64,000 nucleotides of DNA from Hydrogenovibrio sp. JE_KL2 (GTDB lineage: Bacteria; Pseudomonadota; Gammaproteobacteria; Thiomicrospirales; Thiomicrospiraceae): contig NZ_WBJR01000002.1 in NCBI RefSeq assembly GCF_009296185.1, positions 310,001-374,000 on the forward strand, written 5' to 3'. Positions 1-64,000 of this stretch are shown one piece after another. A model generated the notes under the pieces. That model was not told the DNA's origin. It saw only the letters and a list, made by a program, of their open reading frames with translations, and did no database searches. The stretch's first letter is position 1, and every line of letters begins with the position of its first letter. The translations under genes and the position numbers were made by a program.

Positions 1-6
1 TATAAT
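1..6 (+). promoter_or_regulatory. possible -10 box of marC
   Basis: The window opens with a perfect TATAAT, 28 bases before the GTG start of the marC-family gene. The matching -35 would lie before the window, so only half of the promoter can be seen. Confidence 0.35.
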
Positions 7-34
7 GAACTGACTGAAATTCAGGGGTTTCGCA

Positions 35-679
35 GTGTTAGAATCTATCTCGTTACATTTATTCACCGTTTTTATGGGTTTCTTCGCCATCATGAACCCC
101 ATTGCAAACACACCGATCTTTCTCAGCTTAACGTCTGAAGACAGTACCAAAACCACCAAGCGCATCGCCTTGCGTGCCTTGCTGCTAGCATTCGTGATTG
201 TGGTGGCCTTTTCGGTGTTGGGCAAAATGATTTTCGATTTATTCGGCATTACCTTACCTGCCTTCCAAATCACCGGCGGTTTTATCGTGTTGTTGATTGG
301 TTATCATATGCTACAAGGGAATTCTTCAAGCGTTCACCAACTGAATGAAAAAGACAACCAAGAGGCAATAGATGCCAAATTGAGCGTGGCGATTTCACCC
401 CTTGCCATGCCATTGCTCGCGGGTCCGGGTACCATCGCGACCGCCATGAACTTTTCTGCTGGCGGCAGTATTTTTGAAATGGTGACCACCATTTTTGCAT
501 TTGCCGTGCTGTGCGTGATTACCTATTTCATCTTCATTTTCGGCGAACGTTTCGTCACCTTTATCGGTGCGGGTGCTTTAGGCGTGATTACTCGTATGAT
601 GGGACTGATTCTGGCGGTGATCGGCGTGCAAATGCTGATTGAAGGCATCCATGGCGCCTTTCCATTACACGGTAGCTAA
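35..679 (+). CDS. MarC family integral membrane protein
   Basis: This is a 214-residue polytopic inner-membrane protein of the MarC/UPF0056 family. The family has no firmly established substrate, and older links to multiple antibiotic resistance were withdrawn. Six hydrophobic segments are visible. Family signatures are NPIANTPIFL at residues 21-30, PLAMPLLAGPGTI at 122-134 and the glycine-rich last helix after ITRMMG at 185-190. The length is normal. Translation starts at GTG, preceded by CAGGGG about 6 bases upstream. The gene is monocistronic in view and converges on the histidine kinase gene with only 7 bases between the stop codons. Family assignment is secure; function is not. Confidence 0.9.
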   Translation: MLESISLHLFTVFMGFFAIMNPIANTPIFLSLTSEDSTKTTKRIALRALLLAFVIVVAFSVLGKMIFDLFGITLPAFQITGGFIVLLIGYHMLQGNSSSVHQLNEKDNQEAIDAKLSVAISPLAMPLLAGPGTIATAMNFSAGGSIFEMVTTIFAFAVLCVITYFIFIFGERFVTFIGAGALGVITRMMGLILAVIGVQMLIEGIHGAFPLHGS

Positions 680-686
680 TCAGCCA

Positions 687-2108
687 TTACGATGCGTTAC
701 TGAGGCGGATTTCAAAACAGTTTTTGTTGCTTTCATACCCATAGGCTAGGGTGCCTTCATGCTTTTCCACAATAAAACGCACAATCGCTAACCCAAAACC
801 CGTGTGATTCTGCGTAGAGCCGTTGGCAGCGTTTGCGACTGCCAGTTTACTCTCCAATAATCGATTCACTTGATGCAATTCGTCTCCGGCACTGCATACA
901 CGGATGGTGATGTTGTCATCAAAACGATAAAGCGCAAAACTGACCCAACCCTCGCCATATTTCATGGCATTATCCAATAGGTTTCTGATAGCGCTTTCCA
1001 TTAACTCCCTGTCAAATGCCATTTCAATGCCTGCATGAATGTCGATCCACCAGTCAGCATTTGGAGACAATGCTTGATACTGCTCAAGTAACGTTTCGCA
1101 AAACTCACTGAGAGACTGATGCTGTGCATTTAGCTGAATTAAGTTTGAATCGAGCTTGGCGTACTCGAATAATCTATCCAGATAATTTTTCAACTTCAAA
1201 CCATTTTGGAAAGCCGTATCCAAATAGTCCATCGAATTATCGACTTTTGCCTGCTCCATATAGCCAAGCAAATTGGTTAAGGGGGTTCTTAAGTCGTGCG
1301 ATAAACTCGAAATCATAAACCGCCGTTGTTGATCAGACTGCTGGATATGCTCCAATTGATCGCGCAACTGCACCGACATATCAGCGGTGGCGAGTGCCAA
1401 CTCGTCGAGCTCATCCTTAAGGTGTAGCGGCGGAGGGATAACTTGTTGCGGTGCTTGCTCAAAGCGTTTTACCTTTTCCGACAATAAAGCAATACGACGA
1501 TTCAGGAAATAGAACAACGCGCTTCCGAGTCCCAGCCCCAACAGCAAACTGGTCAAGAAAGACCAACCACTGAGTTTAAGGAGGATACTCTCTTGCAAAC
1601 GTCTGTCGACCTCTTCGGCAATATGCGGCTGAATCACCACATAGAGATAGGCTTCGGGATGCTTATCGTTCGGCAAGTAGGCCACCGAGAAGGGGCTTTT
1701 GCCATCCAAAGTTCTCGGGTCATCGCCAAGAATCAGTCCTTGAGATGGATGATTCAAAAAACGTTGCAGAGGTTTGGTATCAATATGATTGCGTTTGATC
1801 CTATCGGCATTTGCCGAGTACTTAAGCAAGTTGCCGGATAAATCCACAAGATAAATCTCAAGATTCGGGTTCAACAGCATGTAACGATGAAAGGTATCTT
1901 CAATCGCCGGTTCGTTGAGCTTACCTTGCTTAACCAGCTCGTTATCTTGTATCAAGGTTTGGGCAACATCTGCGTTGATCTTGATTTGCACCTGCTTCAA
2001 ATAGTGGCTGGACAAGGCGAGACTCAACGCCAAATAACTGATACCCATCACGGAAAAAATCGCGACTAGCCACAAGCTATACCGTCTGGAGATTTTCGAT
2101 TTAAACAT
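687..2108 (-). CDS. Two-component sensor histidine kinase
   Basis: This is a 473-residue membrane sensor kinase. A transmembrane helix at about 12-33, a periplasmic domain at about 34-180 and a second helix at about 182-203 are followed by a HAMP-like linker. The HisKA H-box SHDLRTPL carries the phospho-accepting His at 271, and the ATPase N-box NLLDN is at 376-380. The G2 glycine motif GFGLAI at 437-442 is present. The usual DxGxG G1 box is degenerate, reading CSAGDE at 405-410. It overlaps the response-regulator gene by 8 bases, so the two are translationally coupled and are almost certainly partners. The stimulus is unknown. The upstream P460 gene suggests a link to redox or nitrogen-oxide chemistry, which is inference. 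Confidence 0.9.
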   Translation of the reverse strand: MFKSKISRRYSLWLVAIFSVMGISYLALSLALSSHYLKQVQIKINADVAQTLIQDNELVKQGKLNEPAIEDTFHRYMLLNPNLEIYLVDLSGNLLKYSANADRIKRNHIDTKPLQRFLNHPSQGLILGDDPRTLDGKSPFSVAYLPNDKHPEAYLYVVIQPHIAEEVDRRLQESILLKLSGWSFLTSLLLGLGLGSALFYFLNRRIALLSEKVKRFEQAPQQVIPPPLHLKDELDELALATADMSVQLRDQLEHIQQSDQQRRFMISSLSHDLRTPLTNLLGYMEQAKVDNSMDYLDTAFQNGLKLKNYLDRLFEYAKLDSNLIQLNAQHQSLSEFCETLLEQYQALSPNADWWIDIHAGIEMAFDRELMESAIRNLLDNAMKYGEGWVSFALYRFDDNITIRVCSAGDELHQVNRLLESKLAVANAANGSTQNHTGFGLAIVRFIVEKHEGTLAYGYESNKNCFEIRLSNAS

Positions 2109-2820
2109 GTTCGGTTGTCTCGGATAAACAAGCAGGATTCAAGCGATAGCCCACGCCCCAAACCGTCTCTAAAATGTTGGGTTTAGCGGGGTTCTTTTCA
2201 ATTTTTTTCCTCAGGCGATTAATGTGTGAACTGATGGTATGCTCAAACCCGAAATAGTCGGATCCCCAAATTTGCGCCAACAAATCATGTCGGGTAAAAA
2301 CCTGATTTGGGGACACCGCAAACAACTTCAACAGGTCAAATTCCTTGGTGGTCAACTCTAGCAAAGACTCTTTCAACCAAGCTTGGCGGGATTGCAAATC
2401 CAACTTGAGGCACCCGACCTGAACAATTGTGTCCAAAGTGTTGTGCGCTCGTGAGCGCCGTATCAAAGCCTTAATGCGCGCTTTAAGTTCTTCCAACCCA
2501 AAAGGCTTGCTCAAATAATCGTCTGCGCCCAGCTCCAATCCCGCAACCTTATCTTGCTCATCGGAACGCGCAGTGAGCATCAAAATAGGGGTAATATGGT
2601 TTTGTCTGCGAAAATAACGACAAAACTCAAGACCATCTCCATCAGGAAGAGACAAATCGAGAATAAGAAGATCAATAATATTTGATTCAACATAGGATTT
2701 CGCCTGCTCTAAGCGATCCAATATCGTGGCTTGTCCTTTGAGGTTGCCTATCTGTAAACGAACCAGATTGGCGATATCTGCATCATCCTCTACAATTAAA
2801 GCTTTGAATAGATCGCTCAT
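2101..2820 (-). CDS. OmpR/PhoB-type response regulator
   Basis: This is a 239-residue DNA-binding response regulator. The receiver domain (about 1-120) has the acidic pocket EDD at 11-13, the phosphorylation site Asp55 (in LILDLSLPDGDG), Thr83 and Lys105 (SKPF). A winged-helix OmpR-type domain fills about 130-232 and ends with the conserved ETVWGVGYRL. The start ATG lies 55 bases after the stop of the cytochrome P460 gene on the same strand, and the 3' end overlaps the kinase gene. The three genes probably form one transcript read leftwards. Target genes cannot be told from the sequence. Confidence 0.93.
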   Translation of the reverse strand: MSDLFKALIVEDDADIANLVRLQIGNLKGQATILDRLEQAKSYVESNIIDLLILDLSLPDGDGLEFCRYFRRQNHITPILMLTARSDEQDKVAGLELGADDYLSKPFGLEELKARIKALIRRSRAHNTLDTIVQVGCLKLDLQSRQAWLKESLLELTTKEFDLLKLFAVSPNQVFTRHDLLAQIWGSDYFGFEHTISSHINRLRKKIEKNPAKPNILETVWGVGYRLNPACLSETTEHV

Positions 2821-2875
2821 ATGAATTCCTTAAACTCTGCCCATCAAGTTATGTTCCGGGCAGAGGCGCTACCGA

Positions 2876-3427
2876 TTAAGGTAAACGGCTTGGTAAAAGG
2901 GCTGGTTTGTGGAATACCCAGTCCTGATTCTTCACTGGTGTGTGGCAAGCGATACAACTGGCGTGAGCAGATCCTCTTGCATCGGCAAAAGGCTTTTGCT
3001 CCATACCAACCCATCTCGCCCAGCCCCAGCCATGGGTATCTGCCCATTTTTTACTGTCTTTGAACATAAATTCAGCATGGACGAACTTGCCAGGAACATC
3101 TGCTGTCGGCCAATGTGGATCTTTCTCTTTTTTCCAAACGATTTTGCCTAATGCCGCGCCATCAGGCCAAGGGTTGGTCTTGCCCTCGGCGATCGCCTTA
3201 ATCGCCGCATCATTTCCTAACACCGCCCGCAGTGTTTTGTTGTCGTCACGGTTGGTAACAGAAATCAATTTCCAGTCCTGATAACCAGCCGGAAATTCAA
3301 TACCATCCGCAGTGGGTGCCGGCATATTCGGCATTTTGGTTTGAGACTGCGCAAAAACACTCCCAGCCATCAGACCAAACCCCATTAACAGAGTCCATTT
3401 TATACTTTTTAATGTCAACTTTTTCAT
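2876..3427 (-). CDS. Cytochrome P460 family c-type haem protein
   Basis: This is a 183-residue secreted cytochrome. The chosen ATG follows GGGAGAAGG. An upstream in-frame extension to 3496 would put 23 residues before the signal peptide and is rejected. The signal peptide probably ends at VFA-Q (residue 26). The P460 fold is recognised from FPAGYQDWKLISVTNRDD (45-62), the WPDGAALGKIVWKK block (87-100) and the C-terminal haem-binding motif CIACH at 158-162. Known family members are periplasmic and include hydroxylamine-oxidising P460 and NO-binding cytochrome c'-beta, so the activity here is open. It sits upstream of and co-directional with a two-component system, and its haem would need the Ccs genes found at 18.7-21.9 kb. 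Confidence 0.88.
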   Translation of the reverse strand: MKKLTLKSIKWTLLMGFGLMAGSVFAQSQTKMPNMPAPTADGIEFPAGYQDWKLISVTNRDDNKTLRAVLGNDAAIKAIAEGKTNPWPDGAALGKIVWKKEKDPHWPTADVPGKFVHAEFMFKDSKKWADTHGWGWARWVGMEQKPFADARGSAHASCIACHTPVKNQDWVFHKPALLPSRLP

Positions 3428-3538
3428 ACCTTCTCCCATAGTTAGTCCATAAAAGGCAACGCCATTATCAAACGGCAACAAGTATGAAATCCTCACGAAA
3501 TTGTCACAAAACGTATTTTTTTATTCTTCTTCTCTACA

Positions 3539-3557
3539 CCCCAACCTGGTAGATTTT
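3539..3557 (+). repeat. 19-base dispersed motif, copy 1
   Basis: CCCCAACCTGGTAGATTTT, in the gap between the P460 and SulP genes. It is one of nine copies in the window, in the orientation defined here as forward. Confidence 0.85.
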
Positions 3558-3631
3558 CGCCTTTGATTTCAGGATTTTGATAAACTTTTGTCTATACACA
3601 TCTTTACTATCTATAGAGGAACATCGCACCC

Positions 3632-5359
3632 ATGTTGCAAAACTGGTTCCCGAACTTACAGCCTTTTTGGCAAAGCCTTTTTAACCCTTCCGACCTTAAA
3701 TCCAATATTTTGGCAGGCCTGACTGTCGGTATCATTGCATTACCTTTGTCGATGGCACTGGCGATTGCTATTGACGTGCCGCCACAGCACGGGCTTTATA
3801 CCGCAATGATTGGCGGCGTGATCATTGCCCTTTTTGGCGGCTCTAAAATCAATATTTCCGGGCCAACGGCAGCTTTTGTCGTGGTCTTACTCCCTATCGT
3901 TTACCAATATGGGTTGGGTGGCTTACTGTTAAGCGGTCTGATGGCGGGCATACTGCTCATCATCATGGGATTGACCAACATGGGGCGCTTGATTGAAGTG
4001 GTGCCTTATCCTGTTACCGTAGGGTTCACTTCTGGGATAGCAGTGGTGATTGCGACTTTGCAAATCAAGGATCTACTTGGGTTGCCATTGCCGACCCTGA
4101 CAGGACACTTTATTGAAAATGCGGGAACCATTCTTCAGTCATTGCCACAATTTCATTGGCAAGAAACGCTGATCGGGTTACTGACACTGGTAAGCTTCAT
4201 CCTGTGGAGCAAACTGAAATCCTATATCCCACCCCACTTGATTGCCTTATTGGTCGGCACCCTTACCGCATTGGCACTGCCCTATTTTCTGCCGCACTTT
4301 CAGGTTGAAACCATCGGATCACGTTTTCACTATGTGATGGACAGTGTTTCCGGTCAAGGGATTCCGCCTTTTCTTCCAGAATGGATACTGCCTTGGAACC
4401 AACCAGGCGCTGACGGTAAACCCCTGCAGCTGTCTTTTGAATTGATTCACGATTTATTGGGGCCAGCGATTACCATCGCACTGTTGGGTTCTATTGAATC
4501 ACTGCTCTGTGCTGTGGTGGCCGACGGCATGACCGGCACCAAACATCGACCCAACAAGGAATTGATTGGGCAAGGCATCGGTAATATCGTGGTGCCGTTT
4601 TTCGGCGGCATTCCGGCGACTGCCGCCATTGCCCGCACTGCGGCCAGTATTCGTTCAGGTGCCAACTCGCCATTAGCCTCGGTGGTGCATGCTTTATTCG
4701 TACTGAGTGCAATCGTATTTTTCGCGCCTATGCTGTCCCATATCCCTATGGCGGCTTTGGCGGCACTGTTGATTATGGTGGCGTGGAACATGAGTGAGGC
4801 GAAGCACTTCATCCGCATTTTAAAAATCGCACCGCGTGCGGATGTCGCGGTATTGCTGACTTGCTTTTCCATCACGGTGTTGTTCGATATGGTGATGGCG
4901 GTCAGTATCGGCATGGGCTTGGCGGCACTGCTGTTTATCAGCCGCAGCATTCAGCTCACCGAAGTGAAAAGGTGGGAACATCAATCCGAACACCCCCATT
5001 TGAAAAATGTGCCGAAAGAAATGCTAGTCTATGACATCAACGGCCCACTATTTTTTGGTTCCGCCCAAAAAGCGTTGCACAGTATGGCGACCGTCAACCC
5101 TGACACCAAAGTCATTGTTTTGGATATGAGCGACGTGTCTATGCTGGATATGAGTGCGATTATGGTTCTTGAAACAATTTATTCAAAGTTACAAGCGCAA
5201 AAAATCGCTATCATTATTAATCACTGTAATGAAAGACTCGTATTAAAATTACAAAAAGCGGGCATTCATAAACAGGCGGGAAGGGTAGGTTTCTCCCAAA
5301 ATATTGAAGAAGCTATCGAAATCGCAAACACCAGTATGCTTGACCCGCAACGGGAATAG
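3632..5359 (+). CDS. SulP family anion transporter with STAS domain
   Basis: This is a 575-residue inner-membrane anion transporter. About ten to fourteen hydrophobic segments fill residues 1-430, including the GLTVGIIALPLSMALAIA stretch near the N-terminus typical of SulP. A cytoplasmic STAS domain follows at about 460-560, with VLDMSDVSMLDMSA at its core. SulP members carry sulfate, bicarbonate or other anions. In the Thiomicrospira group some SulP proteins are implicated in inorganic-carbon uptake, so bicarbonate is a possible substrate here, by inference only. The start ATG is preceded by AGAGGA. The gene heads a plus-strand run with a ZntB-like and an APC gene at gaps of 27 and 34 bases. 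Confidence 0.9.
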   Translation: MLQNWFPNLQPFWQSLFNPSDLKSNILAGLTVGIIALPLSMALAIAIDVPPQHGLYTAMIGGVIIALFGGSKINISGPTAAFVVVLLPIVYQYGLGGLLLSGLMAGILLIIMGLTNMGRLIEVVPYPVTVGFTSGIAVVIATLQIKDLLGLPLPTLTGHFIENAGTILQSLPQFHWQETLIGLLTLVSFILWSKLKSYIPPHLIALLVGTLTALALPYFLPHFQVETIGSRFHYVMDSVSGQGIPPFLPEWILPWNQPGADGKPLQLSFELIHDLLGPAITIALLGSIESLLCAVVADGMTGTKHRPNKELIGQGIGNIVVPFFGGIPATAAIARTAASIRSGANSPLASVVHALFVLSAIVFFAPMLSHIPMAALAALLIMVAWNMSEAKHFIRILKIAPRADVAVLLTCFSITVLFDMVMAVSIGMGLAALLFISRSIQLTEVKRWEHQSEHPHLKNVPKEMLVYDINGPLFFGSAQKALHSMATVNPDTKVIVLDMSDVSMLDMSAIMVLETIYSKLQAQKIAIIINHCNERLVLKLQKAGIHKQAGRVGFSQNIEEAIEIANTSMLDPQRE

Positions 5360-5386
5360 CCCGAATCACTTTCGTCAGGAGAACGT

Positions 5387-6382
5387 ATGACCGAACAAGT
5401 CGCCCAGGAAAACAGCGAAACAGGCTTAATTCATGCATTCCTGATGAACGGTAAAGGCGGCGGACGGTTATTAAGTTGGGAAGAACTTCAGGATTGGACA
5501 CCCGACCAAGGGAAAATCTGGGTGCATTTCGACTACACGGTTGCCGCCACCCGCAACTGGCTGGAAAGCAACAGTGGTCTTGATCAAATCATTATCGACG
5601 CCCTATTAACGGAAGACACTCGCCCCCGCACCACTAATATTGATGACGGTTTGCTGATTACACTGCGTGGTGTCAACAACAACCCCGGCGCCGATCCTGA
5701 AGACATGGTCTCTATCCGTATGTGGGCAGAAGCCGATCGCATCATCTCCACTCGTAAGCGCAAACTGCTTTCCGTCAAAGACCTTTTACGCCAACTGGAA
5801 CGCGGCAAAGGCCCGAAAGACATGGCAGAATTTATCGTCTATTTGACAGACCGCCTCGTCTGGCGCATGATTGATACCGTCGATCAGCTGGAAGAACAAA
5901 TCGATGATATCGAAGACAAAGCACTCACCGAAAACCCGGGGGACTTGCGCCACGATTTGTCTGAACTCCGCCGCCAGACCATTGCGTTACGCCGCTATTT
6001 GTCACCGGAACGCGATGCTTTGACTAAAATCATGGTAGAGCAGGTAAGTTGGGTTCAGGATATCCACCGCAGGAAAATGCGTGAAGTCGGTGAACGCTTG
6101 ATACAACACATTGAAGACATCGACGTGGTTAGAGAAAGAACCTCGGTGATGAACGAACAATTACTGAGCCGCTTGTCCGAACAATTAAACCAACGCATGT
6201 ATGTACTGTCGATTTTATCGGCCATTTTCCTGCCTTTAGGATTCTTGACCGGTTTACTGGGCGTCAACCTTGGCGGTATTCCCGGCGCCCAAGGAAGCTA
6301 CGCTTTTTGGATATTTGTCGGGCTCTTGTGTGTGGTCGTCCTGAGCCAATTGGCTGTCCTTAGGTGGAAAAAATGGCTATAA
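5387..6382 (+). CDS. CorA superfamily (ZntB-like) cation transporter
   Basis: This is a 331-residue protein with a large cytoplasmic N-terminal domain, a long helical stalk (about 140-270) and two C-terminal membrane helices. The loop between the helices has GVN at 292-294, the ZntB-type variant of the CorA GMN signature. The family moves divalent cations (Mg, Co, Ni, or Zn in ZntB) across the inner membrane. The start is preceded by CAGGAGA. It lies 27 bases after the SulP gene and 34 before the APC gene, so co-transcription is likely. The cation and the direction of transport cannot be decided from the sequence. Confidence 0.88.
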   Translation: MTEQVAQENSETGLIHAFLMNGKGGGRLLSWEELQDWTPDQGKIWVHFDYTVAATRNWLESNSGLDQIIIDALLTEDTRPRTTNIDDGLLITLRGVNNNPGADPEDMVSIRMWAEADRIISTRKRKLLSVKDLLRQLERGKGPKDMAEFIVYLTDRLVWRMIDTVDQLEEQIDDIEDKALTENPGDLRHDLSELRRQTIALRRYLSPERDALTKIMVEQVSWVQDIHRRKMREVGERLIQHIEDIDVVRERTSVMNEQLLSRLSEQLNQRMYVLSILSAIFLPLGFLTGLLGVNLGGIPGAQGSYAFWIFVGLLCVVVLSQLAVLRWKKWL

Positions 6383-6416
6383 CCTCTTTGTATACCTTAC
6401 CTAGTGGAGACTTCGC

Positions 6417-7718
6417 ATGACCGAACCTGTCCGCAGTATCAGCTTACTCGGTGCACTTGCCATTGGTATCGGTGGCATGGTGGGTGGCGGTATTTTTGCC
6501 GTATTGGGTGAAGCCGTCTCCTTGGCGCATGGCGCCACTGCGGCAGCCTTTTTGGTCGCCGGTGCGGTTGCCTTATTGACCTCTTATGCTTATGCCAAAC
6601 TATCGGTGGCGTTTCAAAGTCAGGGAGGCACAGTCGTTTTCATCGACAAGGCCTTCCGCCACAACATCTTATCAAGCAGTATGAACTTTATGCTGTGGCT
6701 GAGTTACCTGGTGACGATTTCCCTCTATGCGGTGGCTTTTTCCTCTTATGCACAGACGTTTTTCCCAGATGAACATTCCAGCCTGTTGAACCACTTTTTT
6801 ATCAGTTTGGCGATTTTGCTACCCACACTTATCAATTGGATCAGTGCCGCTTTTGTCAGCCGATCAGAAACCTTCATTGTCCTCATCAAAGTAGTGTTAC
6901 TGGTGGTTATCATCGTCACCGGCGCGAGCTATGTTGACCCTAAGGCTCTTGATCCTCATGAGTGGAAAGCCCCCTTTTCTATCTTTGTGGCGGGGATGAT
7001 TATTTTCGTCGCCTATGAAGGGTTTGAACTGATTGCCAACTCCGCGGAAGAAATCAAAGACCCGGAGCGCAACTTGCCCCGTGCATTTTACGGCTCAATA
7101 CTTTTCGTGATTTTGCTGTATGTACTCATTGCCATCATCACCGTTGGCGCGGTGCCTGAAGCGCAATTGATGCAGGCAAAAGACTATGCCTTGGCGTTGG
7201 CGGCGAAACCGGCAATGGGTCAGTTCGGATTCACGCTGGTTGCCATCGCCGCGCTACTCGCAACTTTTTCCGCCATCAACGCCACCATTTACGGTAATGC
7301 CCGTTTGGGTTACATCATCGCCAAAGAAGGCAACTTGCCTAAATTCCTGCAAAAGGAACAACGCAATCAGCCTTTTATGGCGACAGTCGCCACCTCCGTA
7401 CTCAGCCTGGCGTTAGCCAACAGCATTTCCTTGAATGAGATCGCGATTATCGGCAGTGCAAGCTTCCTACTGGTGTTTGTCATGGTCAACCTCAGTGCTT
7501 TGAAGCTCCATGACCAAATCCAAGGCAACCGCTGGATATTCTTCATTGCCGGCATGTCGAGCTTGGCAGCCCTGGTTACCTTGCTGATACACACCTACGA
7601 AACCCAAAAAGTGGCGGTAATTATTTTCTTTGCTTTCGTCTTACTGTCCATCAGTTTTGAAGTACTGTATGGTCGCTGGGTGCGAGGTCATTTCTTCTAT
7701 CGCTCTTACTCACATTAG
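6417..7718 (+). CDS. APC family amino acid permease
   Basis: This is a 433-residue polytopic transporter of the amino acid-polyamine-organocation superfamily. The N-terminal consensus helix IGIGGMVGGGIFAVLGE (about 16-32) is the unwound substrate-binding helix of APC proteins. The block after it (FVAYEGFELIANSAEEIKDP) is also typical. About twelve membrane segments are visible. The start is preceded by TGGAG. It is the third gene of the SulP/ZntB-like/APC run. A stem-loop and a copy of the 19-base motif follow its stop. The substrate is unknown. Confidence 0.88.
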   Translation: MTEPVRSISLLGALAIGIGGMVGGGIFAVLGEAVSLAHGATAAAFLVAGAVALLTSYAYAKLSVAFQSQGGTVVFIDKAFRHNILSSSMNFMLWLSYLVTISLYAVAFSSYAQTFFPDEHSSLLNHFFISLAILLPTLINWISAAFVSRSETFIVLIKVVLLVVIIVTGASYVDPKALDPHEWKAPFSIFVAGMIIFVAYEGFELIANSAEEIKDPERNLPRAFYGSILFVILLYVLIAIITVGAVPEAQLMQAKDYALALAAKPAMGQFGFTLVAIAALLATFSAINATIYGNARLGYIIAKEGNLPKFLQKEQRNQPFMATVATSVLSLALANSISLNEIAIIGSASFLLVFVMVNLSALKLHDQIQGNRWIFFIAGMSSLAALVTLLIHTYETQKVAVIIFFAFVLLSISFEVLYGRWVRGHFFYRSYSH

Positions 7719-7743
7719 CCACAATTTACCGCCTGAAAACGAG

Positions 7744-7768
7744 GGCTTGAAAAACATTCATTCAAGCC
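7744..7768 (+). terminator. stem-loop after the APC gene
   Basis: GGCTTGAA at 7744-7751 pairs with TTCAAGCC at 7761-7768 around a 9-base loop. No clear T-run follows, so termination is possible but not certain. Confidence 0.4.
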
Positions 7769-7810
7769 ATAAAACATTCCAAAAACAACGCATTACTTTA
7801 TTTTAAAATA

Positions 7811-7829
7811 CCCCAACCTGGCAGATTTT
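7811..7829 (+). repeat. 19-base dispersed motif, copy 2
   Basis: CCCCAACCTGGCAGATTTT, forward orientation, in the gap between the APC and RMD1 genes. With copy 1 it brackets the SulP/ZntB-like/APC run as a direct repeat. Confidence 0.87.
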
Positions 7830-7857
7830 CATACTGCTATGACTTTACTAAGGAATC

Positions 7858-8685
7858 ATGATGGACACCTCATCGCCCGCTTCTAAAATCGCTCAGATTA
7901 ACTTGCTGTCTGTTTATCTTCCCGCTGATTTCAGCCACATGGAGGTGGCGGATAAGCTGAATATTCCTTTGAAAAAAGGGATTGAAGCCTCTTTCTACGC
8001 CGAGATTTCCGATATGGCGCCAAACCGCTTTCTGTTCTTTACCCAGTTTGATGTCATCACCTTCGTCAACTGGCCGAAGGAAGAGGTCAGCGAAGCGTTG
8101 AAGAAACTGGGTTTGACGCAATCCTATGAGCAAGTGACACTTTACCAAGACTACAACATCACCTTGAATACGGACGCGACAACGCCCTTTCACGTCGACA
8201 ACAACAAAATCGAGTTGCGCGAATTGAGTCTTTGGCCGCTGATGATTGTCAGTTTGGTCATTGCACAAAGTGTGGGTCTGGAGAAGTTTGAAAAGGAAGT
8301 CGACCGCTTTTACAGCAAAGGTCGAAATATGGTTGAGTCCTCAACTTCTTTTAGCTGGATGAAACGCCACGAGTTTGCCGATTATGCGATTGAATTGAGT
8401 CTTTTACGCCATGATATGGTGCTGGATTTGATGTTGTTGGATAAACCCAATATCCTTTGGGACAATGAAGCCTATGAGCGGTTATACAACCGTTTGGCAG
8501 AGCTTTTGGATCTTCAGGAACGCTTTGAGGTGGTGAGCTACAAACTCAATACGCTGAAAGAAGACATCACAATGATGATCGACCTTTACCAACACAAACA
8601 CAGCTCTTTCTTGGAGTGGATCATTATCCTGCTGATTCTCGTTGAGGTGTTCATAGGGTTTTGGGAAATATTTTTCAAACATTAG
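7858..8685 (+). CDS. RMD1/YagE family protein (DUF155)
   Basis: This is a 275-residue protein that looks like the RMD1/DUF155 family. Yeast members are mitochondrial proteins; bacterial functions are not established. The N-terminal domain has the FFTQFDVITFVNWP block (about 61-74), and the middle is helical. The C-terminal end is a single hydrophobic anchor (about 245-272), as in other members, so it is probably tethered to the inner membrane with most of the chain in the cytoplasm. Two adjacent ATG codons are possible starts, and AAGGAA precedes them. It is probably transcribed separately from the transporter run. Confidence 0.75.
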   Translation: MMDTSSPASKIAQINLLSVYLPADFSHMEVADKLNIPLKKGIEASFYAEISDMAPNRFLFFTQFDVITFVNWPKEEVSEALKKLGLTQSYEQVTLYQDYNITLNTDATTPFHVDNNKIELRELSLWPLMIVSLVIAQSVGLEKFEKEVDRFYSKGRNMVESSTSFSWMKRHEFADYAIELSLLRHDMVLDLMLLDKPNILWDNEAYERLYNRLAELLDLQERFEVVSYKLNTLKEDITMMIDLYQHKHSSFLEWIIILLILVEVFIGFWEIFFKH

Positions 8686-9003
8686 AACCGCGCGATACAA
8701 CCGATTCAACCCACTCTATCATGACGCGAATTGGTATAAATTGTTTCTATATTGGCAAGCTTAACGGCAAAAAAGACTAGCAACTTCAACAACTTTAGGC
8801 TTATCATTGAAAACGGTGGTGTCAGAATCTCTGACATCAAATATCAATTAAGTCCATTTTTCACAACCATGTGGATAGCAATACCCACATTTCCACCATT
8901 GATTCCCGCCAAACCAAACCTGCTAAGGCTTTAGGGAATTTGTTTTTGAATATCCTTGGTAAAAAGGATGGAACATTTGTTCGAGAAAGCTGGAGATAGA
9001 CCC
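8686..9003. other. 318-base leader/intergenic region
   Basis: No convincing gene is present. The stretch holds a 7-base-stem hairpin at 8820-8836 (TGTCAGA/TCTGACA) and a 6-base stem at 8952-8969 (ATCCTT/AAGGAT). It also has a consensus DnaA-type box TTTTTCACA at 8857-8865 and a one-mismatch reverse box at 8870-8878. It probably serves as promoter and leader of the small gene that follows. Confidence 0.5.
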
Positions 9004-9096
9004 ATGGAAGATTTAATTGCATCTAGCGGAGCGATTATGCTGATTGCTCTGTGTGTTAGCCTCGCAGTCGCACTACGCGCTGCGTTTCCTCAATAA
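9004..9096 (+). CDS. 30-residue single-helix membrane microprotein
   Basis: This short open frame starts at ATG after CTGGAG (spacing about 7 bases), ends at TAA, and is followed 21 bases later by a strong terminator. The product starts MEDLIASSG, then has one hydrophobic helix (about residues 8-27) and ends AAFPQ. The acidic N-terminus and an arginine near the C-terminus suggest a bitopic inner-membrane peptide. Its size and shape recall accessory peptides of respiratory oxidases or Kdp-type pumps, but I do not recognise a family and assign no function. The well-placed ribosome site and dedicated terminator are the reasons for calling it real. Confidence 0.6.
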   Translation: MEDLIASSGAIMLIALCVSLAVALRAAFPQ

Positions 9097-9117
9097 GAAG
9101 TCGTTAACAAGGAAAAG

Positions 9118-9143
9118 AAGCCCAGAAATTCTGGGCTTTTTTG
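9118..9143 (+). terminator. Rho-independent terminator of the microprotein gene
   Basis: AAGCCCAGAA pairs with TTCTGGGCTT, with almost no loop beyond the central bases, and runs into TTTTTTG. It is a strong intrinsic terminator for the plus strand. Confidence 0.85.
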
Positions 9144-9173
9144 TTTGTCATCAAAGCTCAAGATTGCTCAGAC

Positions 9174-9200
9174 AATAAAAAACCAGCACAAGGCTGGTTT
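9174..9200 (-). terminator. Rho-independent terminator of the Spy-like gene
   Basis: AAACCAGC at 9180-9187 pairs with GCTGGTTT at 9193-9200. Read on the minus strand, the stem is followed by TTTTATT. It lies 34 bases after the stop of the Spy-like gene. Confidence 0.8.
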
Positions 9201-9233
9201 CAGATTTTGCTTCAACAATATGAAAAGCTGAAA

Positions 9234-9773
9234 TTATGACGCCTTAGCGGCTGGTGCTGGCTTTGCCATCACTTTTTTTGGGTGATGAAAGTTATCCGCC
9301 AACATTTTGAACTGTTCTGGCGTCAATACAGAACGTACAAATGCGCGACATTTCAACTTACCATGCATGATGTTTGAACGTACTTTCAAAGACTCTTCAC
9401 CAACTTTGATGATGTCTTTATCATCCTTGCCTGCAAGCGCCATATTGCGAGCTTCTGCTTCCAAATGCATGACTTTTTTAATCATGGCTTTCATGTTCGG
9501 CAAATTCTCTTTATGGAACTTAACCAATTTTTCATATTGCTCTTTGGTTAGCTTAAGCGGATTGCCGTGCTTGTAGCTTCTCATCAATTTTGGCATCAGG
9601 TTCGGCATAAAGTTCGCATGTAATAGTTCATGGTAAAAGCGTTTGCCGCTAGGCTTCTTCATTGGCTTTTCCATGGTTTTAGCAGGCGCAGTTGCTGGTT
9701 CTGCTGCTTGGGCAGACAGCGTAAACGCGCTTGTTGCAAAAACGAACAACACTAATTTCAAAAAACGTTTCAT
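9234..9773 (-). CDS. Spy/CpxP-like periplasmic protein
   Basis: This is a 179-residue exported protein. The ATG chosen is preceded by GAGGGA; an upstream in-frame start at 9821 would add 16 residues before the signal peptide. The signal peptide probably ends AQA-A at residue 23. The mature part is helical, very rich in Lys and Met, and has two LTxEQ repeats, LTKEQ at 75-79 and LTPEQ at 150-154, which is the hallmark arrangement of Spy/CpxP envelope-stress chaperones. The C-terminal tail is Ala/Pro/Lys-rich. The gene is monocistronic with its own terminator. A chaperone or metal-stress role is inferred from the motif only. Confidence 0.68.
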   Translation of the reverse strand: MKRFLKLVLFVFATSAFTLSAQAAEPATAPAKTMEKPMKKPSGKRFYHELLHANFMPNLMPKLMRSYKHGNPLKLTKEQYEKLVKFHKENLPNMKAMIKKVMHLEAEARNMALAGKDDKDIIKVGEESLKVRSNIMHGKLKCRAFVRSVLTPEQFKMLADNFHHPKKVMAKPAPAAKAS

Positions 9774-10072
9774 TAAAATTTCCCTCGTAAGGTAGAACAA
9801 GAAAAATCCAAAATATGACAAAACTTAAGTGCCGCCGATTACCTGCATGAAGTGATTGCCACTTCCTTCAAAATAATCAAAAGCTTTCACATCGGCTTAT
9901 ATCAGTTTTGGGTCAAATAGAGAAAAACCATGATAACTCACAACATGACTCCTCAAAAGGCGAGAACCATAAATTTTTCGCCATTAGATTATTCCTAAAA
10001 AATACTTTTGCAAAACTATTTTTGAAACGAGAATTAAAGTTCAATGGTTTAGACAGGATTACACAAAATAAA

Positions 10073-11245
10073 TTAATGGACAGGCGCTTCTGACTCTAGT
10101 TTTATTTGGGTTTTGAGCTGTTTTGCCGCCATGGCATAACCACCGTCAGCAGCATCGACAAAATGAACATGATCAGTTCCGGTCTTTTCGATAAGACAGG
10201 TAATGACTGCGGCATTGGTTTGGTGGCAACCATAAAAGAGAATGCCCGCTTGGTATTGCTGTTCCAACCAGGACAATAGAGTCTGTAAATCGGACTGATT
10301 GCAGGACATCACCGTTTTGAAGTTGTCGTCAAGTTTTTGATAATCGGTATTTTCTACCAGATCGGCTTTGTAGTCACCCCATTCATATCCGCTGACTGCT
10401 TTGTTGGTTTTCATCCAATAAACGCCCACCAAGTTTTCCAACCGAATACGGATCGCCGTTTTCAAACGATACCAAAAATTATGATGGAAACTTTTCGTCA
10501 GCGTTTCAGCCTTGAGCTTGTCGGCACTGAAACTTAATGACAAATTATCCTGACTTAATGGATGGTGCTCGACTCTATCACCCAACAACTCATCAACTTT
10601 TTGGGTCAACTTCCGGTAGAGTGCCAAGGTGTCTTTGTTTTCGACGAGTCGAGACTTAACCAACAGGCTGAAAGTCACCTGTTTGGGACTTGGGATCTGG
10701 TTCCAACGACATTCAAAACCGGAAAAGTCGGCATCCGAAACGATATCTTCAGATAATTCATAACCAAGATGACTCTTGACCAAGCCATCTGCTTCATCCA
10801 TGCCACCCCCCATAAAAAAATACTGGGTCAGATTTGGCGCACTTCGGTAACGACATAGATGTATTTTTTGCGTCAAAGCTTGATAAGGCACAATACCGAC
10901 GCGAAGTTTTAAATCCAACCCGTCTGCCGCCAGTTCTTGGCAGCCGCGCAATGCGCGTCGGACTTTTTCAATCAACTCCGGTGGCACACAAAAACTGGCA
11001 CCGTCGCCACCGAATACATAAGGAATTTTCTGAGGCTTAGTGGCATTCACCACTGCAGCGATGGTACTACCGCCAACGGCATTCACATCGCGATAACGAC
11101 CTTGCTCGATGGCTTTGGTGGAGTCCACCACATCGGTGACGACCACATACCAATCTTTAGGTAGCTCAGTATAGGCGTCACAATTGAGGGTTTGTTCAAG
11201 TCGGGTGAAAAGAGGAATACTTTCCTCAAAATCCTTTAATGGCAT
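10073..11245 (-). CDS. DUF3095 family protein, nucleotide-cyclase-like fold
   Basis: This is a cytoplasmic protein of 390 residues from the chosen ATG. A longer form starting at 11278 would overlap the stop of thrB, and neither start has a strong ribosome site. The N-terminal half resembles class III nucleotide cyclases. TDVVDST at 37-43 supplies two aspartates and FGGDGASF at about 78-85 supplies another acidic residue, comparable to the metal-binding sites of adenylate cyclases. The family is named DUF3095 and its activity is unproven. The gene follows thrB closely on the same strand, so co-transcription is likely. Cyclic nucleotide synthesis is a hypothesis. Confidence 0.72.
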   Translation of the reverse strand: MPLKDFEESIPLFTRLEQTLNCDAYTELPKDWYVVVTDVVDSTKAIEQGRYRDVNAVGGSTIAAVVNATKPQKIPYVFGGDGASFCVPPELIEKVRRALRGCQELAADGLDLKLRVGIVPYQALTQKIHLCRYRSAPNLTQYFFMGGGMDEADGLVKSHLGYELSEDIVSDADFSGFECRWNQIPSPKQVTFSLLVKSRLVENKDTLALYRKLTQKVDELLGDRVEHHPLSQDNLSLSFSADKLKAETLTKSFHHNFWYRLKTAIRIRLENLVGVYWMKTNKAVSGYEWGDYKADLVENTDYQKLDDNFKTVMSCNQSDLQTLLSWLEQQYQAGILFYGCHQTNAAVITCLIEKTGTDHVHFVDAADGGYAMAAKQLKTQIKLESEAPVH

Positions 11246-11261
11246 ACCGTTTGATACGCCA

Positions 11262-12209
11262 TTACAATGGCGCTGCATGATTTTGATGATAGATCAGCAC
11301 CGATTTGAAAACATTTGGATCCTTGATTTGCGTCATTTCACCTTCGCGAGGCATATGTTTGTCTTTCAACCTCGAAAGGAAAAAACGTAAAGCCGCTAAA
11401 CGCAACGCGTAAGGCCAAGTCATCTTTTCCTGCCAAGTCAATTCACGTGTCTGTTGATAACTCGACAACATTGCGGCCACCTTGTCATCATCGTAAGTCA
11501 GATCGGGCAAACGACACCAATCATTGACCATGACAGCAAGGTCATAGAGTAATGAACCATTACAAGCGTAATATAAGTCAATAATCCCGGAAAGCTCATT
11601 ACCGTCAAACAAGGCATTGTCACAGAATAGGTCGGCATGGATAACGCCTTGAGGTAATACTTCCCACTCATAATTAGAAAGTGTATTGATCTCTTCAGAA
11701 ATCAGGGCAACTTCATCTTGAGGCAGGAGGGGTTGAATCAAGTCGAATGTGGTTTGCATCCAATCCAGATTCCGATCATTTTCACGGAAATCTTCAAAAT
11801 CCTGTCCGGCAAGATGAAACTTCGCCATCTGCTCACCCATGACTTCACACTGCTTTAAGGTGGGTAACTCAACACCATCGCCTTTCAAGCGTTCTACCAG
11901 TGCCGCAGGTTTGCCTTGCAAAGACTTCAAATAGCCGTTGGACAGACTTTTTTCTGGATGCGCTGTAGGAATAGCGTGCTCAGCCATAAAAGCCATGATA
12001 TTCAGGAAATAAGGCAATTCGTCAAAGGTATGATGTTCAAATACCGTTAAGACAAATTGCTGGAGCTGACCGTCTTTTTCGGTGTTGACAAAATAATTGG
12101 TATTCTCAATCCCGGCACTGATTCCCTCGTAAGAGGCTAAGGTTCCGACATTATAATCCGCTAGGAAAGCTTCCAGTTCTGCTTGTTCTATGACTGTATA
12201 GACCGACAC
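11262..12209 (-). CDS. thrB: Homoserine kinase, APH-fold type
   Basis: This 315-residue enzyme phosphorylates homoserine with ATP in threonine biosynthesis. It belongs to the aminoglycoside-phosphotransferase-like ThrB type found in Pseudomonas, not the GHMP type of E. coli. Seen directly are the N-terminal nucleotide-binding region with SAGIENTNYF (31-40), the catalytic loop HADLFCDN at 191-198 and the metal-binding Asp211 in GIIDLYY. Length is normal for the family. It is divergent from polA across a 75-base gap, matching the thrB-polA neighbourhood of pseudomonads. The DUF3095 gene follows it closely. Confidence 0.9.
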   Translation of the reverse strand: MSVYTVIEQAELEAFLADYNVGTLASYEGISAGIENTNYFVNTEKDGQLQQFVLTVFEHHTFDELPYFLNIMAFMAEHAIPTAHPEKSLSNGYLKSLQGKPAALVERLKGDGVELPTLKQCEVMGEQMAKFHLAGQDFEDFRENDRNLDWMQTTFDLIQPLLPQDEVALISEEINTLSNYEWEVLPQGVIHADLFCDNALFDGNELSGIIDLYYACNGSLLYDLAVMVNDWCRLPDLTYDDDKVAAMLSSYQQTRELTWQEKMTWPYALRLAALRFFLSRLKDKHMPREGEMTQIKDPNVFKSVLIYHQNHAAPL

Positions 12210-12284
12210 ACTCTAAATCCGGTTAATATAGGTTAAAATAATCATCGAATTTTACCATAACTCAATAAATCTCTAGGCAGTTTC

Positions 12285-15098
12285 ATGACAGCAATGCAAC
12301 TTGAATTCAATCCAAAAGCGCCCTTTATTCTCGTAGACGGTTCTTCTTATCTATTCCGCGCTTTTCACGCCATGCCACCTTTGACAAACTCCAAGGGTCA
12401 TGCCACTGGTGCAATTTTCGGCGTCATCAATATGATCGGAAAATTGTTGGAGCAATATCAACCCGAACGCATTGCAGTGGTATTTGATGCCAAAGGCAAG
12501 AACTTCCGCCATGAAATGTACGAAGACTACAAGGCGCATCGTCCGCCAATGCCGGATGAACTGAGAATTCAAATAGAGCCGATTCACCAAATTATCAAGG
12601 CTTTGGGCATCCCTCTTTTGGTGATTGATGGGGTTGAAGCCGATGATGTCATGGGAACCCTCGCACACCAAGCCACCGAAGCAAAAATGGACGCTCTGCT
12701 ATCAACGGGTGATAAAGACATGGCACAGTTGGTAAATGAACACATCACCCTTATCAACACCATGAACGATACCTTGATGACGCCAGAAAAGGTGCTGGAA
12801 AAGTTTCATGTGAAACCTGAGCAAATCATCGACTATCTTGCCTTGATGGGTGACAGTTCCGATAACATCCCTGGTATCCCGAAATGTGGCCCGAAAACCG
12901 CTGCGAAATGGTTGGAAGAATACGGCACCATTGAAAATTTGATTAACCATGCCGACGAAATCAAAGGAAAAATCGGGGAAAGCCTTCGAGATAATCTCGA
13001 TCAATTAAAATTGTCACAACAGTTAACGACCATCCGCATTGATTGCGACCTGCCAATTCATCTAAGCAATATCAAACGCCAAACTCCAGATGTCCAAGCA
13101 TTGGCAGAACTTTTTGCCGAATATGACCTGCGAAACTGGCAGGGACAAATCGCAAAAGGTCAGCTCCCATTCAGCAAGTTCACCGGACGAAAAGCGCATA
13201 GCGAAACTTTGGTTAGTGAACATAACGGCCAACACCACTCGAATCCAACCCAACCTGCGGTATCTGAAAACTTTGAAATCGCGCCTTATGTAACGATTTT
13301 GGATGAAACCACTTTTGAGGAGTGGCTGACAAAACTTAAAGAAGCGGATTGTTTTGCCGTAGACACTGAAACCACCTCTTTGGACACCATGACTGCTCAA
13401 ATTGTAGGCATCAGTTTTGCCTACGAATCGTCAGGCAAGATTCACGCTGCTTATCTGCCCTTAAATCATGACTATGAAGGCGCGCCTAATCAGCTGGATT
13501 TCGAACAAACACTTGCGCGACTCAAACCTATTTTAGAAGGTGAGCAGTGGCAAAAAGTAGGACAAAACCTCAAATATGATTGGCATGTGTTTATGAATCA
13601 TGGCATCGAGCTGAAAGGAATTGCCTACGACACCATGCTGGAATCCTATTGCCTGAACAGCGTGGCTACGCGCCATAATATGGATGATTTGGCTTTGAAA
13701 TACTTAAATCATAGCACCATCCATTTCGAAGACATTGCTGGTAAAGGCAAAAACCAACTGACATTCAACCAAATCCCATTAGAACAAGCCTCACCTTATG
13801 CAGCGGAAGATGCCGATATTACCCTACGACTGCATTTTGCGCTTTGGCCGCAACTGAAAAACGATGAAGGCCCATGCCGCGTTTTCAGCGACATAGAAAT
13901 GCCTTTATTGACGGTCTTGGCAAAAACCGAACGAAATGGTGTTCTCATTGATAAGCAAATGCTGGCCGATCAGTCTTATGAAATCGGCGAAAAACTGATT
14001 GAACTTGAGCAACAGGCGCACTTGATCGCAGGCACACCGTTCAACCTGAACTCTTCCAAACAATTACAAGAAGTACTGTTTGATAGGCTAAATCTCCCGG
14101 TTTTGAAAAAGACCCCTAAAGGCCAACCCTCAACCGCAGAACCGGTTTTGGTACAACTGGCAGATGAAGGTCATGAATTACCGACCTTGATTTTGGAATA
14201 CCGCAGCCTGGCAAAACTGAAATCGACCTACACGGATAGCCTTCCAAAACAAATCAACGAAAAAACGGGACGCGTTCATACGTCTTATCAACAAGCAGTG
14301 GCATCAACCGGACGTCTGTCTTCAACCGAACCCAACCTGCAAAACATCCCTATTCGTAATGCTGAAGGCCGCCGTATTCGCCAGGCATTCATCGCACGCT
14401 CAGGCTACAAGATCATGGCAGCTGACTATTCTCAAATCGAATTGCGTATTATGGCTCACCTGTCAGGCGATGCAAGTTTACTGAAGGCCTTTGCCGAAGG
14501 AAAAGATATTCACCAGGCAACTGCCGCAGAAATTTTCGGTATGCCACTCGAAGAAGTCACCAGCGAACAGCGTCGTAGCGCCAAAGCCGTCAATTTCGGT
14601 TTAATTTACGGTATGTCGGCATTCGGGCTGGCAAAACAATTGAACATCCCGAGAAATCTGGCACAGGAATATATCAATCTTTACTTCAGTCGTTACCCAG
14701 GGGTGCAAGCCTATATGGATAGCACTCAGGCGAATGCCCGTGAAAAAGGCTATGTTGAAACCCTGCTTGGGCGCCGTCTGTACTTACCGGATATCAACGC
14801 CAAAAATGGTCAGCTTCGCCAATATGCCGAAAGAACTGCAATCAACGCGCCGATGCAGGGCACCGCTGCCGACATTATCAAACGCGCGATGATTGAGATT
14901 CAAAAATGGCTGGATACTTCTGATTTGGATATCCAAATGTTGATGCAAGTGCACGATGAATTGGTTTTTGAAGTTGCCGAAAAGGATATGGACGCCGCCA
15001 AGCACGAAATCAAACGCATTATGGAAAACGCTTTGACCCTTGATGTGCCTCTGATTGTTGAAATTGGTCAAGGCAATAATTGGGACGAAGCACATTAA
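12285..15098 (+). CDS. polA: DNA polymerase I
   Basis: This 937-residue repair and Okazaki-fragment polymerase has three domains. The 5'-3' exonuclease (about 1-290) begins with the ILVDGSSYLFRAFHA motif. The 3'-5' proofreading domain keeps its catalytic DTETTS (from residue 361), so proofreading looks intact. The polymerase domain has motif A DYSQIELRIMAHLSGD, motif B RRSAKAVNFGLIYGMSAFG and motif C QVHDELVFEV. Length matches E. coli PolA. A second ATG three codons in is an alternative start. It diverges from thrB and ends at a 13-base-pair stem-loop. Confidence 0.98.
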   Translation: MTAMQLEFNPKAPFILVDGSSYLFRAFHAMPPLTNSKGHATGAIFGVINMIGKLLEQYQPERIAVVFDAKGKNFRHEMYEDYKAHRPPMPDELRIQIEPIHQIIKALGIPLLVIDGVEADDVMGTLAHQATEAKMDALLSTGDKDMAQLVNEHITLINTMNDTLMTPEKVLEKFHVKPEQIIDYLALMGDSSDNIPGIPKCGPKTAAKWLEEYGTIENLINHADEIKGKIGESLRDNLDQLKLSQQLTTIRIDCDLPIHLSNIKRQTPDVQALAELFAEYDLRNWQGQIAKGQLPFSKFTGRKAHSETLVSEHNGQHHSNPTQPAVSENFEIAPYVTILDETTFEEWLTKLKEADCFAVDTETTSLDTMTAQIVGISFAYESSGKIHAAYLPLNHDYEGAPNQLDFEQTLARLKPILEGEQWQKVGQNLKYDWHVFMNHGIELKGIAYDTMLESYCLNSVATRHNMDDLALKYLNHSTIHFEDIAGKGKNQLTFNQIPLEQASPYAAEDADITLRLHFALWPQLKNDEGPCRVFSDIEMPLLTVLAKTERNGVLIDKQMLADQSYEIGEKLIELEQQAHLIAGTPFNLNSSKQLQEVLFDRLNLPVLKKTPKGQPSTAEPVLVQLADEGHELPTLILEYRSLAKLKSTYTDSLPKQINEKTGRVHTSYQQAVASTGRLSSTEPNLQNIPIRNAEGRRIRQAFIARSGYKIMAADYSQIELRIMAHLSGDASLLKAFAEGKDIHQATAAEIFGMPLEEVTSEQRRSAKAVNFGLIYGMSAFGLAKQLNIPRNLAQEYINLYFSRYPGVQAYMDSTQANAREKGYVETLLGRRLYLPDINAKNGQLRQYAERTAINAPMQGTAADIIKRAMIEIQKWLDTSDLDIQMLMQVHDELVFEVAEKDMDAAKHEIKRIMENALTLDVPLIVEIGQGNNWDEAH

Positions 15099-15143
15099 GC
15101 TTATCTAAAAGCGACAATTTTGTTAAAAAAATAGATAAAAATC

Positions 15144-15175
15144 AAGATAAAAGCCTTTGTAGAGGCTTTTATCTT
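15144..15175 (+). terminator. stem-loop after polA
   Basis: AAGATAAAAGCCT at 15144-15156 pairs perfectly with AGGCTTTTATCTT at 15163-15175. The T-rich descending arm makes it a likely intrinsic terminator. Confidence 0.7.
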
Positions 15176-15234
15176 ATTGAAAGATATCTATAATTAGAAA
15201 TCAATATGCGAATGATCTTAGGAGGAGAATCAAC

Positions 15235-16506
15235 ATGAAAAAACAAGCTTTATTAGGCGGGATTCTGGTCGCCATTGCTAGCAACTCTCAAGCTGCGCCA
15301 AGTTCATACGGTCCAATCGGCCCGAACATTGTCTATGGCGATGCTTCAAACTCTAATACTATTTATAGCCCTTTAGCGAACCCTGCCTATAATGCACTTA
15401 ACAAAAGTGATACGGAAGGATACCGTTTTGGTTTGGGAATCAATGCGCAAACAGCTTTAGAACTTAAGGGGTTGGAAGGCTCTTCTGACAATTATGACAA
15501 TAATATCAAACCTTATCTGAACTCGAACAATCCGGCTGATGCTAATACCCTTGCAACAAACCTAAACAGCTTTTTTGATAAATACAATGCCGGTAAAGTA
15601 TCCAACATCAGTTCTGTAACCGTTCCTTTATTAATAAAGTCTGGTGTTTGGTCTGGAGGCATTTCTTTGGACTATAGTTATACTGCGGCTTCAGAAGCGA
15701 CTTTTATCAAGAAAGGTACCATCACCACTGCGGCTACAGGTACTGACGTCTCAATTAATTCAGGTGCGGCAGCTTTAGGCATTAACTACAAATCACTAAG
15801 CGAATTTGCATTAGGCTACGGTACAAACATTTTCAAAAACAATGACAGTGCGCTTTCTGTTGGTGTAACAGCCCGATACTTAAGCATGCTCTCCAACACA
15901 AAAGCGATTGACTTTAAAACCTTCGTAGATGACAACCTAGGTTCAAAAGATAAGAACGTCAATGATTACATCAGCGACATGAATTCTGGTTCTTCTGAAT
16001 CTGCTATTACCGCCGATGTCGGTATTAACTGGATTCATGAAAACTATTCTATCGGGTTAGTAGGGATGAATTTGACTTCACCTAAGTTCAAAATACACAA
16101 CCTTTCTACAGCAGCATCAAGTACCGACTTCGCCAGCTTTATCAAATCTGAATTCAAGCTGAAACCACAATACCGCGTGACAGGTCAAATCAATACTGCC
16201 AGCCGTCACTGGACCATTGCCGGTTCTTATGACCTAGTCAAAGCCAATGATTTAAATGATCATGACACGCAATGGTGGAGCGCAAGCGCAAGCTATGCGA
16301 CCAATTCTGCATGGTACATCCCAGATGTTCGTGTAGGTGTGCGCGGCAATTTGGTCGGTAACAAATACACTTATACTGGTGTTGGTCTAACTTTCGGCTT
16401 CTTGAATCTTGATGTAGCAACCACCACAATGGATATCAGTGGTGTTTCAGACAAACAAAAAGATGCTGGAGCAATGGCTTCTGTCGGTGTTGAATTCGAC
16501 TTCTAA
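15235..16506 (+). CDS. TraF-like outer membrane protein
   Basis: This is a 423-residue exported protein with signal peptide MKKQALLGGILVAIASNSQA and a mature chain of alternating amphipathic strands ending in VGVEFDF, whose terminal Phe is typical of outer-membrane barrels. It resembles the proteins annotated as conjugal transfer protein TraF (F-plasmid TraF-like family) that occur outside conjugation loci. No conjugation genes are nearby, so a conjugative role is unlikely. The start follows a very strong AGGAGGAG. It is flanked by a terminator on each side, so it is probably monocistronic and well translated. Confidence 0.68.
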   Translation: MKKQALLGGILVAIASNSQAAPSSYGPIGPNIVYGDASNSNTIYSPLANPAYNALNKSDTEGYRFGLGINAQTALELKGLEGSSDNYDNNIKPYLNSNNPADANTLATNLNSFFDKYNAGKVSNISSVTVPLLIKSGVWSGGISLDYSYTAASEATFIKKGTITTAATGTDVSINSGAAALGINYKSLSEFALGYGTNIFKNNDSALSVGVTARYLSMLSNTKAIDFKTFVDDNLGSKDKNVNDYISDMNSGSSESAITADVGINWIHENYSIGLVGMNLTSPKFKIHNLSTAASSTDFASFIKSEFKLKPQYRVTGQINTASRHWTIAGSYDLVKANDLNDHDTQWWSASASYATNSAWYIPDVRVGVRGNLVGNKYTYTGVGLTFGFLNLDVATTTMDISGVSDKQKDAGAMASVGVEFDF

Positions 16507-16536
16507 GTCTTAACCTTTCATTTAATGCTTAATTTT

Positions 16537-16562
16537 ACCCCTCTCAATGAGGGGTTTTTTAT
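16537..16562 (+). terminator. Rho-independent terminator of the TraF-like gene
   Basis: CCCCTC at 16538-16543 pairs with GAGGGG at 16549-16554 and is followed by six T residues. Confidence 0.88.
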
Positions 16563-16602
16563 ATAGAATGAAAGTGCTCATTCTCAATGTGAGGTAAATA
16601 TC

Positions 16603-17346
16603 ATGCATTCTTCTACACGCTCAATCGTCATACCCACTTCTTTGCTACTTTTATTTTCCTTAAACGCTTTTGCGGGCAAAAACAATATTGATTACTTAAA
16701 CTTCAGCTCCCAAAGTCAATTTAAAGATTTCTCATCAGACCTTTCTGGCGCGCTAGGCTATAAAACACTAAGACCAGCAGAACCTCTTGGTTTAACAGGT
16801 TTTGATATAGGTATTTCCGCAAATGTCTCGCAACTCAAACATAAACAAATGGGGGCTGTTTCTAATAACGCAAGCAGTTCAATGGATGGTGTCACACTCC
16901 ACTTAGCGAAAGGAATGCCGCTTGGATTGGATATTGGCGTTGACTACACCACCTTTCCCAACAGCAATCTTTCTACTTGGAGCACCAATCTAAATTGGGC
17001 AATCTTGGAAGGCAGTACGGTCTCTCCTGCACTGGGAATTAATGGACATTACACCCAATCAAATGGCATCAGTGCATTGGATTATAAAAGCTATGGGTTG
17101 GACTTTGGCGTCTCGAAAGGTCTAGCAAACTTAACGCCCTATGCATCGGTAGGCATGATTCAGAGTGAAGTGAATCCAAGAGAAAACAACCGAGTCAGTG
17201 GCGTAACTTTGAAAAAAGTAAACTCTACTTTGGCTAAATTAGCCGTTGGCGTTAATATCAACTTGGCTTTTATGGATGTTCTGGTGGCCTACAACCAAAT
17301 TGGAGATGTTCCGACTTATAGCATTAAAGCTGGCTATCGTTTCTAG
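16603..17346 (+). CDS. Predicted outer membrane beta-barrel protein
   Basis: This is a 247-residue exported protein that I cannot place in a named family. A signal peptide ends near NAFA-G (residue 24). The mature part has repeated amphipathic strands rich in Gly, Ser and Asn and ends IKAGYRF, with a C-terminal Phe suited to recognition by the Bam complex. The first residues after the signal (KNNIDYLNFSSQSQFKDFS) look like a periplasmic lead-in. It lies just after the TraF-like barrel gene but behind a terminator, so it is probably expressed separately; TGAGG precedes the ATG. Its stop codon is one base from that of the convergent DUF924 gene. Confidence 0.65.
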   Translation: MHSSTRSIVIPTSLLLLFSLNAFAGKNNIDYLNFSSQSQFKDFSSDLSGALGYKTLRPAEPLGLTGFDIGISANVSQLKHKQMGAVSNNASSSMDGVTLHLAKGMPLGLDIGVDYTTFPNSNLSTWSTNLNWAILEGSTVSPALGINGHYTQSNGISALDYKSYGLDFGVSKGLANLTPYASVGMIQSEVNPRENNRVSGVTLKKVNSTLAKLAVGVNINLAFMDVLVAYNQIGDVPTYSIKAGYRF

Positions 17347-17347
17347 C

Positions 17348-17899
17348 CTAACCTTTGAATGCCTCATCTGAAGCAAGATAAGTCTCTTCTTCAGCAGTAC
17401 TCAGTCGACCTAATATTGCATTGCGATGTGGAAACCGCCCAAAACGCTCGACAATCTTTTGATGGTGTTGAGCAAATTGAAGGTTTTCCATTAGTCCGTA
17501 ATGTTTAAACAACTCAACTGACTTCTGTTGATCATGCAAGTTTTCACTATGCATCAAAGGAATCAATAAAAATGCTAAGCGAGACTTCGGCAGTTGTTCT
17601 GCATACCCCTTTTCTAGGGCAAGATAAGTTGCTTTAACGGCTTGTTGTTCGGTTTGGAAACTTTCGGGCAGCCCTCGAAACATATTCAAAGGCATTTGAT
17701 CGAGTAAAATGATAAGCGCCAACGCAGATTCGGCATCGTCAAGCCAACCATCTAGCAAACCTTGTTGCGCCTTTTGCCATAAGTCTTGATACCTTTCGCG
17801 AATTTCAGCATCCAGTTCCGGTGTGGAATTAAACCACAAGGGTCTGACATTATCCGAAAACCAAAAGTCTAAAATGCCTTTTGCTTCTTTATCTTGCAT
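17348..17899 (-). CDS. DUF924 family protein
   Basis: This is a 183-residue cytoplasmic, TPR-like helical protein of the DUF924 family. The N-terminal signature ILDFWFSDNVRPLWF (about 9-23) and the central LLDQMPLNMFRG (about 67-78) are family hallmarks, as is SRLAFLLIPLMHSEN. No biochemical function is established for the family. The start was placed at ATG 17899, seven bases after the engB stop, because the longer frame to 17977 runs into engB and lacks family similarity. It is probably co-transcribed with engB. Confidence 0.82.
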   Translation of the reverse strand: MQDKEAKGILDFWFSDNVRPLWFNSTPELDAEIRERYQDLWQKAQQGLLDGWLDDAESALALIILLDQMPLNMFRGLPESFQTEQQAVKATYLALEKGYAEQLPKSRLAFLLIPLMHSENLHDQQKSVELFKHYGLMENLQFAQHHQKIVERFGRFPHRNAILGRLSTAEEETYLASDEAFKG

Positions 17900-17906
17900 G
17901 GGCTTT

Positions 17907-18530
17907 TCAATCCGTTTGCTTTGGTGGTCTCTCGTATTCCATCCATTCATCAAGCTTTTGCCAAGCAACATCAACACCTTGACGCTTTAAAGAAGAAAAC
18001 AGTTGTGCCGTTGCATGAGGATAGGATTCCTTTAAAAGTTTCTTCAGCTTCAATAGATTTGCCTGCGCCGGTCCCTTCTTCAATTTATCTGATTTAGTCA
18101 ATAAAACATGAACAGGTAAGCCTAAATCCAATGTCCAATCCAACATGACCATATCAATTTCCGTCGGTGGCAGACGAACATCCATCAGCAAAATCATACC
18201 GCGTAAACATTCACGTCGCTCTACATAAGCTGAAAGCCCTGCTTCCCAAGCCTGTTTTACATTGATATTCACTTTGGCATAGCCATACCCCGGCAAATCA
18301 ACCAAACGATGGTCTTCATCACACTCAAAAAAGTTGATCATCTGTGTGCGGCCAGGCGTTTTACTGGTTCTTGCAAGGGACTTCTGTGAAGTTAGCACGT
18401 TCAGCGCGCTGGATTTTCCGGCATTAGAACGCCCGGCAAAAGCGACTTCATACCCCTCGTCTTCAGGACAATGGCTTAAGTCAGGTGCAGATTTGAGGTA
18501 ATGCGCTTTTTGATATAGAGGATGTTGCAT
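17907..18530 (-). CDS. engB: Ribosome biogenesis GTP-binding protein EngB (YsxC/YihA)
   Basis: This 207-residue TRAFAC-class GTPase is needed for assembly of the large ribosomal subunit. The motifs are all present: P-loop GRSNAGKSS at 33-41, the G2 threonine in TPGRTQ at 58-63, G3 DLPGYG at 78-83 and G4 TKSD at 145-148. Length is typical. It starts at ATG without a clear ribosome site and diverges from resB across about 150 bases that include an 8-base inverted repeat. Closeness to polA and dsbA matches the arrangement in E. coli and Pseudomonas. Confidence 0.96.
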   Translation of the reverse strand: MQHPLYQKAHYLKSAPDLSHCPEDEGYEVAFAGRSNAGKSSALNVLTSQKSLARTSKTPGRTQMINFFECDEDHRLVDLPGYGYAKVNINVKQAWEAGLSAYVERRECLRGMILLMDVRLPPTEIDMVMLDWTLDLGLPVHVLLTKSDKLKKGPAQANLLKLKKLLKESYPHATAQLFSSLKRQGVDVAWQKLDEWMEYERPPKQTD

Positions 18531-18597
18531 AATAATTTGTGTGATCGAATTGACGAAATTCCGCTTATTTTATAGGGTTTTAACGAGTGTTGATAGG

Positions 18598-18620
18598 GAT
18601 AAAGTCCTTAATACTTTATC
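18598..18620. promoter_or_regulatory. inverted repeat between engB and resB
   Basis: GATAAAGT at 18598-18605 is repeated inverted as ACTTTATC at 18613-18620 around a 7-base spacer. A TATACT (18638-18643) follows 17 bases later and could be the -10 of resB. It could be an operator or a hairpin; no regulator is known. Confidence 0.4.
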
Positions 18621-18683
18621 AATAATAACAATCGGTTTATACTTTACAATCTTTTGTCTAATGAAATCCGAAAATCAGTAAAA

Positions 18684-20675
18684 ATGTCAGAAAAAAACAT
18701 CGTTACATCTAAAAAGCCTAGCCTATTCATCCAATTCCTAGGGTCTATGAACCTTGCTGTGACGCTGTTGGTCATGCTGGCGATCGCCTCTGTTATCGGT
18801 ACTGTTCTCAAACAAAACGAAGCGTTTCAAAATTATATTATTAAGTTTGGACCCTTTTGGACCCACGTATTCGATACACTCGGTCTCTTCCACGTATATG
18901 GTGCCGCTTGGTTTATTTTAGTATTGCTTTTCCTTCTAACATCGACGGCAACCTGTCTGGTACGCAACTCGCCAAGCTTTATCAAAGACATGAAGCATTA
19001 CAGCGAAACCATGTCAATCAACGCTTACAAACACCAGCCTTACTCTGAAACCTATGCGGTTGAAGGCTTTGATGAAGCATTGGCGAAGCAAACCTTAGAA
19101 GAAAACGGTTATAAAACCAAAGTACACCATAGTGAAAATGGTAACGTCACGGTTGCCGGTATGAAGGGTCGTTGGAGCCGTCTAGGTTATATCTTCACCC
19201 ATGTATCCATTATCGTGATTTGCGTCGGCGCACTGTTTGACAGTGATTTGTTATTAAAATACCGACAATTAACTGGGCAACTTGCGCCGGAAACCCGCTC
19301 TATACCTTTGAGTGAAATCCCTCAGAAATCCTGGTTATCGCCAAACAATTTTTCTTTCCGTGGAACAGTCAATGTTGCTGAAGGTCAAAGTACCGATGTG
19401 CTTTTCTTACCTTATGGACAAGGATTCTTGGTACAAAAACTACCTTTCTCTATCCATGTTAAGCAATTCCGTATCCGCTACTACGACACGGGAATGCCAA
19501 AATCCTTTGAGTCAGATGTTGTTCTGACAGCACCAGACTTGAAAAAACCTATCGTTAAGACTATTAAGGTGAACCATCCGCTGGTTTACAAAAACTATTC
19601 AATCTATCAATCATCTTTCGGTGATGGTGGAACCAAACTGAAACTGGCGATTCATCCGCTTTTGTCTCCATATCCAAATGCGCTGGATATCGACACCGCG
19701 GTGAACCAAGTTGAACCCTTGAAAACCCCTATTGGTACTTTCAAAGCCGAATTCAACGATTTCAAGATGTTCAATATCGTGCCTGCAACGAAAGAAGAGC
19801 AAGAAAAAACCGGCAAAAAAATGCATAACAACGGACCTACCATCATCTTTAAGGTTCGTAACGACCAAGGAATTGCCTGGGAATATGAAAACTACATGCA
19901 ACCTAATCTACAGGATGGTCGCTGGTTCTTCATGACGGGTATGCGTACCGAACCCTCAGCACCATATCGTTATCTGTTCATCCCTGCCGATGAAAAGCGA
20001 AGCAAAGATCGTTTCTTCAAATTCTTGGCTTTATTGAACAACCCAGTACAAATCCATCAATATTTGAAAGATGCGATTCCAAAATCAAAGAATTTAGACG
20101 AAAAAACCTACAATCTACAACTTAAATTGTTGCAGCAATTGATGGTATTGTTCCGAGACAAAGGCTTCAGAGGTATTGATTTATTCGTTCAGAAAAAAGT
20201 ACCTCAAAACGAACAGAAAAAGGTCAAAGACTATTACTTAAGTCAAACCAGCTTCGCTTTACAGATGCTTTATCTTGAATTTATGGAAAAGTCATTCCCG
20301 GACAAACACATTACTGGGAATAACTTGTCGGACTTCGACAAACAATGGTTTGAAGATGCATTAAATGCCATCAACAGCTTACCGAGCTATGGGCCGCCAA
20401 TGTATTTTGAAGTAAAATCCTTCAAGCAAATCAATGCAACCGGATTACAAATCACCAAATCCCCTGGAAAAGATGTCGTTTTTTTAGGCAGTGGAATGCT
20501 TATAATTGGGGTATTCATCCTATTCTATGTTCGTCAGAAACGCGTTTGGCTGGCTTACTCTAAACAAGAAAACGCACTCACGATTGCCGGCAAGGACCGA
20601 AAAGACTTTCCGGAAACGAAAATTGAATTTGACCAACTCGTAGAGATTGTCAAAACTAACTTGAAGGTATCATAA
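18684..20675 (+). CDS. resB: Cytochrome c biogenesis protein ResB (Ccs1)
   Basis: This is a 663-residue membrane protein of System II cytochrome c maturation, which with CcsA passes haem across the membrane and joins it to CXXCH motifs in the periplasm. Three N-terminal membrane helices (ending near the GYIFTHVSIIVICVGALFDS segment), a large periplasmic domain and a C-terminal helix before a short cytoplasmic tail fit PF05140. The ATG at 18684 is preferred over an in-frame TTG at 18654, which would sit almost on the predicted transcription start. The next gene, ccsA, begins two bases after its stop. Its clients in this window would include P460 and the haem-c GGDEF-EAL protein. Confidence 0.93.
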   Translation: MSEKNIVTSKKPSLFIQFLGSMNLAVTLLVMLAIASVIGTVLKQNEAFQNYIIKFGPFWTHVFDTLGLFHVYGAAWFILVLLFLLTSTATCLVRNSPSFIKDMKHYSETMSINAYKHQPYSETYAVEGFDEALAKQTLEENGYKTKVHHSENGNVTVAGMKGRWSRLGYIFTHVSIIVICVGALFDSDLLLKYRQLTGQLAPETRSIPLSEIPQKSWLSPNNFSFRGTVNVAEGQSTDVLFLPYGQGFLVQKLPFSIHVKQFRIRYYDTGMPKSFESDVVLTAPDLKKPIVKTIKVNHPLVYKNYSIYQSSFGDGGTKLKLAIHPLLSPYPNALDIDTAVNQVEPLKTPIGTFKAEFNDFKMFNIVPATKEEQEKTGKKMHNNGPTIIFKVRNDQGIAWEYENYMQPNLQDGRWFFMTGMRTEPSAPYRYLFIPADEKRSKDRFFKFLALLNNPVQIHQYLKDAIPKSKNLDEKTYNLQLKLLQQLMVLFRDKGFRGIDLFVQKKVPQNEQKKVKDYYLSQTSFALQMLYLEFMEKSFPDKHITGNNLSDFDKQWFEDALNAINSLPSYGPPMYFEVKSFKQINATGLQITKSPGKDVVFLGSGMLIIGVFILFYVRQKRVWLAYSKQENALTIAGKDRKDFPETKIEFDQLVEIVKTNLKVS

Positions 20676-20677
20676 TC

Positions 20678-21853
20678 ATGAACACTCTCAACTCGACAAT
20701 TGAAACAAACTATGAAAATAAGAACCATTTGATTAGAGAAATCATCTGGGCAGCTCTCGTCGCTATCGGAAGTTTCATGGCATGGCAGGAATTTAATGCC
20801 TTGATGGGGCTTTACGAAGACGCCATTCTGGTCGGGACCACTATAGGTCTGATCATGTTGGGACGCTTTTGGCCGAGCATCAGAACCTTGTCTTATTTCA
20901 TTACCGCTTTAACGCTTTTGGCCTTATGGTCCTACAGCATCCACCATAACCAAATCAGTGCAAACGAACATGCTTTCTTCCTACGCTTCTTGGTCTCCAG
21001 CCAATCGGCATTTATGTGGATGAGTGCTTTGTATGTCATGGCGATGGCAACCTACTTCTTTGCATTGTTCAATAAATCTGAATTTACCGGTAAGGTGGCT
21101 TCTACCTTGGCTTGGTCGGGTGTGGCATTCGGCTTGGTCGGGATGTTGGTTCGCTGGCGTGAATCTTACCTAATCAACCCTGACTATGGTCATATCCCGG
21201 TCAGTAGTTTGTATGAAGTATTTATCCTGTTTACGGTCATCACAACCCTGCTGTACCTTTACTACGAACAAAAATTGAAAACCCGTGCTATGGGTGGTTT
21301 CGTGATGTTAGTGGTGAGTGCTGCGGTTGCCTTTATTCTTTGGTATACCTTTGATCGTCATGCTTACGTGATCCAACCTCTGGTACCTGCTCTGAAAAGT
21401 TACTGGATGAAAATACACGTTCCTGCTAACTTCATCGGTTACGGAAGCTTCTCTATTGCAGCAATGGTCGGTTTTGCTTATTTGTTAACGGATTCTGCAC
21501 TTAAGAGAAACCCAAACAGTGAATTCGCAGCCAGAATGCCTGCATTGGAAAAAATGGATGACTTGATGTACAAAGCCATTTCTCTTGGCTTCGGTTTCTT
21601 CACCATTGCGACTATCCTAGGGGCTCTATGGGCCGCCGAAGCTTGGGGTGGTTACTGGTCTTGGGACCCTAAAGAAACTTGGGCATTGATTGTTTGGTTA
21701 AACTATGCGGCTTGGTTACATATCCGTATGTCTAAAGGCTGGCGTGGACGTCCAATGGCTTACTGGGCATTGATTGGTCTTTTGGTAACGACTTTCGCAT
21801 TCCTTGGTGTGAATATGTTCTTATCAGGACTACACTCATACGGTGAACTTTAA
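20678..21853 (+). CDS. ccsA: Cytochrome c biogenesis protein CcsA (ResC)
   Basis: This is a 391-residue polytopic partner of ResB in System II cytochrome c maturation. The tryptophan-rich haem-handling motif WGGYWSWDPKETW is at 323-335. It is flanked by conserved histidine-containing segments, AWLHIRMSKGWRG (345-357) and GLHSYG near the end. About eight or nine membrane helices are visible. GAAGG lies at the end of resB, upstream of the ATG. Gammaproteobacteria often use System I instead, so the presence of System II is an organism-level clue. dsbA follows 15 bases later. Confidence 0.94.
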   Translation: MNTLNSTIETNYENKNHLIREIIWAALVAIGSFMAWQEFNALMGLYEDAILVGTTIGLIMLGRFWPSIRTLSYFITALTLLALWSYSIHHNQISANEHAFFLRFLVSSQSAFMWMSALYVMAMATYFFALFNKSEFTGKVASTLAWSGVAFGLVGMLVRWRESYLINPDYGHIPVSSLYEVFILFTVITTLLYLYYEQKLKTRAMGGFVMLVVSAAVAFILWYTFDRHAYVIQPLVPALKSYWMKIHVPANFIGYGSFSIAAMVGFAYLLTDSALKRNPNSEFAARMPALEKMDDLMYKAISLGFGFFTIATILGALWAAEAWGGYWSWDPKETWALIVWLNYAAWLHIRMSKGWRGRPMAYWALIGLLVTTFAFLGVNMFLSGLHSYGEL

Positions 21854-21868
21854 TAGATTCATAACACT

Positions 21869-22498
21869 ATGCTAAGAAGAGATTTTTTAACTACTTTATT
21901 GGGTGCTTCTGCACTGGGATTAAGTTCTCAGGCGTGGAGCGCTCAACCATCAAAATTTCTGGAAGGCATCAACTACCAGAAACTGCCTAAACCCGTTTCT
22001 ATTGATCCTTATAAGAAAAAAGTCGTCGAAGTTTTCTTCTATGGCTGCCCGCATTGTTATCACCTTGAACCAAGCTTGAATCAATGGCTGAAAACAAAGC
22101 CTAAAGACGTTCATTTTGAACGCATGCCAGCTGTTTTGGATAATCCAAACTGGGTATTTATGGCGCGTGTTTTTTATACGGCTAAGGCATTAGGCATCTT
22201 AGATAAATTCCACGAAGCTTATTTTGATGCCATTCAACGTGACGGAAAACGTATCTTCGATATTGAAACCCTTGCCAACTACTGCGAGCAATTCGGTGTC
22301 AAGCACAACGACTATGTTCAGATGTTCAAGAGTTTTAAAGTCGATCAAATGGTTCAAAAAGCCAGAATACTCACCAAAGAATATGGTGTCGACGGCGTAC
22401 CGGCAGTTATCGTCAACGGTAAATTCCGTACAGATGTGCCAATGGCAGAAGGTAAACCCCAGCTTTGGCAATTGGTTAACGAACTCACCCAAAAATAA
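21869..22498 (+). CDS. dsbA: DsbA-family thiol:disulfide oxidoreductase
   Basis: This is a 209-residue periplasmic thioredoxin-fold oxidase with active site CPHC at 60-63 and the cis-proline in GVPAVIVNGKF. The N-terminus MLRRDFLTTLLGASALG has RRxFL, a twin-arginine-like pattern, before a hydrophobic stretch and a probable AWSA-Q cleavage, so Tat export is possible; most DsbA proteins use Sec/SRP. The length is normal. It is the third gene of resB-ccsA-dsbA, which makes sense because disulfide chemistry and haem attachment both act on CXXCH cysteines. A strong terminator follows. Confidence 0.92.
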   Translation: MLRRDFLTTLLGASALGLSSQAWSAQPSKFLEGINYQKLPKPVSIDPYKKKVVEVFFYGCPHCYHLEPSLNQWLKTKPKDVHFERMPAVLDNPNWVFMARVFYTAKALGILDKFHEAYFDAIQRDGKRIFDIETLANYCEQFGVKHNDYVQMFKSFKVDQMVQKARILTKEYGVDGVPAVIVNGKFRTDVPMAEGKPQLWQLVNELTQK

Positions 22499-22523
22499 CA
22501 TCAAAACAATTTTCTTTTTTGAG

Positions 22524-22546
22524 AACGGCGCTTGCGCCGTTTTTTA
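22524..22546 (+). terminator. Rho-independent terminator of resB-ccsA-dsbA
   Basis: AACGGCGC at 22524-22531 pairs with GCGCCGTT at 22534-22541 and is followed by TTTTT. Confidence 0.9.
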
Positions 22547-22585
22547 TCGCCTTTTAAATCCATTGGTTTATAATCAAAAATAATG

Positions 22586-22603
22586 AAAATCTGCCAGGTT
22601 GGG
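22586..22603 (-). repeat. 19-base dispersed motif, copy 3 (reverse)
   Basis: AAAATCTGCCAGGTTGGG on the plus strand: the motif in reverse orientation, lacking the last base. It is intergenic, between dsbA and the acetolactate synthase gene. Confidence 0.85.
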
Positions 22604-22635
22604 TAGAAGTTAACAATGGATAAAAAGGACTTCTA

Positions 22636-24279
22636 ATGAAAGCATCGCAACTCTTTGTTCAATGTCTGGAAAATGAAGGCGTCGAATATATCTTCGGCAT
22701 CCCAGGCGAAGAAAACATGGAGATCATGGATGCTTTGGTTGATTCCAAAATCAAATTCATCACCTGCCGCCATGAACAAGGCGCTGCTTTTATGGCAGAC
22801 GTCTATGGTCGTTTGACCGGGAAGGCAGGTGTTTGTCTTTCCACGCTAGGTCCGGGTGCCACCAACTTGGTCACAGGGGTTGCGGATGCCAATATGGATA
22901 ACTCCCCTGTTGTTGCCATTGCCGGACAAGCCGCCACGACGCGCATGCATAAAGAATCTCATCAGGTTTTGGATTTGGTAAGTATGTTCAAACCCATTTC
23001 CAAATATGCCATTCAAATTCTTGAACCGGAAACCATTCCAGAAGTCATGCGAAAAGCTTTTAAATTGGCTCAGGCAGAAAAACCAGGCGCTTCGTTTATA
23101 GACTTTCCGGAAAACATCAGTGAAATGGAAGTGGAGGAATTGCCTTTACCGGTTATTCAATCCAAATTAACACTGGCAGATTCAGAATTGATTGCACAGG
23201 CGGCAGACATTATCCAAGCTGCCAAAAAACCTTTGATTTTGGTTGGTAACGGCGCGGTCAGAGCCAAAGCATCAGAAAGCCTTTATGCTTTCTCAACCCA
23301 TTACAATATTCCAATCATTAATACTTTCATGGCAAAAGGCGTGGTTCCACATTACAAGAATCCACTTTCCATGGGAACAACAGGATTACAGAAAGGCGAT
23401 TACAACAATGGTGGGTTTGCCGAAGCGGATTTGGTGATTTGTGTCGGCTTCGATATGGTGGAATACCACCCTCACCTGTGGAATCCAAACCGCAAACATA
23501 AAATTATTCATATCGATACTCGTTCTGCTGAGGTGGATTACAGTTACATCCCTCATGTTGAATTGGTCGGTAATATTGCATTTAATTTGGATGCCTTAAG
23601 ACAAGCCTTACCTGAACAACCGAAAACCCCAATTCAATTCCCATTGAGACAATCTCTATTTGATGAAATGGAACGTGTTTCTCAAAGCCAGGATTGGCCA
23701 ATGAAGCCACAAAAAATCATTTGGGATCTCAGAACCGCAATGGGTAAAAAAGATATCGCTATTAGTGATGTCGGCGCTCACAAAATGTGGATGGCACGTA
23801 TGTTCCGTTGCGAGTTACCAAACACCTGTATTATTTCAAACGGCTTTGCCAGTATGGGGATTGCCGTTCCCGGAGCTGTGGGCGCAAAACTCGCCTTTCC
23901 AGATAGAGCCGTTGTCGCCGTCACCGGTGACGCAGGTTTCATGATGAATTCACAGGAAATTGAAACTGCATTGCGCAGTGAAACCCCTTTTGTGATCCTT
24001 ATCTGGAATGACAATCAGTATGGGTTAATTAATTGGAAGCAAAAACGCCGTTATGGACGCCCTGCTTACATAGATTTCAAAAACCCTGACTTCGTTAAGT
24101 ATGCCGAAGCTTTTGGTGCTACGGGCATCAGAATTAACGCTGCTGATGAATTACTACCTGCATTGAAAACCGCTTTAACTTCAAATACAGTCACCGTTAT
24201 TGATTGCCCAGTCGATTACTCAGAAAACGATCGTCTGACGGAATTGCTTGGAAGCGTTATCTCTGAAATTGAAAATTAA
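22636..24279 (+). CDS. Acetolactate synthase large subunit-type ThDP enzyme
   Basis: This is a 547-residue thiamine-diphosphate enzyme that should condense two pyruvates to acetolactate. The catalytic Glu47 lies in CRHEQGAAFMADVYGR. The ThDP-binding motif begins GDAGF at 431-435 and closes with NDN at 458-460. The three-domain layout and length fit acetolactate synthase. No regulatory subunit gene (ilvN/ilvH) is adjacent. It may therefore be the stand-alone type, feeding acetoin or an anabolic pool, rather than the classic branched-chain enzyme. A 114-residue protein is encoded 16 bases downstream. The exact substrate is not provable here. Confidence 0.88.
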   Translation: MKASQLFVQCLENEGVEYIFGIPGEENMEIMDALVDSKIKFITCRHEQGAAFMADVYGRLTGKAGVCLSTLGPGATNLVTGVADANMDNSPVVAIAGQAATTRMHKESHQVLDLVSMFKPISKYAIQILEPETIPEVMRKAFKLAQAEKPGASFIDFPENISEMEVEELPLPVIQSKLTLADSELIAQAADIIQAAKKPLILVGNGAVRAKASESLYAFSTHYNIPIINTFMAKGVVPHYKNPLSMGTTGLQKGDYNNGGFAEADLVICVGFDMVEYHPHLWNPNRKHKIIHIDTRSAEVDYSYIPHVELVGNIAFNLDALRQALPEQPKTPIQFPLRQSLFDEMERVSQSQDWPMKPQKIIWDLRTAMGKKDIAISDVGAHKMWMARMFRCELPNTCIISNGFASMGIAVPGAVGAKLAFPDRAVVAVTGDAGFMMNSQEIETALRSETPFVILIWNDNQYGLINWKQKRRYGRPAYIDFKNPDFVKYAEAFGATGIRINAADELLPALKTALTSNTVTVIDCPVDYSENDRLTELLGSVISEIEN

Positions 24280-24295
24280 AAAATAGGATGATTCC

Positions 24296-24640
24296 ATGAT
24301 CTACGTTAAGAGAGATGAAAAAAATCAAATTATCGATATCTGCTTTGATCAAAAGCCAGATTATGTGAAATCATCTATTTTCAATGAAGAAGTAAAAAAC
24401 TTTATCCAAAAAACAGATAATCAAGAAACCGTCAAACGCATCATGTACGACCTGGATTTAGACATGGTTCGTATCACAGAAGACGTTATCGATGTATTAA
24501 TCAAAAAAGAAATACTATTGTTTACAGACTTCCCTGAAGCCGTTCAAAATAAACTACTTTTCAAACGCTTCCTGAGACAATCTCTAAGCCAAAATGGTTT
24601 AAGTTATTCAGACGACGACGAATCCATCCAATTCAATTAA
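24296..24640 (+). CDS. Small conserved protein downstream of acetolactate synthase
   Basis: This is a 114-residue soluble acidic protein. It resembles small proteins in pseudomonads labelled tryptophan synthase subunit beta-like, although it lacks any tryptophan synthase domain. It begins MIYVKRDEKNQI, is predicted helical in the middle and ends with an Asp/Glu-rich tail (SDDDES). AGGATG precedes the start, 16 bases after the acetolactate synthase stop, so the two are probably co-transcribed. Its stop overlaps that of the convergent nitroreductase gene by four bases. Function unknown. Confidence 0.7.
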   Translation: MIYVKRDEKNQIIDICFDQKPDYVKSSIFNEEVKNFIQKTDNQETVKRIMYDLDLDMVRITEDVIDVLIKKEILLFTDFPEAVQNKLLFKRFLRQSLSQNGLSYSDDDESIQFN

Positions 24641-25203
24641 TCGTAGTGTTTAATCACTTCTGAGACCGCTTTGCGTTGAGATTCGCCTACTGCTAACGGA
24701 TAACCCATATATAAAGCGGCAATCAACTCTTGAGAGTTACTGTCCAATCCTAAAATTGAAAAGGTTTCAGGATCTTTTAGAATCGGTCCTGAACTCCATT
24801 GCACGCCAATTCCTTGTTCCCAAGCAGATAACTGAAAATTTTGTATGGCACAACTGCAGGCAGCGTAATCTTCTTTACAGACAACCGGATCTTCCACCAG
24901 ATTTTGAACTACCAAAACCAACTGTGGAATCGCCAAAAACTTCTTGATTGAACTTTCAAAAGACAAACGATAAGCTTCTGAACCTTCTTCATGGTTTTTC
25001 GATGCACGATTTCTCGCATAAATTTCAGCTAAACGATTTTGAGTTTGATGACCAAGAACCAAAAACTGCCAAGGTTCCGTCAGTTTGTGATTTGGCGCAT
25101 AAACAGCAGCTTCAATAAAGGATTCAACCAAATCCAATGAAACAGGTTTATCTTCAAACTGATAAACCGTACGACGATTTTTTATCAATTGGGCTAGTGA
25201 CAT
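24637..25203 (-). CDS. Nitroreductase family FMN enzyme
   Basis: This is a 188-residue flavin reductase of the nitroreductase fold. The N-terminal KNRRTVYQFEDKPV (8-21) and APNHKLTEPWQFLVLG are the FMN phosphate- and ring-binding regions, and GIGVQWSSGP (about 136-145) is the usual glycine-rich segment. It should use NAD(P)H to reduce nitro compounds, quinones or similar acceptors; the natural substrate is unknown. It reads away from the AT-rich gap at 25204-25516 and is divergent from the oxyR-like gene, so oxidative-stress control is possible but unproven. Confidence 0.85.
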   Translation of the reverse strand: MSLAQLIKNRRTVYQFEDKPVSLDLVESFIEAAVYAPNHKLTEPWQFLVLGHQTQNRLAEIYARNRASKNHEEGSEAYRLSFESSIKKFLAIPQLVLVVQNLVEDPVVCKEDYAACSCAIQNFQLSAWEQGIGVQWSSGPILKDPETFSILGLDSNSQELIAALYMGYPLAVGESQRKAVSEVIKHYD

Positions 25204-25516
25204 AATTATAAGTGTAATAATTTAATTTAATTATTATAAGCGCGATAATAATATAATCCTTAAAAACTCAGGCAGTGAAAAACTTTTGTAAAACCTGTTA
25301 TAAGTTGTGAATAAAATTTGAATAACTGAAAGATCCAAAATTTATCCACAAATAAATCACACCTCATCAAGTGGATACCATTAAAATTAAACAAGAAATA
25401 TCCACACTATAAATCATTGAAAACAATCTGATTTGTAGAGTTATGCACCAAATAGTGCTTCACTAATAACAACAAAAAAAAGAAAAAAAGAATATATATA
25501 TCTTTCTTTAAATAAT
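25204..25516. other. oriC: Candidate replication origin: AT-rich gap with DnaA boxes
   Basis: This 313-base gap has no gene. It contains a reverse DnaA box TTATTCACA (25306-25314), a forward TTATCCACA (25342-25350), a one-mismatch ATATCCACA (25398-25406) and a one-mismatch TTATGCACC (25441-25449). A weaker reverse site is at 25370-25378. Nearly pure A/T stretches flank the boxes at about 25204-25260 and 25468-25516 and could act as the unwinding element. Hand-sampled base composition shifts from C-rich to G-rich on the plus strand around here, as expected at an origin. Alternatively, it may be only the divergent promoter region of the nitroreductase and oxyR-like genes. Confidence 0.5.
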
Positions 25517-26431
25517 ATGACATTAACCGAACTTAAATATTGCGTTGAATTAGCCAAGACCAGACATTTCAGAAAAGCGTCTGAAAACTGCTATGTCAGT
25601 CAACCAACCCTAAGCGTTGCCATTAAGAAGTTAGAAGAAGAATTGAATGTCACCCTTTTTGAAAGAAGAAAGAATGACGTTATTCTGACGCCAATTGGTA
25701 AGCAAGTTATTGAAATTGCTGAAAACATATTGAAGCAATCGCAAATGATTCAACAGATTGCGAAGGATGAATTCTCTGAAGTTTCTGAAGTGAACATCGG
25801 TGCTATCTATACGATTGGCCCTTATTTACTCCCCAGTGTTATCAAACAACTTAACCAACATGCGCCTCAAGTTCGTTTAACGGTAGAAGAAAACTACACT
25901 CATGAATTAGCGAAAAAATTGCAATCGGGAGAATTGGATATCATCTTGGTAGCCGAACCTTTCGATGATAAGAATATTGAAAAAATAACCCTCTATGAAG
26001 AGCCATTCGTTGCAGCATTGCCGGTTCATCACAAAATGGCAATAGAATCAGAAATCGATTTAAAAAAAATTGAAGAAGATGTGGTTTTTTTATTGGGCGC
26101 CGGACATTGCTTTAGAGATCAAGTGCTTGAAGCCTACCCTAATTTAAACCACTCCGGTTATCAAAGCCATCCATTACAAAAAACATTGGAAGGCAGTTCA
26201 TTAGAAACCATTCGCTACATGGTGGCTTCAGGAGCTGGATTAACCATTTTGCCCTGCACTGCAGCTCAAGAAAACAATAATGAATTATTGATTTATAAGC
26301 CACTTACTGCCCCTACTCCCAAAAGAACGGTTATTATGGCTTGGCGAAAAAGTTTTCCTAGAACGAAATTACTCAAACTCTTCCAGGAACTTTTGTTGTC
26401 GATTCAGTTACCTTGCACGACCAAAAATTGA
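25517..26431 (+). CDS. OxyR-like LysR family transcriptional regulator
   Basis: This is a 304-residue LysR regulator with an N-terminal winged helix (about 1-60, with CYVSQPTLSVAIKKLEEEL) and a two-lobed effector domain. It matches OxyR around the peroxide-sensing cysteine: GHCFRDQVLEAY has Cys198, equivalent to E. coli Cys199. It also has the OxyR-like SLETIRYMVASGAGLTILP. The resolving cysteine, nine residues later (Cys208 in E. coli), is Tyr207 here, so the classic disulfide switch cannot form in the same way. The start is AT-rich with no clear ribosome site. mlaA starts six bases after its stop. Confidence 0.85.
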   Translation: MTLTELKYCVELAKTRHFRKASENCYVSQPTLSVAIKKLEEELNVTLFERRKNDVILTPIGKQVIEIAENILKQSQMIQQIAKDEFSEVSEVNIGAIYTIGPYLLPSVIKQLNQHAPQVRLTVEENYTHELAKKLQSGELDIILVAEPFDDKNIEKITLYEEPFVAALPVHHKMAIESEIDLKKIEEDVVFLLGAGHCFRDQVLEAYPNLNHSGYQSHPLQKTLEGSSLETIRYMVASGAGLTILPCTAAQENNNELLIYKPLTAPTPKRTVIMAWRKSFPRTKLLKLFQELLLSIQLPCTTKN

Positions 26432-26436
26432 TATTT

Positions 26437-27159
26437 ATGAAGACATTATTTTTGAGTTTATTACTGTTATTTTCGGTATCGGCTTTTGCTGATCCCGGTT
26501 CACCGATGAATGACAAAGATCCTTATGAATCCTATAACCGTGCCGTATTTGCTTTTAACATGGCATTTAATGATGCTGTCGGTATGCCGGTTGCGAATGC
26601 CTATCAGAATTATGTTCCATCTCCGGCACGAAAAGGCATCAGTAACTTTTTTCAAAATTTGAAAGAGCCGCTAAATGTGGTTAATGCTTTATTCCAGGGT
26701 AAACCAAAAGAAGCGCTCAGCAGTTTTATGAGATTCAGTATTAACAGTACTTTGGGGTTTGCCGGATTATTGGATATCGCAACTCCTGCCAAACTAAAAT
26801 ATCAACAAGAAGACTTAGGTCAAACCCTTTATAAATGGGGTTTTTGGGATAAATCTTCTTTTATCATGGTGCCGATTTTGGGCTCTTATACCACGCGTGA
26901 ATTGGTTGGTGGATCAATTGATTCGGTTTATAACCCAACTTACCCTTATGTCATTCAGACAGATTTATCGGGTAGAGCACTACTGTTTGTCGGCAGTAAG
27001 TTTGTCGATTACACCAAAGTTGTGAATCTAACAGGCGAAATGAAAAGTCAGCCGGACCCTTATATTTTTATGAGAGAGTCTTACATGCAATATCGAACCA
27101 ATTTGATTTATGACGGAAATCCGCCGCAACCAAAGCTGGATGATTTTGATTTTAATTAG
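26437..27159 (+). CDS. mlaA: MlaA (VacJ) outer-membrane lipid asymmetry protein
   Basis: This 240-residue protein belongs to the Mla system, which removes misplaced phospholipids from the outer leaflet of the outer membrane. The family pattern DPYESYNRAVFAFN begins just after the signal peptide, followed by GISNFFQNLKEPLNVVNALFQGK and the FIMVPILGSYTTRE block. The signal ends SAFA-D with no lipobox cysteine. E. coli MlaA is a lipoprotein, so this form may be non-acylated. The ATG at 26437 is preferred to an in-frame TTG inside the oxyR-like gene. The other mla genes are not in the window, and an RND pump pair follows. Confidence 0.9.
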   Translation: MKTLFLSLLLLFSVSAFADPGSPMNDKDPYESYNRAVFAFNMAFNDAVGMPVANAYQNYVPSPARKGISNFFQNLKEPLNVVNALFQGKPKEALSSFMRFSINSTLGFAGLLDIATPAKLKYQQEDLGQTLYKWGFWDKSSFIMVPILGSYTTRELVGGSIDSVYNPTYPYVIQTDLSGRALLFVGSKFVDYTKVVNLTGEMKSQPDPYIFMRESYMQYRTNLIYDGNPPQPKLDDFDFN

Positions 27160-27213
27160 ATAAAATCGTATAAATACGCATAATAAACAATAAAAACCTT
27201 CGGAGATGTATTC

Positions 27214-28272
27214 ATGAATTTGCGTTTAATTTTTATTATGCTGACGGTAGCTTTTGGCGTAGCTGCCTGTAGTAGTGATTCCGAAGAAACGACGAAGGAA
27301 ATTATCAGACCTGTTAAATATATTGAGGTTTCCGCGCCGAATAGCACAGGAGTAAGAGAGTTTCCTGGAACCTTACAAGCCAAAGATCGTGTTGATTTAT
27401 CTTTTCAAGTGTCTGGAAAATTGACTAAATTACCGATTAAAGAAGGGCAACATCTTAAGAAAGGTGAGTTAATTGGTGCTTTGGATCCTCGAGATTTTCA
27501 AGCCAAATATGATTCTGCAGTTGCCGGTTTCAAAAATGCCAACGCCAATTATTTGAGAGGCAAAAGGCTCATTTCCAAAGAGTACATTTCACAATCTGAT
27601 TTAGATAAACTTCAAGCACAAAAAGATCAAGCCGATGCCAATGTTCGTTTGGCCAAAAAGGCATTGGAAGACACTAAACTCTTAGCCCCCTTTTCAGGAA
27701 CGGTTGCCAAACAATACGTTAGAAACTTTACCGATATACAAGCGAAACAATCTATTATCAGCTTACAAAATAATGATGATTTAGAAATCGTTGTGTCTGT
27801 TCCAGAGCAAATCATTGCGCAGAAAAAACATTCAGATGGACTAAAAATAGATGCGGTTATTTCGACTATACCGGATAAGAAATTTCCGTTAAAGGTCAAT
27901 GAATTTGCGACAGAAGCCGACTCAGTCACCCGTACTTATAAAATTACTTTGGGAATTATCGATAAGGAAGGATTCAATCTCTTTCCAGGCATGACGGCGA
28001 CAGTAGAGCTATCAGGTCCGACATTGTCAGGTGCAATATTATTACCGATTGATGCTGTATTCGCGGATCCTGAAGGCAGTCATCAACAATATGTTTGGGT
28101 GATTGATAAAGACAATAAAGTTCATAAAAAACCAGTGGAAATCGGTGAATTAAAAGGCAGTTCTATTGAAGTTCTTAAGGGGATTACGGAAAAAGAGAAA
28201 ATTGTCGTTGCCGGTGTGCATTACCTCACGGAAGGCCAACAGGTAAAACTACTTCTACCTCAGCAGCAGTGA
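27214..28272 (+). CDS. RND efflux periplasmic adaptor (HlyD-like lipoprotein)
   Basis: This is a 352-residue membrane-fusion protein of a tripartite efflux pump. The lipobox VAAC near residue 19 predicts a lipoprotein anchored to the inner membrane. The lipoyl half-motifs flank a helical hairpin: LSFQVSGKLTKLPIKEGQHL on one side and LLAPFSGTVAKQYV on the other. A beta-barrel and membrane-proximal domain follow. GGAG precedes the ATG. The transporter gene starts 10 bases after its stop. No outer-membrane channel gene is nearby, so a TolC-type protein encoded elsewhere is probably used. Confidence 0.92.
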   Translation: MNLRLIFIMLTVAFGVAACSSDSEETTKEIIRPVKYIEVSAPNSTGVREFPGTLQAKDRVDLSFQVSGKLTKLPIKEGQHLKKGELIGALDPRDFQAKYDSAVAGFKNANANYLRGKRLISKEYISQSDLDKLQAQKDQADANVRLAKKALEDTKLLAPFSGTVAKQYVRNFTDIQAKQSIISLQNNDDLEIVVSVPEQIIAQKKHSDGLKIDAVISTIPDKKFPLKVNEFATEADSVTRTYKITLGIIDKEGFNLFPGMTATVELSGPTLSGAILLPIDAVFADPEGSHQQYVWVIDKDNKVHKKPVEIGELKGSSIEVLKGITEKEKIVVAGVHYLTEGQQVKLLLPQQQ

Positions 28273-28282
28273 GGTGCGCGCC

Positions 28283-31200
28283 ATGAATATTGCTGAATAC
28301 GCCATTAAGAAACGCACAGTCACCTTAATTTTCACTTTGTTTGTTATTGTTGCCGGTTATTTTTCCTATGAAAATTTAGGACGCCTCGAAGATCCTGAGT
28401 TTACGGTTAAGGATGCCTTGATTATTACTTATTATCCGGGCGCTAGCGCACAGGAAGTGGCAGAAGAGGTTTCCGACAAAATCGAAACCAAGATACAAGA
28501 GTTAGGGGAAGTAAAAGAAGTCCAAGCACTCAATAAACGCGGCACTTCAGTTATTACCGTCACCATGAAAAACAAATACGGTAAGAAGGATTTACCGCTT
28601 ATTTGGCAAAAACTTCGTTCGAAGATTGATGATGTCATCCCACAACTCCCTCCAGGTGTTTCCAAACCTATCATTAATGATGATTTTGGAGATGTTTACG
28701 GCACGCTTTATGCAGTGACTGGTGAAGGTTTCAGTTATAAAGAACTGTATGACTATGCCAAATTTCTCAGGAAACAACTGCTACTAGTCAAAGATGTCGC
28801 CAAAATCGATATTCAAGGCCAACAGCCAGAAATTATTTACATTGAGTTGAATCGAGACAAGATTGCGACTTTAGGCATTGGTCTAGATGAAATTTTCGAC
28901 AGTTTAAACAACAAAAATACACTGATTCCTGCCGGGAAAGTCAAAGTTGGACCCGATTACATCACCATTAATCCAACGGGTAAAGTGGACGCGGTCAACG
29001 ATATCAAGAATTTAGTGATTGAATCCAAAGACCATGACAACAAATCTTCACGACTGATCTATTTGAAAGATATTGCCAAGGTCTATCGAGGCTATCAGGA
29101 ACCTGCCAGTAAATACATTGAATTTAACGGTGTCAAAGCCGTTACTTTGGGTATATCCACGGTTCAAGGTGGTAATGTCGTTAAAATGGGTGAAGCAGTA
29201 GAAGCCAAGCTACACCAACTACAAGCCGAAATTCCTGTGGGGATAGAGCTGCACCCTATTTCATTGCAATCGGATCGTGTAACCGCCTCTATCAACGCCT
29301 TTATGGTGAATTTGATGGAAGCGGTGGTCATTGTTATTGCTGTTCTGATGATTTTTATGGGGTTCCGTAGTGCCAGTATTATCGGTACCGCATTGTTCGT
29401 TACGGTTATGGCAACGTTTATCATCATGAAAATGCAAGGCATTATGCTTGAGCGCATTTCTTTAGGGGCGTTAATCATTGCGTTAGGAATGTTGGTGGAT
29501 AATGCCATCGTTGTCATTGATGGCATGTTGGTTCGTATTCAAAAAGGCATGGATAGAGTCAAAGCCGCCGGTGAAGTGGTTTCTCAAAGTTTTTGGCCAT
29601 TATTGGGCGCAACGGTTATTGCCGTATTAGCATTTGGTGCCATAGGTTTATCGCAAGACAGTACAGGAGAATATACCCGTTCACTGTTCTATGTCATTTT
29701 CTATTCGTTGCTGTTGAGTTGGTTGGTGGCAATCACAGTGGTGCCTTTATTGGGTGTGATGTTCATCAAAGTGAAAGCAGGTGAAGAAAATAAAGATCCA
29801 TTTGATAATAAGTTTTATCATGGATTAAAGTCCATTTTGGTTGTTCTTATTCGAAGACGTTGGATGACTGTCATGGTCATGATTGGTTTGTTGGCTTTGT
29901 CTTTCCTAGCATTTAGTAATTTAAAGAGCAGTTTCTTTCCTTCTTCGACACGTGACCAGTTTATGTTTCACCTTTACTTTGCTGAAGATACCGATATCAG
30001 TCAGGTAAAGAAAATCACTGATCAAATCGAAAAAGTGATTAAAAAAGACAATAAAGTTAAAGATGTCACCAGTTTCATTGACAGTGGTGCGCCAAGATTT
30101 CTACTGACTTATACCCCGGAAAAAGATCCTTCAGGTTATGGATTCTTGGTCATTACCGTTAAGGATTACCATGATATTCCAGAGTTAATGGCGAAGTTCC
30201 GACAGTATGTGATAGATCATTATCCGTCCGTACTGCCGAGACCTGAAAAATTTGCATTAGGTCCAACCAATCCAGCGGTAGAAGCGGTTGTTTATGGACC
30301 GAATCCTGATGTATTGCGTCATATTGGCGAAGAAATCAAAACCATTATGCGTGAAAAAGGGGGAACAGCGATACGTACTGAGTGGCGAGAAAGGGTCAAA
30401 GAAGTGGTTCCTATTTTTGATGAAGCACGTGCCAGTGAAGTCGGTGTGACTCGAGAAGACTTCAACAAGAGTTTAGATTTGAATTTCGACGGACTGACGG
30501 TAGGTTATTACCGTGAACAGGACGAAATGATTCCAATGGTAACGCGTGCTTCCGCACAAGATCGTTTGGATGTCAGCCAGATCAATAATATTCAGGTCTG
30601 GTCAAGTGGTGCGCGTAAATATGTGCCAATCAACCAAGTCATTAAGAAAATCGAAGTGAAATTCGTCGATGCAGCCTCCCACACCAAAAACCGTATGAGA
30701 AAATTCAAGGTGATGTGTGATCCGGCAATCGGCGCGTTGAAAAGCTCCATTTTCGAGAAAGTAAAAGCGCCGATAGAGGCCTTGAAGTTGCCGGATGGTT
30801 ATCGACTGGAATGGGAAGGGGAATACAAGTCTTCCAATGACGCAAAAGAGAGTTTGATGGCGTCTATTCCAATGTTTGTGGTGATGATGGTGTTGATTGT
30901 TGTCATGTTGTTTAACTCTGTCAAAGAACCCATCATTATCTGGCTAACGGTTCCGTTGGCGCTGGTAGGGGTTGGGTTTGGACTTTATACTGCCGATAAG
31001 CCATTTGATTTTATGGCATTGCTTGGTTTCCTCAGTTTGACGGGAATGTTGATTAAGAATTCGATTGTTTTGATCGATGAAATCAATTTGGAGTTATCAA
31101 ACGGAAGAGAGAAATTTGATGCAGTGATTCATTCCGTTCTTTCCCGAACCCGTCCAGTCAGTATGGGTGCATTAACGACCGTATTGGGTATGATTCCGCT

Positions 31201-31345
31201 ATTGACGGATGCTTTCTTTGTGGCGATGGCCGTGGCAATTATGGCTGGTTTGGCATTTGCGACCGTATTGACACTACTGTTTGTGCCGGTGCTTTATGCG
31301 ATATTCCATAAAATCCAAGTGCCGGAAAATGTTGGTAAAGGTTGA
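28283..31345 (+). CDS. RND family efflux transporter
   Basis: This is a 1020-residue proton-driven RND transporter with twelve predicted membrane helices and two large periplasmic loops. The helix-4 segment LGMLVDNAIVVIDGM carries the conserved acidic residue of the proton relay, and the C-terminal half has the matching TGMLIKNSIVLIDEI. The ATG used follows GAGGTG with good spacing; a GTG three codons earlier is the longer alternative. It resembles the HAE/multidrug branch rather than metal-specific CusA. Substrates cannot be predicted. A copy of the 19-base motif starts one base after the stop. Confidence 0.94.
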   Translation: MNIAEYAIKKRTVTLIFTLFVIVAGYFSYENLGRLEDPEFTVKDALIITYYPGASAQEVAEEVSDKIETKIQELGEVKEVQALNKRGTSVITVTMKNKYGKKDLPLIWQKLRSKIDDVIPQLPPGVSKPIINDDFGDVYGTLYAVTGEGFSYKELYDYAKFLRKQLLLVKDVAKIDIQGQQPEIIYIELNRDKIATLGIGLDEIFDSLNNKNTLIPAGKVKVGPDYITINPTGKVDAVNDIKNLVIESKDHDNKSSRLIYLKDIAKVYRGYQEPASKYIEFNGVKAVTLGISTVQGGNVVKMGEAVEAKLHQLQAEIPVGIELHPISLQSDRVTASINAFMVNLMEAVVIVIAVLMIFMGFRSASIIGTALFVTVMATFIIMKMQGIMLERISLGALIIALGMLVDNAIVVIDGMLVRIQKGMDRVKAAGEVVSQSFWPLLGATVIAVLAFGAIGLSQDSTGEYTRSLFYVIFYSLLLSWLVAITVVPLLGVMFIKVKAGEENKDPFDNKFYHGLKSILVVLIRRRWMTVMVMIGLLALSFLAFSNLKSSFFPSSTRDQFMFHLYFAEDTDISQVKKITDQIEKVIKKDNKVKDVTSFIDSGAPRFLLTYTPEKDPSGYGFLVITVKDYHDIPELMAKFRQYVIDHYPSVLPRPEKFALGPTNPAVEAVVYGPNPDVLRHIGEEIKTIMREKGGTAIRTEWRERVKEVVPIFDEARASEVGVTREDFNKSLDLNFDGLTVGYYREQDEMIPMVTRASAQDRLDVSQINNIQVWSSGARKYVPINQVIKKIEVKFVDAASHTKNRMRKFKVMCDPAIGALKSSIFEKVKAPIEALKLPDGYRLEWEGEYKSSNDAKESLMASIPMFVVMMVLIVVMLFNSVKEPIIIWLTVPLALVGVGFGLYTADKPFDFMALLGFLSLTGMLIKNSIVLIDEINLELSNGREKFDAVIHSVLSRTRPVSMGALTTVLGMIPLLTDAFFVAMAVAIMAGLAFATVLTLLFVPVLYAIFHKIQVPENVGKG

Positions 31346-31346
31346 T

Positions 31347-31365
31347 AAAATCTACCAGGTTGGGG
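31347..31365 (-). repeat. 19-base dispersed motif, copy 4 (reverse)
   Basis: AAAATCTACCAGGTTGGGG on the plus strand, in reverse orientation, directly after the RND transporter stop codon. Confidence 0.87.
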
Positions 31366-31489
31366 TCAATTGAAAATTCCCTTATATTAATGATGTTTAT
31401 CAATAAAACGACAAGAATTTATTGGTAGCGGTTAATGCGGTTAACTACACTATGTTGAATATTACAGTTGAAAATAGTCATTGTTTAAA

Positions 31490-34108
31490 ATGGATTTAAA
31501 AAAACCGAGCATTCGAAAAATCATCTTGCTAGGCGCTCTAGCAGCGTCTTTATTGATTTTTGTTGGCTCTTATTACTTTTCTTCAAAGCTTTTTGAAAAC
31601 TCGATTATCCAAAATAATCATCGTACGGCAGAGACTTTTTCCAGACTGACTTTTGACAACATGTATCAAATCATGAGTGAAGGTTGGACCAGAAAGCAGC
31701 TGAATGAATTCCTTGAAAAGACCCAAAAGACCTATGAATTATCCGATATCAATATCGATATTTTTCGAGGGCAAGTGGTCAGTAAGCAGTTCGGTGCCAT
31801 TCCACAAACACAGTCGCTTTCACCAGATTTCAAAGCGCGTTTGGATCAGGTTTTCTTAAACAAAGAACCATTGTCGACTAGCCAAAATACTGTTTTGGAC
31901 AGCTTGTTTCCGCTTAAAGCAGAGCAGAAATGTTTGATGTGTCATACCCAGGCAAAAGTAGGGGACGTTTTAGGGGTGATGCATTTTCGTCAGAATATGT
32001 CTCACACGCTATCAGAAGCCAATCAGCGTTTCTTGTTATTCTTCCTTTTCTTGTTGCCATTACCGATTATCGTTGCCTATTTAATCAGTTTGAAATTGAA
32101 CAATTTCTTAGAAAAAGTCATTGATTCCCTCCGTACAAAAGTCGAAAACATTCATAAAGTTAGAGACTTGAAACATATCCAGTCCGCCGACATATTTTAT
32201 GAGTTTAAAGAGCTTGAAAGGTTGGGTTCTGAGTTTGAAAAACTCTCGGAAAAACTTCAAACGGTTGCTGTTGATAGGGATATTCTCGAATTTGAAATCA
32301 AATTGCTCGATAAATTCATTATCACTTCAGAAGTGGTTCGCGATTGGAAAGAACATGTAAATCAATTGATTATTGAAATCACCAAAATATTGCCGATTTA
32401 TGGGCTATTTGTGGTGTTTAGAACAGATGATGAAGAACGTTTCGGCATGGAAATTTTCTGGGCAGGTAAGCCTTCAGAAGAGATGAAGAAGCATTTTGAA
32501 AAAATTGCTGAATCACAAATTTTGGAACACCCGATTCTGAAATTGAATCCGCAAATAGATATCCACCACAGTATTTCCAATGATGAAATTACTTTGGATG
32601 CTATTCAAGAAGATATTGAAACTCAAGCGAAAAGCTTGATTCTTGAAAAGCCTCGTATTGGCGGGGTTGTGGGTATTGGTGTGCAGGCAGTTAGTCAAGA
32701 TTTAACCCGTACTATCGTGATTGAAAGTATTTTGACGACCTTAATCAATGTTGTCGGATCAATCAAAGCCATCAACAAATATACTCATGATTTGGAATAT
32801 TACGCCACGCGGGATCCTTTGACGAATTTGTACAACCGCCGCGTTTTCCACGAATTGTTGGACTACGAAATGCAACGTGCCGATCGTAATAACTATCACT
32901 TTTCGTTGATGATGATTGACTGTGATAACTTCAAACTTATCAATGACCGTTATGGTCATGCATTTGGTGATCAGATGCTTCAGGCTTTGGCTTACAAAGT
33001 TGAAGAAGCACTTAGAAATGAGGATATGTTCAGTCGATACGGCGGTGACGAGTTCTGTGTACTCTTACCGGAAACCGATATTGAGCAAGCGCATTTGATT
33101 GCCCAACGCGTGATGGATGAAATTCATCATATCGAAGAAATTGATCCCAGTGGCGAGCGTGTTTACCTGACCTGTTCGATCGGTCTAGCGAACTATCCTG
33201 AGCACGCCGATAACGCCAAGGATTTATTTATCGTTTCCGATAATATGATGTACAAGGGCAAACGCAACGGTAAAAACCAATTCTGCTTCCCAGATGAAAA
33301 TGAGCTGGCGGATCTTTATCGAAGCAACACCGAAAAAAGTGCGTTCATCATGCAGTCCTTGGCGGATGAAGATTGTATCGAGCCGCATTTCCAACCGATT
33401 TTATCTTTTGCTAACCAAGATGGCGGTATTCAGGTTCATGAATTGTTGATGCGTATTCGTAAGGACGACGAATTGGTTTCGGCAAGTGAATTCATCGATA
33501 TTGCCGAAGGCATGGGGGTCGTGCATCAACTGGATTACTTGTTGATTAAGAAAGCCTTTATCAAGATGCAGGAGCAAAATTATCAAGGGTTGATGTTCAT
33601 TAATATTTCCCCTCGTGCGCTGATATTGAACGAATTCATCAACAAGGTGAAAGAATTGGCTAAGGAGTTTCAGATTGCACCGAATCGTATCGTGCTGGAG
33701 ATTACCGAGCGTGAAACGGTGAGAAACATCAGCCTATTGGAAAAATTCGTAAGAGAGCTGAAATTTGAAGGGTTCATGTTTGCTATTGACGATTTTGGTT
33801 CCGGGTTTTCGTCTTTCCATTATCTGAAGCGTTTCCCAATCGATTATTTGAAGATCGAAGGGGAGTTTATCAGCAATATGTTGAATGACCGAATTGACTT
33901 CGCCTTTGTGGAAAGTGCGGTAACGCTTGCCAGATCGGTAGGTATTGAGACGGTTGCCGAATTCATCGAGTCTGAAGAAGTGCTCAAGGCCGTTAAAGCC
34001 TTCGGTATCACGATGGCGCAAGGGTATTTTATTGGTAAAGCCGAGCCGGAATTCTTAACGGAAGTTCCCGAAAGAGTTCAATCCGCTTTGGCATCCGACA
34101 CCCTTTAG
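31490..34108 (+). CDS. Membrane GGDEF-EAL protein with periplasmic CXXCH haem motif
   Basis: This is an 872-residue c-di-GMP enzyme. A helix at about 10-30, a periplasmic domain with a CLMCH haem-c motif at 148-152, and a second helix at about 180-205 form the sensor. A long linker leads to GGDEF at 518-522, with an inhibitory site RNED at 509-512. The phosphodiesterase domain has ELL at 651-653 in place of EAL but keeps its acidic residue, plus NIS, EITE, DDFGSG, KIEGEF and QGYF. Both activities look possible. The haem motif suggests redox or gas sensing and would need the Ccs system. ATG 31490 is preferred to TTG 31481. Confidence 0.9.
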   Translation: MDLKKPSIRKIILLGALAASLLIFVGSYYFSSKLFENSIIQNNHRTAETFSRLTFDNMYQIMSEGWTRKQLNEFLEKTQKTYELSDINIDIFRGQVVSKQFGAIPQTQSLSPDFKARLDQVFLNKEPLSTSQNTVLDSLFPLKAEQKCLMCHTQAKVGDVLGVMHFRQNMSHTLSEANQRFLLFFLFLLPLPIIVAYLISLKLNNFLEKVIDSLRTKVENIHKVRDLKHIQSADIFYEFKELERLGSEFEKLSEKLQTVAVDRDILEFEIKLLDKFIITSEVVRDWKEHVNQLIIEITKILPIYGLFVVFRTDDEERFGMEIFWAGKPSEEMKKHFEKIAESQILEHPILKLNPQIDIHHSISNDEITLDAIQEDIETQAKSLILEKPRIGGVVGIGVQAVSQDLTRTIVIESILTTLINVVGSIKAINKYTHDLEYYATRDPLTNLYNRRVFHELLDYEMQRADRNNYHFSLMMIDCDNFKLINDRYGHAFGDQMLQALAYKVEEALRNEDMFSRYGGDEFCVLLPETDIEQAHLIAQRVMDEIHHIEEIDPSGERVYLTCSIGLANYPEHADNAKDLFIVSDNMMYKGKRNGKNQFCFPDENELADLYRSNTEKSAFIMQSLADEDCIEPHFQPILSFANQDGGIQVHELLMRIRKDDELVSASEFIDIAEGMGVVHQLDYLLIKKAFIKMQEQNYQGLMFINISPRALILNEFINKVKELAKEFQIAPNRIVLEITERETVRNISLLEKFVRELKFEGFMFAIDDFGSGFSSFHYLKRFPIDYLKIEGEFISNMLNDRIDFAFVESAVTLARSVGIETVAEFIESEEVLKAVKAFGITMAQGYFIGKAEPEFLTEVPERVQSALASDTL

Positions 34109-34353
34109 TAGGCCTGTTTATAACCTAGCTGACGCATACAGTCTTCATAGGAAATAGCGCCCATTTCGCCCTTGTAGATGTTCATTTTCGACACGCCATT
34201 ACGGTCATTCCATGCGCCGGTGGCTTCACCTTTGCAATAAAGCATATCGTTTCTGAATGAATCATTGGTTTGACCAGGGGCTTTGATGAACTGCTGGTTG
34301 TGTGCACAACCGCCGAGAACCAGCAGGCCAGCGACTATCCATAACTTTTTCAT
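34105..34353 (-). CDS. Small predicted lipoprotein
   Basis: This is an 82-residue protein with a lipoprotein signal, MKKLWIVAGLLVLGGC, acylated Cys at 16. The mature 66 residues include two further cysteines (in LYCKGEA and YEDCMRQLGY), which could form a disulfide. The C-terminal CMRQLGYK pattern recalls many small uncharacterised gammaproteobacterial lipoproteins. An AAGGATC ribosome site precedes the ATG. Its end overlaps the stop of the convergent GGDEF-EAL gene by four bases. The Na/Pi symporter gene lies 11 bases upstream, so the two are probably co-transcribed. Function unknown. Confidence 0.75.
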   Translation of the reverse strand: MKKLWIVAGLLVLGGCAHNQQFIKAPGQTNDSFRNDMLYCKGEATGAWNDRNGVSKMNIYKGEMGAISYEDCMRQLGYKQAY

Positions 34354-34364
34354 ATAAGATCCTT

Positions 34365-36149
34365 TTAGGTTTGAGGGGGAGGAGACAATCCCTTGTTTTG
34401 TAATCTTGCGATACGTTTTGCCAGAGTGTGTAAACGTTTCAAGGCATCGACGATTTGCATTTCCATCCGAAAAATGACCAGTCTGGATTCATCGGATTGC
34501 ATATGTTTCACCTGATGCTTAAGCGCGATCTGAATCATTTCATCTATGGCGGACTTTGCCGAAAACACTTCTAAAGCTTTTTCTTTTTGCTGATCATCCA
34601 AAGCCATCAGTGCATTATTTAATGATTTCACCACTTCTTTGGTGATATTGCCCATTAATTCCTGCATGGTAGGGCTTACCTTAAGTTGATACTCGAACGT
34701 TTGATGGCGGGCATCTAACAGCCCATTTTGGATGGTTTCCATTACCGATTCCAGAATATTCACCACAGAAATCAATTCAACATATTTTTGCTGTTGTTTT
34801 TCATCAAGGTCAGCTCGTGAAACTTTGCTGAGATAAATCAGTATTTGATGTTGATACTGGCGAAGTTGTCTGAGGACTTTTTCTTCAAACTTAAGGGCAT
34901 TCAACTGTACCGGATAATTATTGTTGATGAAGTGTTGGAACAGGTTGTTGAGTTTTTCCCGAAACACGTTCAATTCCATGATGACGGCACCAAACGCTAA
35001 TTGTGGTGTTTGTAAGAAGTTGTCGTCCAAGTATTTTGGGTCGAAAGATTGTTGCTTTTCATCGTCTAAAATAGGCAACAGGCGATAGCTCAGCCAGACA
35101 AATCCTGCGAGCAACGGTAAGAAAAGAATCAAAGCGGAAAGTTTGAACAGGGTATTGGCGTTCGCGATTTCACGTGGGGTATCTGCTGCCAAGTTCATCA
35201 TCTCGTTGAGGTGGCTACCACCTTCTGGAGAAATATAGACGGCCAATGTCGCCAAAGTGCCGATAAAGGGTAACCATAACAAGACGCCGAAAACGTTGAA
35301 CATCACATGAATCAGGGCAGCCCTAATTGCATCGCGAGATTGTCCAATCGTTGCGAGAATTGCCGTGATACAGGTACCGATGTCCGCGCCCATGGACAGC
35401 GCAATACCGGTTGGAAGCGTCAAAAACCCTTGATTAGCCATGACGATGACAATCCCGATGGTGGCAGATGAAGATTGAACCAACGCGGTAAAAGCAAGGC
35501 CGATGAGTATGCCGTAAAGAGGGTGGTCGAGTTCTTTTAGGGTTTCTAGAAAAGGTTCGTAGTGTTTGAGTGGGGACATGCCTTCGCCCATCAAATTCAT
35601 CCCGATAAACAAGAGCCCCAATCCCAACAGCAGTTGCCCGATATTTTTGCGGATATGAGTTTCACTGACAAATTGAATCAGAAAACCGACAAAGACCATG
35701 ATGAGCGCTAAGTTGTAAATCTTGAAAGCAACGATTTGTGCGGTGATGGTGGTACCGAGGTTGGCACCCATGATGATGCTTCCCGCTTGCATCAAAGTCA
35801 TCATGCCGGAGGCAACGAACCCGATCACCAACACGCTGGTAACGGATGAAGATTGGATAACCGCAGTGACTAAAGTTCCGGACAGAGCCCCCATCACACG
35901 ATTCGTTGTCAGGGTAGCGAGTAGGGTTTTCATGCGACCGCCTGCGATGGACAACAGTCCTTTCACCATGAGGTCTAGACCGAATAAGAAGATTGCCAAA
36001 CCACCAAGCAGCTGCAAAATCATCTCGTACCAATTCAAAGCGGTTTTTCCTGTGGAGGGTATTGTCTCTGCTGGTACGACAGCAAAAGCTATGCTTGACC
36101 AAAGTAGCAGTAGTAAAAGGGTTTTGAATGGACGAATTTGGATTTGCAT
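34365..36149 (-). CDS. Na/Pi cotransporter family protein with PhoU-like tail
   Basis: This is a 594-residue membrane protein of the sodium-phosphate symporter family. Two inverted repeats carry the signature QSSS: in VTAVIQSSSVTSVLVIG and in ALVQSSSATIGIVIV. About ten helices span residues 1-370. The C-terminal part (about 390-590) is a soluble helical PhoU-like domain. Import of phosphate with sodium is the family role. E. coli YjbB, a relative, was reported to export phosphate, so direction is open. An N-terminal signal-like helix precedes the first repeat. It fits the sodium-based theme of the nearby NhaA and NhaD. Confidence 0.88.
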   Translation of the reverse strand: MQIQIRPFKTLLLLLLWSSIAFAVVPAETIPSTGKTALNWYEMILQLLGGLAIFLFGLDLMVKGLLSIAGGRMKTLLATLTTNRVMGALSGTLVTAVIQSSSVTSVLVIGFVASGMMTLMQAGSIIMGANLGTTITAQIVAFKIYNLALIMVFVGFLIQFVSETHIRKNIGQLLLGLGLLFIGMNLMGEGMSPLKHYEPFLETLKELDHPLYGILIGLAFTALVQSSSATIGIVIVMANQGFLTLPTGIALSMGADIGTCITAILATIGQSRDAIRAALIHVMFNVFGVLLWLPFIGTLATLAVYISPEGGSHLNEMMNLAADTPREIANANTLFKLSALILFLPLLAGFVWLSYRLLPILDDEKQQSFDPKYLDDNFLQTPQLAFGAVIMELNVFREKLNNLFQHFINNNYPVQLNALKFEEKVLRQLRQYQHQILIYLSKVSRADLDEKQQQKYVELISVVNILESVMETIQNGLLDARHQTFEYQLKVSPTMQELMGNITKEVVKSLNNALMALDDQQKEKALEVFSAKSAIDEMIQIALKHQVKHMQSDESRLVIFRMEMQIVDALKRLHTLAKRIARLQNKGLSPPPQT

Positions 36150-36329
36150 AAAGCGCTTTCAAGTCTAATACAGAGTGAATACAGGTATATTTTGAACCTG
36201 TTTGGGGATGGAAAGGAGTAATTTTGATAAATTTTTTTGATTTTCCATAAAGTAATTTTACGTCACGATACGGCATTTTCGGTATTATGGAGTTTAGCGC
36301 TGTTGCTCAGGAGGTCTTAAACGTATTTT

Positions 36330-37595
36330 ATGACTGAAAAATCAACGCAAAAAATCATCGATGAGCTTTTCCGACATTTTTATCGGGAGTTGCTTTCTGA
36401 ACCTCACTACGCCGTGTTTTTTGAAAGTCATGACGTGGATTTGATTCGTCAAAAACAAGGACAATCTTTCCTAGAATTACTTGAGTTGTCCGACGAAGAT
36501 ATTCATGAAAACGGATTGAAAATCGGCAAAGTGCATATCAATATAGGTCTTCCTTTTGAAGATTTATATGCCGGTTATCACAAACTTCAACAGCTTATTC
36601 CTATCTATTTCAATGAACATTGGTTGGTGGATCATCAGCTTTTCAGAAGACTGAGTTTGCAGAAAATGGCGGCGGCTGAGGGCTATTTTCAGAGTTATAT
36701 TCAGCAAATGGCACATGAAATAGCGATAACTCTCGAAAAACGCAACCTGTTGCTACGCCGCAGTTATGCTGAGCTCGCGAACCAACCACTCATATGTTTG
36801 AAAGAGATTCTTACTCATTTGCTGGATGGGAACTCGCCTTTACCCGAGATGGCTTATGGGGCTTGTCCGTTGACCGAGCAGTTGGCTAACCACACTTGCT
36901 TAGATGATGACGAAAGAACAGAGTTGGAAAAGCTACATTCCTTGCAGCATATCATGAGCCAAAACTTCCTGTTCTTTGTAAAAAGTAAGGAATATGCTTT
37001 GGCGGTTTTCCTGTTGTCCCGGTTTTATGGCATGGCACTGGATTTGTCGAACCGTATCGGTTTAGCGTTTCAAATGTCTTTTATTCAAGAGTTACAAAAA
37101 GATCCTTTGACCCATTTCTATCTTCGACATGATATGGAAGCCTTGATAGACAGCGCTCTGAGCCTGTCAATTGCCAATAAACGCAATGTTGCAATTGTTA
37201 TGCTGGATTTAGATGATTTTAAATTCATCAATGACAGTCATGGGCATTTAGCGGGCGACCATGTGTTGAAAGAAGTCAGTGAACTCTTCTCGCAAGTTGT
37301 GCGAGAATCAGACAAGATTTTCCGTTATGGAGGGGAAGAGTTCTTGATCTTGTTGGACGGTGCGGGGATTGACGTGGCATCCGGTATTGCCGAGAGATTG
37401 CGCAAACTGATAGAAAACCATCCCTTTGATTTGGGGATGCATCGAACAACGAAAATTACCGCGAGTATCGGTATCGCAGCTTACCATCCTGCAACAATGG
37501 AAAAAGTGCCTTCAGCAAGGCACTTTATAGATATTTGCGATCGAATGTTATTGAAAGCAAAACACAGCGGAAAGAACCGCATCGAGTATTGCTAA
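36330..37595 (+). CDS. Globin-coupled-type diguanylate cyclase
   Basis: This is a 421-residue soluble diguanylate cyclase. The N-terminal 150 residues resemble the sensor globin of globin-coupled proteins. GKVHINIGLPFEDLYAGY (66-83) has a histidine at 69 in the position expected for the haem-binding proximal His, followed by the family's IGL and GY features. A helical middle region leads to GGEEF at 334-338 with inhibitory site RESD at 325-328, so synthesis with product inhibition is expected. The layout resembles E. coli DosC, an oxygen-responsive enzyme. Haem binding here is inferred. It is divergent from the Na/Pi gene; CAGGAGG lies upstream. Confidence 0.82.
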   Translation: MTEKSTQKIIDELFRHFYRELLSEPHYAVFFESHDVDLIRQKQGQSFLELLELSDEDIHENGLKIGKVHINIGLPFEDLYAGYHKLQQLIPIYFNEHWLVDHQLFRRLSLQKMAAAEGYFQSYIQQMAHEIAITLEKRNLLLRRSYAELANQPLICLKEILTHLLDGNSPLPEMAYGACPLTEQLANHTCLDDDERTELEKLHSLQHIMSQNFLFFVKSKEYALAVFLLSRFYGMALDLSNRIGLAFQMSFIQELQKDPLTHFYLRHDMEALIDSALSLSIANKRNVAIVMLDLDDFKFINDSHGHLAGDHVLKEVSELFSQVVRESDKIFRYGGEEFLILLDGAGIDVASGIAERLRKLIENHPFDLGMHRTTKITASIGIAAYHPATMEKVPSARHFIDICDRMLLKAKHSGKNRIEYC

Positions 37596-37598
37596 GCT

Positions 37599-39017
37599 TT
37601 AGAACAAGTTAGCGTTAATGATACTGTGTACCCACACGCTGGCGAAATAACCTAAAAGAATTGCCGGCATCCACTTTAAATGCCCCATAAAGGTATATTT
37701 GCCTTTTGATTGTCCCATCAGAGCCACCCCGGCAGCAGAGCCGATAGAGAGCAAAGAGCCTCCCACACCAGCGGTCAGCGTTACCAATAGCCATTGACCA
37801 TCCGCCATACTCGGATTCATTGTCAGTACCGCGTACATGACGGGAATGTTATCGACAATCGCCGATAGGAAGCCGACTGCAATATTCGCTTCGGTAGCAC
37901 CCCATTGGTTGTACATTACATTAGAAGCCACGGTTAGATAACCGATGGTTCCTAAGCCGCCAACGGCAAGAATGACGCCGAAGAAAAACAACAGCGTATC
38001 CCACTCGGCACGAGCGATTTTGTTGAAGATATCAAAGCTGACAGGCTGAGAGATATGTTTGATGGAACCATCGCTGCCAGTGTTCATCTCATAAGACAAT
38101 TCACCGGTTTTCTTCAGATAGTAAGCAAAGAACTGTAAGTAAGCTAAACCGGTCATCATTCCCAGTACAGGCGGTAATTCCAGGAAGTTGTGTAATGACA
38201 CGGCAGTGGCGATGGTTGCGAAGAACAAGAAGATGATGCGCTTAGCGCCTCGTTTCATCTTAACCACCTCTTCTAATGCCTCAGGTTTTTCTTTCGGCAA
38301 GGCAAGCGACATGAAAATTGCCGGTACCACGAAGTTCACCAAAGCAGGAATAAACAAATCAAAGAATTCGTGGAATTGTAATAGCCCTTTTTGCCAAACC
38401 ATCAGGGTGGTGATATCACCAAACGGGCTGAATGCTCCGCCAGCATTGGCTGCGATAACCACGTTAATGAAACCAAGTGTGACGAATTTCGTTGAATTAA
38501 CGCCTACCGCCAAGATGACCGCACCCATCAATAATGCTGTGGTTAGGTTATCGGCAACGGGAGAGATGAAGAAGGCTAGGAAACCGGTAATCCAGAACAA
38601 TTGGCGATAAGAGAAGCCTTTAGACACCAACCAACCTCTTAATGCATCAAAAACATGGCGTTCTTCCATTGCGTTAATATAGGTCATGGCTGCCAGCAGG
38701 AATAAGAACAGCTCTGCATATTCGAGAATGTTATGGCGTACGGCTTCTTCCGCCGCATTGGGAAAGCCATGAGTATGCATCACATAGGCAATTAGCATCC
38801 AGATGAGGCCGGCAGCGAGAATCACGGGTTTTGATTTTCGCAGTTGGGTGAATTCTTCTGTCATTACCAGAATGTAGGCAACAACGAAAATTCCCAAAGA
38901 CAGATAACCTGCCCAGTGAGCCGTTAAATCCAAGTCGTTGGGTGTTTCGGCGGCAAGCACCATTCCCGGAACAAAAACCAGCATCAGTGCGAAAAATGCG
39001 GAGAACAGGGTCTTCAT
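37599..39017 (-). CDS. nhaD: NhaD-type sodium/proton antiporter
   Basis: This is a 472-residue antiporter of the NhaD/ion-transporter superfamily, a type common in marine and halophilic bacteria. A cleavable or leading signal-like helix (MKTLFSAFFALMLVFVPGMVLA) is followed by about eleven membrane segments. Typical motifs include ISPVADNLTTALLMGA and NAGGAFSPFGDITTLMVW, whose acidic residues lie in the ion path. It extrudes sodium (and lithium) in exchange for protons at alkaline pH. The gene is divergent from nhaA with a 74-base shared promoter region, so co-regulation is likely. Confidence 0.93.
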   Translation of the reverse strand: MKTLFSAFFALMLVFVPGMVLAAETPNDLDLTAHWAGYLSLGIFVVAYILVMTEEFTQLRKSKPVILAAGLIWMLIAYVMHTHGFPNAAEEAVRHNILEYAELFLFLLAAMTYINAMEERHVFDALRGWLVSKGFSYRQLFWITGFLAFFISPVADNLTTALLMGAVILAVGVNSTKFVTLGFINVVIAANAGGAFSPFGDITTLMVWQKGLLQFHEFFDLFIPALVNFVVPAIFMSLALPKEKPEALEEVVKMKRGAKRIIFLFFATIATAVSLHNFLELPPVLGMMTGLAYLQFFAYYLKKTGELSYEMNTGSDGSIKHISQPVSFDIFNKIARAEWDTLLFFFGVILAVGGLGTIGYLTVASNVMYNQWGATEANIAVGFLSAIVDNIPVMYAVLTMNPSMADGQWLLVTLTAGVGGSLLSIGSAAGVALMGQSKGKYTFMGHLKWMPAILLGYFASVWVHSIINANLF

Positions 39018-39091
39018 CTATATTCCTTTAAAAAGCTGTAATTATGTGTATTATAAGGAATTGATGTCATAAATGGGATTAATCAAAGTAG

Positions 39092-40465
39092 ATGCAGAGT
39101 TTAAAAGAATACAAGTTGTACGCCCCTTGGGAAAAGGTATTCAATCGTTTAGCAACACCGTTTGAGCGTTTTTTACATCAACAAACCACGACGGGTTTGG
39201 TGTTGATGTTTATGACCGTGGTTGCGCTGGTTTTGGCAAATTCGCCTTTAGCGGATGCTTATGCACATATTTTTCATACGCATATTGTCGTTGGTATCGG
39301 TGATTACAAGATAGATCATTCCTTGCATCATTGGATTAACGATGGCCTGATGGCACTATTCTTCTTTGTCATTGGCTTGGAAATCAAGCGAGAAATTCTG
39401 GTAGGCGAGCTTTCCGATGTCCGTAATGCCATACTGCCGATTGTTGCTGCATTGGGTGGTGTCATTATGCCTGCAGTCTTTTATTACAGCATCAACCAAG
39501 GGTTGCCTAGTGAAAATGGCTGGGGAATTCCGATGGCGACGGATATTGCCTTTGCCATCAGTGCTTTGGTGTTATTGGGCAGAAGAGTGCCGACGGCTTT
39601 GGTCACGTTTTTGGTCGCACTGGCGATTGTAGATGACTTGATGGCGGTGATTGTGATCGCACTGTTCTACACCGAGCAGATTCATATGATACCTTTGATG
39701 GCGGCACTAGGATTTTTCTTGGTATTGATTCTGTTTAACCGTTTCGGGATTCGTAAGCCTTTGCCCTATTTCATTATCGGTGGCTTCATGTGGATTGCCA
39801 TGTTGGAATCAGGCGTACATGCGACGATTGCAGGGATTCTGACGGCAATGGCTATCCCGGCTAAGCCTTCATTTGACCCTCAGGTTTTCGATACTCAAAT
39901 GAAGGATCTGACCGAAAAATTCAAGTCTTACAATGTGCAAGACAACTTCCAACTGCACGAGGAGCAGGAGCCGGTTTTGCATGAAATCACCCATACGGTT
40001 CATGGCGTGCAAGCGCCATTGAACCGCTTGGAGCACGACTTCCATTTGCCAGTGAGTTTAATTGTCATACCGCTGTTTGCGCTGGCGAATGCCGGGATTG
40101 CGATTAACTTTTCTGAAATCGAAAAAATGGTTTTCGAGCCGGTCACCCTTGGCGTTATTGTTGGTTTGGTTGCCGGTAAAGTCATCGGTATTGCCGGGAT
40201 TTCGGTATTGGCGATTAAACTGGGTATCGCCAGGTTGCCAACCGACTCGACCTATTCCCAGTTATTGGGGGTTTCCTTCTTAGGCGGGATAGGTTTCACC
40301 ATGTCGATCTTTATCGCTGGCTTGGCTTGGCCGGGCAATGAAGCTTTCTTGCTCCAAGCCAAAGTCGGAATTCTATTGGCTTCGTTATTTGCAGGATTGT
40401 TTGGCTTTATCTGGTTACGCTTCGTTGCAAAACCGACACATCTGAAAGATAGGGTGCTGGGCTAG
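39092..40465 (+). CDS. nhaA: NhaA sodium/proton antiporter
   Basis: This is a 457-residue electrogenic sodium/proton antiporter. The catalytic aspartate pair is Asp181-Asp182 in AIVDDLMAV, equivalent to Asp163/Asp164 of E. coli NhaA. The MATDIAFAISAL and HATIAGILTAMAIP motifs are present. It is about 70 residues longer than the E. coli protein because of a hydrophilic insertion at about 265-315, a feature of many non-enteric NhaA proteins. The start lacks a strong ribosome site. It faces nhaD across a short gap, giving the cell two unlike sodium exporters in one locus. Confidence 0.96.
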   Translation: MQSLKEYKLYAPWEKVFNRLATPFERFLHQQTTTGLVLMFMTVVALVLANSPLADAYAHIFHTHIVVGIGDYKIDHSLHHWINDGLMALFFFVIGLEIKREILVGELSDVRNAILPIVAALGGVIMPAVFYYSINQGLPSENGWGIPMATDIAFAISALVLLGRRVPTALVTFLVALAIVDDLMAVIVIALFYTEQIHMIPLMAALGFFLVLILFNRFGIRKPLPYFIIGGFMWIAMLESGVHATIAGILTAMAIPAKPSFDPQVFDTQMKDLTEKFKSYNVQDNFQLHEEQEPVLHEITHTVHGVQAPLNRLEHDFHLPVSLIVIPLFALANAGIAINFSEIEKMVFEPVTLGVIVGLVAGKVIGIAGISVLAIKLGIARLPTDSTYSQLLGVSFLGGIGFTMSIFIAGLAWPGNEAFLLQAKVGILLASLFAGLFGFIWLRFVAKPTHLKDRVLG

Positions 40466-40510
40466 GCATTGCCTGTTTAGCAAACCCAGTCATGGCTGAT
40501 GGGGAAAGGG

Positions 40511-40750
40511 TTAATCCAGGGTTAAATGCAAAAACATTTCTGGATGGGTCATTTCCTCATTGGCTTCAGAGTTGAAATGGATTTCATAATGGGTGTAATC
40601 CGTATCTTTTTGGGAAATCAGCTCTTCGCCGACCTTTTTTAAATAATCCGGGTCTTTATGTTTGGTTTTAAACATTAGGTTATGTTTACCATAGACTTTT
40701 AAAACAAAGTGTTCTGTTCCGATGAGTTCGGAGTTGTCTGTGTCGCTCAT
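40511..40750 (-). CDS. Small hypothetical protein next to YjbQ
   Basis: This is a 79-residue soluble acidic protein with no family that I recognise. It alternates charged and beta-type segments (FVLKVYGKHNLMFKTKH; THYEIHFNSEANEE) and ends LHLTLD, suggesting a small alpha/beta fold. It has no signal peptide or membrane helix. The ATG lies two bases after the stop of the YjbQ-type gene and a GGGAGAA ribosome site lies within that gene's end, so it is translationally linked to it. A role related to YjbQ is only guilt by association. Confidence 0.65.
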   Translation of the reverse strand: MSDTDNSELIGTEHFVLKVYGKHNLMFKTKHKDPDYLKKVGEELISQKDTDYTHYEIHFNSEANEEMTHPEMFLHLTLD

Positions 40751-40752
40751 TT

Positions 40753-41184
40753 TTATTCTCCCTGTACCGTGACAACCAAATGACGCTCAAATCTTCCTGT
40801 GCGGTGTTCATAAAGAAAAAGTCCTTGCCAGGTTCCTAGATTGAGCCTGTTACTCGAAACGGGGATGGTTTGGCTGGACTGGGTAATCATACTGCGGATA
40901 TGACCGCTCATATCATCATCACCTTCATAATTATGCCGATACGCAGGGTCCCCGTCCAATATCATTTTTTGCATCCAATATTCAATGTCTTCTCTGACAG
41001 TCGGGTCGGCATTTTCGGTGATAATCAGTGATGCGGAAGTATGTTGGCAGAAAACATGGCATAAGCCGGTTTGAATCCCAGATTCCTTAACGCACTGCTC
41101 AATTTTATCCGTTATCGAATAAGTGCCGCGTTTGGGGGTGGTCACCTTCAATAAGGTTTGAAATGTTTTCATATCGTTTCTCAT
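40753..41184 (-). CDS. YjbQ/UPF0047 family protein
   Basis: This is a 143-residue protein of the YjbQ (UPF0047) family, whose members are labelled secondary thiamine-phosphate synthase because of a weak activity that can complement thiE mutants; the true role is uncertain. Seen directly are the conserved core FCQHTSASLIITENADP, the metal-site histidines in YRHNYEGDDDMSGHIRSM, and the C-terminal LGTWQGLFLYEHR. The start at 41184 follows GGGAG with 4-base spacing; the frame extends to 41235, but that part is not family-like. A small protein gene follows at once. Confidence 0.85.
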   Translation of the reverse strand: MRNDMKTFQTLLKVTTPKRGTYSITDKIEQCVKESGIQTGLCHVFCQHTSASLIITENADPTVREDIEYWMQKMILDGDPAYRHNYEGDDDMSGHIRSMITQSSQTIPVSSNRLNLGTWQGLFLYEHRTGRFERHLVVTVQGE

Positions 41185-41371
41185 TTTGCTCCCAAGAGGG
41201 AAATGACATCCTAAATAACCCAAACGGTTCCACATGGAACGTTTAGGTTACGTAAAAACTCTAATTTATTTGAAATATCGCCGTTTTAAAAGGCTTTTTT
41301 CATAAAAGGTTAAAAATTCTCTTATCCGCTTTTTGCTATTGTTTGCCAAAAATCTGGATAAGGAAAATAGG

Positions 41372-44086
41372 ATGTTGAAATTAAAGAATAAGATTATTCT
41401 GAACTTAATGCTTGTAGGAATTTTACCACTTATGGTGGTGGTTTCCATTTCTTGGTTTTTGACCAAAGAGGAAATCTCTAAAACCACCTACAGTCATTTG
41501 GAAGCGGTCAGAGATCTGAAAGAACATGCCTTAGCCGACTATTTCCAACAAGTGAAAGCGCAACTGCTCAATTTGTCTTCAACCAGCCGTGTGCAACGTA
41601 TGGCGGGGTATATTGCGCCCAATTTTGCTTATATGGTGGATTTCCTTGCGGTGAAAAAAGATGAGCAGAAGGCCGCCGTTAAGCATTTCTGGGAAACGGA
41701 TTTTGCCAAGGAGTATCGCAAACACAACCCAAACAATGATATTGATTTGGATAAATTGTTTTCCGAAATGGATTCCTCCGCCATCAGCGCCCAATATTTA
41801 TATTTGGCATCCAACCCTTACCCTGTGGGTCAAAAAAACAAGATGCTGACCGCCAAGAAAGATGAATCGCCTTATTCGGACTTTCATTCGTTGAATCATG
41901 CTTACTTCAACCGTTACCTCAAAAATTTCGGTTTGTTTGATATTTTTGTTATCAGTAATGACGGGCGAGTGGGGTACAGCGTTTACAAAAATCTGGAGTT
42001 CGGAACGGACTTGAATAAAGGGCCTTGGAAAAACTCAGGTTTGGCACAGGCATATCGCATGGCCAAGAAGCTGAAAAAGGGCGAAGTCTATTTAGAGGAT
42101 TTTGCACTTTATACGCCTTTTTATGATGCGCCGAGCAGTTTTATCGCCACTCCGATTTTTGATGATGATGGACGCCAAGGCACGCTGGTCTTCCAGTTGC
42201 CATTGGACAAAATCACTCAGGTGATGAGCGTGCGCTCAGGCATGGGGAAAACCGGAGAATCCTATTTGGTCGGGCCGGATGGCTTATTGCGCTCGGATAC
42301 ACACCTTGATACTTCTCACTTCAATGTTGTGAATGCGTTCCGTGATCCGAGCAAATACACCATCAAAACCCCTCAGGTCGAGCAAGCGATTAAAGGTCAA
42401 AAAGGGGTAATGGAAACCACCAATTACCTACATGAATCGGTATTGTCTGCTTATGCACCCATCGACATTCTCGGTAAGCATTGGGAAATGATTGTCGATG
42501 TCAATACGAAAGAAGACTTTGCCTCTCTGACGCAATACATGAAGTTGATTATGATTGTTACCGGCATCATTTTAATCGCTTTGATTTTGGTTGGTGTTGC
42601 CTTGAGTCATAGTATTACCAAGCCGATTTTGAAAATTTCCGAGTTTATCCGCACGGTCGGTAAAACCGGCGATTTTTCACTGAAAGCAGAATTGAAGTCA
42701 AAAGATGAAATCGGTGAAATGGCAAAAGCCTTCAATGAAATGACGGGCGACTTATCGGCGATTTTCAAAGAAATCAACTTTGTGGTCGATCAGATTTCCA
42801 AAGGGCAATTCCAGCATAAGATTTCCGGGGAGTTTTCCGGTGATTTGGCGACACTGAAAACCGGTGTGAACACCTCTGTGGAAATGATTGAAAAAACCAT
42901 GAACGTCATTCGTACGGCGTTGGAAAATCTTGAGAAAGGAGATTTCGAGACCAAGATTCTGGTGGATGGCGATATTCAAGGCGGTTTCCAAAAGATTCTT
43001 TCCAATCTTGCATCCGCGATGTCGGGATTGAACTTGATTATCAATGAAATCAACCAAGTCATGCGTGAAGTCAAACACGGTAACTTTAACCACCGTTCCG
43101 AGTCGGAAGCCAAAGGGGAGTTGAAGTATCTACAAAACAATATCAATGTGTCGCTCGATGCGCTGCAAAGTGCCTTCTCCGAAATTAGACAGGTGGTAGA
43201 AGCCCAAGCGAAGGGCGACTTAACCCAGATGATCCAAGGCGATTATCCGGGAGATCTTGGGATTCTGGCGAAGGATTTGAATGATGCAACGCAAGCCAGT
43301 CAAATTGCTTTGCATCAAGTGAGTTTGAACGTTCAGTCGGTTTACGACAGCGCGCAAGAAATTGCGCGGGGAAGTGAAGATGTGTCGTATCGAACGCAGA
43401 ATCAGGCGGCAGCGCTGGAACAAACCGTGGCAACCATGGAGCAGATGAATTCCGCAGTAGCGCAAAATGCCGAGAACGCGCATAGTGCCGCGCAAAAAGC
43501 GGAGATGACGGCTAAAACGACCGAAGAGGGACGTGTTGTCATGCAGCAGCTTCAAAGTGCCATGATGGAGATTGCGGAATCCAGCCAACGTATTCCAGCC
43601 ATTATTGAGCTGATTGAAAGTATTGCGTTCCAAACCAACTTATTGGCACTGAATGCCGCAGTAGAGGCAGCAAGGGCAGGAGAACAGGGTCGAGGCTTTG
43701 CCGTGGTGGCGTCTGAAGTGAGAACCCTGGCGGGGAAATCGACCTCGGCGGCTCACGATATTAAAGTCTTGATTGAAGATTCGGTTTCCAAAGTTGATTC
43801 CGGTACAAAATTGACGCATTCTTCTATGGAGTTTTTAGACAAAATCCATATGAGCATTAAGGAAGTGAACAGTGTGGTGGCGGACATCAGCCATGCAACG
43901 GCAGAGCAAAGCATGGGCATCAAACAGGTGAATACCTCTATGATGTCAATCGATGCTGACAACCAGCAAAACGCGGCGCTGTCCGAACAAACCGCCAGTG
44001 CTGCGGATGGCTTGAAAGAAATGGCGGAGAAATTGGAACAGTCCATTTCGCAATTTCAGCTTTCCAACCGATTAGAAAACTTTTAG
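41372..44086 (+). CDS. Methyl-accepting chemotaxis protein with repeated HAMP units
   Basis: This is a 904-residue chemoreceptor. A first helix (about 8-30), a large periplasmic Cache-type domain with [16 protein letters not shown], and a second helix near 395-415 are followed by a HAMP domain. At least two or three further HAMP-like repeats occur ([40 protein letters not shown]). The signalling hairpin reads [20 protein letters not shown]. No methyltransferase-docking pentapeptide is visible at the C-terminus. AAGGAAAATAGG precedes the ATG. No chemotaxis genes adjoin it, so it is an orphan receptor. The ligand is unknown. Confidence 0.92.
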
Positions 44087-44106
44087 CCAGCGGTCTTAGC
44101 CAAGTT

Positions 44107-44133
44107 AAAAGGGGGAGATTTCCCCCTTTTTTA
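44107..44133 (+). terminator. Rho-independent terminator of the chemoreceptor gene
   Basis: AAAAGGGGGA at 44107-44116 pairs with TCCCCCTTTT at 44121-44130 around a 4-base loop and continues into TT. Confidence 0.9.
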
Positions 44134-44209
44134 TTTGTCCGTTTTTATCATTCCTAGAGTCGTTTTTGGGAAAGCTTATGTTGTTTACCCTGTGATGTTC
44201 TGTCAAAAA

Positions 44210-44238
44210 TTTTCAACAGGACAGGGATGCACTATAAT
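44210..44238 (+). promoter_or_regulatory. probable sigma-70 promoter of prlC
   Basis: TTTTCA (44210-44215) and a perfect TATAAT (44233-44238) are separated by 17 bases, 40 bases before the prlC start. Confidence 0.5.
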
Positions 44239-44278
44239 TTGAGCCAAGCAATACAGATTCTAATTAAAGGCGAGCAAG

Positions 44279-46366
44279 ATGCAACATTCTGGAGTTTTAA
44301 CCAATCCTCTGTTATCGATCGAAGGGTTACCTCAATTCAACGCGTTTCATGTGGAACACATCAAGCCGGCGGTAGACACGCTTCTAAAGGAGAACTTGGC
44401 AACCGTTGACGCGTTGGTGAATATGACCGAGACCCCAACCTGGCAGAATTTTGTCGAGCCTTTGGAGGCATTGAGTAATCGTCTGGAACGCGTTTGGGGG
44501 CCGGTGAGCCACTTGGATGCGGTGAAGAACAACGACGCCTGGCATGAAGCCTATAACGAATGTCTGGCACCCATCACCGACTACTATGCGCAAATGGGGC
44601 AAAACAAAGGATTATTTGATAAATTCGAGACACTTGCTCAATCTGAAGAGTACAAAGACTATTCCTTGGCGCAGAAAAAGGTAGTGGAAAACGCATTGCG
44701 TGATTTCCGGTTGTCCGGCATTGATTTACCGCCGGAAAAGCAACAGGAATACAAAACCATTTCGCAGAAGCTTTCTCAGTTGAGTAGCCAGTTCAGCAAT
44801 AATGTCTTGAAAAGTACCCAAGCTTGGTCAAAGCATATTAGCGATGAATCCGATTTGTCCGGTTTGCCTGAAACATCCATGGGGTTATTGAAGCAGTTGG
44901 CGCAACAACGCAGTGAGAAAGACGGTAAGGACTATTCCGGTTGGATGGTGACATTGGATTTTCCTTCCTATTTGGCGGTGATGACCTATGCCGATAATCG
45001 CTCTTTGAGAGAAGAGGTTTATCGTGCTTTTGCAACGCGTGCTTCAGAATTGGCGGATGATCCTCAATATGATAATTCCGCTTTGATCCGTGAGATTCTA
45101 GCGTTAAGACACCAAAAATCTCAGTTGCTTGGTTTTGAGCATTTTGGCGAATTGTCGCTGGCGACCAAAATGGCGGAGTTGAGTGAGCAGGTGACGGGCT
45201 TTATCCGTGATTTGGCAAAACAGTCCAAACAACAAGCAGAAGTTGAGCTGGCGAAGTTGAAGATTTTCGCAGAAGAGCTTGACCCCAACCTGGCAGATTT
45301 TCAGCCTTGGGATGTTAGCTATTATTCCGAGAAATATAAGAACGAAACCCTGTCTTTATCGCAAGAAGCACTCAGACCTTATTTCCCGGTGGAAACGGTA
45401 TTGAAAGGCTTGTTTGAAATCACCGAGACGTTATTCGGGGTAAAAGTCCAGCTGAAGGAAGGCGTAAAAACTTGGCACCCAGATGTTCGTTTCTATGAGG
45501 TGATGGAAGGCGATAAGCCGGTAGCAGCTTTCTATTTAGACTTGTATGCGCGTGAAAATAAACGTGGCGGCGCCTGGATGGATTCGGCAATTAGCCGTTG
45601 GAAAACCCCTTCAGGGGCGATTCAAACACCGGTCGCTTATTTGGTGTGTAATTTTACGCCGCCAGTCGGTGATAAACCTGCTTGTCTGACGCATGACGAA
45701 GTCACAACGCTCTTCCATGAATTCGGCCATGGTTTGCATCACATGTTGACGGAAATGAGCCACTTTGATATTTCCGGCATTAACGGTGTGCCATGGGATG
45801 CGGTTGAGTTGCCGTCTCAGTTTATGGAGAACTTCTGCTGGCATCGTGAAAGTTTAGATCTGATGACTTCCCATGTGGAAACGGGGGCGCATTTGCCGGA
45901 TGATTTATTGCATGCCTTGCAGAAAAGCCGAGGGTTCCAATCGGCGATGATGATGTTACGTCAGTTGGAATTCAGCCTGTTCGATTTCATCGCACACACC
46001 GATTATGATCCGAGTGAACCGAAGGAAATCCTACAACTGGCGCAGGAAATCCGTGATGAAATCGCCGTGATTCAACCGCCGGAATATAACCGTTTTGCTC
46101 AGAGTTTCAGTCATATTTTTGCAGGCGGCTATGCAGCGGGTTACTTCAGTTACAAGTGGGCAGAGGTGTTGTCCTCCGATGCATTTGGTCTGTTTGAGGA
46201 GCAAGGCATTCTTAATCCTAATACCGGTGCTAAGTTCAAGAACACGATTTTGGCAGCCGGCGGTTCAGTTCATCCAATGACGTTATTCAAGAACTTCCGC
46301 GGCCGTGAGCCGAGTGTTGAAGCTTTGCTAAGACATTCAGGAATAGATACGGATAACGCTGCTTAG
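44279..46366 (+). CDS. prlC: Oligopeptidase A (M3 zinc metallopeptidase)
   Basis: This 695-residue cytoplasmic zinc peptidase degrades short peptides, including cleaved signal peptides. The zinc site HEFGH is at 480-484 with a third ligand glutamate in DAVELPSQFMENF (about 510). The length and the N-terminal PAVDTLLKE region match PrlC/OpdA. AAAGG precedes the ATG with suitable spacing and a good promoter lies upstream. The gene holds two copies of the 19-base motif, at 44433 and 45283, translated as PTWQNF and PNLADF in different frames, without breaking the protein. It converges on the LpxR-like gene with an 11-base gap. Confidence 0.95.
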   Translation: MQHSGVLTNPLLSIEGLPQFNAFHVEHIKPAVDTLLKENLATVDALVNMTETPTWQNFVEPLEALSNRLERVWGPVSHLDAVKNNDAWHEAYNECLAPITDYYAQMGQNKGLFDKFETLAQSEEYKDYSLAQKKVVENALRDFRLSGIDLPPEKQQEYKTISQKLSQLSSQFSNNVLKSTQAWSKHISDESDLSGLPETSMGLLKQLAQQRSEKDGKDYSGWMVTLDFPSYLAVMTYADNRSLREEVYRAFATRASELADDPQYDNSALIREILALRHQKSQLLGFEHFGELSLATKMAELSEQVTGFIRDLAKQSKQQAEVELAKLKIFAEELDPNLADFQPWDVSYYSEKYKNETLSLSQEALRPYFPVETVLKGLFEITETLFGVKVQLKEGVKTWHPDVRFYEVMEGDKPVAAFYLDLYARENKRGGAWMDSAISRWKTPSGAIQTPVAYLVCNFTPPVGDKPACLTHDEVTTLFHEFGHGLHHMLTEMSHFDISGINGVPWDAVELPSQFMENFCWHRESLDLMTSHVETGAHLPDDLLHALQKSRGFQSAMMMLRQLEFSLFDFIAHTDYDPSEPKEILQLAQEIRDEIAVIQPPEYNRFAQSFSHIFAGGYAAGYFSYKWAEVLSSDAFGLFEEQGILNPNTGAKFKNTILAAGGSVHPMTLFKNFRGREPSVEALLRHSGIDTDNAA
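44433..44452 (+). repeat. 19-base dispersed motif, copy 5, inside prlC
   Basis: CCCCAACCTGGCAGAATTTT: forward orientation with one extra A before the T-run. It is read as P-T-W-Q-N-F in prlC. Confidence 0.75.
45283..45301 (+). repeat. 19-base dispersed motif, copy 6, inside prlC
   Basis: CCCCAACCTGGCAGATTTT: an exact copy in forward orientation, read as P-N-L-A-D-F, a different frame from copy 5. Confidence 0.85.
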
Positions 46367-46377
46367 GTGATGGGGAA

Positions 46378-47379
46378 TTAGAATCCCCAATGGAAGTTTA
46401 AGCTGGAATAACGGAAACGTTTTTCCGGCTGATCGTCATAATACTGCGGTGTCGATTTGGTGCTGTAGTTCATGCTGAATTGGTTATAGGTAAAGCCGAT
46501 GCCCACATCGAATAGTGGCCAAAAATTTCGTCTTCGGACGATGGGCCTATCGTCAGTGAATAAACGACCATCGGTTAAGAGATTATAGATTTCGTAATCA
46601 ATATTGACGGTGGAGTAAACGAACCAACCCCATCCTTTGTTGAATTTGATGGTGTTGAGTTGGTTGTCGAAAAAATTCGGAGCGCAATTATCAGCGTAGT
46701 TGATGCCTAAACCAGCCCCTACATTGGTGCTAAAATTCCCTAGTTGACCACTCACGGTATAAAAACTTTGAAAGCCTTTCCCGGTGAGATTATCAATGTC
46801 ATTCTGCAAACTGACATGTAAGTTGATAGTTGGTTGGTTTGGGTATTGATGGTCCCAGCCTTTTTCATTGCGGTTACCAATGAGTTTATGCACACCATTC
46901 TGGATTTCTTCACCACCACTACCTGGCCCGATCCAGCCCAAGTTCAGTTCCATGCCTAATTGTTGACCTTGATAGGCTTCTATATGACGAAAGTTAATAT
47001 AGCTCCAACCCGTATTGGCAAGGGGTTTGACTTGTGAGTCATTGTCAATTCTTAAAGTATAGATCTCCGTTGCGAGCATGAACTGATCCATTTGATCTGT
47101 TTTAGGGGAGAGACTACTGTGCAAGGGTTTGAACAATGGATTGAACAACCACTCGTTGAAATCCATTTTTTGTTCTGTCCAGATAAGATGGGAACCGGCG
47201 GTATATTCGCTATCTGTTCCGAAAAGAATATCGTTATCTAAATTGAAGATGAATTGACTGGATTGGTCGTTGGCGAGTGGCCCGGCATAGCTTGTTGCGC
47301 TAGACATGCTTAACCCTAGTGCCAGTAAGCTCTTAGCCATGAGGGAAAATACAACGCGATGCCGAATGCGAATAACCAT
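46378..47379 (-). CDS. LpxR-like outer membrane lipid A deacylase family protein
   Basis: This is a 333-residue exported protein of the LpxR (DUF2219) type. In Salmonella, LpxR is an outer-membrane barrel that removes the 3'-acyloxyacyl chain of lipid A. The signature region just after the signal peptide, FNLDNDILFGTDSEYTAGSH, carries the Asn/Asp and Thr residues of the calcium-dependent active site. The chain ends SLNFHWGF with a terminal Phe typical of barrels. The signal peptide is preceded by a basic stretch; a Met 13 codons in is an alternative start. Activity is inferred from the family. Confidence 0.82.
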   Translation of the reverse strand: MVIRIRHRVVFSLMAKSLLALGLSMSSATSYAGPLANDQSSQFIFNLDNDILFGTDSEYTAGSHLIWTEQKMDFNEWLFNPLFKPLHSSLSPKTDQMDQFMLATEIYTLRIDNDSQVKPLANTGWSYINFRHIEAYQGQQLGMELNLGWIGPGSGGEEIQNGVHKLIGNRNEKGWDHQYPNQPTINLHVSLQNDIDNLTGKGFQSFYTVSGQLGNFSTNVGAGLGINYADNCAPNFFDNQLNTIKFNKGWGWFVYSTVNIDYEIYNLLTDGRLFTDDRPIVRRRNFWPLFDVGIGFTYNQFSMNYSTKSTPQYYDDQPEKRFRYSSLNFHWGF

Positions 47380-47628
47380 GCAAAATAAATTGTTTTCTAT
47401 AAAGTGTAATGAATATTATATTTTTTGTGTTTAAAAATCACCTAATTTTACTTATGGCCTACCATTATCAAAATGATTTGCCCCATAAATAAGAATGAAC
47501 CTGCTGATAAATCAACTTGTTATAATCCGCCGTCGGCCTAGGCAATTCACTAGGGGTTTTGTTAAAAGTCGATTAAACTTACGGTTTCTGATGAAATTTA
47601 CACACTGGTTTTACCAAGGTTAGATGTT

Positions 47629-48921
47629 GTGACACGGTCATTCTTTTTCGAAAAACGATTTTTCCCACTCTTTTGTGTCCAATTTTTTGGCGCCTTCAAT
47701 GATAATGTCTTCAAGAATGCCTTGGTGATGCTTATCACTTTCAAGTTAGCAAAAACGCCGAATGAAGCAGGCTTGCTCATCACGCTTGCAGCGGGTTTAT
47801 TCATCTTACCGTTTTTTCTGTTTTCCGCATTTGCCGGTCAGTTGGCCGACAGTCATGACAAGGTAGTTTTGATTCGAAAAATCAAACTGGCTGAAGTCCT
47901 GATCATGCTCACCGCCGCCTTCGCCTTCTGGACTCAAGACGTTCACCTATTATTGGGCGTTCTGTTTTTTATGGGTGCGCAATCCGCATTTTTCGGGCCG
48001 ATAAAATATGCCATCCTGCCTGAATATTTGTCGGAATCAGAGCTGTTGAAAGGAAATGGCTGGTTTAGTGGTTCAACGTTTATCGCTATCCTGTTGGGAA
48101 CATTATTCGGTGGTTGGATGGTTTTGACTGATAGTGGGCTCGAGTGGGTCTCGCTTGCCGTTATTTTGATTGCGTTGGCAGGTTATCTTGTTAGTTTGAA
48201 GGTGCCGTCACTTGATGAACAACCCGAAGCAGTGCGTTTGGAGTGGAACTTTTTTAAGGCCATCGGGCAAGAAATTGGCCATGCTCGTCAGTACCCGCAG
48301 GCCTTTTTTGCCGTATTGGCGATTTCCTGGTTTTGGTTTCTGGGCGCAACCTATTTAAGTCAGATGCCGGTGTTGGTGAAAGAAATCCTTGGTGCCAACG
48401 ATTCGGTGGTGTTGTTATTTTTGACGCTATTTTCGGTTGGCATCGGGCTGGGTGCCTGGTTGGTGAATCAGCTGAAGTTGGCAGTCCATAGCATTCGTCA
48501 ACTGCGTTGGTTGGTGCTACCCTTGCTGGGCATCACGCTGGTGATGCTGTTGTCCAATGTCCTGATGCAATCCTCACCACATCAGAACGATTTACTGACG
48601 TTACCGCAATTCTTAAGCAATCCGCGCCATGATGTTATTCTTGGGCTGATGGGTTTGATTGCCATGTTGGGCGGTACCTATATCGTTCCGCTTTATACGT
48701 TGTTACAGATTCAAACGCCGGAAGGCAAGCGTTCGCGAATGGTGGCCGCCAATAATATTCTCAATGCGATTTTTATGGTGGCATCCTCCTTGTGGATCAT
48801 GTTGCTCTATGCTTATGACTGGTCTTTGGTGTCAATTCTGATGACCATAGCGGCGTTAAATTTGGTTGCCGCAGCTTGGGTGTCATGGCGTTCAAAAAAA
48901 TTGATTGTAGAAGCATCCTGA
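47629..48921 (+). CDS. lplT: LplT-like lysophospholipid transporter (MFS)
   Basis: This is a 430-residue major-facilitator protein with twelve membrane helices, resembling LplT, which flips lysophospholipids inward across the inner membrane. The N-terminal LFCVQFFGAFNDNVFKNAL and QSAFFGPIKYAILPEYL are LplT/YqgE-type signatures. The start is GTG, preceded by CAAGG; no in-frame ATG is better. The next gene is an Aas-type acyltransferase/ligase, so imported lysolipids can be re-acylated, as in the lplT-aas operon of E. coli. The gap between the two is 55 bases. Confidence 0.87.
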   Translation: MTRSFFFEKRFFPLFCVQFFGAFNDNVFKNALVMLITFKLAKTPNEAGLLITLAAGLFILPFFLFSAFAGQLADSHDKVVLIRKIKLAEVLIMLTAAFAFWTQDVHLLLGVLFFMGAQSAFFGPIKYAILPEYLSESELLKGNGWFSGSTFIAILLGTLFGGWMVLTDSGLEWVSLAVILIALAGYLVSLKVPSLDEQPEAVRLEWNFFKAIGQEIGHARQYPQAFFAVLAISWFWFLGATYLSQMPVLVKEILGANDSVVLLFLTLFSVGIGLGAWLVNQLKLAVHSIRQLRWLVLPLLGITLVMLLSNVLMQSSPHQNDLLTLPQFLSNPRHDVILGLMGLIAMLGGTYIVPLYTLLQIQTPEGKRSRMVAANNILNAIFMVASSLWIMLLYAYDWSLVSILMTIAALNLVAAAWVSWRSKKLIVEAS

Positions 48922-48976
48922 TGGATGACTTTAATAAAAATAAAAAATTGGTGTAAACGGAAATAGGAAAATATAA

Positions 48977-51142
48977 ATGAAGTTGCTGGTTAAATTGCTT
49001 CTTTTGGTGTTCTTTCGCGTCAAGGTAAAGGGGCTAGAGAATTATCAGACTCTGGATAAGAGTGGTGAACCGATGCTGATTATCGCCAACCATACCTCTT
49101 TGTTGGATGGCTTATTGATAGCCAGTTTCCTGCCGGGAAAAACGGCCTTCATGATTGCCGAAGAACACACCAAAAAATGGTACGAGCGATTTCTGTTGAG
49201 CTTCGTCGACCACTTTAAAGTCGAATTTCATAATCCCTATGCCACCAAACGCGTTATTCATGAGTTGAAAAACGGCACACACTGCATGATTTTCCCGGAA
49301 GGACGTATCACCACTACCGGTAGCTTGATGAAGGTCTATGAAGGTACCGCAATGGTCGCTACCAAGGCCAATGCAACGATCTTGCCGATTCATATTTCCG
49401 GTGCAGATAAAAGTAAGCTGTCCTATTTGGACGGTCGGCATTTTGCCTATGTGAAACGTCAGTGGTTTCCGAAAATTCAGCTGGCAATCCAGCCCGGCGT
49501 CAAGCTGGAGCTTCCAAAAGGCTACAAAGGCTCCCGGAAACACGAATATTTCAAAGACCGCATTTTCAATATTTTGAAAGATGCCAGTTTCCACGGACAA
49601 TTTGAACCGCAGTCCCTCTTTAAGGCATTGGTGAACGCCCGAAATACTTACGATGCCTCCGAAATCTGCCTAGAGGATTTTAACCAGAGCACCCTGACGC
49701 TGAAGAAACTGCTCGCCGCTAGCAGAGTGCTCGGGAAGAAATTACACGAGCATTTAGGCGAACAAAAACGTGTCGGAATACTGTTGCCGAATGTTGTCGG
49801 GTTGCCGACCACCTTTTTTGCCTTGCAGGCCTATGCACATGTTCCGGCGATGTTGAATTTTACCTCTGGGCTCGGCCCCATCAAGTCGGCTTGCGAAACG
49901 GCGGAGTTAAAGACGGTCATCACTTCCCACAAGTTTGTCGAAGTCTTTCAATTAGCCCCTTTGGTTGAGAGTCTTTCAGATCAAATCACCTTCCTTTACC
50001 TGGAAGATATTCGTGGTGAAATCGGCTTAGCCGACAAATTGAGCCTGTTATGGAGTAATGCGAAATCCTTGCCGGGCTATGCGCTGGATCACGAAGAAGA
50101 AGCGGCGGTGTTGTTCACTTCCGGTTCGGAAGGTGCGCCGAAGGGTGTGGTGTTGTCGCATAAGAACATCATCAGCAATGTCGAGCAGATTTCCGCGGTA
50201 CTGACGCTATTGCCGGGTGAGAAAATCTTCAACGCTTTGCCGACCTTTCATAGTTTTGGGTTGACGGCAGGCACGATTTGGCCGGTACTAAAGGGCGCCA
50301 GTGTCTTTATGTACCCGTCGCCGTTGCATTACGCGGTGATTCCGGAAATGGTCTATCAGTTGAACGCCAAGTTCCTGTTTGCGACCGATACCTTCTTCAA
50401 TGGATATGCGAAAAAAGCCGATCCGTATGATTTTTACAGCATTCGTGCTTTGGTTGCTGGTGCCGAGAAATTGCGTCCGGAAACGCTTCAGCTGTATCTG
50501 GATAAATTCCATATCCCCATTTTCGAAGGTTATGGTGTAACGGAAACCGCGCCGGTAGTAGCGGTCAACGTCCCGCAAAAATTCAAACATGGCACTATCG
50601 GGCAGCTGGTGCCGGGCATCGAGTATCGCTTGGATCCGGTTGAGGGGATCGAGCATGGTGGGCGTTTGGTGGTGAAAGGCCCCAATATCATGAAAGGCTA
50701 CCTGTTGCCGGATCAACCCGGGAAACTGATTGAACCCAAAGATGGCTGGCACGATACCGGAGACATCGCCGACATTGATGAAGACGGTTTTGTCTCCATC
50801 AAAGGTCGAGCCAAACGTTTTGCGAAAATTGGTGGCGAGATGATCTCACTGGCAGCGGTGGAAAACTATATCAACCGTGCCAGCCCGGAGGGGCATCATG
50901 TAGTGGTCGCCGTGGCGGATTTAAGAAAAGGCGAGCAGTTGATTTTGGTCACCAACGACGAAAGTTTAAGTCGTCATACCGTAAAAGAAGCGGCTCGCGC
51001 GGCGGAAGTGGCTGAGATCATGATTCCGAAAACGGTTATTTTGGTGGAAGAAATTCCGGTGATGGGCACTGGAAAAACCAACTATCCTGAAGTGCAGAAA
51101 ATTGCCGACGGCCATTTCGACAATGCCGACACTAACGAGTAA
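48977..51142 (+). CDS. aas: Aas-type bifunctional acyltransferase / acyl-ACP synthetase
   Basis: This is a 721-residue fusion of a PlsC-type acyltransferase and an AMP-forming acyl-ligase. The acyltransferase motif H(X)4D is His39-Asp44 in NHTSLLDG, and FPEGRITTTG (106-115) binds the glycerophosphate. The ligase P-loop FTSGSEGAPKGVVLSH starts at 380, with later motifs YGVTETAP and GWHDTGDIADID. The enzyme activates fatty acids onto ACP and re-acylates lysophosphatidylethanolamine at the inner membrane. The length matches E. coli Aas (719). It follows lplT and is followed 33 bases later by a CPBP protease gene. Confidence 0.95.
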   Translation: MKLLVKLLLLVFFRVKVKGLENYQTLDKSGEPMLIIANHTSLLDGLLIASFLPGKTAFMIAEEHTKKWYERFLLSFVDHFKVEFHNPYATKRVIHELKNGTHCMIFPEGRITTTGSLMKVYEGTAMVATKANATILPIHISGADKSKLSYLDGRHFAYVKRQWFPKIQLAIQPGVKLELPKGYKGSRKHEYFKDRIFNILKDASFHGQFEPQSLFKALVNARNTYDASEICLEDFNQSTLTLKKLLAASRVLGKKLHEHLGEQKRVGILLPNVVGLPTTFFALQAYAHVPAMLNFTSGLGPIKSACETAELKTVITSHKFVEVFQLAPLVESLSDQITFLYLEDIRGEIGLADKLSLLWSNAKSLPGYALDHEEEAAVLFTSGSEGAPKGVVLSHKNIISNVEQISAVLTLLPGEKIFNALPTFHSFGLTAGTIWPVLKGASVFMYPSPLHYAVIPEMVYQLNAKFLFATDTFFNGYAKKADPYDFYSIRALVAGAEKLRPETLQLYLDKFHIPIFEGYGVTETAPVVAVNVPQKFKHGTIGQLVPGIEYRLDPVEGIEHGGRLVVKGPNIMKGYLLPDQPGKLIEPKDGWHDTGDIADIDEDGFVSIKGRAKRFAKIGGEMISLAAVENYINRASPEGHHVVVAVADLRKGEQLILVTNDESLSRHTVKEAARAAEVAEIMIPKTVILVEEIPVMGTGKTNYPEVQKIADGHFDNADTNE

Positions 51143-51175
51143 CTTATCATCAGTAGGTCTATGGAAGGAAAGAAC

Positions 51176-51760
51176 ATGATTCAAAAAACACTGAATGCGA
51201 AGAACATTTTTGCGTTGTTGTTTATCGTTTTAATCATTACCAAGCTACACGCGTTTGAAGCCATCAAGCTAGACAGTCACTTTATCGGTCACCCGATTAT
51301 CATCAACTGGCCGTTGATTCTGACGGTTTTCGTGATTGCCGCCGGAGCGATTTTTGTGCGCAGAGGTTCCAATGATTGCTGGTTTATCGCGTTGAATTTT
51401 GTCGGCTTGATTCTGGTTTCCATTGTTTTGGAATGGTATCAACCGGGGTTGGGTATCGGCATTTTCATGTTGATGCTATCCACCGCTGTGGCGGAAGAGT
51501 TGATTGTACGATACGCATTCTTTGAGTTACTGTGGCCGCGTTTTAAGCCTGCGATGATTGTGTTGCTGAGTGCGCTGTTATTTATGGGTATCCACACCAA
51601 TATCTACACACAATTCGAGTCATCATTGTCGGTCTTCCTTTTTGGATTGGTATTGGGTGCCATTTATGCCCAGTTCAAGCAAAAAGACCAGACGATCAAA
51701 GGGATTGCGCTGGTTTCCTGGTTGCACCTTGGCGCTTTGTTGTTGGATATTTATCTTTGA
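51176..51760 (+). CDS. CPBP family intramembrane metalloprotease
   Basis: This is a 194-residue membrane protein of the CPBP (CAAX protease and bacteriocin-processing) family. The catalytic EExxxR motif is Glu107-Glu108-Arg112 in AEELIVRYAFFE. The two metal-binding histidines are His140 (FMGIH) and His184 (SWLHLG). Five or six helices are visible. The start at 51176 is chosen because AAGGAAAG precedes it; the frame opens five codons earlier. It may be co-transcribed with lplT-aas. Substrates are unknown. An inverted pair of the 19-base motif follows and probably ends transcription. Confidence 0.85.
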   Translation: MIQKTLNAKNIFALLFIVLIITKLHAFEAIKLDSHFIGHPIIINWPLILTVFVIAAGAIFVRRGSNDCWFIALNFVGLILVSIVLEWYQPGLGIGIFMLMLSTAVAEELIVRYAFFELLWPRFKPAMIVLLSALLFMGIHTNIYTQFESSLSVFLFGLVLGAIYAQFKQKDQTIKGIALVSWLHLGALLLDIYL

Positions 51761-51773
51761 ATATTTATCTCTG

Positions 51774-51792
51774 AAAATCTGCCAGGTTGGGG
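51774..51792 (-). repeat. 19-base dispersed motif, copy 7 (reverse)
   Basis: AAAATCTGCCAGGTTGGGG on the plus strand. It forms the left arm of an inverted pair with copy 8. Confidence 0.87.
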
Positions 51793-51812
51793 GAGGGTTA
51801 ATTTGTCCTTGA

Positions 51813-51831
51813 CCCCAACCTGGTAGATTTT
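51813..51831 (+). repeat. 19-base dispersed motif, copy 8
   Basis: CCCCAACCTGGTAGATTTT, forward orientation. It forms the right arm of the hairpin with copy 7. Confidence 0.87.
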
Positions 51832-51849
51832 ATCGATTGCCCGCATCTG

Positions 51850-53586
51850 TTATTCAGGGTAAATCGGGTCAAGCTGTCGACCTTCCTGCTGCTTCACCAC
51901 TTTCGTTTTTTGTTTCTCTGATGCTTTCAATGCCTGACAGAAGCTTGGCAAAAGGGCGTCATCCAAAGCTTCCTGATGGAATAAATGCGCTTTTAAACGG
52001 TTAACCAGCGCCATGTTTCCATTTATGGCAAGAAAGGCTTGCGCGTTGGCCGGAAACGCCTGAGACCATTGATTGAAGGCTTGGTAGGTTCCCTTTGCAT
52101 TGCTTTCCGCACAGAGTGCACAGATACGTTCCAGACTTGGATGAAAGCGTTCAAAAGAGCTGGCGGATTGTCCTGTGCTATCTGTAGGCGTCATGGCATT
52201 TGTGGTAAAAGTTTTCTTCTGACGTTCACGCCAGTAAAGCATGGCAGTCAATAACCATAGCAAAGCAAACGCAGCGGTAAGCGCCGGCCATAGCCAAGCA
52301 ATACCTGAAACTTTGCTGCTGGTTTCATGTGAAACTTGCTGATTGATTGGTTTGTTTGGCTGGTCCAACGGCGTTAGATTGGTCTGTGGTTTCAATGCTG
52401 GCAAGACATCCAGTGTTTTTGCCGGCAGGGTCGCTGTTTCCATTTTCTGGGTTTGGGTGTTCCACCAGTTGATGGTAATCGGCGGCAGGGTAATTTTGCC
52501 CGATTCTAAAGGTACAATCGCCATCTTGACGGTTTTGGCGGAGTTGATGCCTGAGTCAACTTCCTGATCCGACAGTTTTGGGTCATCCGGATACACATGG
52601 AAACTGGCCTGGTCGTCCAGACTGATGTCCGGTAACTGAGATGACATGAGGTTTTGTGCCTGCAAATGGATGGTTCGCGTGATGGAGTCGCCGACACGAA
52701 GTGAGTTAGGCATCTGCCAGTCTTGTGTCAATGTCAGGTTTGGCGTGGGTAACCAGGTTTTGTCTTTAGGGTAATTGGCATTTTGCGGCATGACCGTTAG
52801 CGTAATCGCTTTGCTGTTGTTACGAATCATCTTGATGATGCCGCGATATTGCAGTCTGCCGTCGAACTGCTCGGGCGGGATGGTCAAAGTGCCGCTTTTT
52901 TGAGGATAAAACGCCCAGCTCCATTCATAGACTTCATAGCGTTGGCCATTGATGTCTTTTTGATAATTGACCTGATTTTTGAGTTGTTTATTGATCGCGT
53001 CTTTGAAAATAGGGGGACGAATGCTACCGTCGATAAAACGCCCCAGATGGTAATATTTCAGGGTGTAGATGACCTGTTGTTGGACATAAGCCTTGTGGGT
53101 GCTGATGGAAGACTCCAGAAAACTCACGCCTTGTTTGCCAGCTTGTGTCATGGGCGAAACGAAAAGTTTATAAGGCTGGCTATCAATGCCATCCACTGTC
53201 AAAGGCGGAACCATCAGTTCACCGATTTGTTTCGGTGTGATACTGATATCCCAGCGTGTCAGCGCCTGATAGTTGCCGTTGACGATACTCACATTCGTCG
53301 AGCGTTGGGTGCCTAACACCTTGAACTGATCTTTTAGCGGCGATAAATCCAGATCATCAAAGGTCTGAAAATTGGTTTGCACCACCAAATTAATCACATC
53401 ACCCATTTCCACCTTTTGGCGGTCAGTCGAGACGGAAAGCGTTTTGTCCGCCGCATAGGCATTCAGCGTGAACAGTGTCATTAAAACCGCGACCACCAGT
53501 AACATTCTGGCAGTCATGTTCGAGTAAGGTTGCACAAATCTCATTGTCATCGTTTCACCATTTGTCTCATTATTGATTTTCACCAT
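51850..53586 (-). CDS. batD: BatD family protein
   Basis: This is a 578-residue envelope protein, last gene of a MoxR-Bat operon. A signal helix near residues 28-45 is followed by Ig-like beta domains. The family core starts at LSVSTDRQKVEMGDVINLVVQTN and the YEVYEWSWAFYPQKSGTLTIPP block is typical. A C-terminal membrane helix (about 435-455) precedes a cytoplasmic tail. The ATG overlaps the BatB/C stop, so coupling is likely, although Met13 or Met24 would give a neater signal peptide. Bat proteins are linked to stress tolerance and envelope complex assembly; the molecular role is unsettled. Confidence 0.87.
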   Translation of the reverse strand: MVKINNETNGETMTMRFVQPYSNMTARMLLVVAVLMTLFTLNAYAADKTLSVSTDRQKVEMGDVINLVVQTNFQTFDDLDLSPLKDQFKVLGTQRSTNVSIVNGNYQALTRWDISITPKQIGELMVPPLTVDGIDSQPYKLFVSPMTQAGKQGVSFLESSISTHKAYVQQQVIYTLKYYHLGRFIDGSIRPPIFKDAINKQLKNQVNYQKDINGQRYEVYEWSWAFYPQKSGTLTIPPEQFDGRLQYRGIIKMIRNNSKAITLTVMPQNANYPKDKTWLPTPNLTLTQDWQMPNSLRVGDSITRTIHLQAQNLMSSQLPDISLDDQASFHVYPDDPKLSDQEVDSGINSAKTVKMAIVPLESGKITLPPITINWWNTQTQKMETATLPAKTLDVLPALKPQTNLTPLDQPNKPINQQVSHETSSKVSGIAWLWPALTAAFALLWLLTAMLYWRERQKKTFTTNAMTPTDSTGQSASSFERFHPSLERICALCAESNAKGTYQAFNQWSQAFPANAQAFLAINGNMALVNRLKAHLFHQEALDDALLPSFCQALKASEKQKTKVVKQQEGRQLDPIYPE

Positions 53587-55670
53587 GATTTGTCGGGCTC
53601 TTGTGCCTCATCGGCATTTTGGTGTTGTAACTGATATTGGTATTCAAATTTTCGTTTCAGGAAAAGCCCCGGCTGGTCGGGAATCTGGTTCAACCAGGCT
53701 TTTTCCGCCTGCTCTTCTTCGGTCAGTTTTTTGCCGGATTGCGCAGACTTTTTGCCGTCCATTTGATCAGAAAGTCGTGTTGGCGAGGTCTTTTTCTGCG
53801 CCAAATTCTGTTGGTTCTTATCAGCGTTCACCTGAGACATTTCGGTGGCCTGTTGTCCAGTTTGTCCATTTTTCTTGCCGGCACCAGACGGTTTATTTTG
53901 TTGTTGTTTGCCTTGTTCATTTGCCTGTTGGTTGTCTTGTGCGCTGTGCTGTTTTTCTTTTTCGGCAGATTTTTGTGCGTTAGCTTGCTTGTTTTGTTGA
54001 TCCTTTTGATCTGAAGCCGCTTGCTGTGATTTAGGTTGTACCGGCTGATTCAAGTCGTTTTTGGCATCGGAGTTACCGGACTGATTCGCATTGGCATTTT
54101 CCTGCCCTTGTTTTTGCGGTTGATTGCCACCGGAACCCTTTTGTTTGCTTTGCTGGTTGCTCTGTTGATTATCCTGAGCCTGTGATTGCGACGAGGCATC
54201 GTTTTGTTGTTTATTTTTTTGTTTTAGCAGGCTATCAACCAGTTGCAGGTTTTGCTTGGCTTGTTGCCAGTTTGGGCGTGTTTTCAGTGCAGATTCATAC
54301 TGTTCCTTGGCTTTTTCCAATTCACCAAGGTGTGCATAAGTGTTACCCAGGTTGTAGTGACCTTGTGGAGACGGATCAAGTTTGAACTGTTTGAGCGCCT
54401 CTTGGTAATCGCCAGCTTTGTAGTAGCTCGCGCCTTTCCATGCAGGGCTTTCAAAGCGGTCTGCTGCGGTTTCATAATCCTTCTGTTGCCATTTTTCATA
54501 GCCTTGCTGGTTGGGTGATTTAAAAACATCAGTGAAATGCACACTGGCATCTTCATGTTTGTTTTTATCGATTGGCTGGGCGGCATAGCTTGAAGGAGAG
54601 TAAGCACTGCCGGCAGCCAGTAGCCAAACCGTCAGCAAGCCACTGACGGAAACGCTGAATAACCAACCACGGCGGTAAGCCAACGCCGCTAACGGAATCA
54701 ACAGATAAAGCAGATATACACCTTTATCCAACCAAGCAACGAAAGATTTTGGTGGTGTTTGTTTATCTTTTGCTTGCTGAGTCGGTAATTGATTCAGGAA
54801 GGGCGGTAGCAGCACAGAGAGGTCGTCATCCGAGTTTTGCATCAGCGTTACGCGAGCACCCAGCGATTGTGCCAATTTCTGGATGCGTTCAACTGGGATT
54901 TTTGCCATGATGATTTTGCCGGAGTCATCTTTTAACAAGCCATAATTCGGCACCGGAATTGGGCCGCCATGCGGTGTACCGCTGATGAGAATACTGACGC
55001 TGACATTGGCATGTTTGATTAAGGAAATCACTTCAGGTACTTCTTTGGCTTCGATATCGTCCATCACCCAAATCAAGTGACCATGTTTCACATGCGCCCC
55101 TTTGAAGAGGCTGAGTGCCTGTTTCACACCTTCAACAGCGTTAGAACCGTATTTTGGCATCATGGTCGGGTTCAAATGCGGAATCAGTGAGAGCAAGGTT
55201 TCATTGTCGTCGGAAATCGGTGCCAGAGTGTGCGCTGTGCCGGCATATACGACCATGCCGCTTGCCATTTCTGGATGTTGTTTGAGCAGGTCGATGAGCT
55301 TGTACTGGGTGCGTGTTATACGATTTGGTTTCAGGTCGTCTGCCAACATGGAAAGTGACAGATCCTGCAAAATAACGGTACCTTCAGTCGATTTTTCCGC
55401 GGGTACCTTAACCTGTTCCCAGGTTGGGCCAGATAATGCGATGATGGCGCTAAACCAAATCGCCATCAAGCCAACCACTTCCCAAGGCTTATCGGCGTTT
55501 TCTGCTGACTTGCCAAGCAATATGGGTTTGAAGCTCGGGTTGATGATTTCCTGCCAGCTGCTTTGCTCGCTTCGGCGTTGCCAAAGTTTCCAGCCAAGCC
55601 AAGCGGCAGGGAGCAATACCAGTAGCCATTCAGGGCGGAGGAAATGGAAGGTCATATGCGTGGCATTCAC
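53580..55670 (-). CDS. batB: BatB-BatC fusion: VWA domain plus TPR and Gln/Asn/Lys-rich tail
   Basis: This is a 696-residue membrane protein that joins BatB and BatC, separate genes in some bacteria. An N-terminal helix precedes a von Willebrand A domain with the metal site DLSLS at 103-107. Two membrane helices near 315-360 follow. Then come TPR repeats (about 395-490) with GHYNLGNTYAHLGELEKAKEQYESAL. The stretch at about 495-650 is a low-complexity region dominated by Gln, Asn, Lys and Ser. The C-terminus is a short conserved EEQAEKAWLNQIPDQPG segment. Start and stop overlap the neighbouring genes by 4-7 bases. Confidence 0.88.
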   Translation of the reverse strand: MNATHMTFHFLRPEWLLVLLPAAWLGWKLWQRRSEQSSWQEIINPSFKPILLGKSAENADKPWEVVGLMAIWFSAIIALSGPTWEQVKVPAEKSTEGTVILQDLSLSMLADDLKPNRITRTQYKLIDLLKQHPEMASGMVVYAGTAHTLAPISDDNETLLSLIPHLNPTMMPKYGSNAVEGVKQALSLFKGAHVKHGHLIWVMDDIEAKEVPEVISLIKHANVSVSILISGTPHGGPIPVPNYGLLKDDSGKIIMAKIPVERIQKLAQSLGARVTLMQNSDDDLSVLLPPFLNQLPTQQAKDKQTPPKSFVAWLDKGVYLLYLLIPLAALAYRRGWLFSVSVSGLLTVWLLAAGSAYSPSSYAAQPIDKNKHEDASVHFTDVFKSPNQQGYEKWQQKDYETAADRFESPAWKGASYYKAGDYQEALKQFKLDPSPQGHYNLGNTYAHLGELEKAKEQYESALKTRPNWQQAKQNLQLVDSLLKQKNKQQNDASSQSQAQDNQQSNQQSKQKGSGGNQPQKQGQENANANQSGNSDAKNDLNQPVQPKSQQAASDQKDQQNKQANAQKSAEKEKQHSAQDNQQANEQGKQQQNKPSGAGKKNGQTGQQATEMSQVNADKNQQNLAQKKTSPTRLSDQMDGKKSAQSGKKLTEEEQAEKAWLNQIPDQPGLFLKRKFEYQYQLQHQNADEAQEPDKSW

Positions 55671-56725
55671 GATTGACCTCCTCGCGTGTTTTCGGGGAGG
55701 TTAGTCGTGGCTGAATGCATGGGTGAGCGATAGATTCGATGGGCAACCATTAACAGACTTAACAAGAGTGCCAGTCCTAAAGGCCAAACAAATAGCTCTT
55801 CACGCATACGGTATTGGTGTAGTAAATGAGGGGTCGACTCCAGTTTGTCGATGCTGGCGTAAACCTGATTCAGTTTGTCGGTATCGGCGGCGTAGAAGAA
55901 CTTACCGCCGGTGATTTTGGCAATGTTTTTCAGAGTGGCCAAATCCATATCACTACCGCCGAAAAAGACATTCATCGCGCTTTCCTGTGATTGACCGATA
56001 CCGATGGTATAGATTTTCAGTCCCATTTTTTTCGCTTGTTTGGCGGCATCAATCGGTTGTACCGTACCAGCGGTATTGGAGCCGTCGGTCAATAGAATCA
56101 TCACTGCGTTCTTTTGATGCGCCTGACGTAAATGTTTTAGAGTGATGCCGATAGCATCGCCGATGGCGGTGTTGTTGCCTGCCATACCGATTTCGGTTTC
56201 GTTTAATAGGGTTTCGACTGTCTTCAGGTCATATGTCAGCGGGCTTTGTAGGAAAGCTTGCGTACCGAAAACCACCAAGCCCATGCGGTCGCCCTGACGT
56301 TTTTTGATGAATTGCGACACCACGGTTTTTACCGATGTAAGACGATCGACAGGGCGACCATTCAAGGTCATATCATTTTTTTCCATACTGCCGGACAAAT
56401 CGACCGCCAGCATTATGTCCTTACCGGATTGGGTGAAAGCAGCCGGGGTCAAAAACCAAACCGGGCGCATAGCGGCGAGAATCAACAGCAGCCACAGCAA
56501 TATCAGTAACCATGGAATTCGACGTTGCTGCCCATTGGCCTCCAAGGAGGGCAACCTGGCAGATTTTGAGAGTCTTGCCATCAAATGTGGGGCGAATAGT
56601 GGCAACTGCTTTTGAGAAGCCGGCGGTAGAATCAAGCGGATAATCCAAGGCAGGGGCAGGAAGGCCAGCATCCACGCCCACAGGAAACTGAAGCTATCGA
56701 AAAAGTCTAGCCAATCCAGATTCAT
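55667..56725 (-). CDS. batA: BatA-type von Willebrand A domain protein
   Basis: This is a 352-residue inner-membrane protein. Two N-terminal helices (about 12-33 and 70-88) are followed by a von Willebrand A domain whose metal-ion site DLSGS lies at 109-113, with the supporting VILLTDGSNTAG and TIGIG strands. A C-terminal helix (about 312-330) completes the topology. It overlaps BatB/C by ATGA and the DUF4381 gene by ATGA, showing tight coupling. A partial copy of the 19-base motif lies in codons for SKSARL (53-58). Confidence 0.9.
   Translation of the reverse strand: MNLDWLDFFDSFSFLWAWMLAFLPLPWIIRLILPPASQKQLPLFAPHLMARLSKSARLPSLEANGQQRRIPWLLILLWLLLILAAMRPVWFLTPAAFTQSGKDIMLAVDLSGSMEKNDMTLNGRPVDRLTSVKTVVSQFIKKRQGDRMGLVVFGTQAFLQSPLTYDLKTVETLLNETEIGMAGNNTAIGDAIGITLKHLRQAHQKNAVMILLTDGSNTAGTVQPIDAAKQAKKMGLKIYTIGIGQSQESAMNVFFGGSDMDLATLKNIAKITGGKFFYAADTDKLNQVYASIDKLESTPHLLHQYRMREELFVWPLGLALLLSLLMVAHRIYRSPMHSATTNLPENTRGGQS
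56552..56567 (+). repeat. dispersed motif, partial copy 9, inside batA
   Basis: CAACCTGGCAGATTTT: 16 bases of the motif in forward orientation on the plus strand, antisense to batA, where it is read as S-K-S-A-R-L. Confidence 0.7.
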
Positions 56726-57222
56726 TTGTGATGCCCCTTGATCCAGTGTTTTACATAGTTCAGGGTTTGCTGAATATCTCGAGGTTCAAGCGGCTGATTC
56801 GGGTTGTAGAGTGAAGCAAAGCACGCCTCTAAACCATCCGGTTGCTGCACGTAGGAAGCATTTTGTTTGAGGAAATGAACCCAATCCTCACCTGTCAGTG
56901 CAGCCACTTGTTTACGACCATAGCTGGTGATAGCCACTTGTTTCAACAGCTGGTTGGCGATTTGCAGTTGGCGCCTCGGGTCATCAGATTGCGCGATGGC
57001 ATTGTCGAATAAGGATTGCGCCTGACGACGATATTGGTTTTGTTTGCGCTGGTTTAGAAAGTACCAAGTGGAACCGATCAAAATGCCGCCTATCCCGATA
57101 AATAACGCGATGAGCGAATCGGAAATCGGCCACCAACCGACGGGTGGCGGAACCACAATATCGTTTAGCCGTGACAAAGCGGCTTGTAGTTGCGGGGAAA
57201 GTTCTGGTGTGACGTTTGCCAT
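56722..57222 (-). CDS. DUF4381 family protein
   Basis: This is a 166-residue protein of the DUF4381 family, usually encoded between DUF58 and BatA genes. The N-terminal part includes the typical LNDIVVPPPVGWWPI, then a single membrane helix (about 28-50) and a soluble helical domain with the conserved LTGEDWVHFLKQN. It starts one base after the DUF58 gene ends and overlaps batA by four bases. No function is established beyond membership of the MoxR-Bat complex. Confidence 0.87.
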   Translation of the reverse strand: MANVTPELSPQLQAALSRLNDIVVPPPVGWWPISDSLIALFIGIGGILIGSTWYFLNQRKQNQYRRQAQSLFDNAIAQSDDPRRQLQIANQLLKQVAITSYGRKQVAALTGEDWVHFLKQNASYVQQPDGLEACFASLYNPNQPLEPRDIQQTLNYVKHWIKGHHK

Positions 57223-57223
57223 A

Positions 57224-58177
57224 TCAGCTCACCACCTTCTGCGCACGTAGACTTTCCAACACATTCTCCTGTGTGGAGATCGACAGCATTGGGATTTGCA
57301 GGCTATAGCTCAGTTGTTGCAAAGCATCAAACTTTGAGGCGTATTGCGTATGGTAATCCGCCAGTTGTCGTGAGGAAAAAGTGTCGAAATCCGTTTGATT
57401 TTCGCCGTCGGTCAGCTTGAGAATACCTTGGCTAGGCAGGTCGGCTTCAACGGGGTCAAATACATGAATCAACACAATCTCACACTGGCGTTTGAAGTGC
57501 GAGAGGGTATCGAAAAAGGTTCGCTCCATATCGAGGAAATCACCAATCAAATACACACGCGTGCCGGACTTCAAATAGGGCAAAACTTGGGTGAGGTGGT
57601 GCTGCCAGTTATCTCTGGTGCCGGGTCTAAGGACTTGTTGTTGCAGTGTGGTCGCGGCATTCAAAAATTGAAGAACATTCTTTGCCTGATGTTTCGGTTC
57701 TATCCATTTATGGCCCAGGTGGTTGAAAACATAACCGCCGAAACGATCACCCTCCTGCAAAGTCACCCAGCCAAGCGTTGCGGCGATGTTCAGTGCTTGA
57801 ACCGATTTGAAACGGGTTTGGCTACCAAAAAACAATTTCGGGCTTTGTTCCAGAATGCATAAAACCGGGCGTTCCAACTCTTCGGTAAAAAGTTTGGTGT
57901 GGTATTTTCGGGTGCGGGCGCTGACTTTCCAGTCGATATGGCGGATATCGTCGCCTGGTGAATACTCGCGTACTTCATTGAACTCCATGCCCCGCCCTTT
58001 ACGGATGGCTTGGCGGTAGCCGGCTTTTTCGGAAATCAGTCTCTGCTGACTGTTCAGCCGCAGACGTTTCACATGAAACCGAAGTTGCAGCAGATCATCC
58101 AGCTGTGAATAGATCGCCGGATTATCGAAAAATGAAGTAGGTGAGCTATTAGTCTCTGACATGGTTGCGTCTGACAT
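57224..58177 (-). CDS. DUF58 domain protein
   Basis: This is a 317-residue cytoplasmic protein of the DUF58 family, a relative of von Willebrand A domains that always accompanies MoxR ATPases. The hallmark block GRGMEFNEVREYSPGDDIRHIDWKVSAR is complete, from about residue 60. A second conserved stretch, VYLIGDFLDMERTFF, lies in the C-terminal half. It probably acts as adaptor between MoxR and the membrane-bound Bat proteins. It begins 11 bases after the moxR stop; an alternative start is Met6. Confidence 0.91.
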   Translation of the reverse strand: MSDATMSETNSSPTSFFDNPAIYSQLDDLLQLRFHVKRLRLNSQQRLISEKAGYRQAIRKGRGMEFNEVREYSPGDDIRHIDWKVSARTRKYHTKLFTEELERPVLCILEQSPKLFFGSQTRFKSVQALNIAATLGWVTLQEGDRFGGYVFNHLGHKWIEPKHQAKNVLQFLNAATTLQQQVLRPGTRDNWQHHLTQVLPYLKSGTRVYLIGDFLDMERTFFDTLSHFKRQCEIVLIHVFDPVEADLPSQGILKLTDGENQTDFDTFSSRQLADYHTQYASKFDALQQLSYSLQIPMLSISTQENVLESLRAQKVVS

Positions 58178-58188
58178 GAATGCCTGAG

Positions 58189-59160
58189 TTAGATAACAGG
58201 AACCAGTTGAATCAATTGGTCAACCAGTTTATCTGCGGTCATACCCGAGGCTTCCCCTTCAAAACTCAGCAGGATACGGTGACGAAATACATCATGCACT
58301 ACTGCCTGAACTTCCTCCGGGCTGACATAATCCTGACCCTTCAGCCAAGCTAAGGCGCGCGCGCCACGAGACAGTGCTAGGGTGGCACGTGGGCTGACGC
58401 CAAAGTCGATATATTTGGCAAGAGTTGGGTCGTATTTTTCAAGCTGGCGGGTCGCCATCACCAATTCGACAATATAGGTTTTGGTTTCTTCCGACAGATA
58501 GAGGTTCAGAATTTCGTTACGCGCCTCGAATAGATCTGCTTGGCTTAGCGGCTCGAAGTAAGGGAAACCTGCGGCATTCTCTCTTGCTTCATCTTCGACT
58601 AAATCAAGAATGTGTCTTTCCGTTTCCGCATTCGGGTAATCAATTCGGACATGCAGCATGAAACGGTCAAGCTGCGCTTCCGGCAAAGGGTAAGTGCCTT
58701 CCTGTTCAATCGGGTTTTGCGTTGCCATCACCATGAACAAACGTTCAAGCGGTAAAGTGTGTTTACCAACGGTGACTTGTTCTTCCGCCATGGCTTCCAA
58801 CAATGCCGATTGCACTTTGGCTGGAGCACGGTTGATTTCATCAGCCAAAATCAGGTTATGGAAAATAGGCCCCTTTTGCAGTCCAAACTCACCATTGGGT
58901 TGTAAAACTTCTGTCCCGGTGATGTCGGACGGTAATAAATCTGGCGTGAATTGGATGCGATGGTAATCCCCCTCAATCAACTCAGACAGGGTTTTGATGG
59001 CTTTGGTTTTTGCCAAACCTGGAGGGCCCTCCACCAACAAATGACCATCTGCCAGTAAGGCGACCAGCATGCGTTCTGTTAAGTGGGGTTGACCGAGAAT
59101 GTGTTGATTCAGTCTCGTCAATAATGCAGAAAATTTTTCGGACAAAGTGGTTGCGGACAT
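58189..59160 (-). CDS. MoxR family AAA+ ATPase
   Basis: This is a 323-residue AAA+ ATPase thought to act as a chaperone that loads metal or cofactor into VWA-containing complexes. The Walker A motif GPPGLAKT is at 45-52, Walker B reads LILADEINRAPAKVQ, sensor 1 is in MATQNPIEQEGTYPLPEAQLDRF, and the lid domain follows. The length is normal. It heads the operon moxR-DUF58-DUF4381-batA-batB/C-batD, all read leftwards with overlaps or very short gaps, so the six proteins probably work together. Confidence 0.94.
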   Translation of the reverse strand: MSATTLSEKFSALLTRLNQHILGQPHLTERMLVALLADGHLLVEGPPGLAKTKAIKTLSELIEGDYHRIQFTPDLLPSDITGTEVLQPNGEFGLQKGPIFHNLILADEINRAPAKVQSALLEAMAEEQVTVGKHTLPLERLFMVMATQNPIEQEGTYPLPEAQLDRFMLHVRIDYPNAETERHILDLVEDEARENAAGFPYFEPLSQADLFEARNEILNLYLSEETKTYIVELVMATRQLEKYDPTLAKYIDFGVSPRATLALSRGARALAWLKGQDYVSPEEVQAVVHDVFRHRILLSFEGEASGMTADKLVDQLIQLVPVI

Positions 59161-59281
59161 AAATACGCCTTTTATTAGTTCGCCAATGACAAGGGGGTCA
59201 TTATATCGACTTCAATTGCAGCAAGTCTTTCAAGATACTTAAAAGAATTTGGATTTTGTGCGTATTTATTGGGTTATGGCG

Positions 59282-61597
59282 TCATACTTCGCTGCGATTG
59301 GCAGGAAGATATTCCATTAATACTGACTTCAGGTCGTCAATATTAATCGGTTTTGGCAAGTAGTTATCCATACCCGCCATCAGAAAGCGTTCTTTGTCTC
59401 CTTTCATGGCATTAGCGGTAAGTGCAACAATCACTTGAGGTTGAATCAGATTGCTTTTTTCCAGCATTCGAATCTGCTTGGTGGCTTTGATGCCATTGAG
59501 TTTTGGCATATTTTCATCCATCAGAATCAGGTCATAGTGTTGTTCTTGAACCTTGTCGACGGCTTCCAGACCATCTTGTGCAATATCGAAGGTCAATCCA
59601 AGCTTTTTCAGAATAGCGGACATTAGCATTTGGTTGGTGACATTGTCCTCAACCAGCAAAATATGCCCTACGAAGTTGTCTTGTAGGGTTTGTTTACGCT
59701 CAATTTCCGTTGCCATTTTCACTATTTTTGCCGGTACCGTGAACCCAAAACAGCTTCCTCTGGACTCTTCGCTCTTAAGCTGGAGTTCTCCACTTAGTAG
59801 TTGGATCAATTTTGCGCTAATGGTCAAACCAAGACCTGTACCGCCGTATTTACGGGTGGTGGAGCTTTCTGCTTGGGAAAAGGACTCAAAAATATCAGCT
59901 TGCTTTTCCAGAGGAATACCAATGCCTTCGTCCATGACTTTGCAGAGAAGCTGTTCTTTTTCCCAGTCATAGCTTGCAGAAAGTGTGATGGATTGCCCTG
60001 GGTCGGAGAATTTAACGGCATTGGATAGGAAGTTGCTCAATATTTGATTGATTCGCATTACATCGGCTTCAAGTCTTGGCGGCATACGATCAATATTGAT
60101 AATCAAGTCGATATTTTTTTCACTGCATCTTGCTAGGAACAGGTCGGCAACTTGGCTAATGGATTTTTGCGGGTCAAAGACCACGGGGTCAATTTCCAGT
60201 TTGCCACTTTCGATTTTGCTTAAGTCAAGGATGTCGTTGATAATGCTTGTCAGCGCCTGGCTGGAAGTATCGATGATATCCAGATACTCTCTGGATTCTT
60301 TATCCTGATTTTTTTCTTTTAATAGCGCGATGAAACCGAGAATCGCGTTGAGCGGTGTGCGGATTTCATGCGACATATTTGCGAGGAACTCCCCTTTGGC
60401 TTTAGTGGCTGCCAAAGCACGGTCTTTTTCAATCATTAAGCGCTCATTGATGCGCTCATTTTCAGAAATGTCGAACATGGAGATAACGAAACGGTCATAG
60501 AGCTTCGATTTTATAGCGGAAATCTGGAAAAGTGATATTTCACCCTTATGCAGTACTTTTGCCTTATGGATTTTATGCGGGTGATTGACGAGGTATTCAA
60601 TCCAGTTTTTATCGTCAAACTTGTAGATGAAGCCCTCTTCTTTCACAAAAAAGTCGCACACACAATTGTGCTCATGCTGAAAGGCGTCCAAAGAGCCGTA
60701 ATCTTCAAAGAAGGCAAAGAAACCGCCACTGGCATCGATTAGCTTTTCGCCATCGTTAATGACGATGATGTTCGATTGGGATTCCAGAATATTGCGTGAG
60801 TAATCGCGGGACTCTGTGAGTTCAGAAATGGATTGGTTGATGCTTCGGCTGAGATGCCAAAAAATCCAAAGTCCAATAACGATTAAGCTGATGGTCAGCA
60901 GTAGCTGATAGTTTCGATACCTTTCTTTATCTCTCTCTACACGTTGTTTTAGCTTTTTGTAGTCCAAGGCATTGGTCAAAAAGACGCGGTTTGCACTTTC
61001 TTTCAGGCGGTGAAAGATCGGTGTGAAGAACTTCATGTTGAGTTGAAATTCTGTGATTTTATGTGAGAGAAGTGGTGATTTTTGCTGTTGAAGTTTGTCG
61101 ATTTCGTTTAGTTCGGCGTTTAACTCGACCAGTTTTTCGTTGATGAGACGAAACTTAGGCAAAATGTCTGCCGCCGCAAATGAAAAGTGATTGAAACGCT
61201 CAGGTTGGTAAGTTTGAAAGCTTTCCAACTTATCGGCATCCGGTAGGTTTAAGTCATAGCTGTGATAAAAGTTGCCGCCATTATTCAGTATGTGAAAAGA
61301 CTCGTAAACCTTGGCTTCTTTTTCACCGATTTTACGCAAGATAATGTTGCGCATATGTTTGTTCGGAAAGGCCGCCATCTGGTAGAACAAGGATTCGATA
61401 TTGCGGATTTCCAAGCTGATATCAGAGGTGACAACACGTTGTACTTCAGCATTTTGGATGTCTTTATCCAGCGCGTTGATGAAGTTTTCGATACTGTAAT
61501 TGATGATGGCCTGAGCAGAAAACCCAACCACAAACAATATCAGCAACGCTAAGAGTCGGTTCTTAGCCGTGTGTGAGAAGAGTGCAAAAGGATTCAT
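59282..61597 (-). CDS. Hybrid sensor histidine kinase with receiver domain
   Basis: This is a 771-residue membrane kinase. A helix at about 13-32, a mostly helical periplasmic region (about 33-230), a second helix near 235-252 and a PAS-like segment lead to HisKA with His410 in MSHEIRTPL. The ATPase domain has NAVKFSDPG, DEGIGIPLEKQADIFESFSQ and GGTGLGLTIS. The C-terminal receiver has LLVEDN and phospho-accepting Asp694 in LILMDENMP. The start overlaps the stop of a periplasmic binding protein gene (ATGA). The binding protein probably supplies the signal, much as TorT does for TorS. No separate response regulator is adjacent. Confidence 0.92.
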   Translation of the reverse strand: MNPFALFSHTAKNRLLALLILFVVGFSAQAIINYSIENFINALDKDIQNAEVQRVVTSDISLEIRNIESLFYQMAAFPNKHMRNIILRKIGEKEAKVYESFHILNNGGNFYHSYDLNLPDADKLESFQTYQPERFNHFSFAAADILPKFRLINEKLVELNAELNEIDKLQQQKSPLLSHKITEFQLNMKFFTPIFHRLKESANRVFLTNALDYKKLKQRVERDKERYRNYQLLLTISLIVIGLWIFWHLSRSINQSISELTESRDYSRNILESQSNIIVINDGEKLIDASGGFFAFFEDYGSLDAFQHEHNCVCDFFVKEEGFIYKFDDKNWIEYLVNHPHKIHKAKVLHKGEISLFQISAIKSKLYDRFVISMFDISENERINERLMIEKDRALAATKAKGEFLANMSHEIRTPLNAILGFIALLKEKNQDKESREYLDIIDTSSQALTSIINDILDLSKIESGKLEIDPVVFDPQKSISQVADLFLARCSEKNIDLIINIDRMPPRLEADVMRINQILSNFLSNAVKFSDPGQSITLSASYDWEKEQLLCKVMDEGIGIPLEKQADIFESFSQAESSTTRKYGGTGLGLTISAKLIQLLSGELQLKSEESRGSCFGFTVPAKIVKMATEIERKQTLQDNFVGHILLVEDNVTNQMLMSAILKKLGLTFDIAQDGLEAVDKVQEQHYDLILMDENMPKLNGIKATKQIRMLEKSNLIQPQVIVALTANAMKGDKERFLMAGMDNYLPKPINIDDLKSVLMEYLPANRSEV

Positions 61598-62448
61598 TTT
61601 GCCTGATCTCCAGCATCGAGTTCTTTCATGCGCTGTTCATACTCTTGTTGGGTGAAAAAGCCATAGTCATAGAACACTTGGACACCTGTTTTGGAGGCGG
61701 CATAAGCCATGAATGCTTTGGCAAGTGTCGGGTTCTTGGAGTAGCTCAATAAATCCAACTCCAGCTTTTTTGGTTTCGACCACTTGGGATCAATGGGAAT
61801 GACGGTGAGGTAATCTTTGGTTTGCGGCCATTTGGTGACGGCATACCAGTTGATGACAATATCGGCATCTCCGGATTTAATGGCATGGAACAGGCGATGT
61901 GAATCTGTGGTGAAGTAAGTGACGTTTTTGTAGACCTTTTCGGCGATGCCCGCTTTTTTTAACATGGCATCTCCTGCCTTACCGATAGCACCGGACGTTG
62001 GTGAAGACAAGACAACCGAGAGTTTGGAATTTGTCAGTTGATTGAGGTCGTTAGTCAAATGCTTTGGATTGCCTTTTGCAACGACCAGTGCGACGCGGTT
62101 ATAGCCTACTAATACATGATCAAGGATTAGCCCTTCTTTTTCACCGATTTTGCGATAGGAATCGCTTCCCGGAAAATAGATGTCGCCTTTCTTTTCTTTT
62201 TGAATGGTTTGGTAGAGGAAACCGGATGCGCCCTGATTGATTTCAATATTGACGTGGTGCTGTTTTTCGAAAGCATCTACTAAGACCTTAAGCGGCTTGA
62301 CCATGGTGATGCCGGCATAAATCACTAAATCCGGTGATTTATTGTGGGTTGAGGCATGGGGGGCTTGATGGGTGACCATCTCGAAAATAGACAGGATAAG
62401 CAGCACTAAGGTGGAAATACTGACGATGGCAACATTGCGACGATTCAT
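61594..62448 (-). CDS. Periplasmic solute-binding protein (ModA-like), sensor partner
   Basis: This is a 284-residue exported binding protein of the type II fold, most like molybdate/tungstate-type ModA proteins. An N-terminal helix (about 7-24) acts as signal or anchor. LVIYAGITMVKPLKVLVDAF and INQGASGFLYQTIQ supply the two oxyanion-binding loops in such proteins, and VVLSSPTSGAIGKAGDAML the hinge region. No permease or ATPase gene lies nearby. Instead the gene overlaps a hybrid kinase by four bases, so a signalling role is likelier than transport. The ligand is unknown. Confidence 0.83.
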   Translation of the reverse strand: MNRRNVAIVSISTLVLLILSIFEMVTHQAPHASTHNKSPDLVIYAGITMVKPLKVLVDAFEKQHHVNIEINQGASGFLYQTIQKEKKGDIYFPGSDSYRKIGEKEGLILDHVLVGYNRVALVVAKGNPKHLTNDLNQLTNSKLSVVLSSPTSGAIGKAGDAMLKKAGIAEKVYKNVTYFTTDSHRLFHAIKSGDADIVINWYAVTKWPQTKDYLTVIPIDPKWSKPKKLELDLLSYSKNPTLAKAFMAYAASKTGVQVFYDYGFFTQQEYEQRMKELDAGDQAK

Positions 62449-62486
62449 GCTTTGTTATCCTCAAGGCGGTTATGACTTGTATTGGC

Positions 62487-62492
62487 ATTATA
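62487..62492 (-). promoter_or_regulatory. possible -10 box of the binding protein-kinase operon
   Basis: Read on the minus strand this is a perfect TATAAT, about 38 bases before the start of the binding-protein gene. No good -35 is seen at 17 bases, so the call is weak. Confidence 0.35.
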
Positions 62493-62559
62493 GGGTGATA
62501 ACAAACCGCATATAACCGAGGTATGGTCCCTCAGCCAAAGAAGTCTTTTGTATTTTAGC

Positions 62560-63552
62560 TTATTTGTTCGCTAAAACAACAGCCCTTAAAGGTGCGGGGT
62601 AGCCTTCGACGGTAAGGGAGGGATCATTCGGATCTAAAAAGTCTTCCAATGATTTCCATTCCATCCACTCGGTAGCGCGCTGCTCCTCAATGGAGGTTTG
62701 GTCCAAATCGACGCAGCGTACATTTTTATAACCGCATTTTTCCATCCAACGCATCAATTCCGGCACTGAGGGTAGGAACCAGACATTGTTCATTTGTGCA
62801 TAGCGTTCAGCCGGTACCAACAACTGCCCGTAGGGTTCAGGTACCACCAAGGTTTCTAGCACCAGCTCGCCACCGGGTTTCATATGTTTGCGTAAATCCA
62901 GAAGATGGTCGATAGGGGAACGACGGTGATATAAAACGCCCATGGAAAAGACGGTATCGAATTCTTCCGCTTTATTGATAACGGGCAGTTGCTCCAGCGT
63001 CAACGGCAGAAAATAAGCGGGAACCGAGTCGCCGATAAAATGCTTTAACACCAAGAACTGGCTCATGAAAAGCAAACTCGGATCAACGCCCACCGCGAAG
63101 CGCGCACCCTCTCCCATCATTCGCCAGATGTGATAACCACTACCACAGCCGATATCCAGTACTTTTTTACCTTCCAGGCTGCTTAGGTGTGGTTGTACAC
63201 GATCCCATTTCCAGTCCGAGTGCCATTCGGTGTCGATAAACACGCCTTCGATGTCAAAAGGTCCTTTGCGCCAAGGCATCAAATCTTTGAGGTGCGTCTT
63301 GAGTTGTTCACGTATACGCTCGTCGGTGCTGTCCGAGTGCACAGATATCGCCGAGGTATTCAGGGTGTAGGCATCAGATTTCGGCAATTTAAATATGGCT
63401 TCTAACGCGGGTTGCCAACGAGGCAGATTACCGTTGTTTTCTGGCGTCAGTGCTTCTTCCAGAAGCGGTGGCAGGACATTTTTCCACTCTTCCAGTCTGG
63501 AACCGGTCAGTTCTTGCCAAAGAGGCTCGTAATGTTCAAAGTAATGTTTCAC
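62560..63552 (-). CDS. cmoB: tRNA U34 carboxymethyltransferase CmoB
   Basis: This 330-residue SAM-fold enzyme transfers the carboxymethyl group of carboxy-SAM to 5-hydroxyuridine at position 34 of tRNA, giving the cmo5U wobble base. The cofactor loop is VLDIGCGSGYHIWRM, followed by FAVGVDPS and the TVFSMGVLYHRRSP block, characteristic of CmoB. The N-terminal domain (about 1-110) and the WRKGPFDIEGVFIDTEWHSD region also match. The length is typical. It starts 7 bases after the cmoA stop, the standard pairing of the two genes. Confidence 0.96.
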   Translation of the reverse strand: MKHYFEHYEPLWQELTGSRLEEWKNVLPPLLEEALTPENNGNLPRWQPALEAIFKLPKSDAYTLNTSAISVHSDSTDERIREQLKTHLKDLMPWRKGPFDIEGVFIDTEWHSDWKWDRVQPHLSSLEGKKVLDIGCGSGYHIWRMMGEGARFAVGVDPSLLFMSQFLVLKHFIGDSVPAYFLPLTLEQLPVINKAEEFDTVFSMGVLYHRRSPIDHLLDLRKHMKPGGELVLETLVVPEPYGQLLVPAERYAQMNNVWFLPSVPELMRWMEKCGYKNVRCVDLDQTSIEEQRATEWMEWKSLEDFLDPNDPSLTVEGYPAPLRAVVLANK

Positions 63553-63559
63553 GTGGCAC

Positions 63560-64000
63560 TTATTTAGATTTGATCGCTAAAAAGGAGACAAAGTTATAGG
63601 CTTGAAACCAAATGGAAGCCGAGCTGAAACCCGCGGCTTTCAAGCGTTCAAGGTGGGTTGCTTCGGTATCGCTAATCAACACGTTTTCCAGAGAGGCGCG
63701 CTTTTGCCCGATTTCCAGTTCCGAATAACCATTGGCTCTCTTGAATTGTAAATGCAGGTGTTCAATGGTCGCTTGGATTTCCGCTTGGTCAAAGTGGATT
63801 TTTTCCGACAAAATCAAAATGCCGCCCGGCTTCAAGCCTTGGTAAATCTCGTTAATCAACGCTTGGCGATCTTCGGGGGCGATGAACTGCAGCGTGAAGT
63901 TGATGACCACGACCGACGCATTTTCAATATCAATGGCCTGCATATCGTCACAAACCAGATTCACCGCAACATCCGAATGAAAGCCTAGGATATGTTCTTT
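63560..64000 (-). CDS. cmoA: Carboxy-SAM synthase CmoA (partial at window end)
   Basis: This is the C-terminal part of CmoA, which makes carboxy-S-adenosylmethionine from SAM and prephenate for CmoB. The reading frame stays open to base 64000, so the N-terminal part with the SAM loop lies outside. At least 146 residues are visible, including IENASVVVINFTLQF, the YQGLKPGGILILSEK strand and FKRANGYSELEIGQKR, all highly conserved in CmoA. The internal GTG at 63964 is not the start. It is coupled to cmoB downstream. Confidence 0.94.
   Translation of the reverse strand, partial: KEHILGFHSDVAVNLVCDDMQAIDIENASVVVINFTLQFIAPEDRQALINEIYQGLKPGGILILSEKIHFDQAEIQATIEHLHLQFKRANGYSELEIGQKRASLENVLISDTEATHLERLKAAGFSSASIWFQAYNFVSFLAIKSK

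Follow-up and report, generated by a model that had tools for sequence, protein, structure and literature searches.

Haem sensors of c-di-GMP enzymes include those of DosP and the globin-coupled proteins, in which the sensor is joined to a GGDEF or GGDEF-EAL unit and the haem is cytoplasmic and non-covalent. The closest described type is the sCache_heme domain (DUF3365/Tll0287-like, PF11845) of Deshpande et al. (preprint PMC12889525), which mentions GGDEF/EAL fusions; in the open-access literature searched, the term sCache_heme is found only there, and a single paper mentions Hydrogenovibrio together with c-di-GMP. Two solved proteins, GSU0582 and GSU0935 of Geobacter sulfurreducens (3b47 and 3b42), are swapped dimers that also bind NO and CO (PMC8396549). 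Tll0287 of Thermosynechococcus (5b82) is given in PMC12889525 as a stand-alone protein with Cys/His ligation, and for Gallionellaceae PMC10734462 records a cluster, named 'diguanylate cyclase with PAS/PAC sensor', that has one haem.

The window analysed here, 64,000 nucleotides from Hydrogenovibrio sp. JE_KL2 (GCF_009296185.1; NZ_WBJR01000002.1, positions 310,001-374,000, forward strand), contains a gene for a sensor-linker-GGDEF-EAL protein (Table 1), hereafter the window protein. Sequence comparison and structure prediction indicate that this membrane protein very probably bears a covalent haem outside the inner membrane, which would control its enzymes of c-di-GMP synthesis and breakdown. 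Unlike DosP and the globin-coupled enzymes, the window protein thus has a haem that is predicted to be periplasmic and covalent. It differs from GSU0582 and GSU0935 in output (GGDEF-EAL instead of MCP), and it resembles Tll0287 in fold and in having a CxxCH c-haem motif but is predicted to use His/Met ligation and is fused to enzymes. With sCache_heme domains as set out in PMC12889525 it shares the periplasmic single Cache domain, the short CxxCH helix before the last strand and a signalling output that includes c-di-GMP enzymes, but it falls under the Pfam gathering cut-off of PF11845 (13.0 bits, E 0.14, against 24.1). The type is already in print, in this preprint of February 2026, and the window protein is a well-conserved new branch of it. 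New are the full-length family (in Hydrogenovibrio relatives, Marinobacterium, Nitrincola, Azonexus and others), the prediction of a distal haem ligand and a clade that appears to be haem-less.

Domain architecture and predicted fold

Table 1. Features of the sensor gene and of the haem attachment genes, in positions of the window
Feature	Position	Strand	Evidence
ResB, System II cytochrome c maturation	18654-20675	+	PF05140, E 2.3e-124
CcsB, System II cytochrome c maturation	20678-21853	+	TIGR03144, E 2.3e-74, above cut-off
Whole gene: predicted c-haem sensor, GAF-like linker, GGDEF and EAL, 872 aa	31490-34108	+	Start ATG at 31490; stop codon ends at 34108
TM1, about residues 8-33	31511-31588	+	AF2 helix 8-62; hydrophobic stretch in sequence
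Periplasmic single-Cache domain with CxxCH, about residues 34-182	31589-32035	+	AF2, Foldseek, VIA-align, profile match
Met62, predicted distal haem ligand	31673-31675	+	Aligned to Met60 of GSU0935
Putative haem c attachment motif, C148-L-M-C151-H152	31931-31945	+	
TM2, about residues 183-207	32036-32110	+	AF2 helices 171-188 and 190-214
Cytoplasmic coupling region, residues ~208-434, two-helix HAMP-like part and GAF-like domain (tentative)	32111-32791	+	
GGDEF domain, residues 439-597	32804-33280	+	GGDEF 518-522, RxxD 509-512
EAL domain, residues 628-850	33371-34039	+	E651, N705, E737, E740, D767, D768, K788, E824, Q844

The two-helix membrane topology is read from the sequence together with the AF2 model. 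An earlier, sequence-only reading of this DNA had placed CLMCH (residues 148-152) between two membrane helices, ahead of a GGDEF domain with an inhibitory site and an EAL-type domain with ELL, and each of these assignments is borne out. The motif lies between the helices of the model; the GGDEF domain scores 161.8 bits in Pfam (E 1.5e-47, cut-off 23.8) and, with its intact motif, has the marks of a diguanylate cyclase, the inhibitory-type site R509-x-x-D512 standing ahead of it; and the EAL domain scores 188.5 bits (E 1.6e-55, cut-off 31.3), with ELL at residues 651-653. N-terminal of the GGDEF domain, no Pfam family exceeds its cut-off in the window protein, and none of the 25 NCBIfam matches listed for the whole protein is an equivalog over its cut-off. 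An in-frame TTG lies 9 bases upstream of the ATG. The host genome (2.44 Mb) contains 46 GGDEF matches.

The catalytic domains are well preserved in the 60-row alignment described below. All 60 rows have an intact GGDEF motif, while in the RxxD site position 509 is R in 39 of 60 and position 512 is D in 47 of 60. The EAL residues of Table 1 are those that we take to be usual for such domains; E651, N705, E740, D767, D768, K788, E824 and Q844 are present in all 59 rows covering the region (L070, which ends early, makes the sole gap in these columns), and E737 is almost invariant. The middle domain may tentatively be called GAF-like, since the call comes from VIA-align, where many GAF domains are among the best 50 rows (top Z 9.7), with a model of pLDDT 68. 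For this region Foldseek gives no match at E ≤1e-3, and Pfam gives no family and a weak HAMP match in one of 48 members (the window protein, L009 and 46 of 68 middle regions).

The AF2 model of the sensor, built from a 75-row alignment (the window protein, L002, L009, L015 and all 71 loci of the pattern scan below), has a pLDDT of 91. After the first helix (8-62) it contains a helix at 68-83, a strand at 87-93, two helices, strands at 128-132 and 135-143, the CxxCH helix at 146-150 and a strand at 160-169, from which a helix runs into TM2. The predicted structure shows a single Cache domain whose last two strands flank the CxxCH helix, the arrangement that characterizes sCache_heme domains.

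Searched against the PDB with Foldseek, the sensor model retrieves an integrative WalK model first, GSU0935 (3b42, E 3.1e-4) and GSU0582 (3b47, E 2.7e-3) at ranks two to four and Tll0287 (5b82, E 7.8e-3) at rank seven. Identity to the two Geobacter proteins is 13-18% in these alignments, and superposition on the solved haem sensors gives low TM-scores (0.25-0.33 by query, with rmsd between 4 and 15), in part perhaps owing to the swapped dimers of GSU0582 and GSU0935. VIA-align likewise places the WalK integrative model first (Z 12.4) and Tll0287 second (Z 10.7, 128 aligned residues, rmsd 3.7), with many other Cache-type sensor domains below it at Z of about 7-9; middling Z values are frequent among Cache folds, and neither 3b42 nor 3b47 is among the best 50 rows. 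The predicted fold is that of a Cache domain, and its haem type is marked by the identically placed CxxCH helix.

Among solved structures the best profile matches are again the two Geobacter proteins: a profile of 19 sensors (16 of the window family and three with other architectures) finds 3b42 at E 3.9e-4 and 3b47 at E 0.003, in alignments that run from the first helix through CxxCH. With a profile of the intact homologues from the host's taxonomic family, all of the 60 PDB matches listed start at query residue 418 or beyond, in the GGDEF/EAL part, and single-sequence PDB searches with L024 and L016 return no haem sensor. PF11845 matches 61 of the 75 aligned members at E up to 0.5 (best 1.1e-4). 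PF21563 (Mcp40H-20_sensor), which from its name we take to cover proteins of the GSU0582/GSU0935 type, matches 50 of the 75 at the same limit (best 6e-6), the window protein itself scoring 13.8 bits (E 0.075) against a cut-off of 27. Judged by these scores, the window sensor is a divergent relative of PF11845 and not a member as curated.

Conservation of CxxCH and Met62

The sequence-only reading had named cysteine conservation in orthologues as a check on haem attachment, and the cysteines are kept in all the sets compared. In the host's own taxonomic family, 14 of 61 other genomes contain a homologue spanning nearly all of query residues 1-439 (40-94% identity), and C148, C151 and H152 are retained in 13 of the 13 other rows of the alignment of intact copies. 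A copy broken by two in-frame stops (G007), excluded from this alignment and from those of 60 and 75 rows, still reads CLVCH. A scan across named genomes with two patterns, both set around residues 54-70 and clear of CxxCH, yielded 71 relatives. These come from genera including Thiomicrospira, Thiomicrorhabdus, Thioalkalivibrio, Marinobacterium, Nitrincola, Neptuniibacter, Marinobacter, Zobellella, Azonexus, Dechloromonas and Azoarcus; sulfur oxidisers are among the hosts, as are several genera that generally count as denitrifiers. GGDEF is found in the same frame in 68 of the 71 loci, and GGDEF plus DDFG in 67.

The strict CxxCH of sCache_heme domains is present in all 71 of these relatives and in 60 of 60 rows of the full-length alignment, and is lost in one derived clade of four proteins. 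The 60 rows were obtained after 12 of 68 full-length loci had been removed as redundant and without L042 (contig end) and L093 and L097 (short frames, no GGDEF). Invariant sensor residues in this alignment are M58, M62, S63, G65, W66, R68, F74, R93, A144, C148, C151, H152 and G162; several of the N-terminal ones fall inside the search patterns, while C148, C151 and H152 are outside them. A CxxCH arising by chance is ruled out by this conservation together with shuffling of the window protein's own residues, which produced the motif in 26 of 20,000 shuffles. In a sample of 369 genomes drawn evenly from the class, 15 carry the protein (E <1e-70), the genome of the window included.

In the crystal of GSU0935 (Cys140, Cys143, His144 and Met60), one of the two haems has Met60 as its distal ligand, whereas the sixth ligand of the other haem, and that of GSU0582 in its crystal, is water; in the reduced state NO and CO displace Met60 (PMC8396549). 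In the alignment of the 19-sensor profile to 3b42, counted by hand, Met62 falls at chain residue 26 and H152 at chain residue 110. If the latter is His144, the numbering is shifted by 34, which makes chain residue 26 Met60. The window sensor is thus found by alignment to possess the first-helix methionine of the GSU0582/GSU0935 type at the distal-ligand position, with 90 residues from Met62 to His152 compared with 84 from Met60 to His144 in GSU0935, and Met62 is predicted to be the distal haem ligand.

In the 19 sensors Met62 and Gly65 are invariant along with C148, C151 and H152, while Met58 is variable. Methionine occupies position 62 in all 75 rows of the larger alignment, which sets the window family apart from sCache_heme domains as described: the main text of PMC12889525 does not contain 'methionine', 'Met60' or 'Thiomicrospira'. 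Because Met58 and Met62 lie in the search patterns, only rows found by protein similarity are unbiased for both. Among the class-search loci with CxxCH (L099-L111 and L113-L117, two of them in shortened frames), Met62 is present in 18 of 18, and a more distant protein, L118, keeps Met62 and CxxCH and has lost Met58. Nine haem-sensor proteins with a degenerate GGDEF keep CxxCH and have no methionine at position 62; a methionine at this position is thus no constant feature of the wider family.

Among the 15 class carriers, G220 (L112, the same gene as L129) has C-x-x-C-P in place of CxxCH and also lacks Met58 and Met62. A search of its family (57 genomes) identified three more such full-length proteins, with 61-85% identity. 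Both cysteines remain in all four proteins, His152 and Met62 are absent, and GGDEF and the inspected EAL motifs are intact. This count omits L134 and L135 (weak matches) and L133, whose sensor is missing, probably owing to a contig end, as its upstream flank stops about 10 bases past the match. The loss of His152 together with Met62 counts as a single evolutionary event, and it is what would be expected if the two residues served the same haem.

Proposed mechanism and candidate signals

The best explanation as a whole, to which we assign a probability of about 0.7, is a one-component sensor in which ligand exchange at a His152/Met62 c-type haem sets the c-di-GMP level. One haem would be bound to the periplasmic single-Cache domain by C148 and C151, H152 being its proximal and Met62 its distal ligand, and the reduced resting state would have six-coordinate His152/Met62 iron. 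Oxidation, or binding of NO (or CO), would break the Met62-iron bond. In the model the long helix that extends TM1 ends at Met62, and the CxxCH helix is followed immediately by the last strand (160-169), which connects to TM2; a change of ligand at the iron would therefore move TM1 relative to TM2. Relayed by the HAMP-like/GAF-like linker, this shift would reach the GGDEF and EAL domains and alter c-di-GMP; the level may rise or fall, and either cyclase or phosphodiesterase activity may dominate.

With a predicted periplasmic c-type haem and c-di-GMP turnover in one polypeptide, ligation and output could be measured on the same protein, and the predicted Met62 ligand together with the haem-less orthologues would offer a clean test of ligand-exchange signalling in Cache haem domains. 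The same pair could tell an NO stimulus from a redox stimulus, a question that PMC12889525 covers with one signalling-type protein. A broader proposal, which we regard as rather doubtful, is that a widespread family of full-length GGDEF-EAL proteins, for which NCBIfam has no separate equivalog, sets c-di-GMP by redox state or NO through a periplasmic His/Met c-haem switch whose labile methionine is on the TM1 helix, and that in the side clade, where both enzyme domains persist, the CxxC became a thiol/disulfide or metal sensor with an unchanged output.

The sequence-only reading had suggested that a c-type haem could tie c-di-GMP to redox state, sulfide, NO or oxygen in the periplasm. Conserved cysteines, fold and profile, together with the System II genes for ResB and CcsB in the window, favour the c-haem sensor; as for the stimuli, redox state and NO are supported by what PMC8396549 and PMC12889525 report of characterised relatives, and oxygen is disfavoured.

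NO as the physiological signal has somewhat less than an even chance. It would bind ferrous haem tightly and displace Met62, and through c-di-GMP the cell would change between an attached and a free lifestyle during nitrosative stress or denitrification. Tight NO binding is reported for a signalling-type sCache_heme protein, and slow NO release (koff 6.25e-4 per s) for a Pseudomonas azotoformans sCache_heme protein with a HAMP domain (PMC12889525). The stand-alone P. putida domain loses NO within minutes. Among the 369 class genomes, NnrS is found in 14 of 15 carriers and 165 of 354 others (one-sided Fisher P 2.6e-4), and NosZ in 6 of 15 and 51 of 354 (P 0.017), the 11 genomes with weaker matches (26 matching genomes in all) being scored as non-carriers. 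The genome of the window has NnrS but no NosZ match. However, the control FixO, a cbb3 oxidase subunit, is also enriched (14/15 versus 212/354, P 0.006), and among FixO-positive genomes the NnrS excess is weak (13/14 versus 142/212, P 0.034; 12/13, P 0.046, with the haem-less carrier removed). Moreover, the 15 carriers represent ten families, nine of which have NnrS and four NosZ, and include the haem-less member; inspection of the recurrent neighbours by eye turned up no gene related to NO. In the host's own taxonomic family, NnrS occurs in 14 of 15 carriers (with the broken copy of G007 included) and 28 of 47 others, a comparison of little weight because these carriers belong to three genera (10, 4 and 1). 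The genome association leans to NO and is not cleanly separable from general respiratory flexibility.

Periplasmic redox state is a tentative candidate, at odds clearly short of even: oxidation of the haem would free Met62 and flip the output, as proposed for GSU0582 and GSU0935, whose domains alter spin state and ligation with redox state at potentials of -156 and -251 mV (PMC8396549). PMC12889525, by contrast, argues for signalling fusions as NO sensors and not redox devices. The alignment of Met62 with Met60 is consistent with a redox switch, and the FixO enrichment suggests that carriers live at oxic-anoxic boundaries, but among NnrS-positive genomes FixO is not enriched (13/14 carriers versus 142/165, P 0.41).

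Oxygen or sulfide is an improbable ligand. We take the hosts to include microaerobic sulfur oxidisers, which would suit such a sensor, but several carrier genera are not, to our knowledge, sulfur oxidisers. A link of Tll0287 to sulfide metabolism is drawn in a review (PMC8396549), whereas oxygen is disfavoured because the sCache_heme proteins so far assayed give no stable O2 complex (PMC12889525).

Very improbable is a CxxC pair that serves as a disulfide switch or metal site instead of a haem site: the four clade proteins, with both cysteines, neither His152 nor Met62 and intact enzyme motifs, suggest that CxxC without haem is viable in this clade, but His152 is present throughout the 71 pattern-scan relatives and the 60 full-length rows, Met62 goes with His152, and fold and motif position agree with the solved c-haem domains.

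Genomic setting

ResB and CcsB are both encoded in the window, so System II cytochrome c maturation is present, and these proteins are expected to attach the predicted sensor haem. The genes flanking the sensor gene are the same in G008, a close relative, and differ at the two more distant copies examined. Neighbours were clustered for 64 of the 71 loci and the window, leaving out L044, L049, L052, L068, L076, L093 and L097 (no clean target frame). The commonest cluster is found at 16 loci, where its position and strand vary, and the next in 10, 9 and 9. Read by eye and unannotated, the clusters include no recognised haem, NO or respiratory partner, and none recurs in most loci, which suits a self-contained sensor-effector.

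Two kilobases downstream of the sensor gene lies a gene for a protoglobin-GGDEF protein (36330-37595). Not found beside the other orthologues in the clustered set, it adjoins the copy in G008 as well.

CxxCH sensors on degenerate GGDEF domains

The CxxCH-containing periplasmic sensor is also found in nine proteins that carry a degenerate GGDEF domain (from genomes G022, G025, G027, G031, G032, G047, G048, G049 and G061; see table). Their sensors contain the CxxCH motif and lack a methionine at position 62, the predicted distal haem ligand (Met62) of the c-haem enzyme. The GGDEF motif itself is gone and the RxxD motif is present in all nine; this combination suggests that these proteins act as c-di-GMP receptors, not enzymes. 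In seven of seven wider regions (L119-L125), analyzed as gene clusters, a run containing HemD and HemY lies tail to tail with the CxxCH/degenerate-GGDEF genes; the HemD and HemY names derive from Pfam for the copies in L119 only, and from shared clusters for L120-L125.

Features in the window and related loci
Feature	Location	Details
Protoglobin-GGDEF protein	36330-37595	PF11563, E 9.5e-7; GGDEF, E 4.3e-35
Large MCP	41333-44086	dCache match sub-threshold; several HAMP repeats
CxxCH periplasmic sensor + degenerate GGDEF proteins	L017-L023, L025, L026	~450 residues each

Altered orthologues and paralogues

Four GGDEF-EAL orthologues forming one clade (L129-L132) retain C-x-x-C and have lost both the haem histidine and Met62; L129 and L112, the C-x-x-C-P carrier of genome G220, denote a single gene. 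It is possible that the haem site of these sensors has turned into a thiol or metal site. Two second paralogues from the class search (L113 and L115) have intact CxxCH and GGDEF motifs and a degenerate EAL domain, missing the second aspartate of DDFG and the AEF glutamate. In the same-genus genome G007, the orthologue (L003) is interrupted in its 5' part by two in-frame stops, although all 45 GGDEF matches in G007 are free of internal stops.

Neighboring and genome-wide signaling genes

The protoglobin-GGDEF gene, whose product is likely a globin-coupled diguanylate cyclase, lies 2.2 kb from the c-haem enzyme gene, and such a gene likewise adjoins the orthologue in the close relative G008. The window also encodes a large MCP. 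The whole JE_KL2 genome contains 46 GGDEF matches in 2.44 Mb, a c-di-GMP network that is dense relative to genome size.
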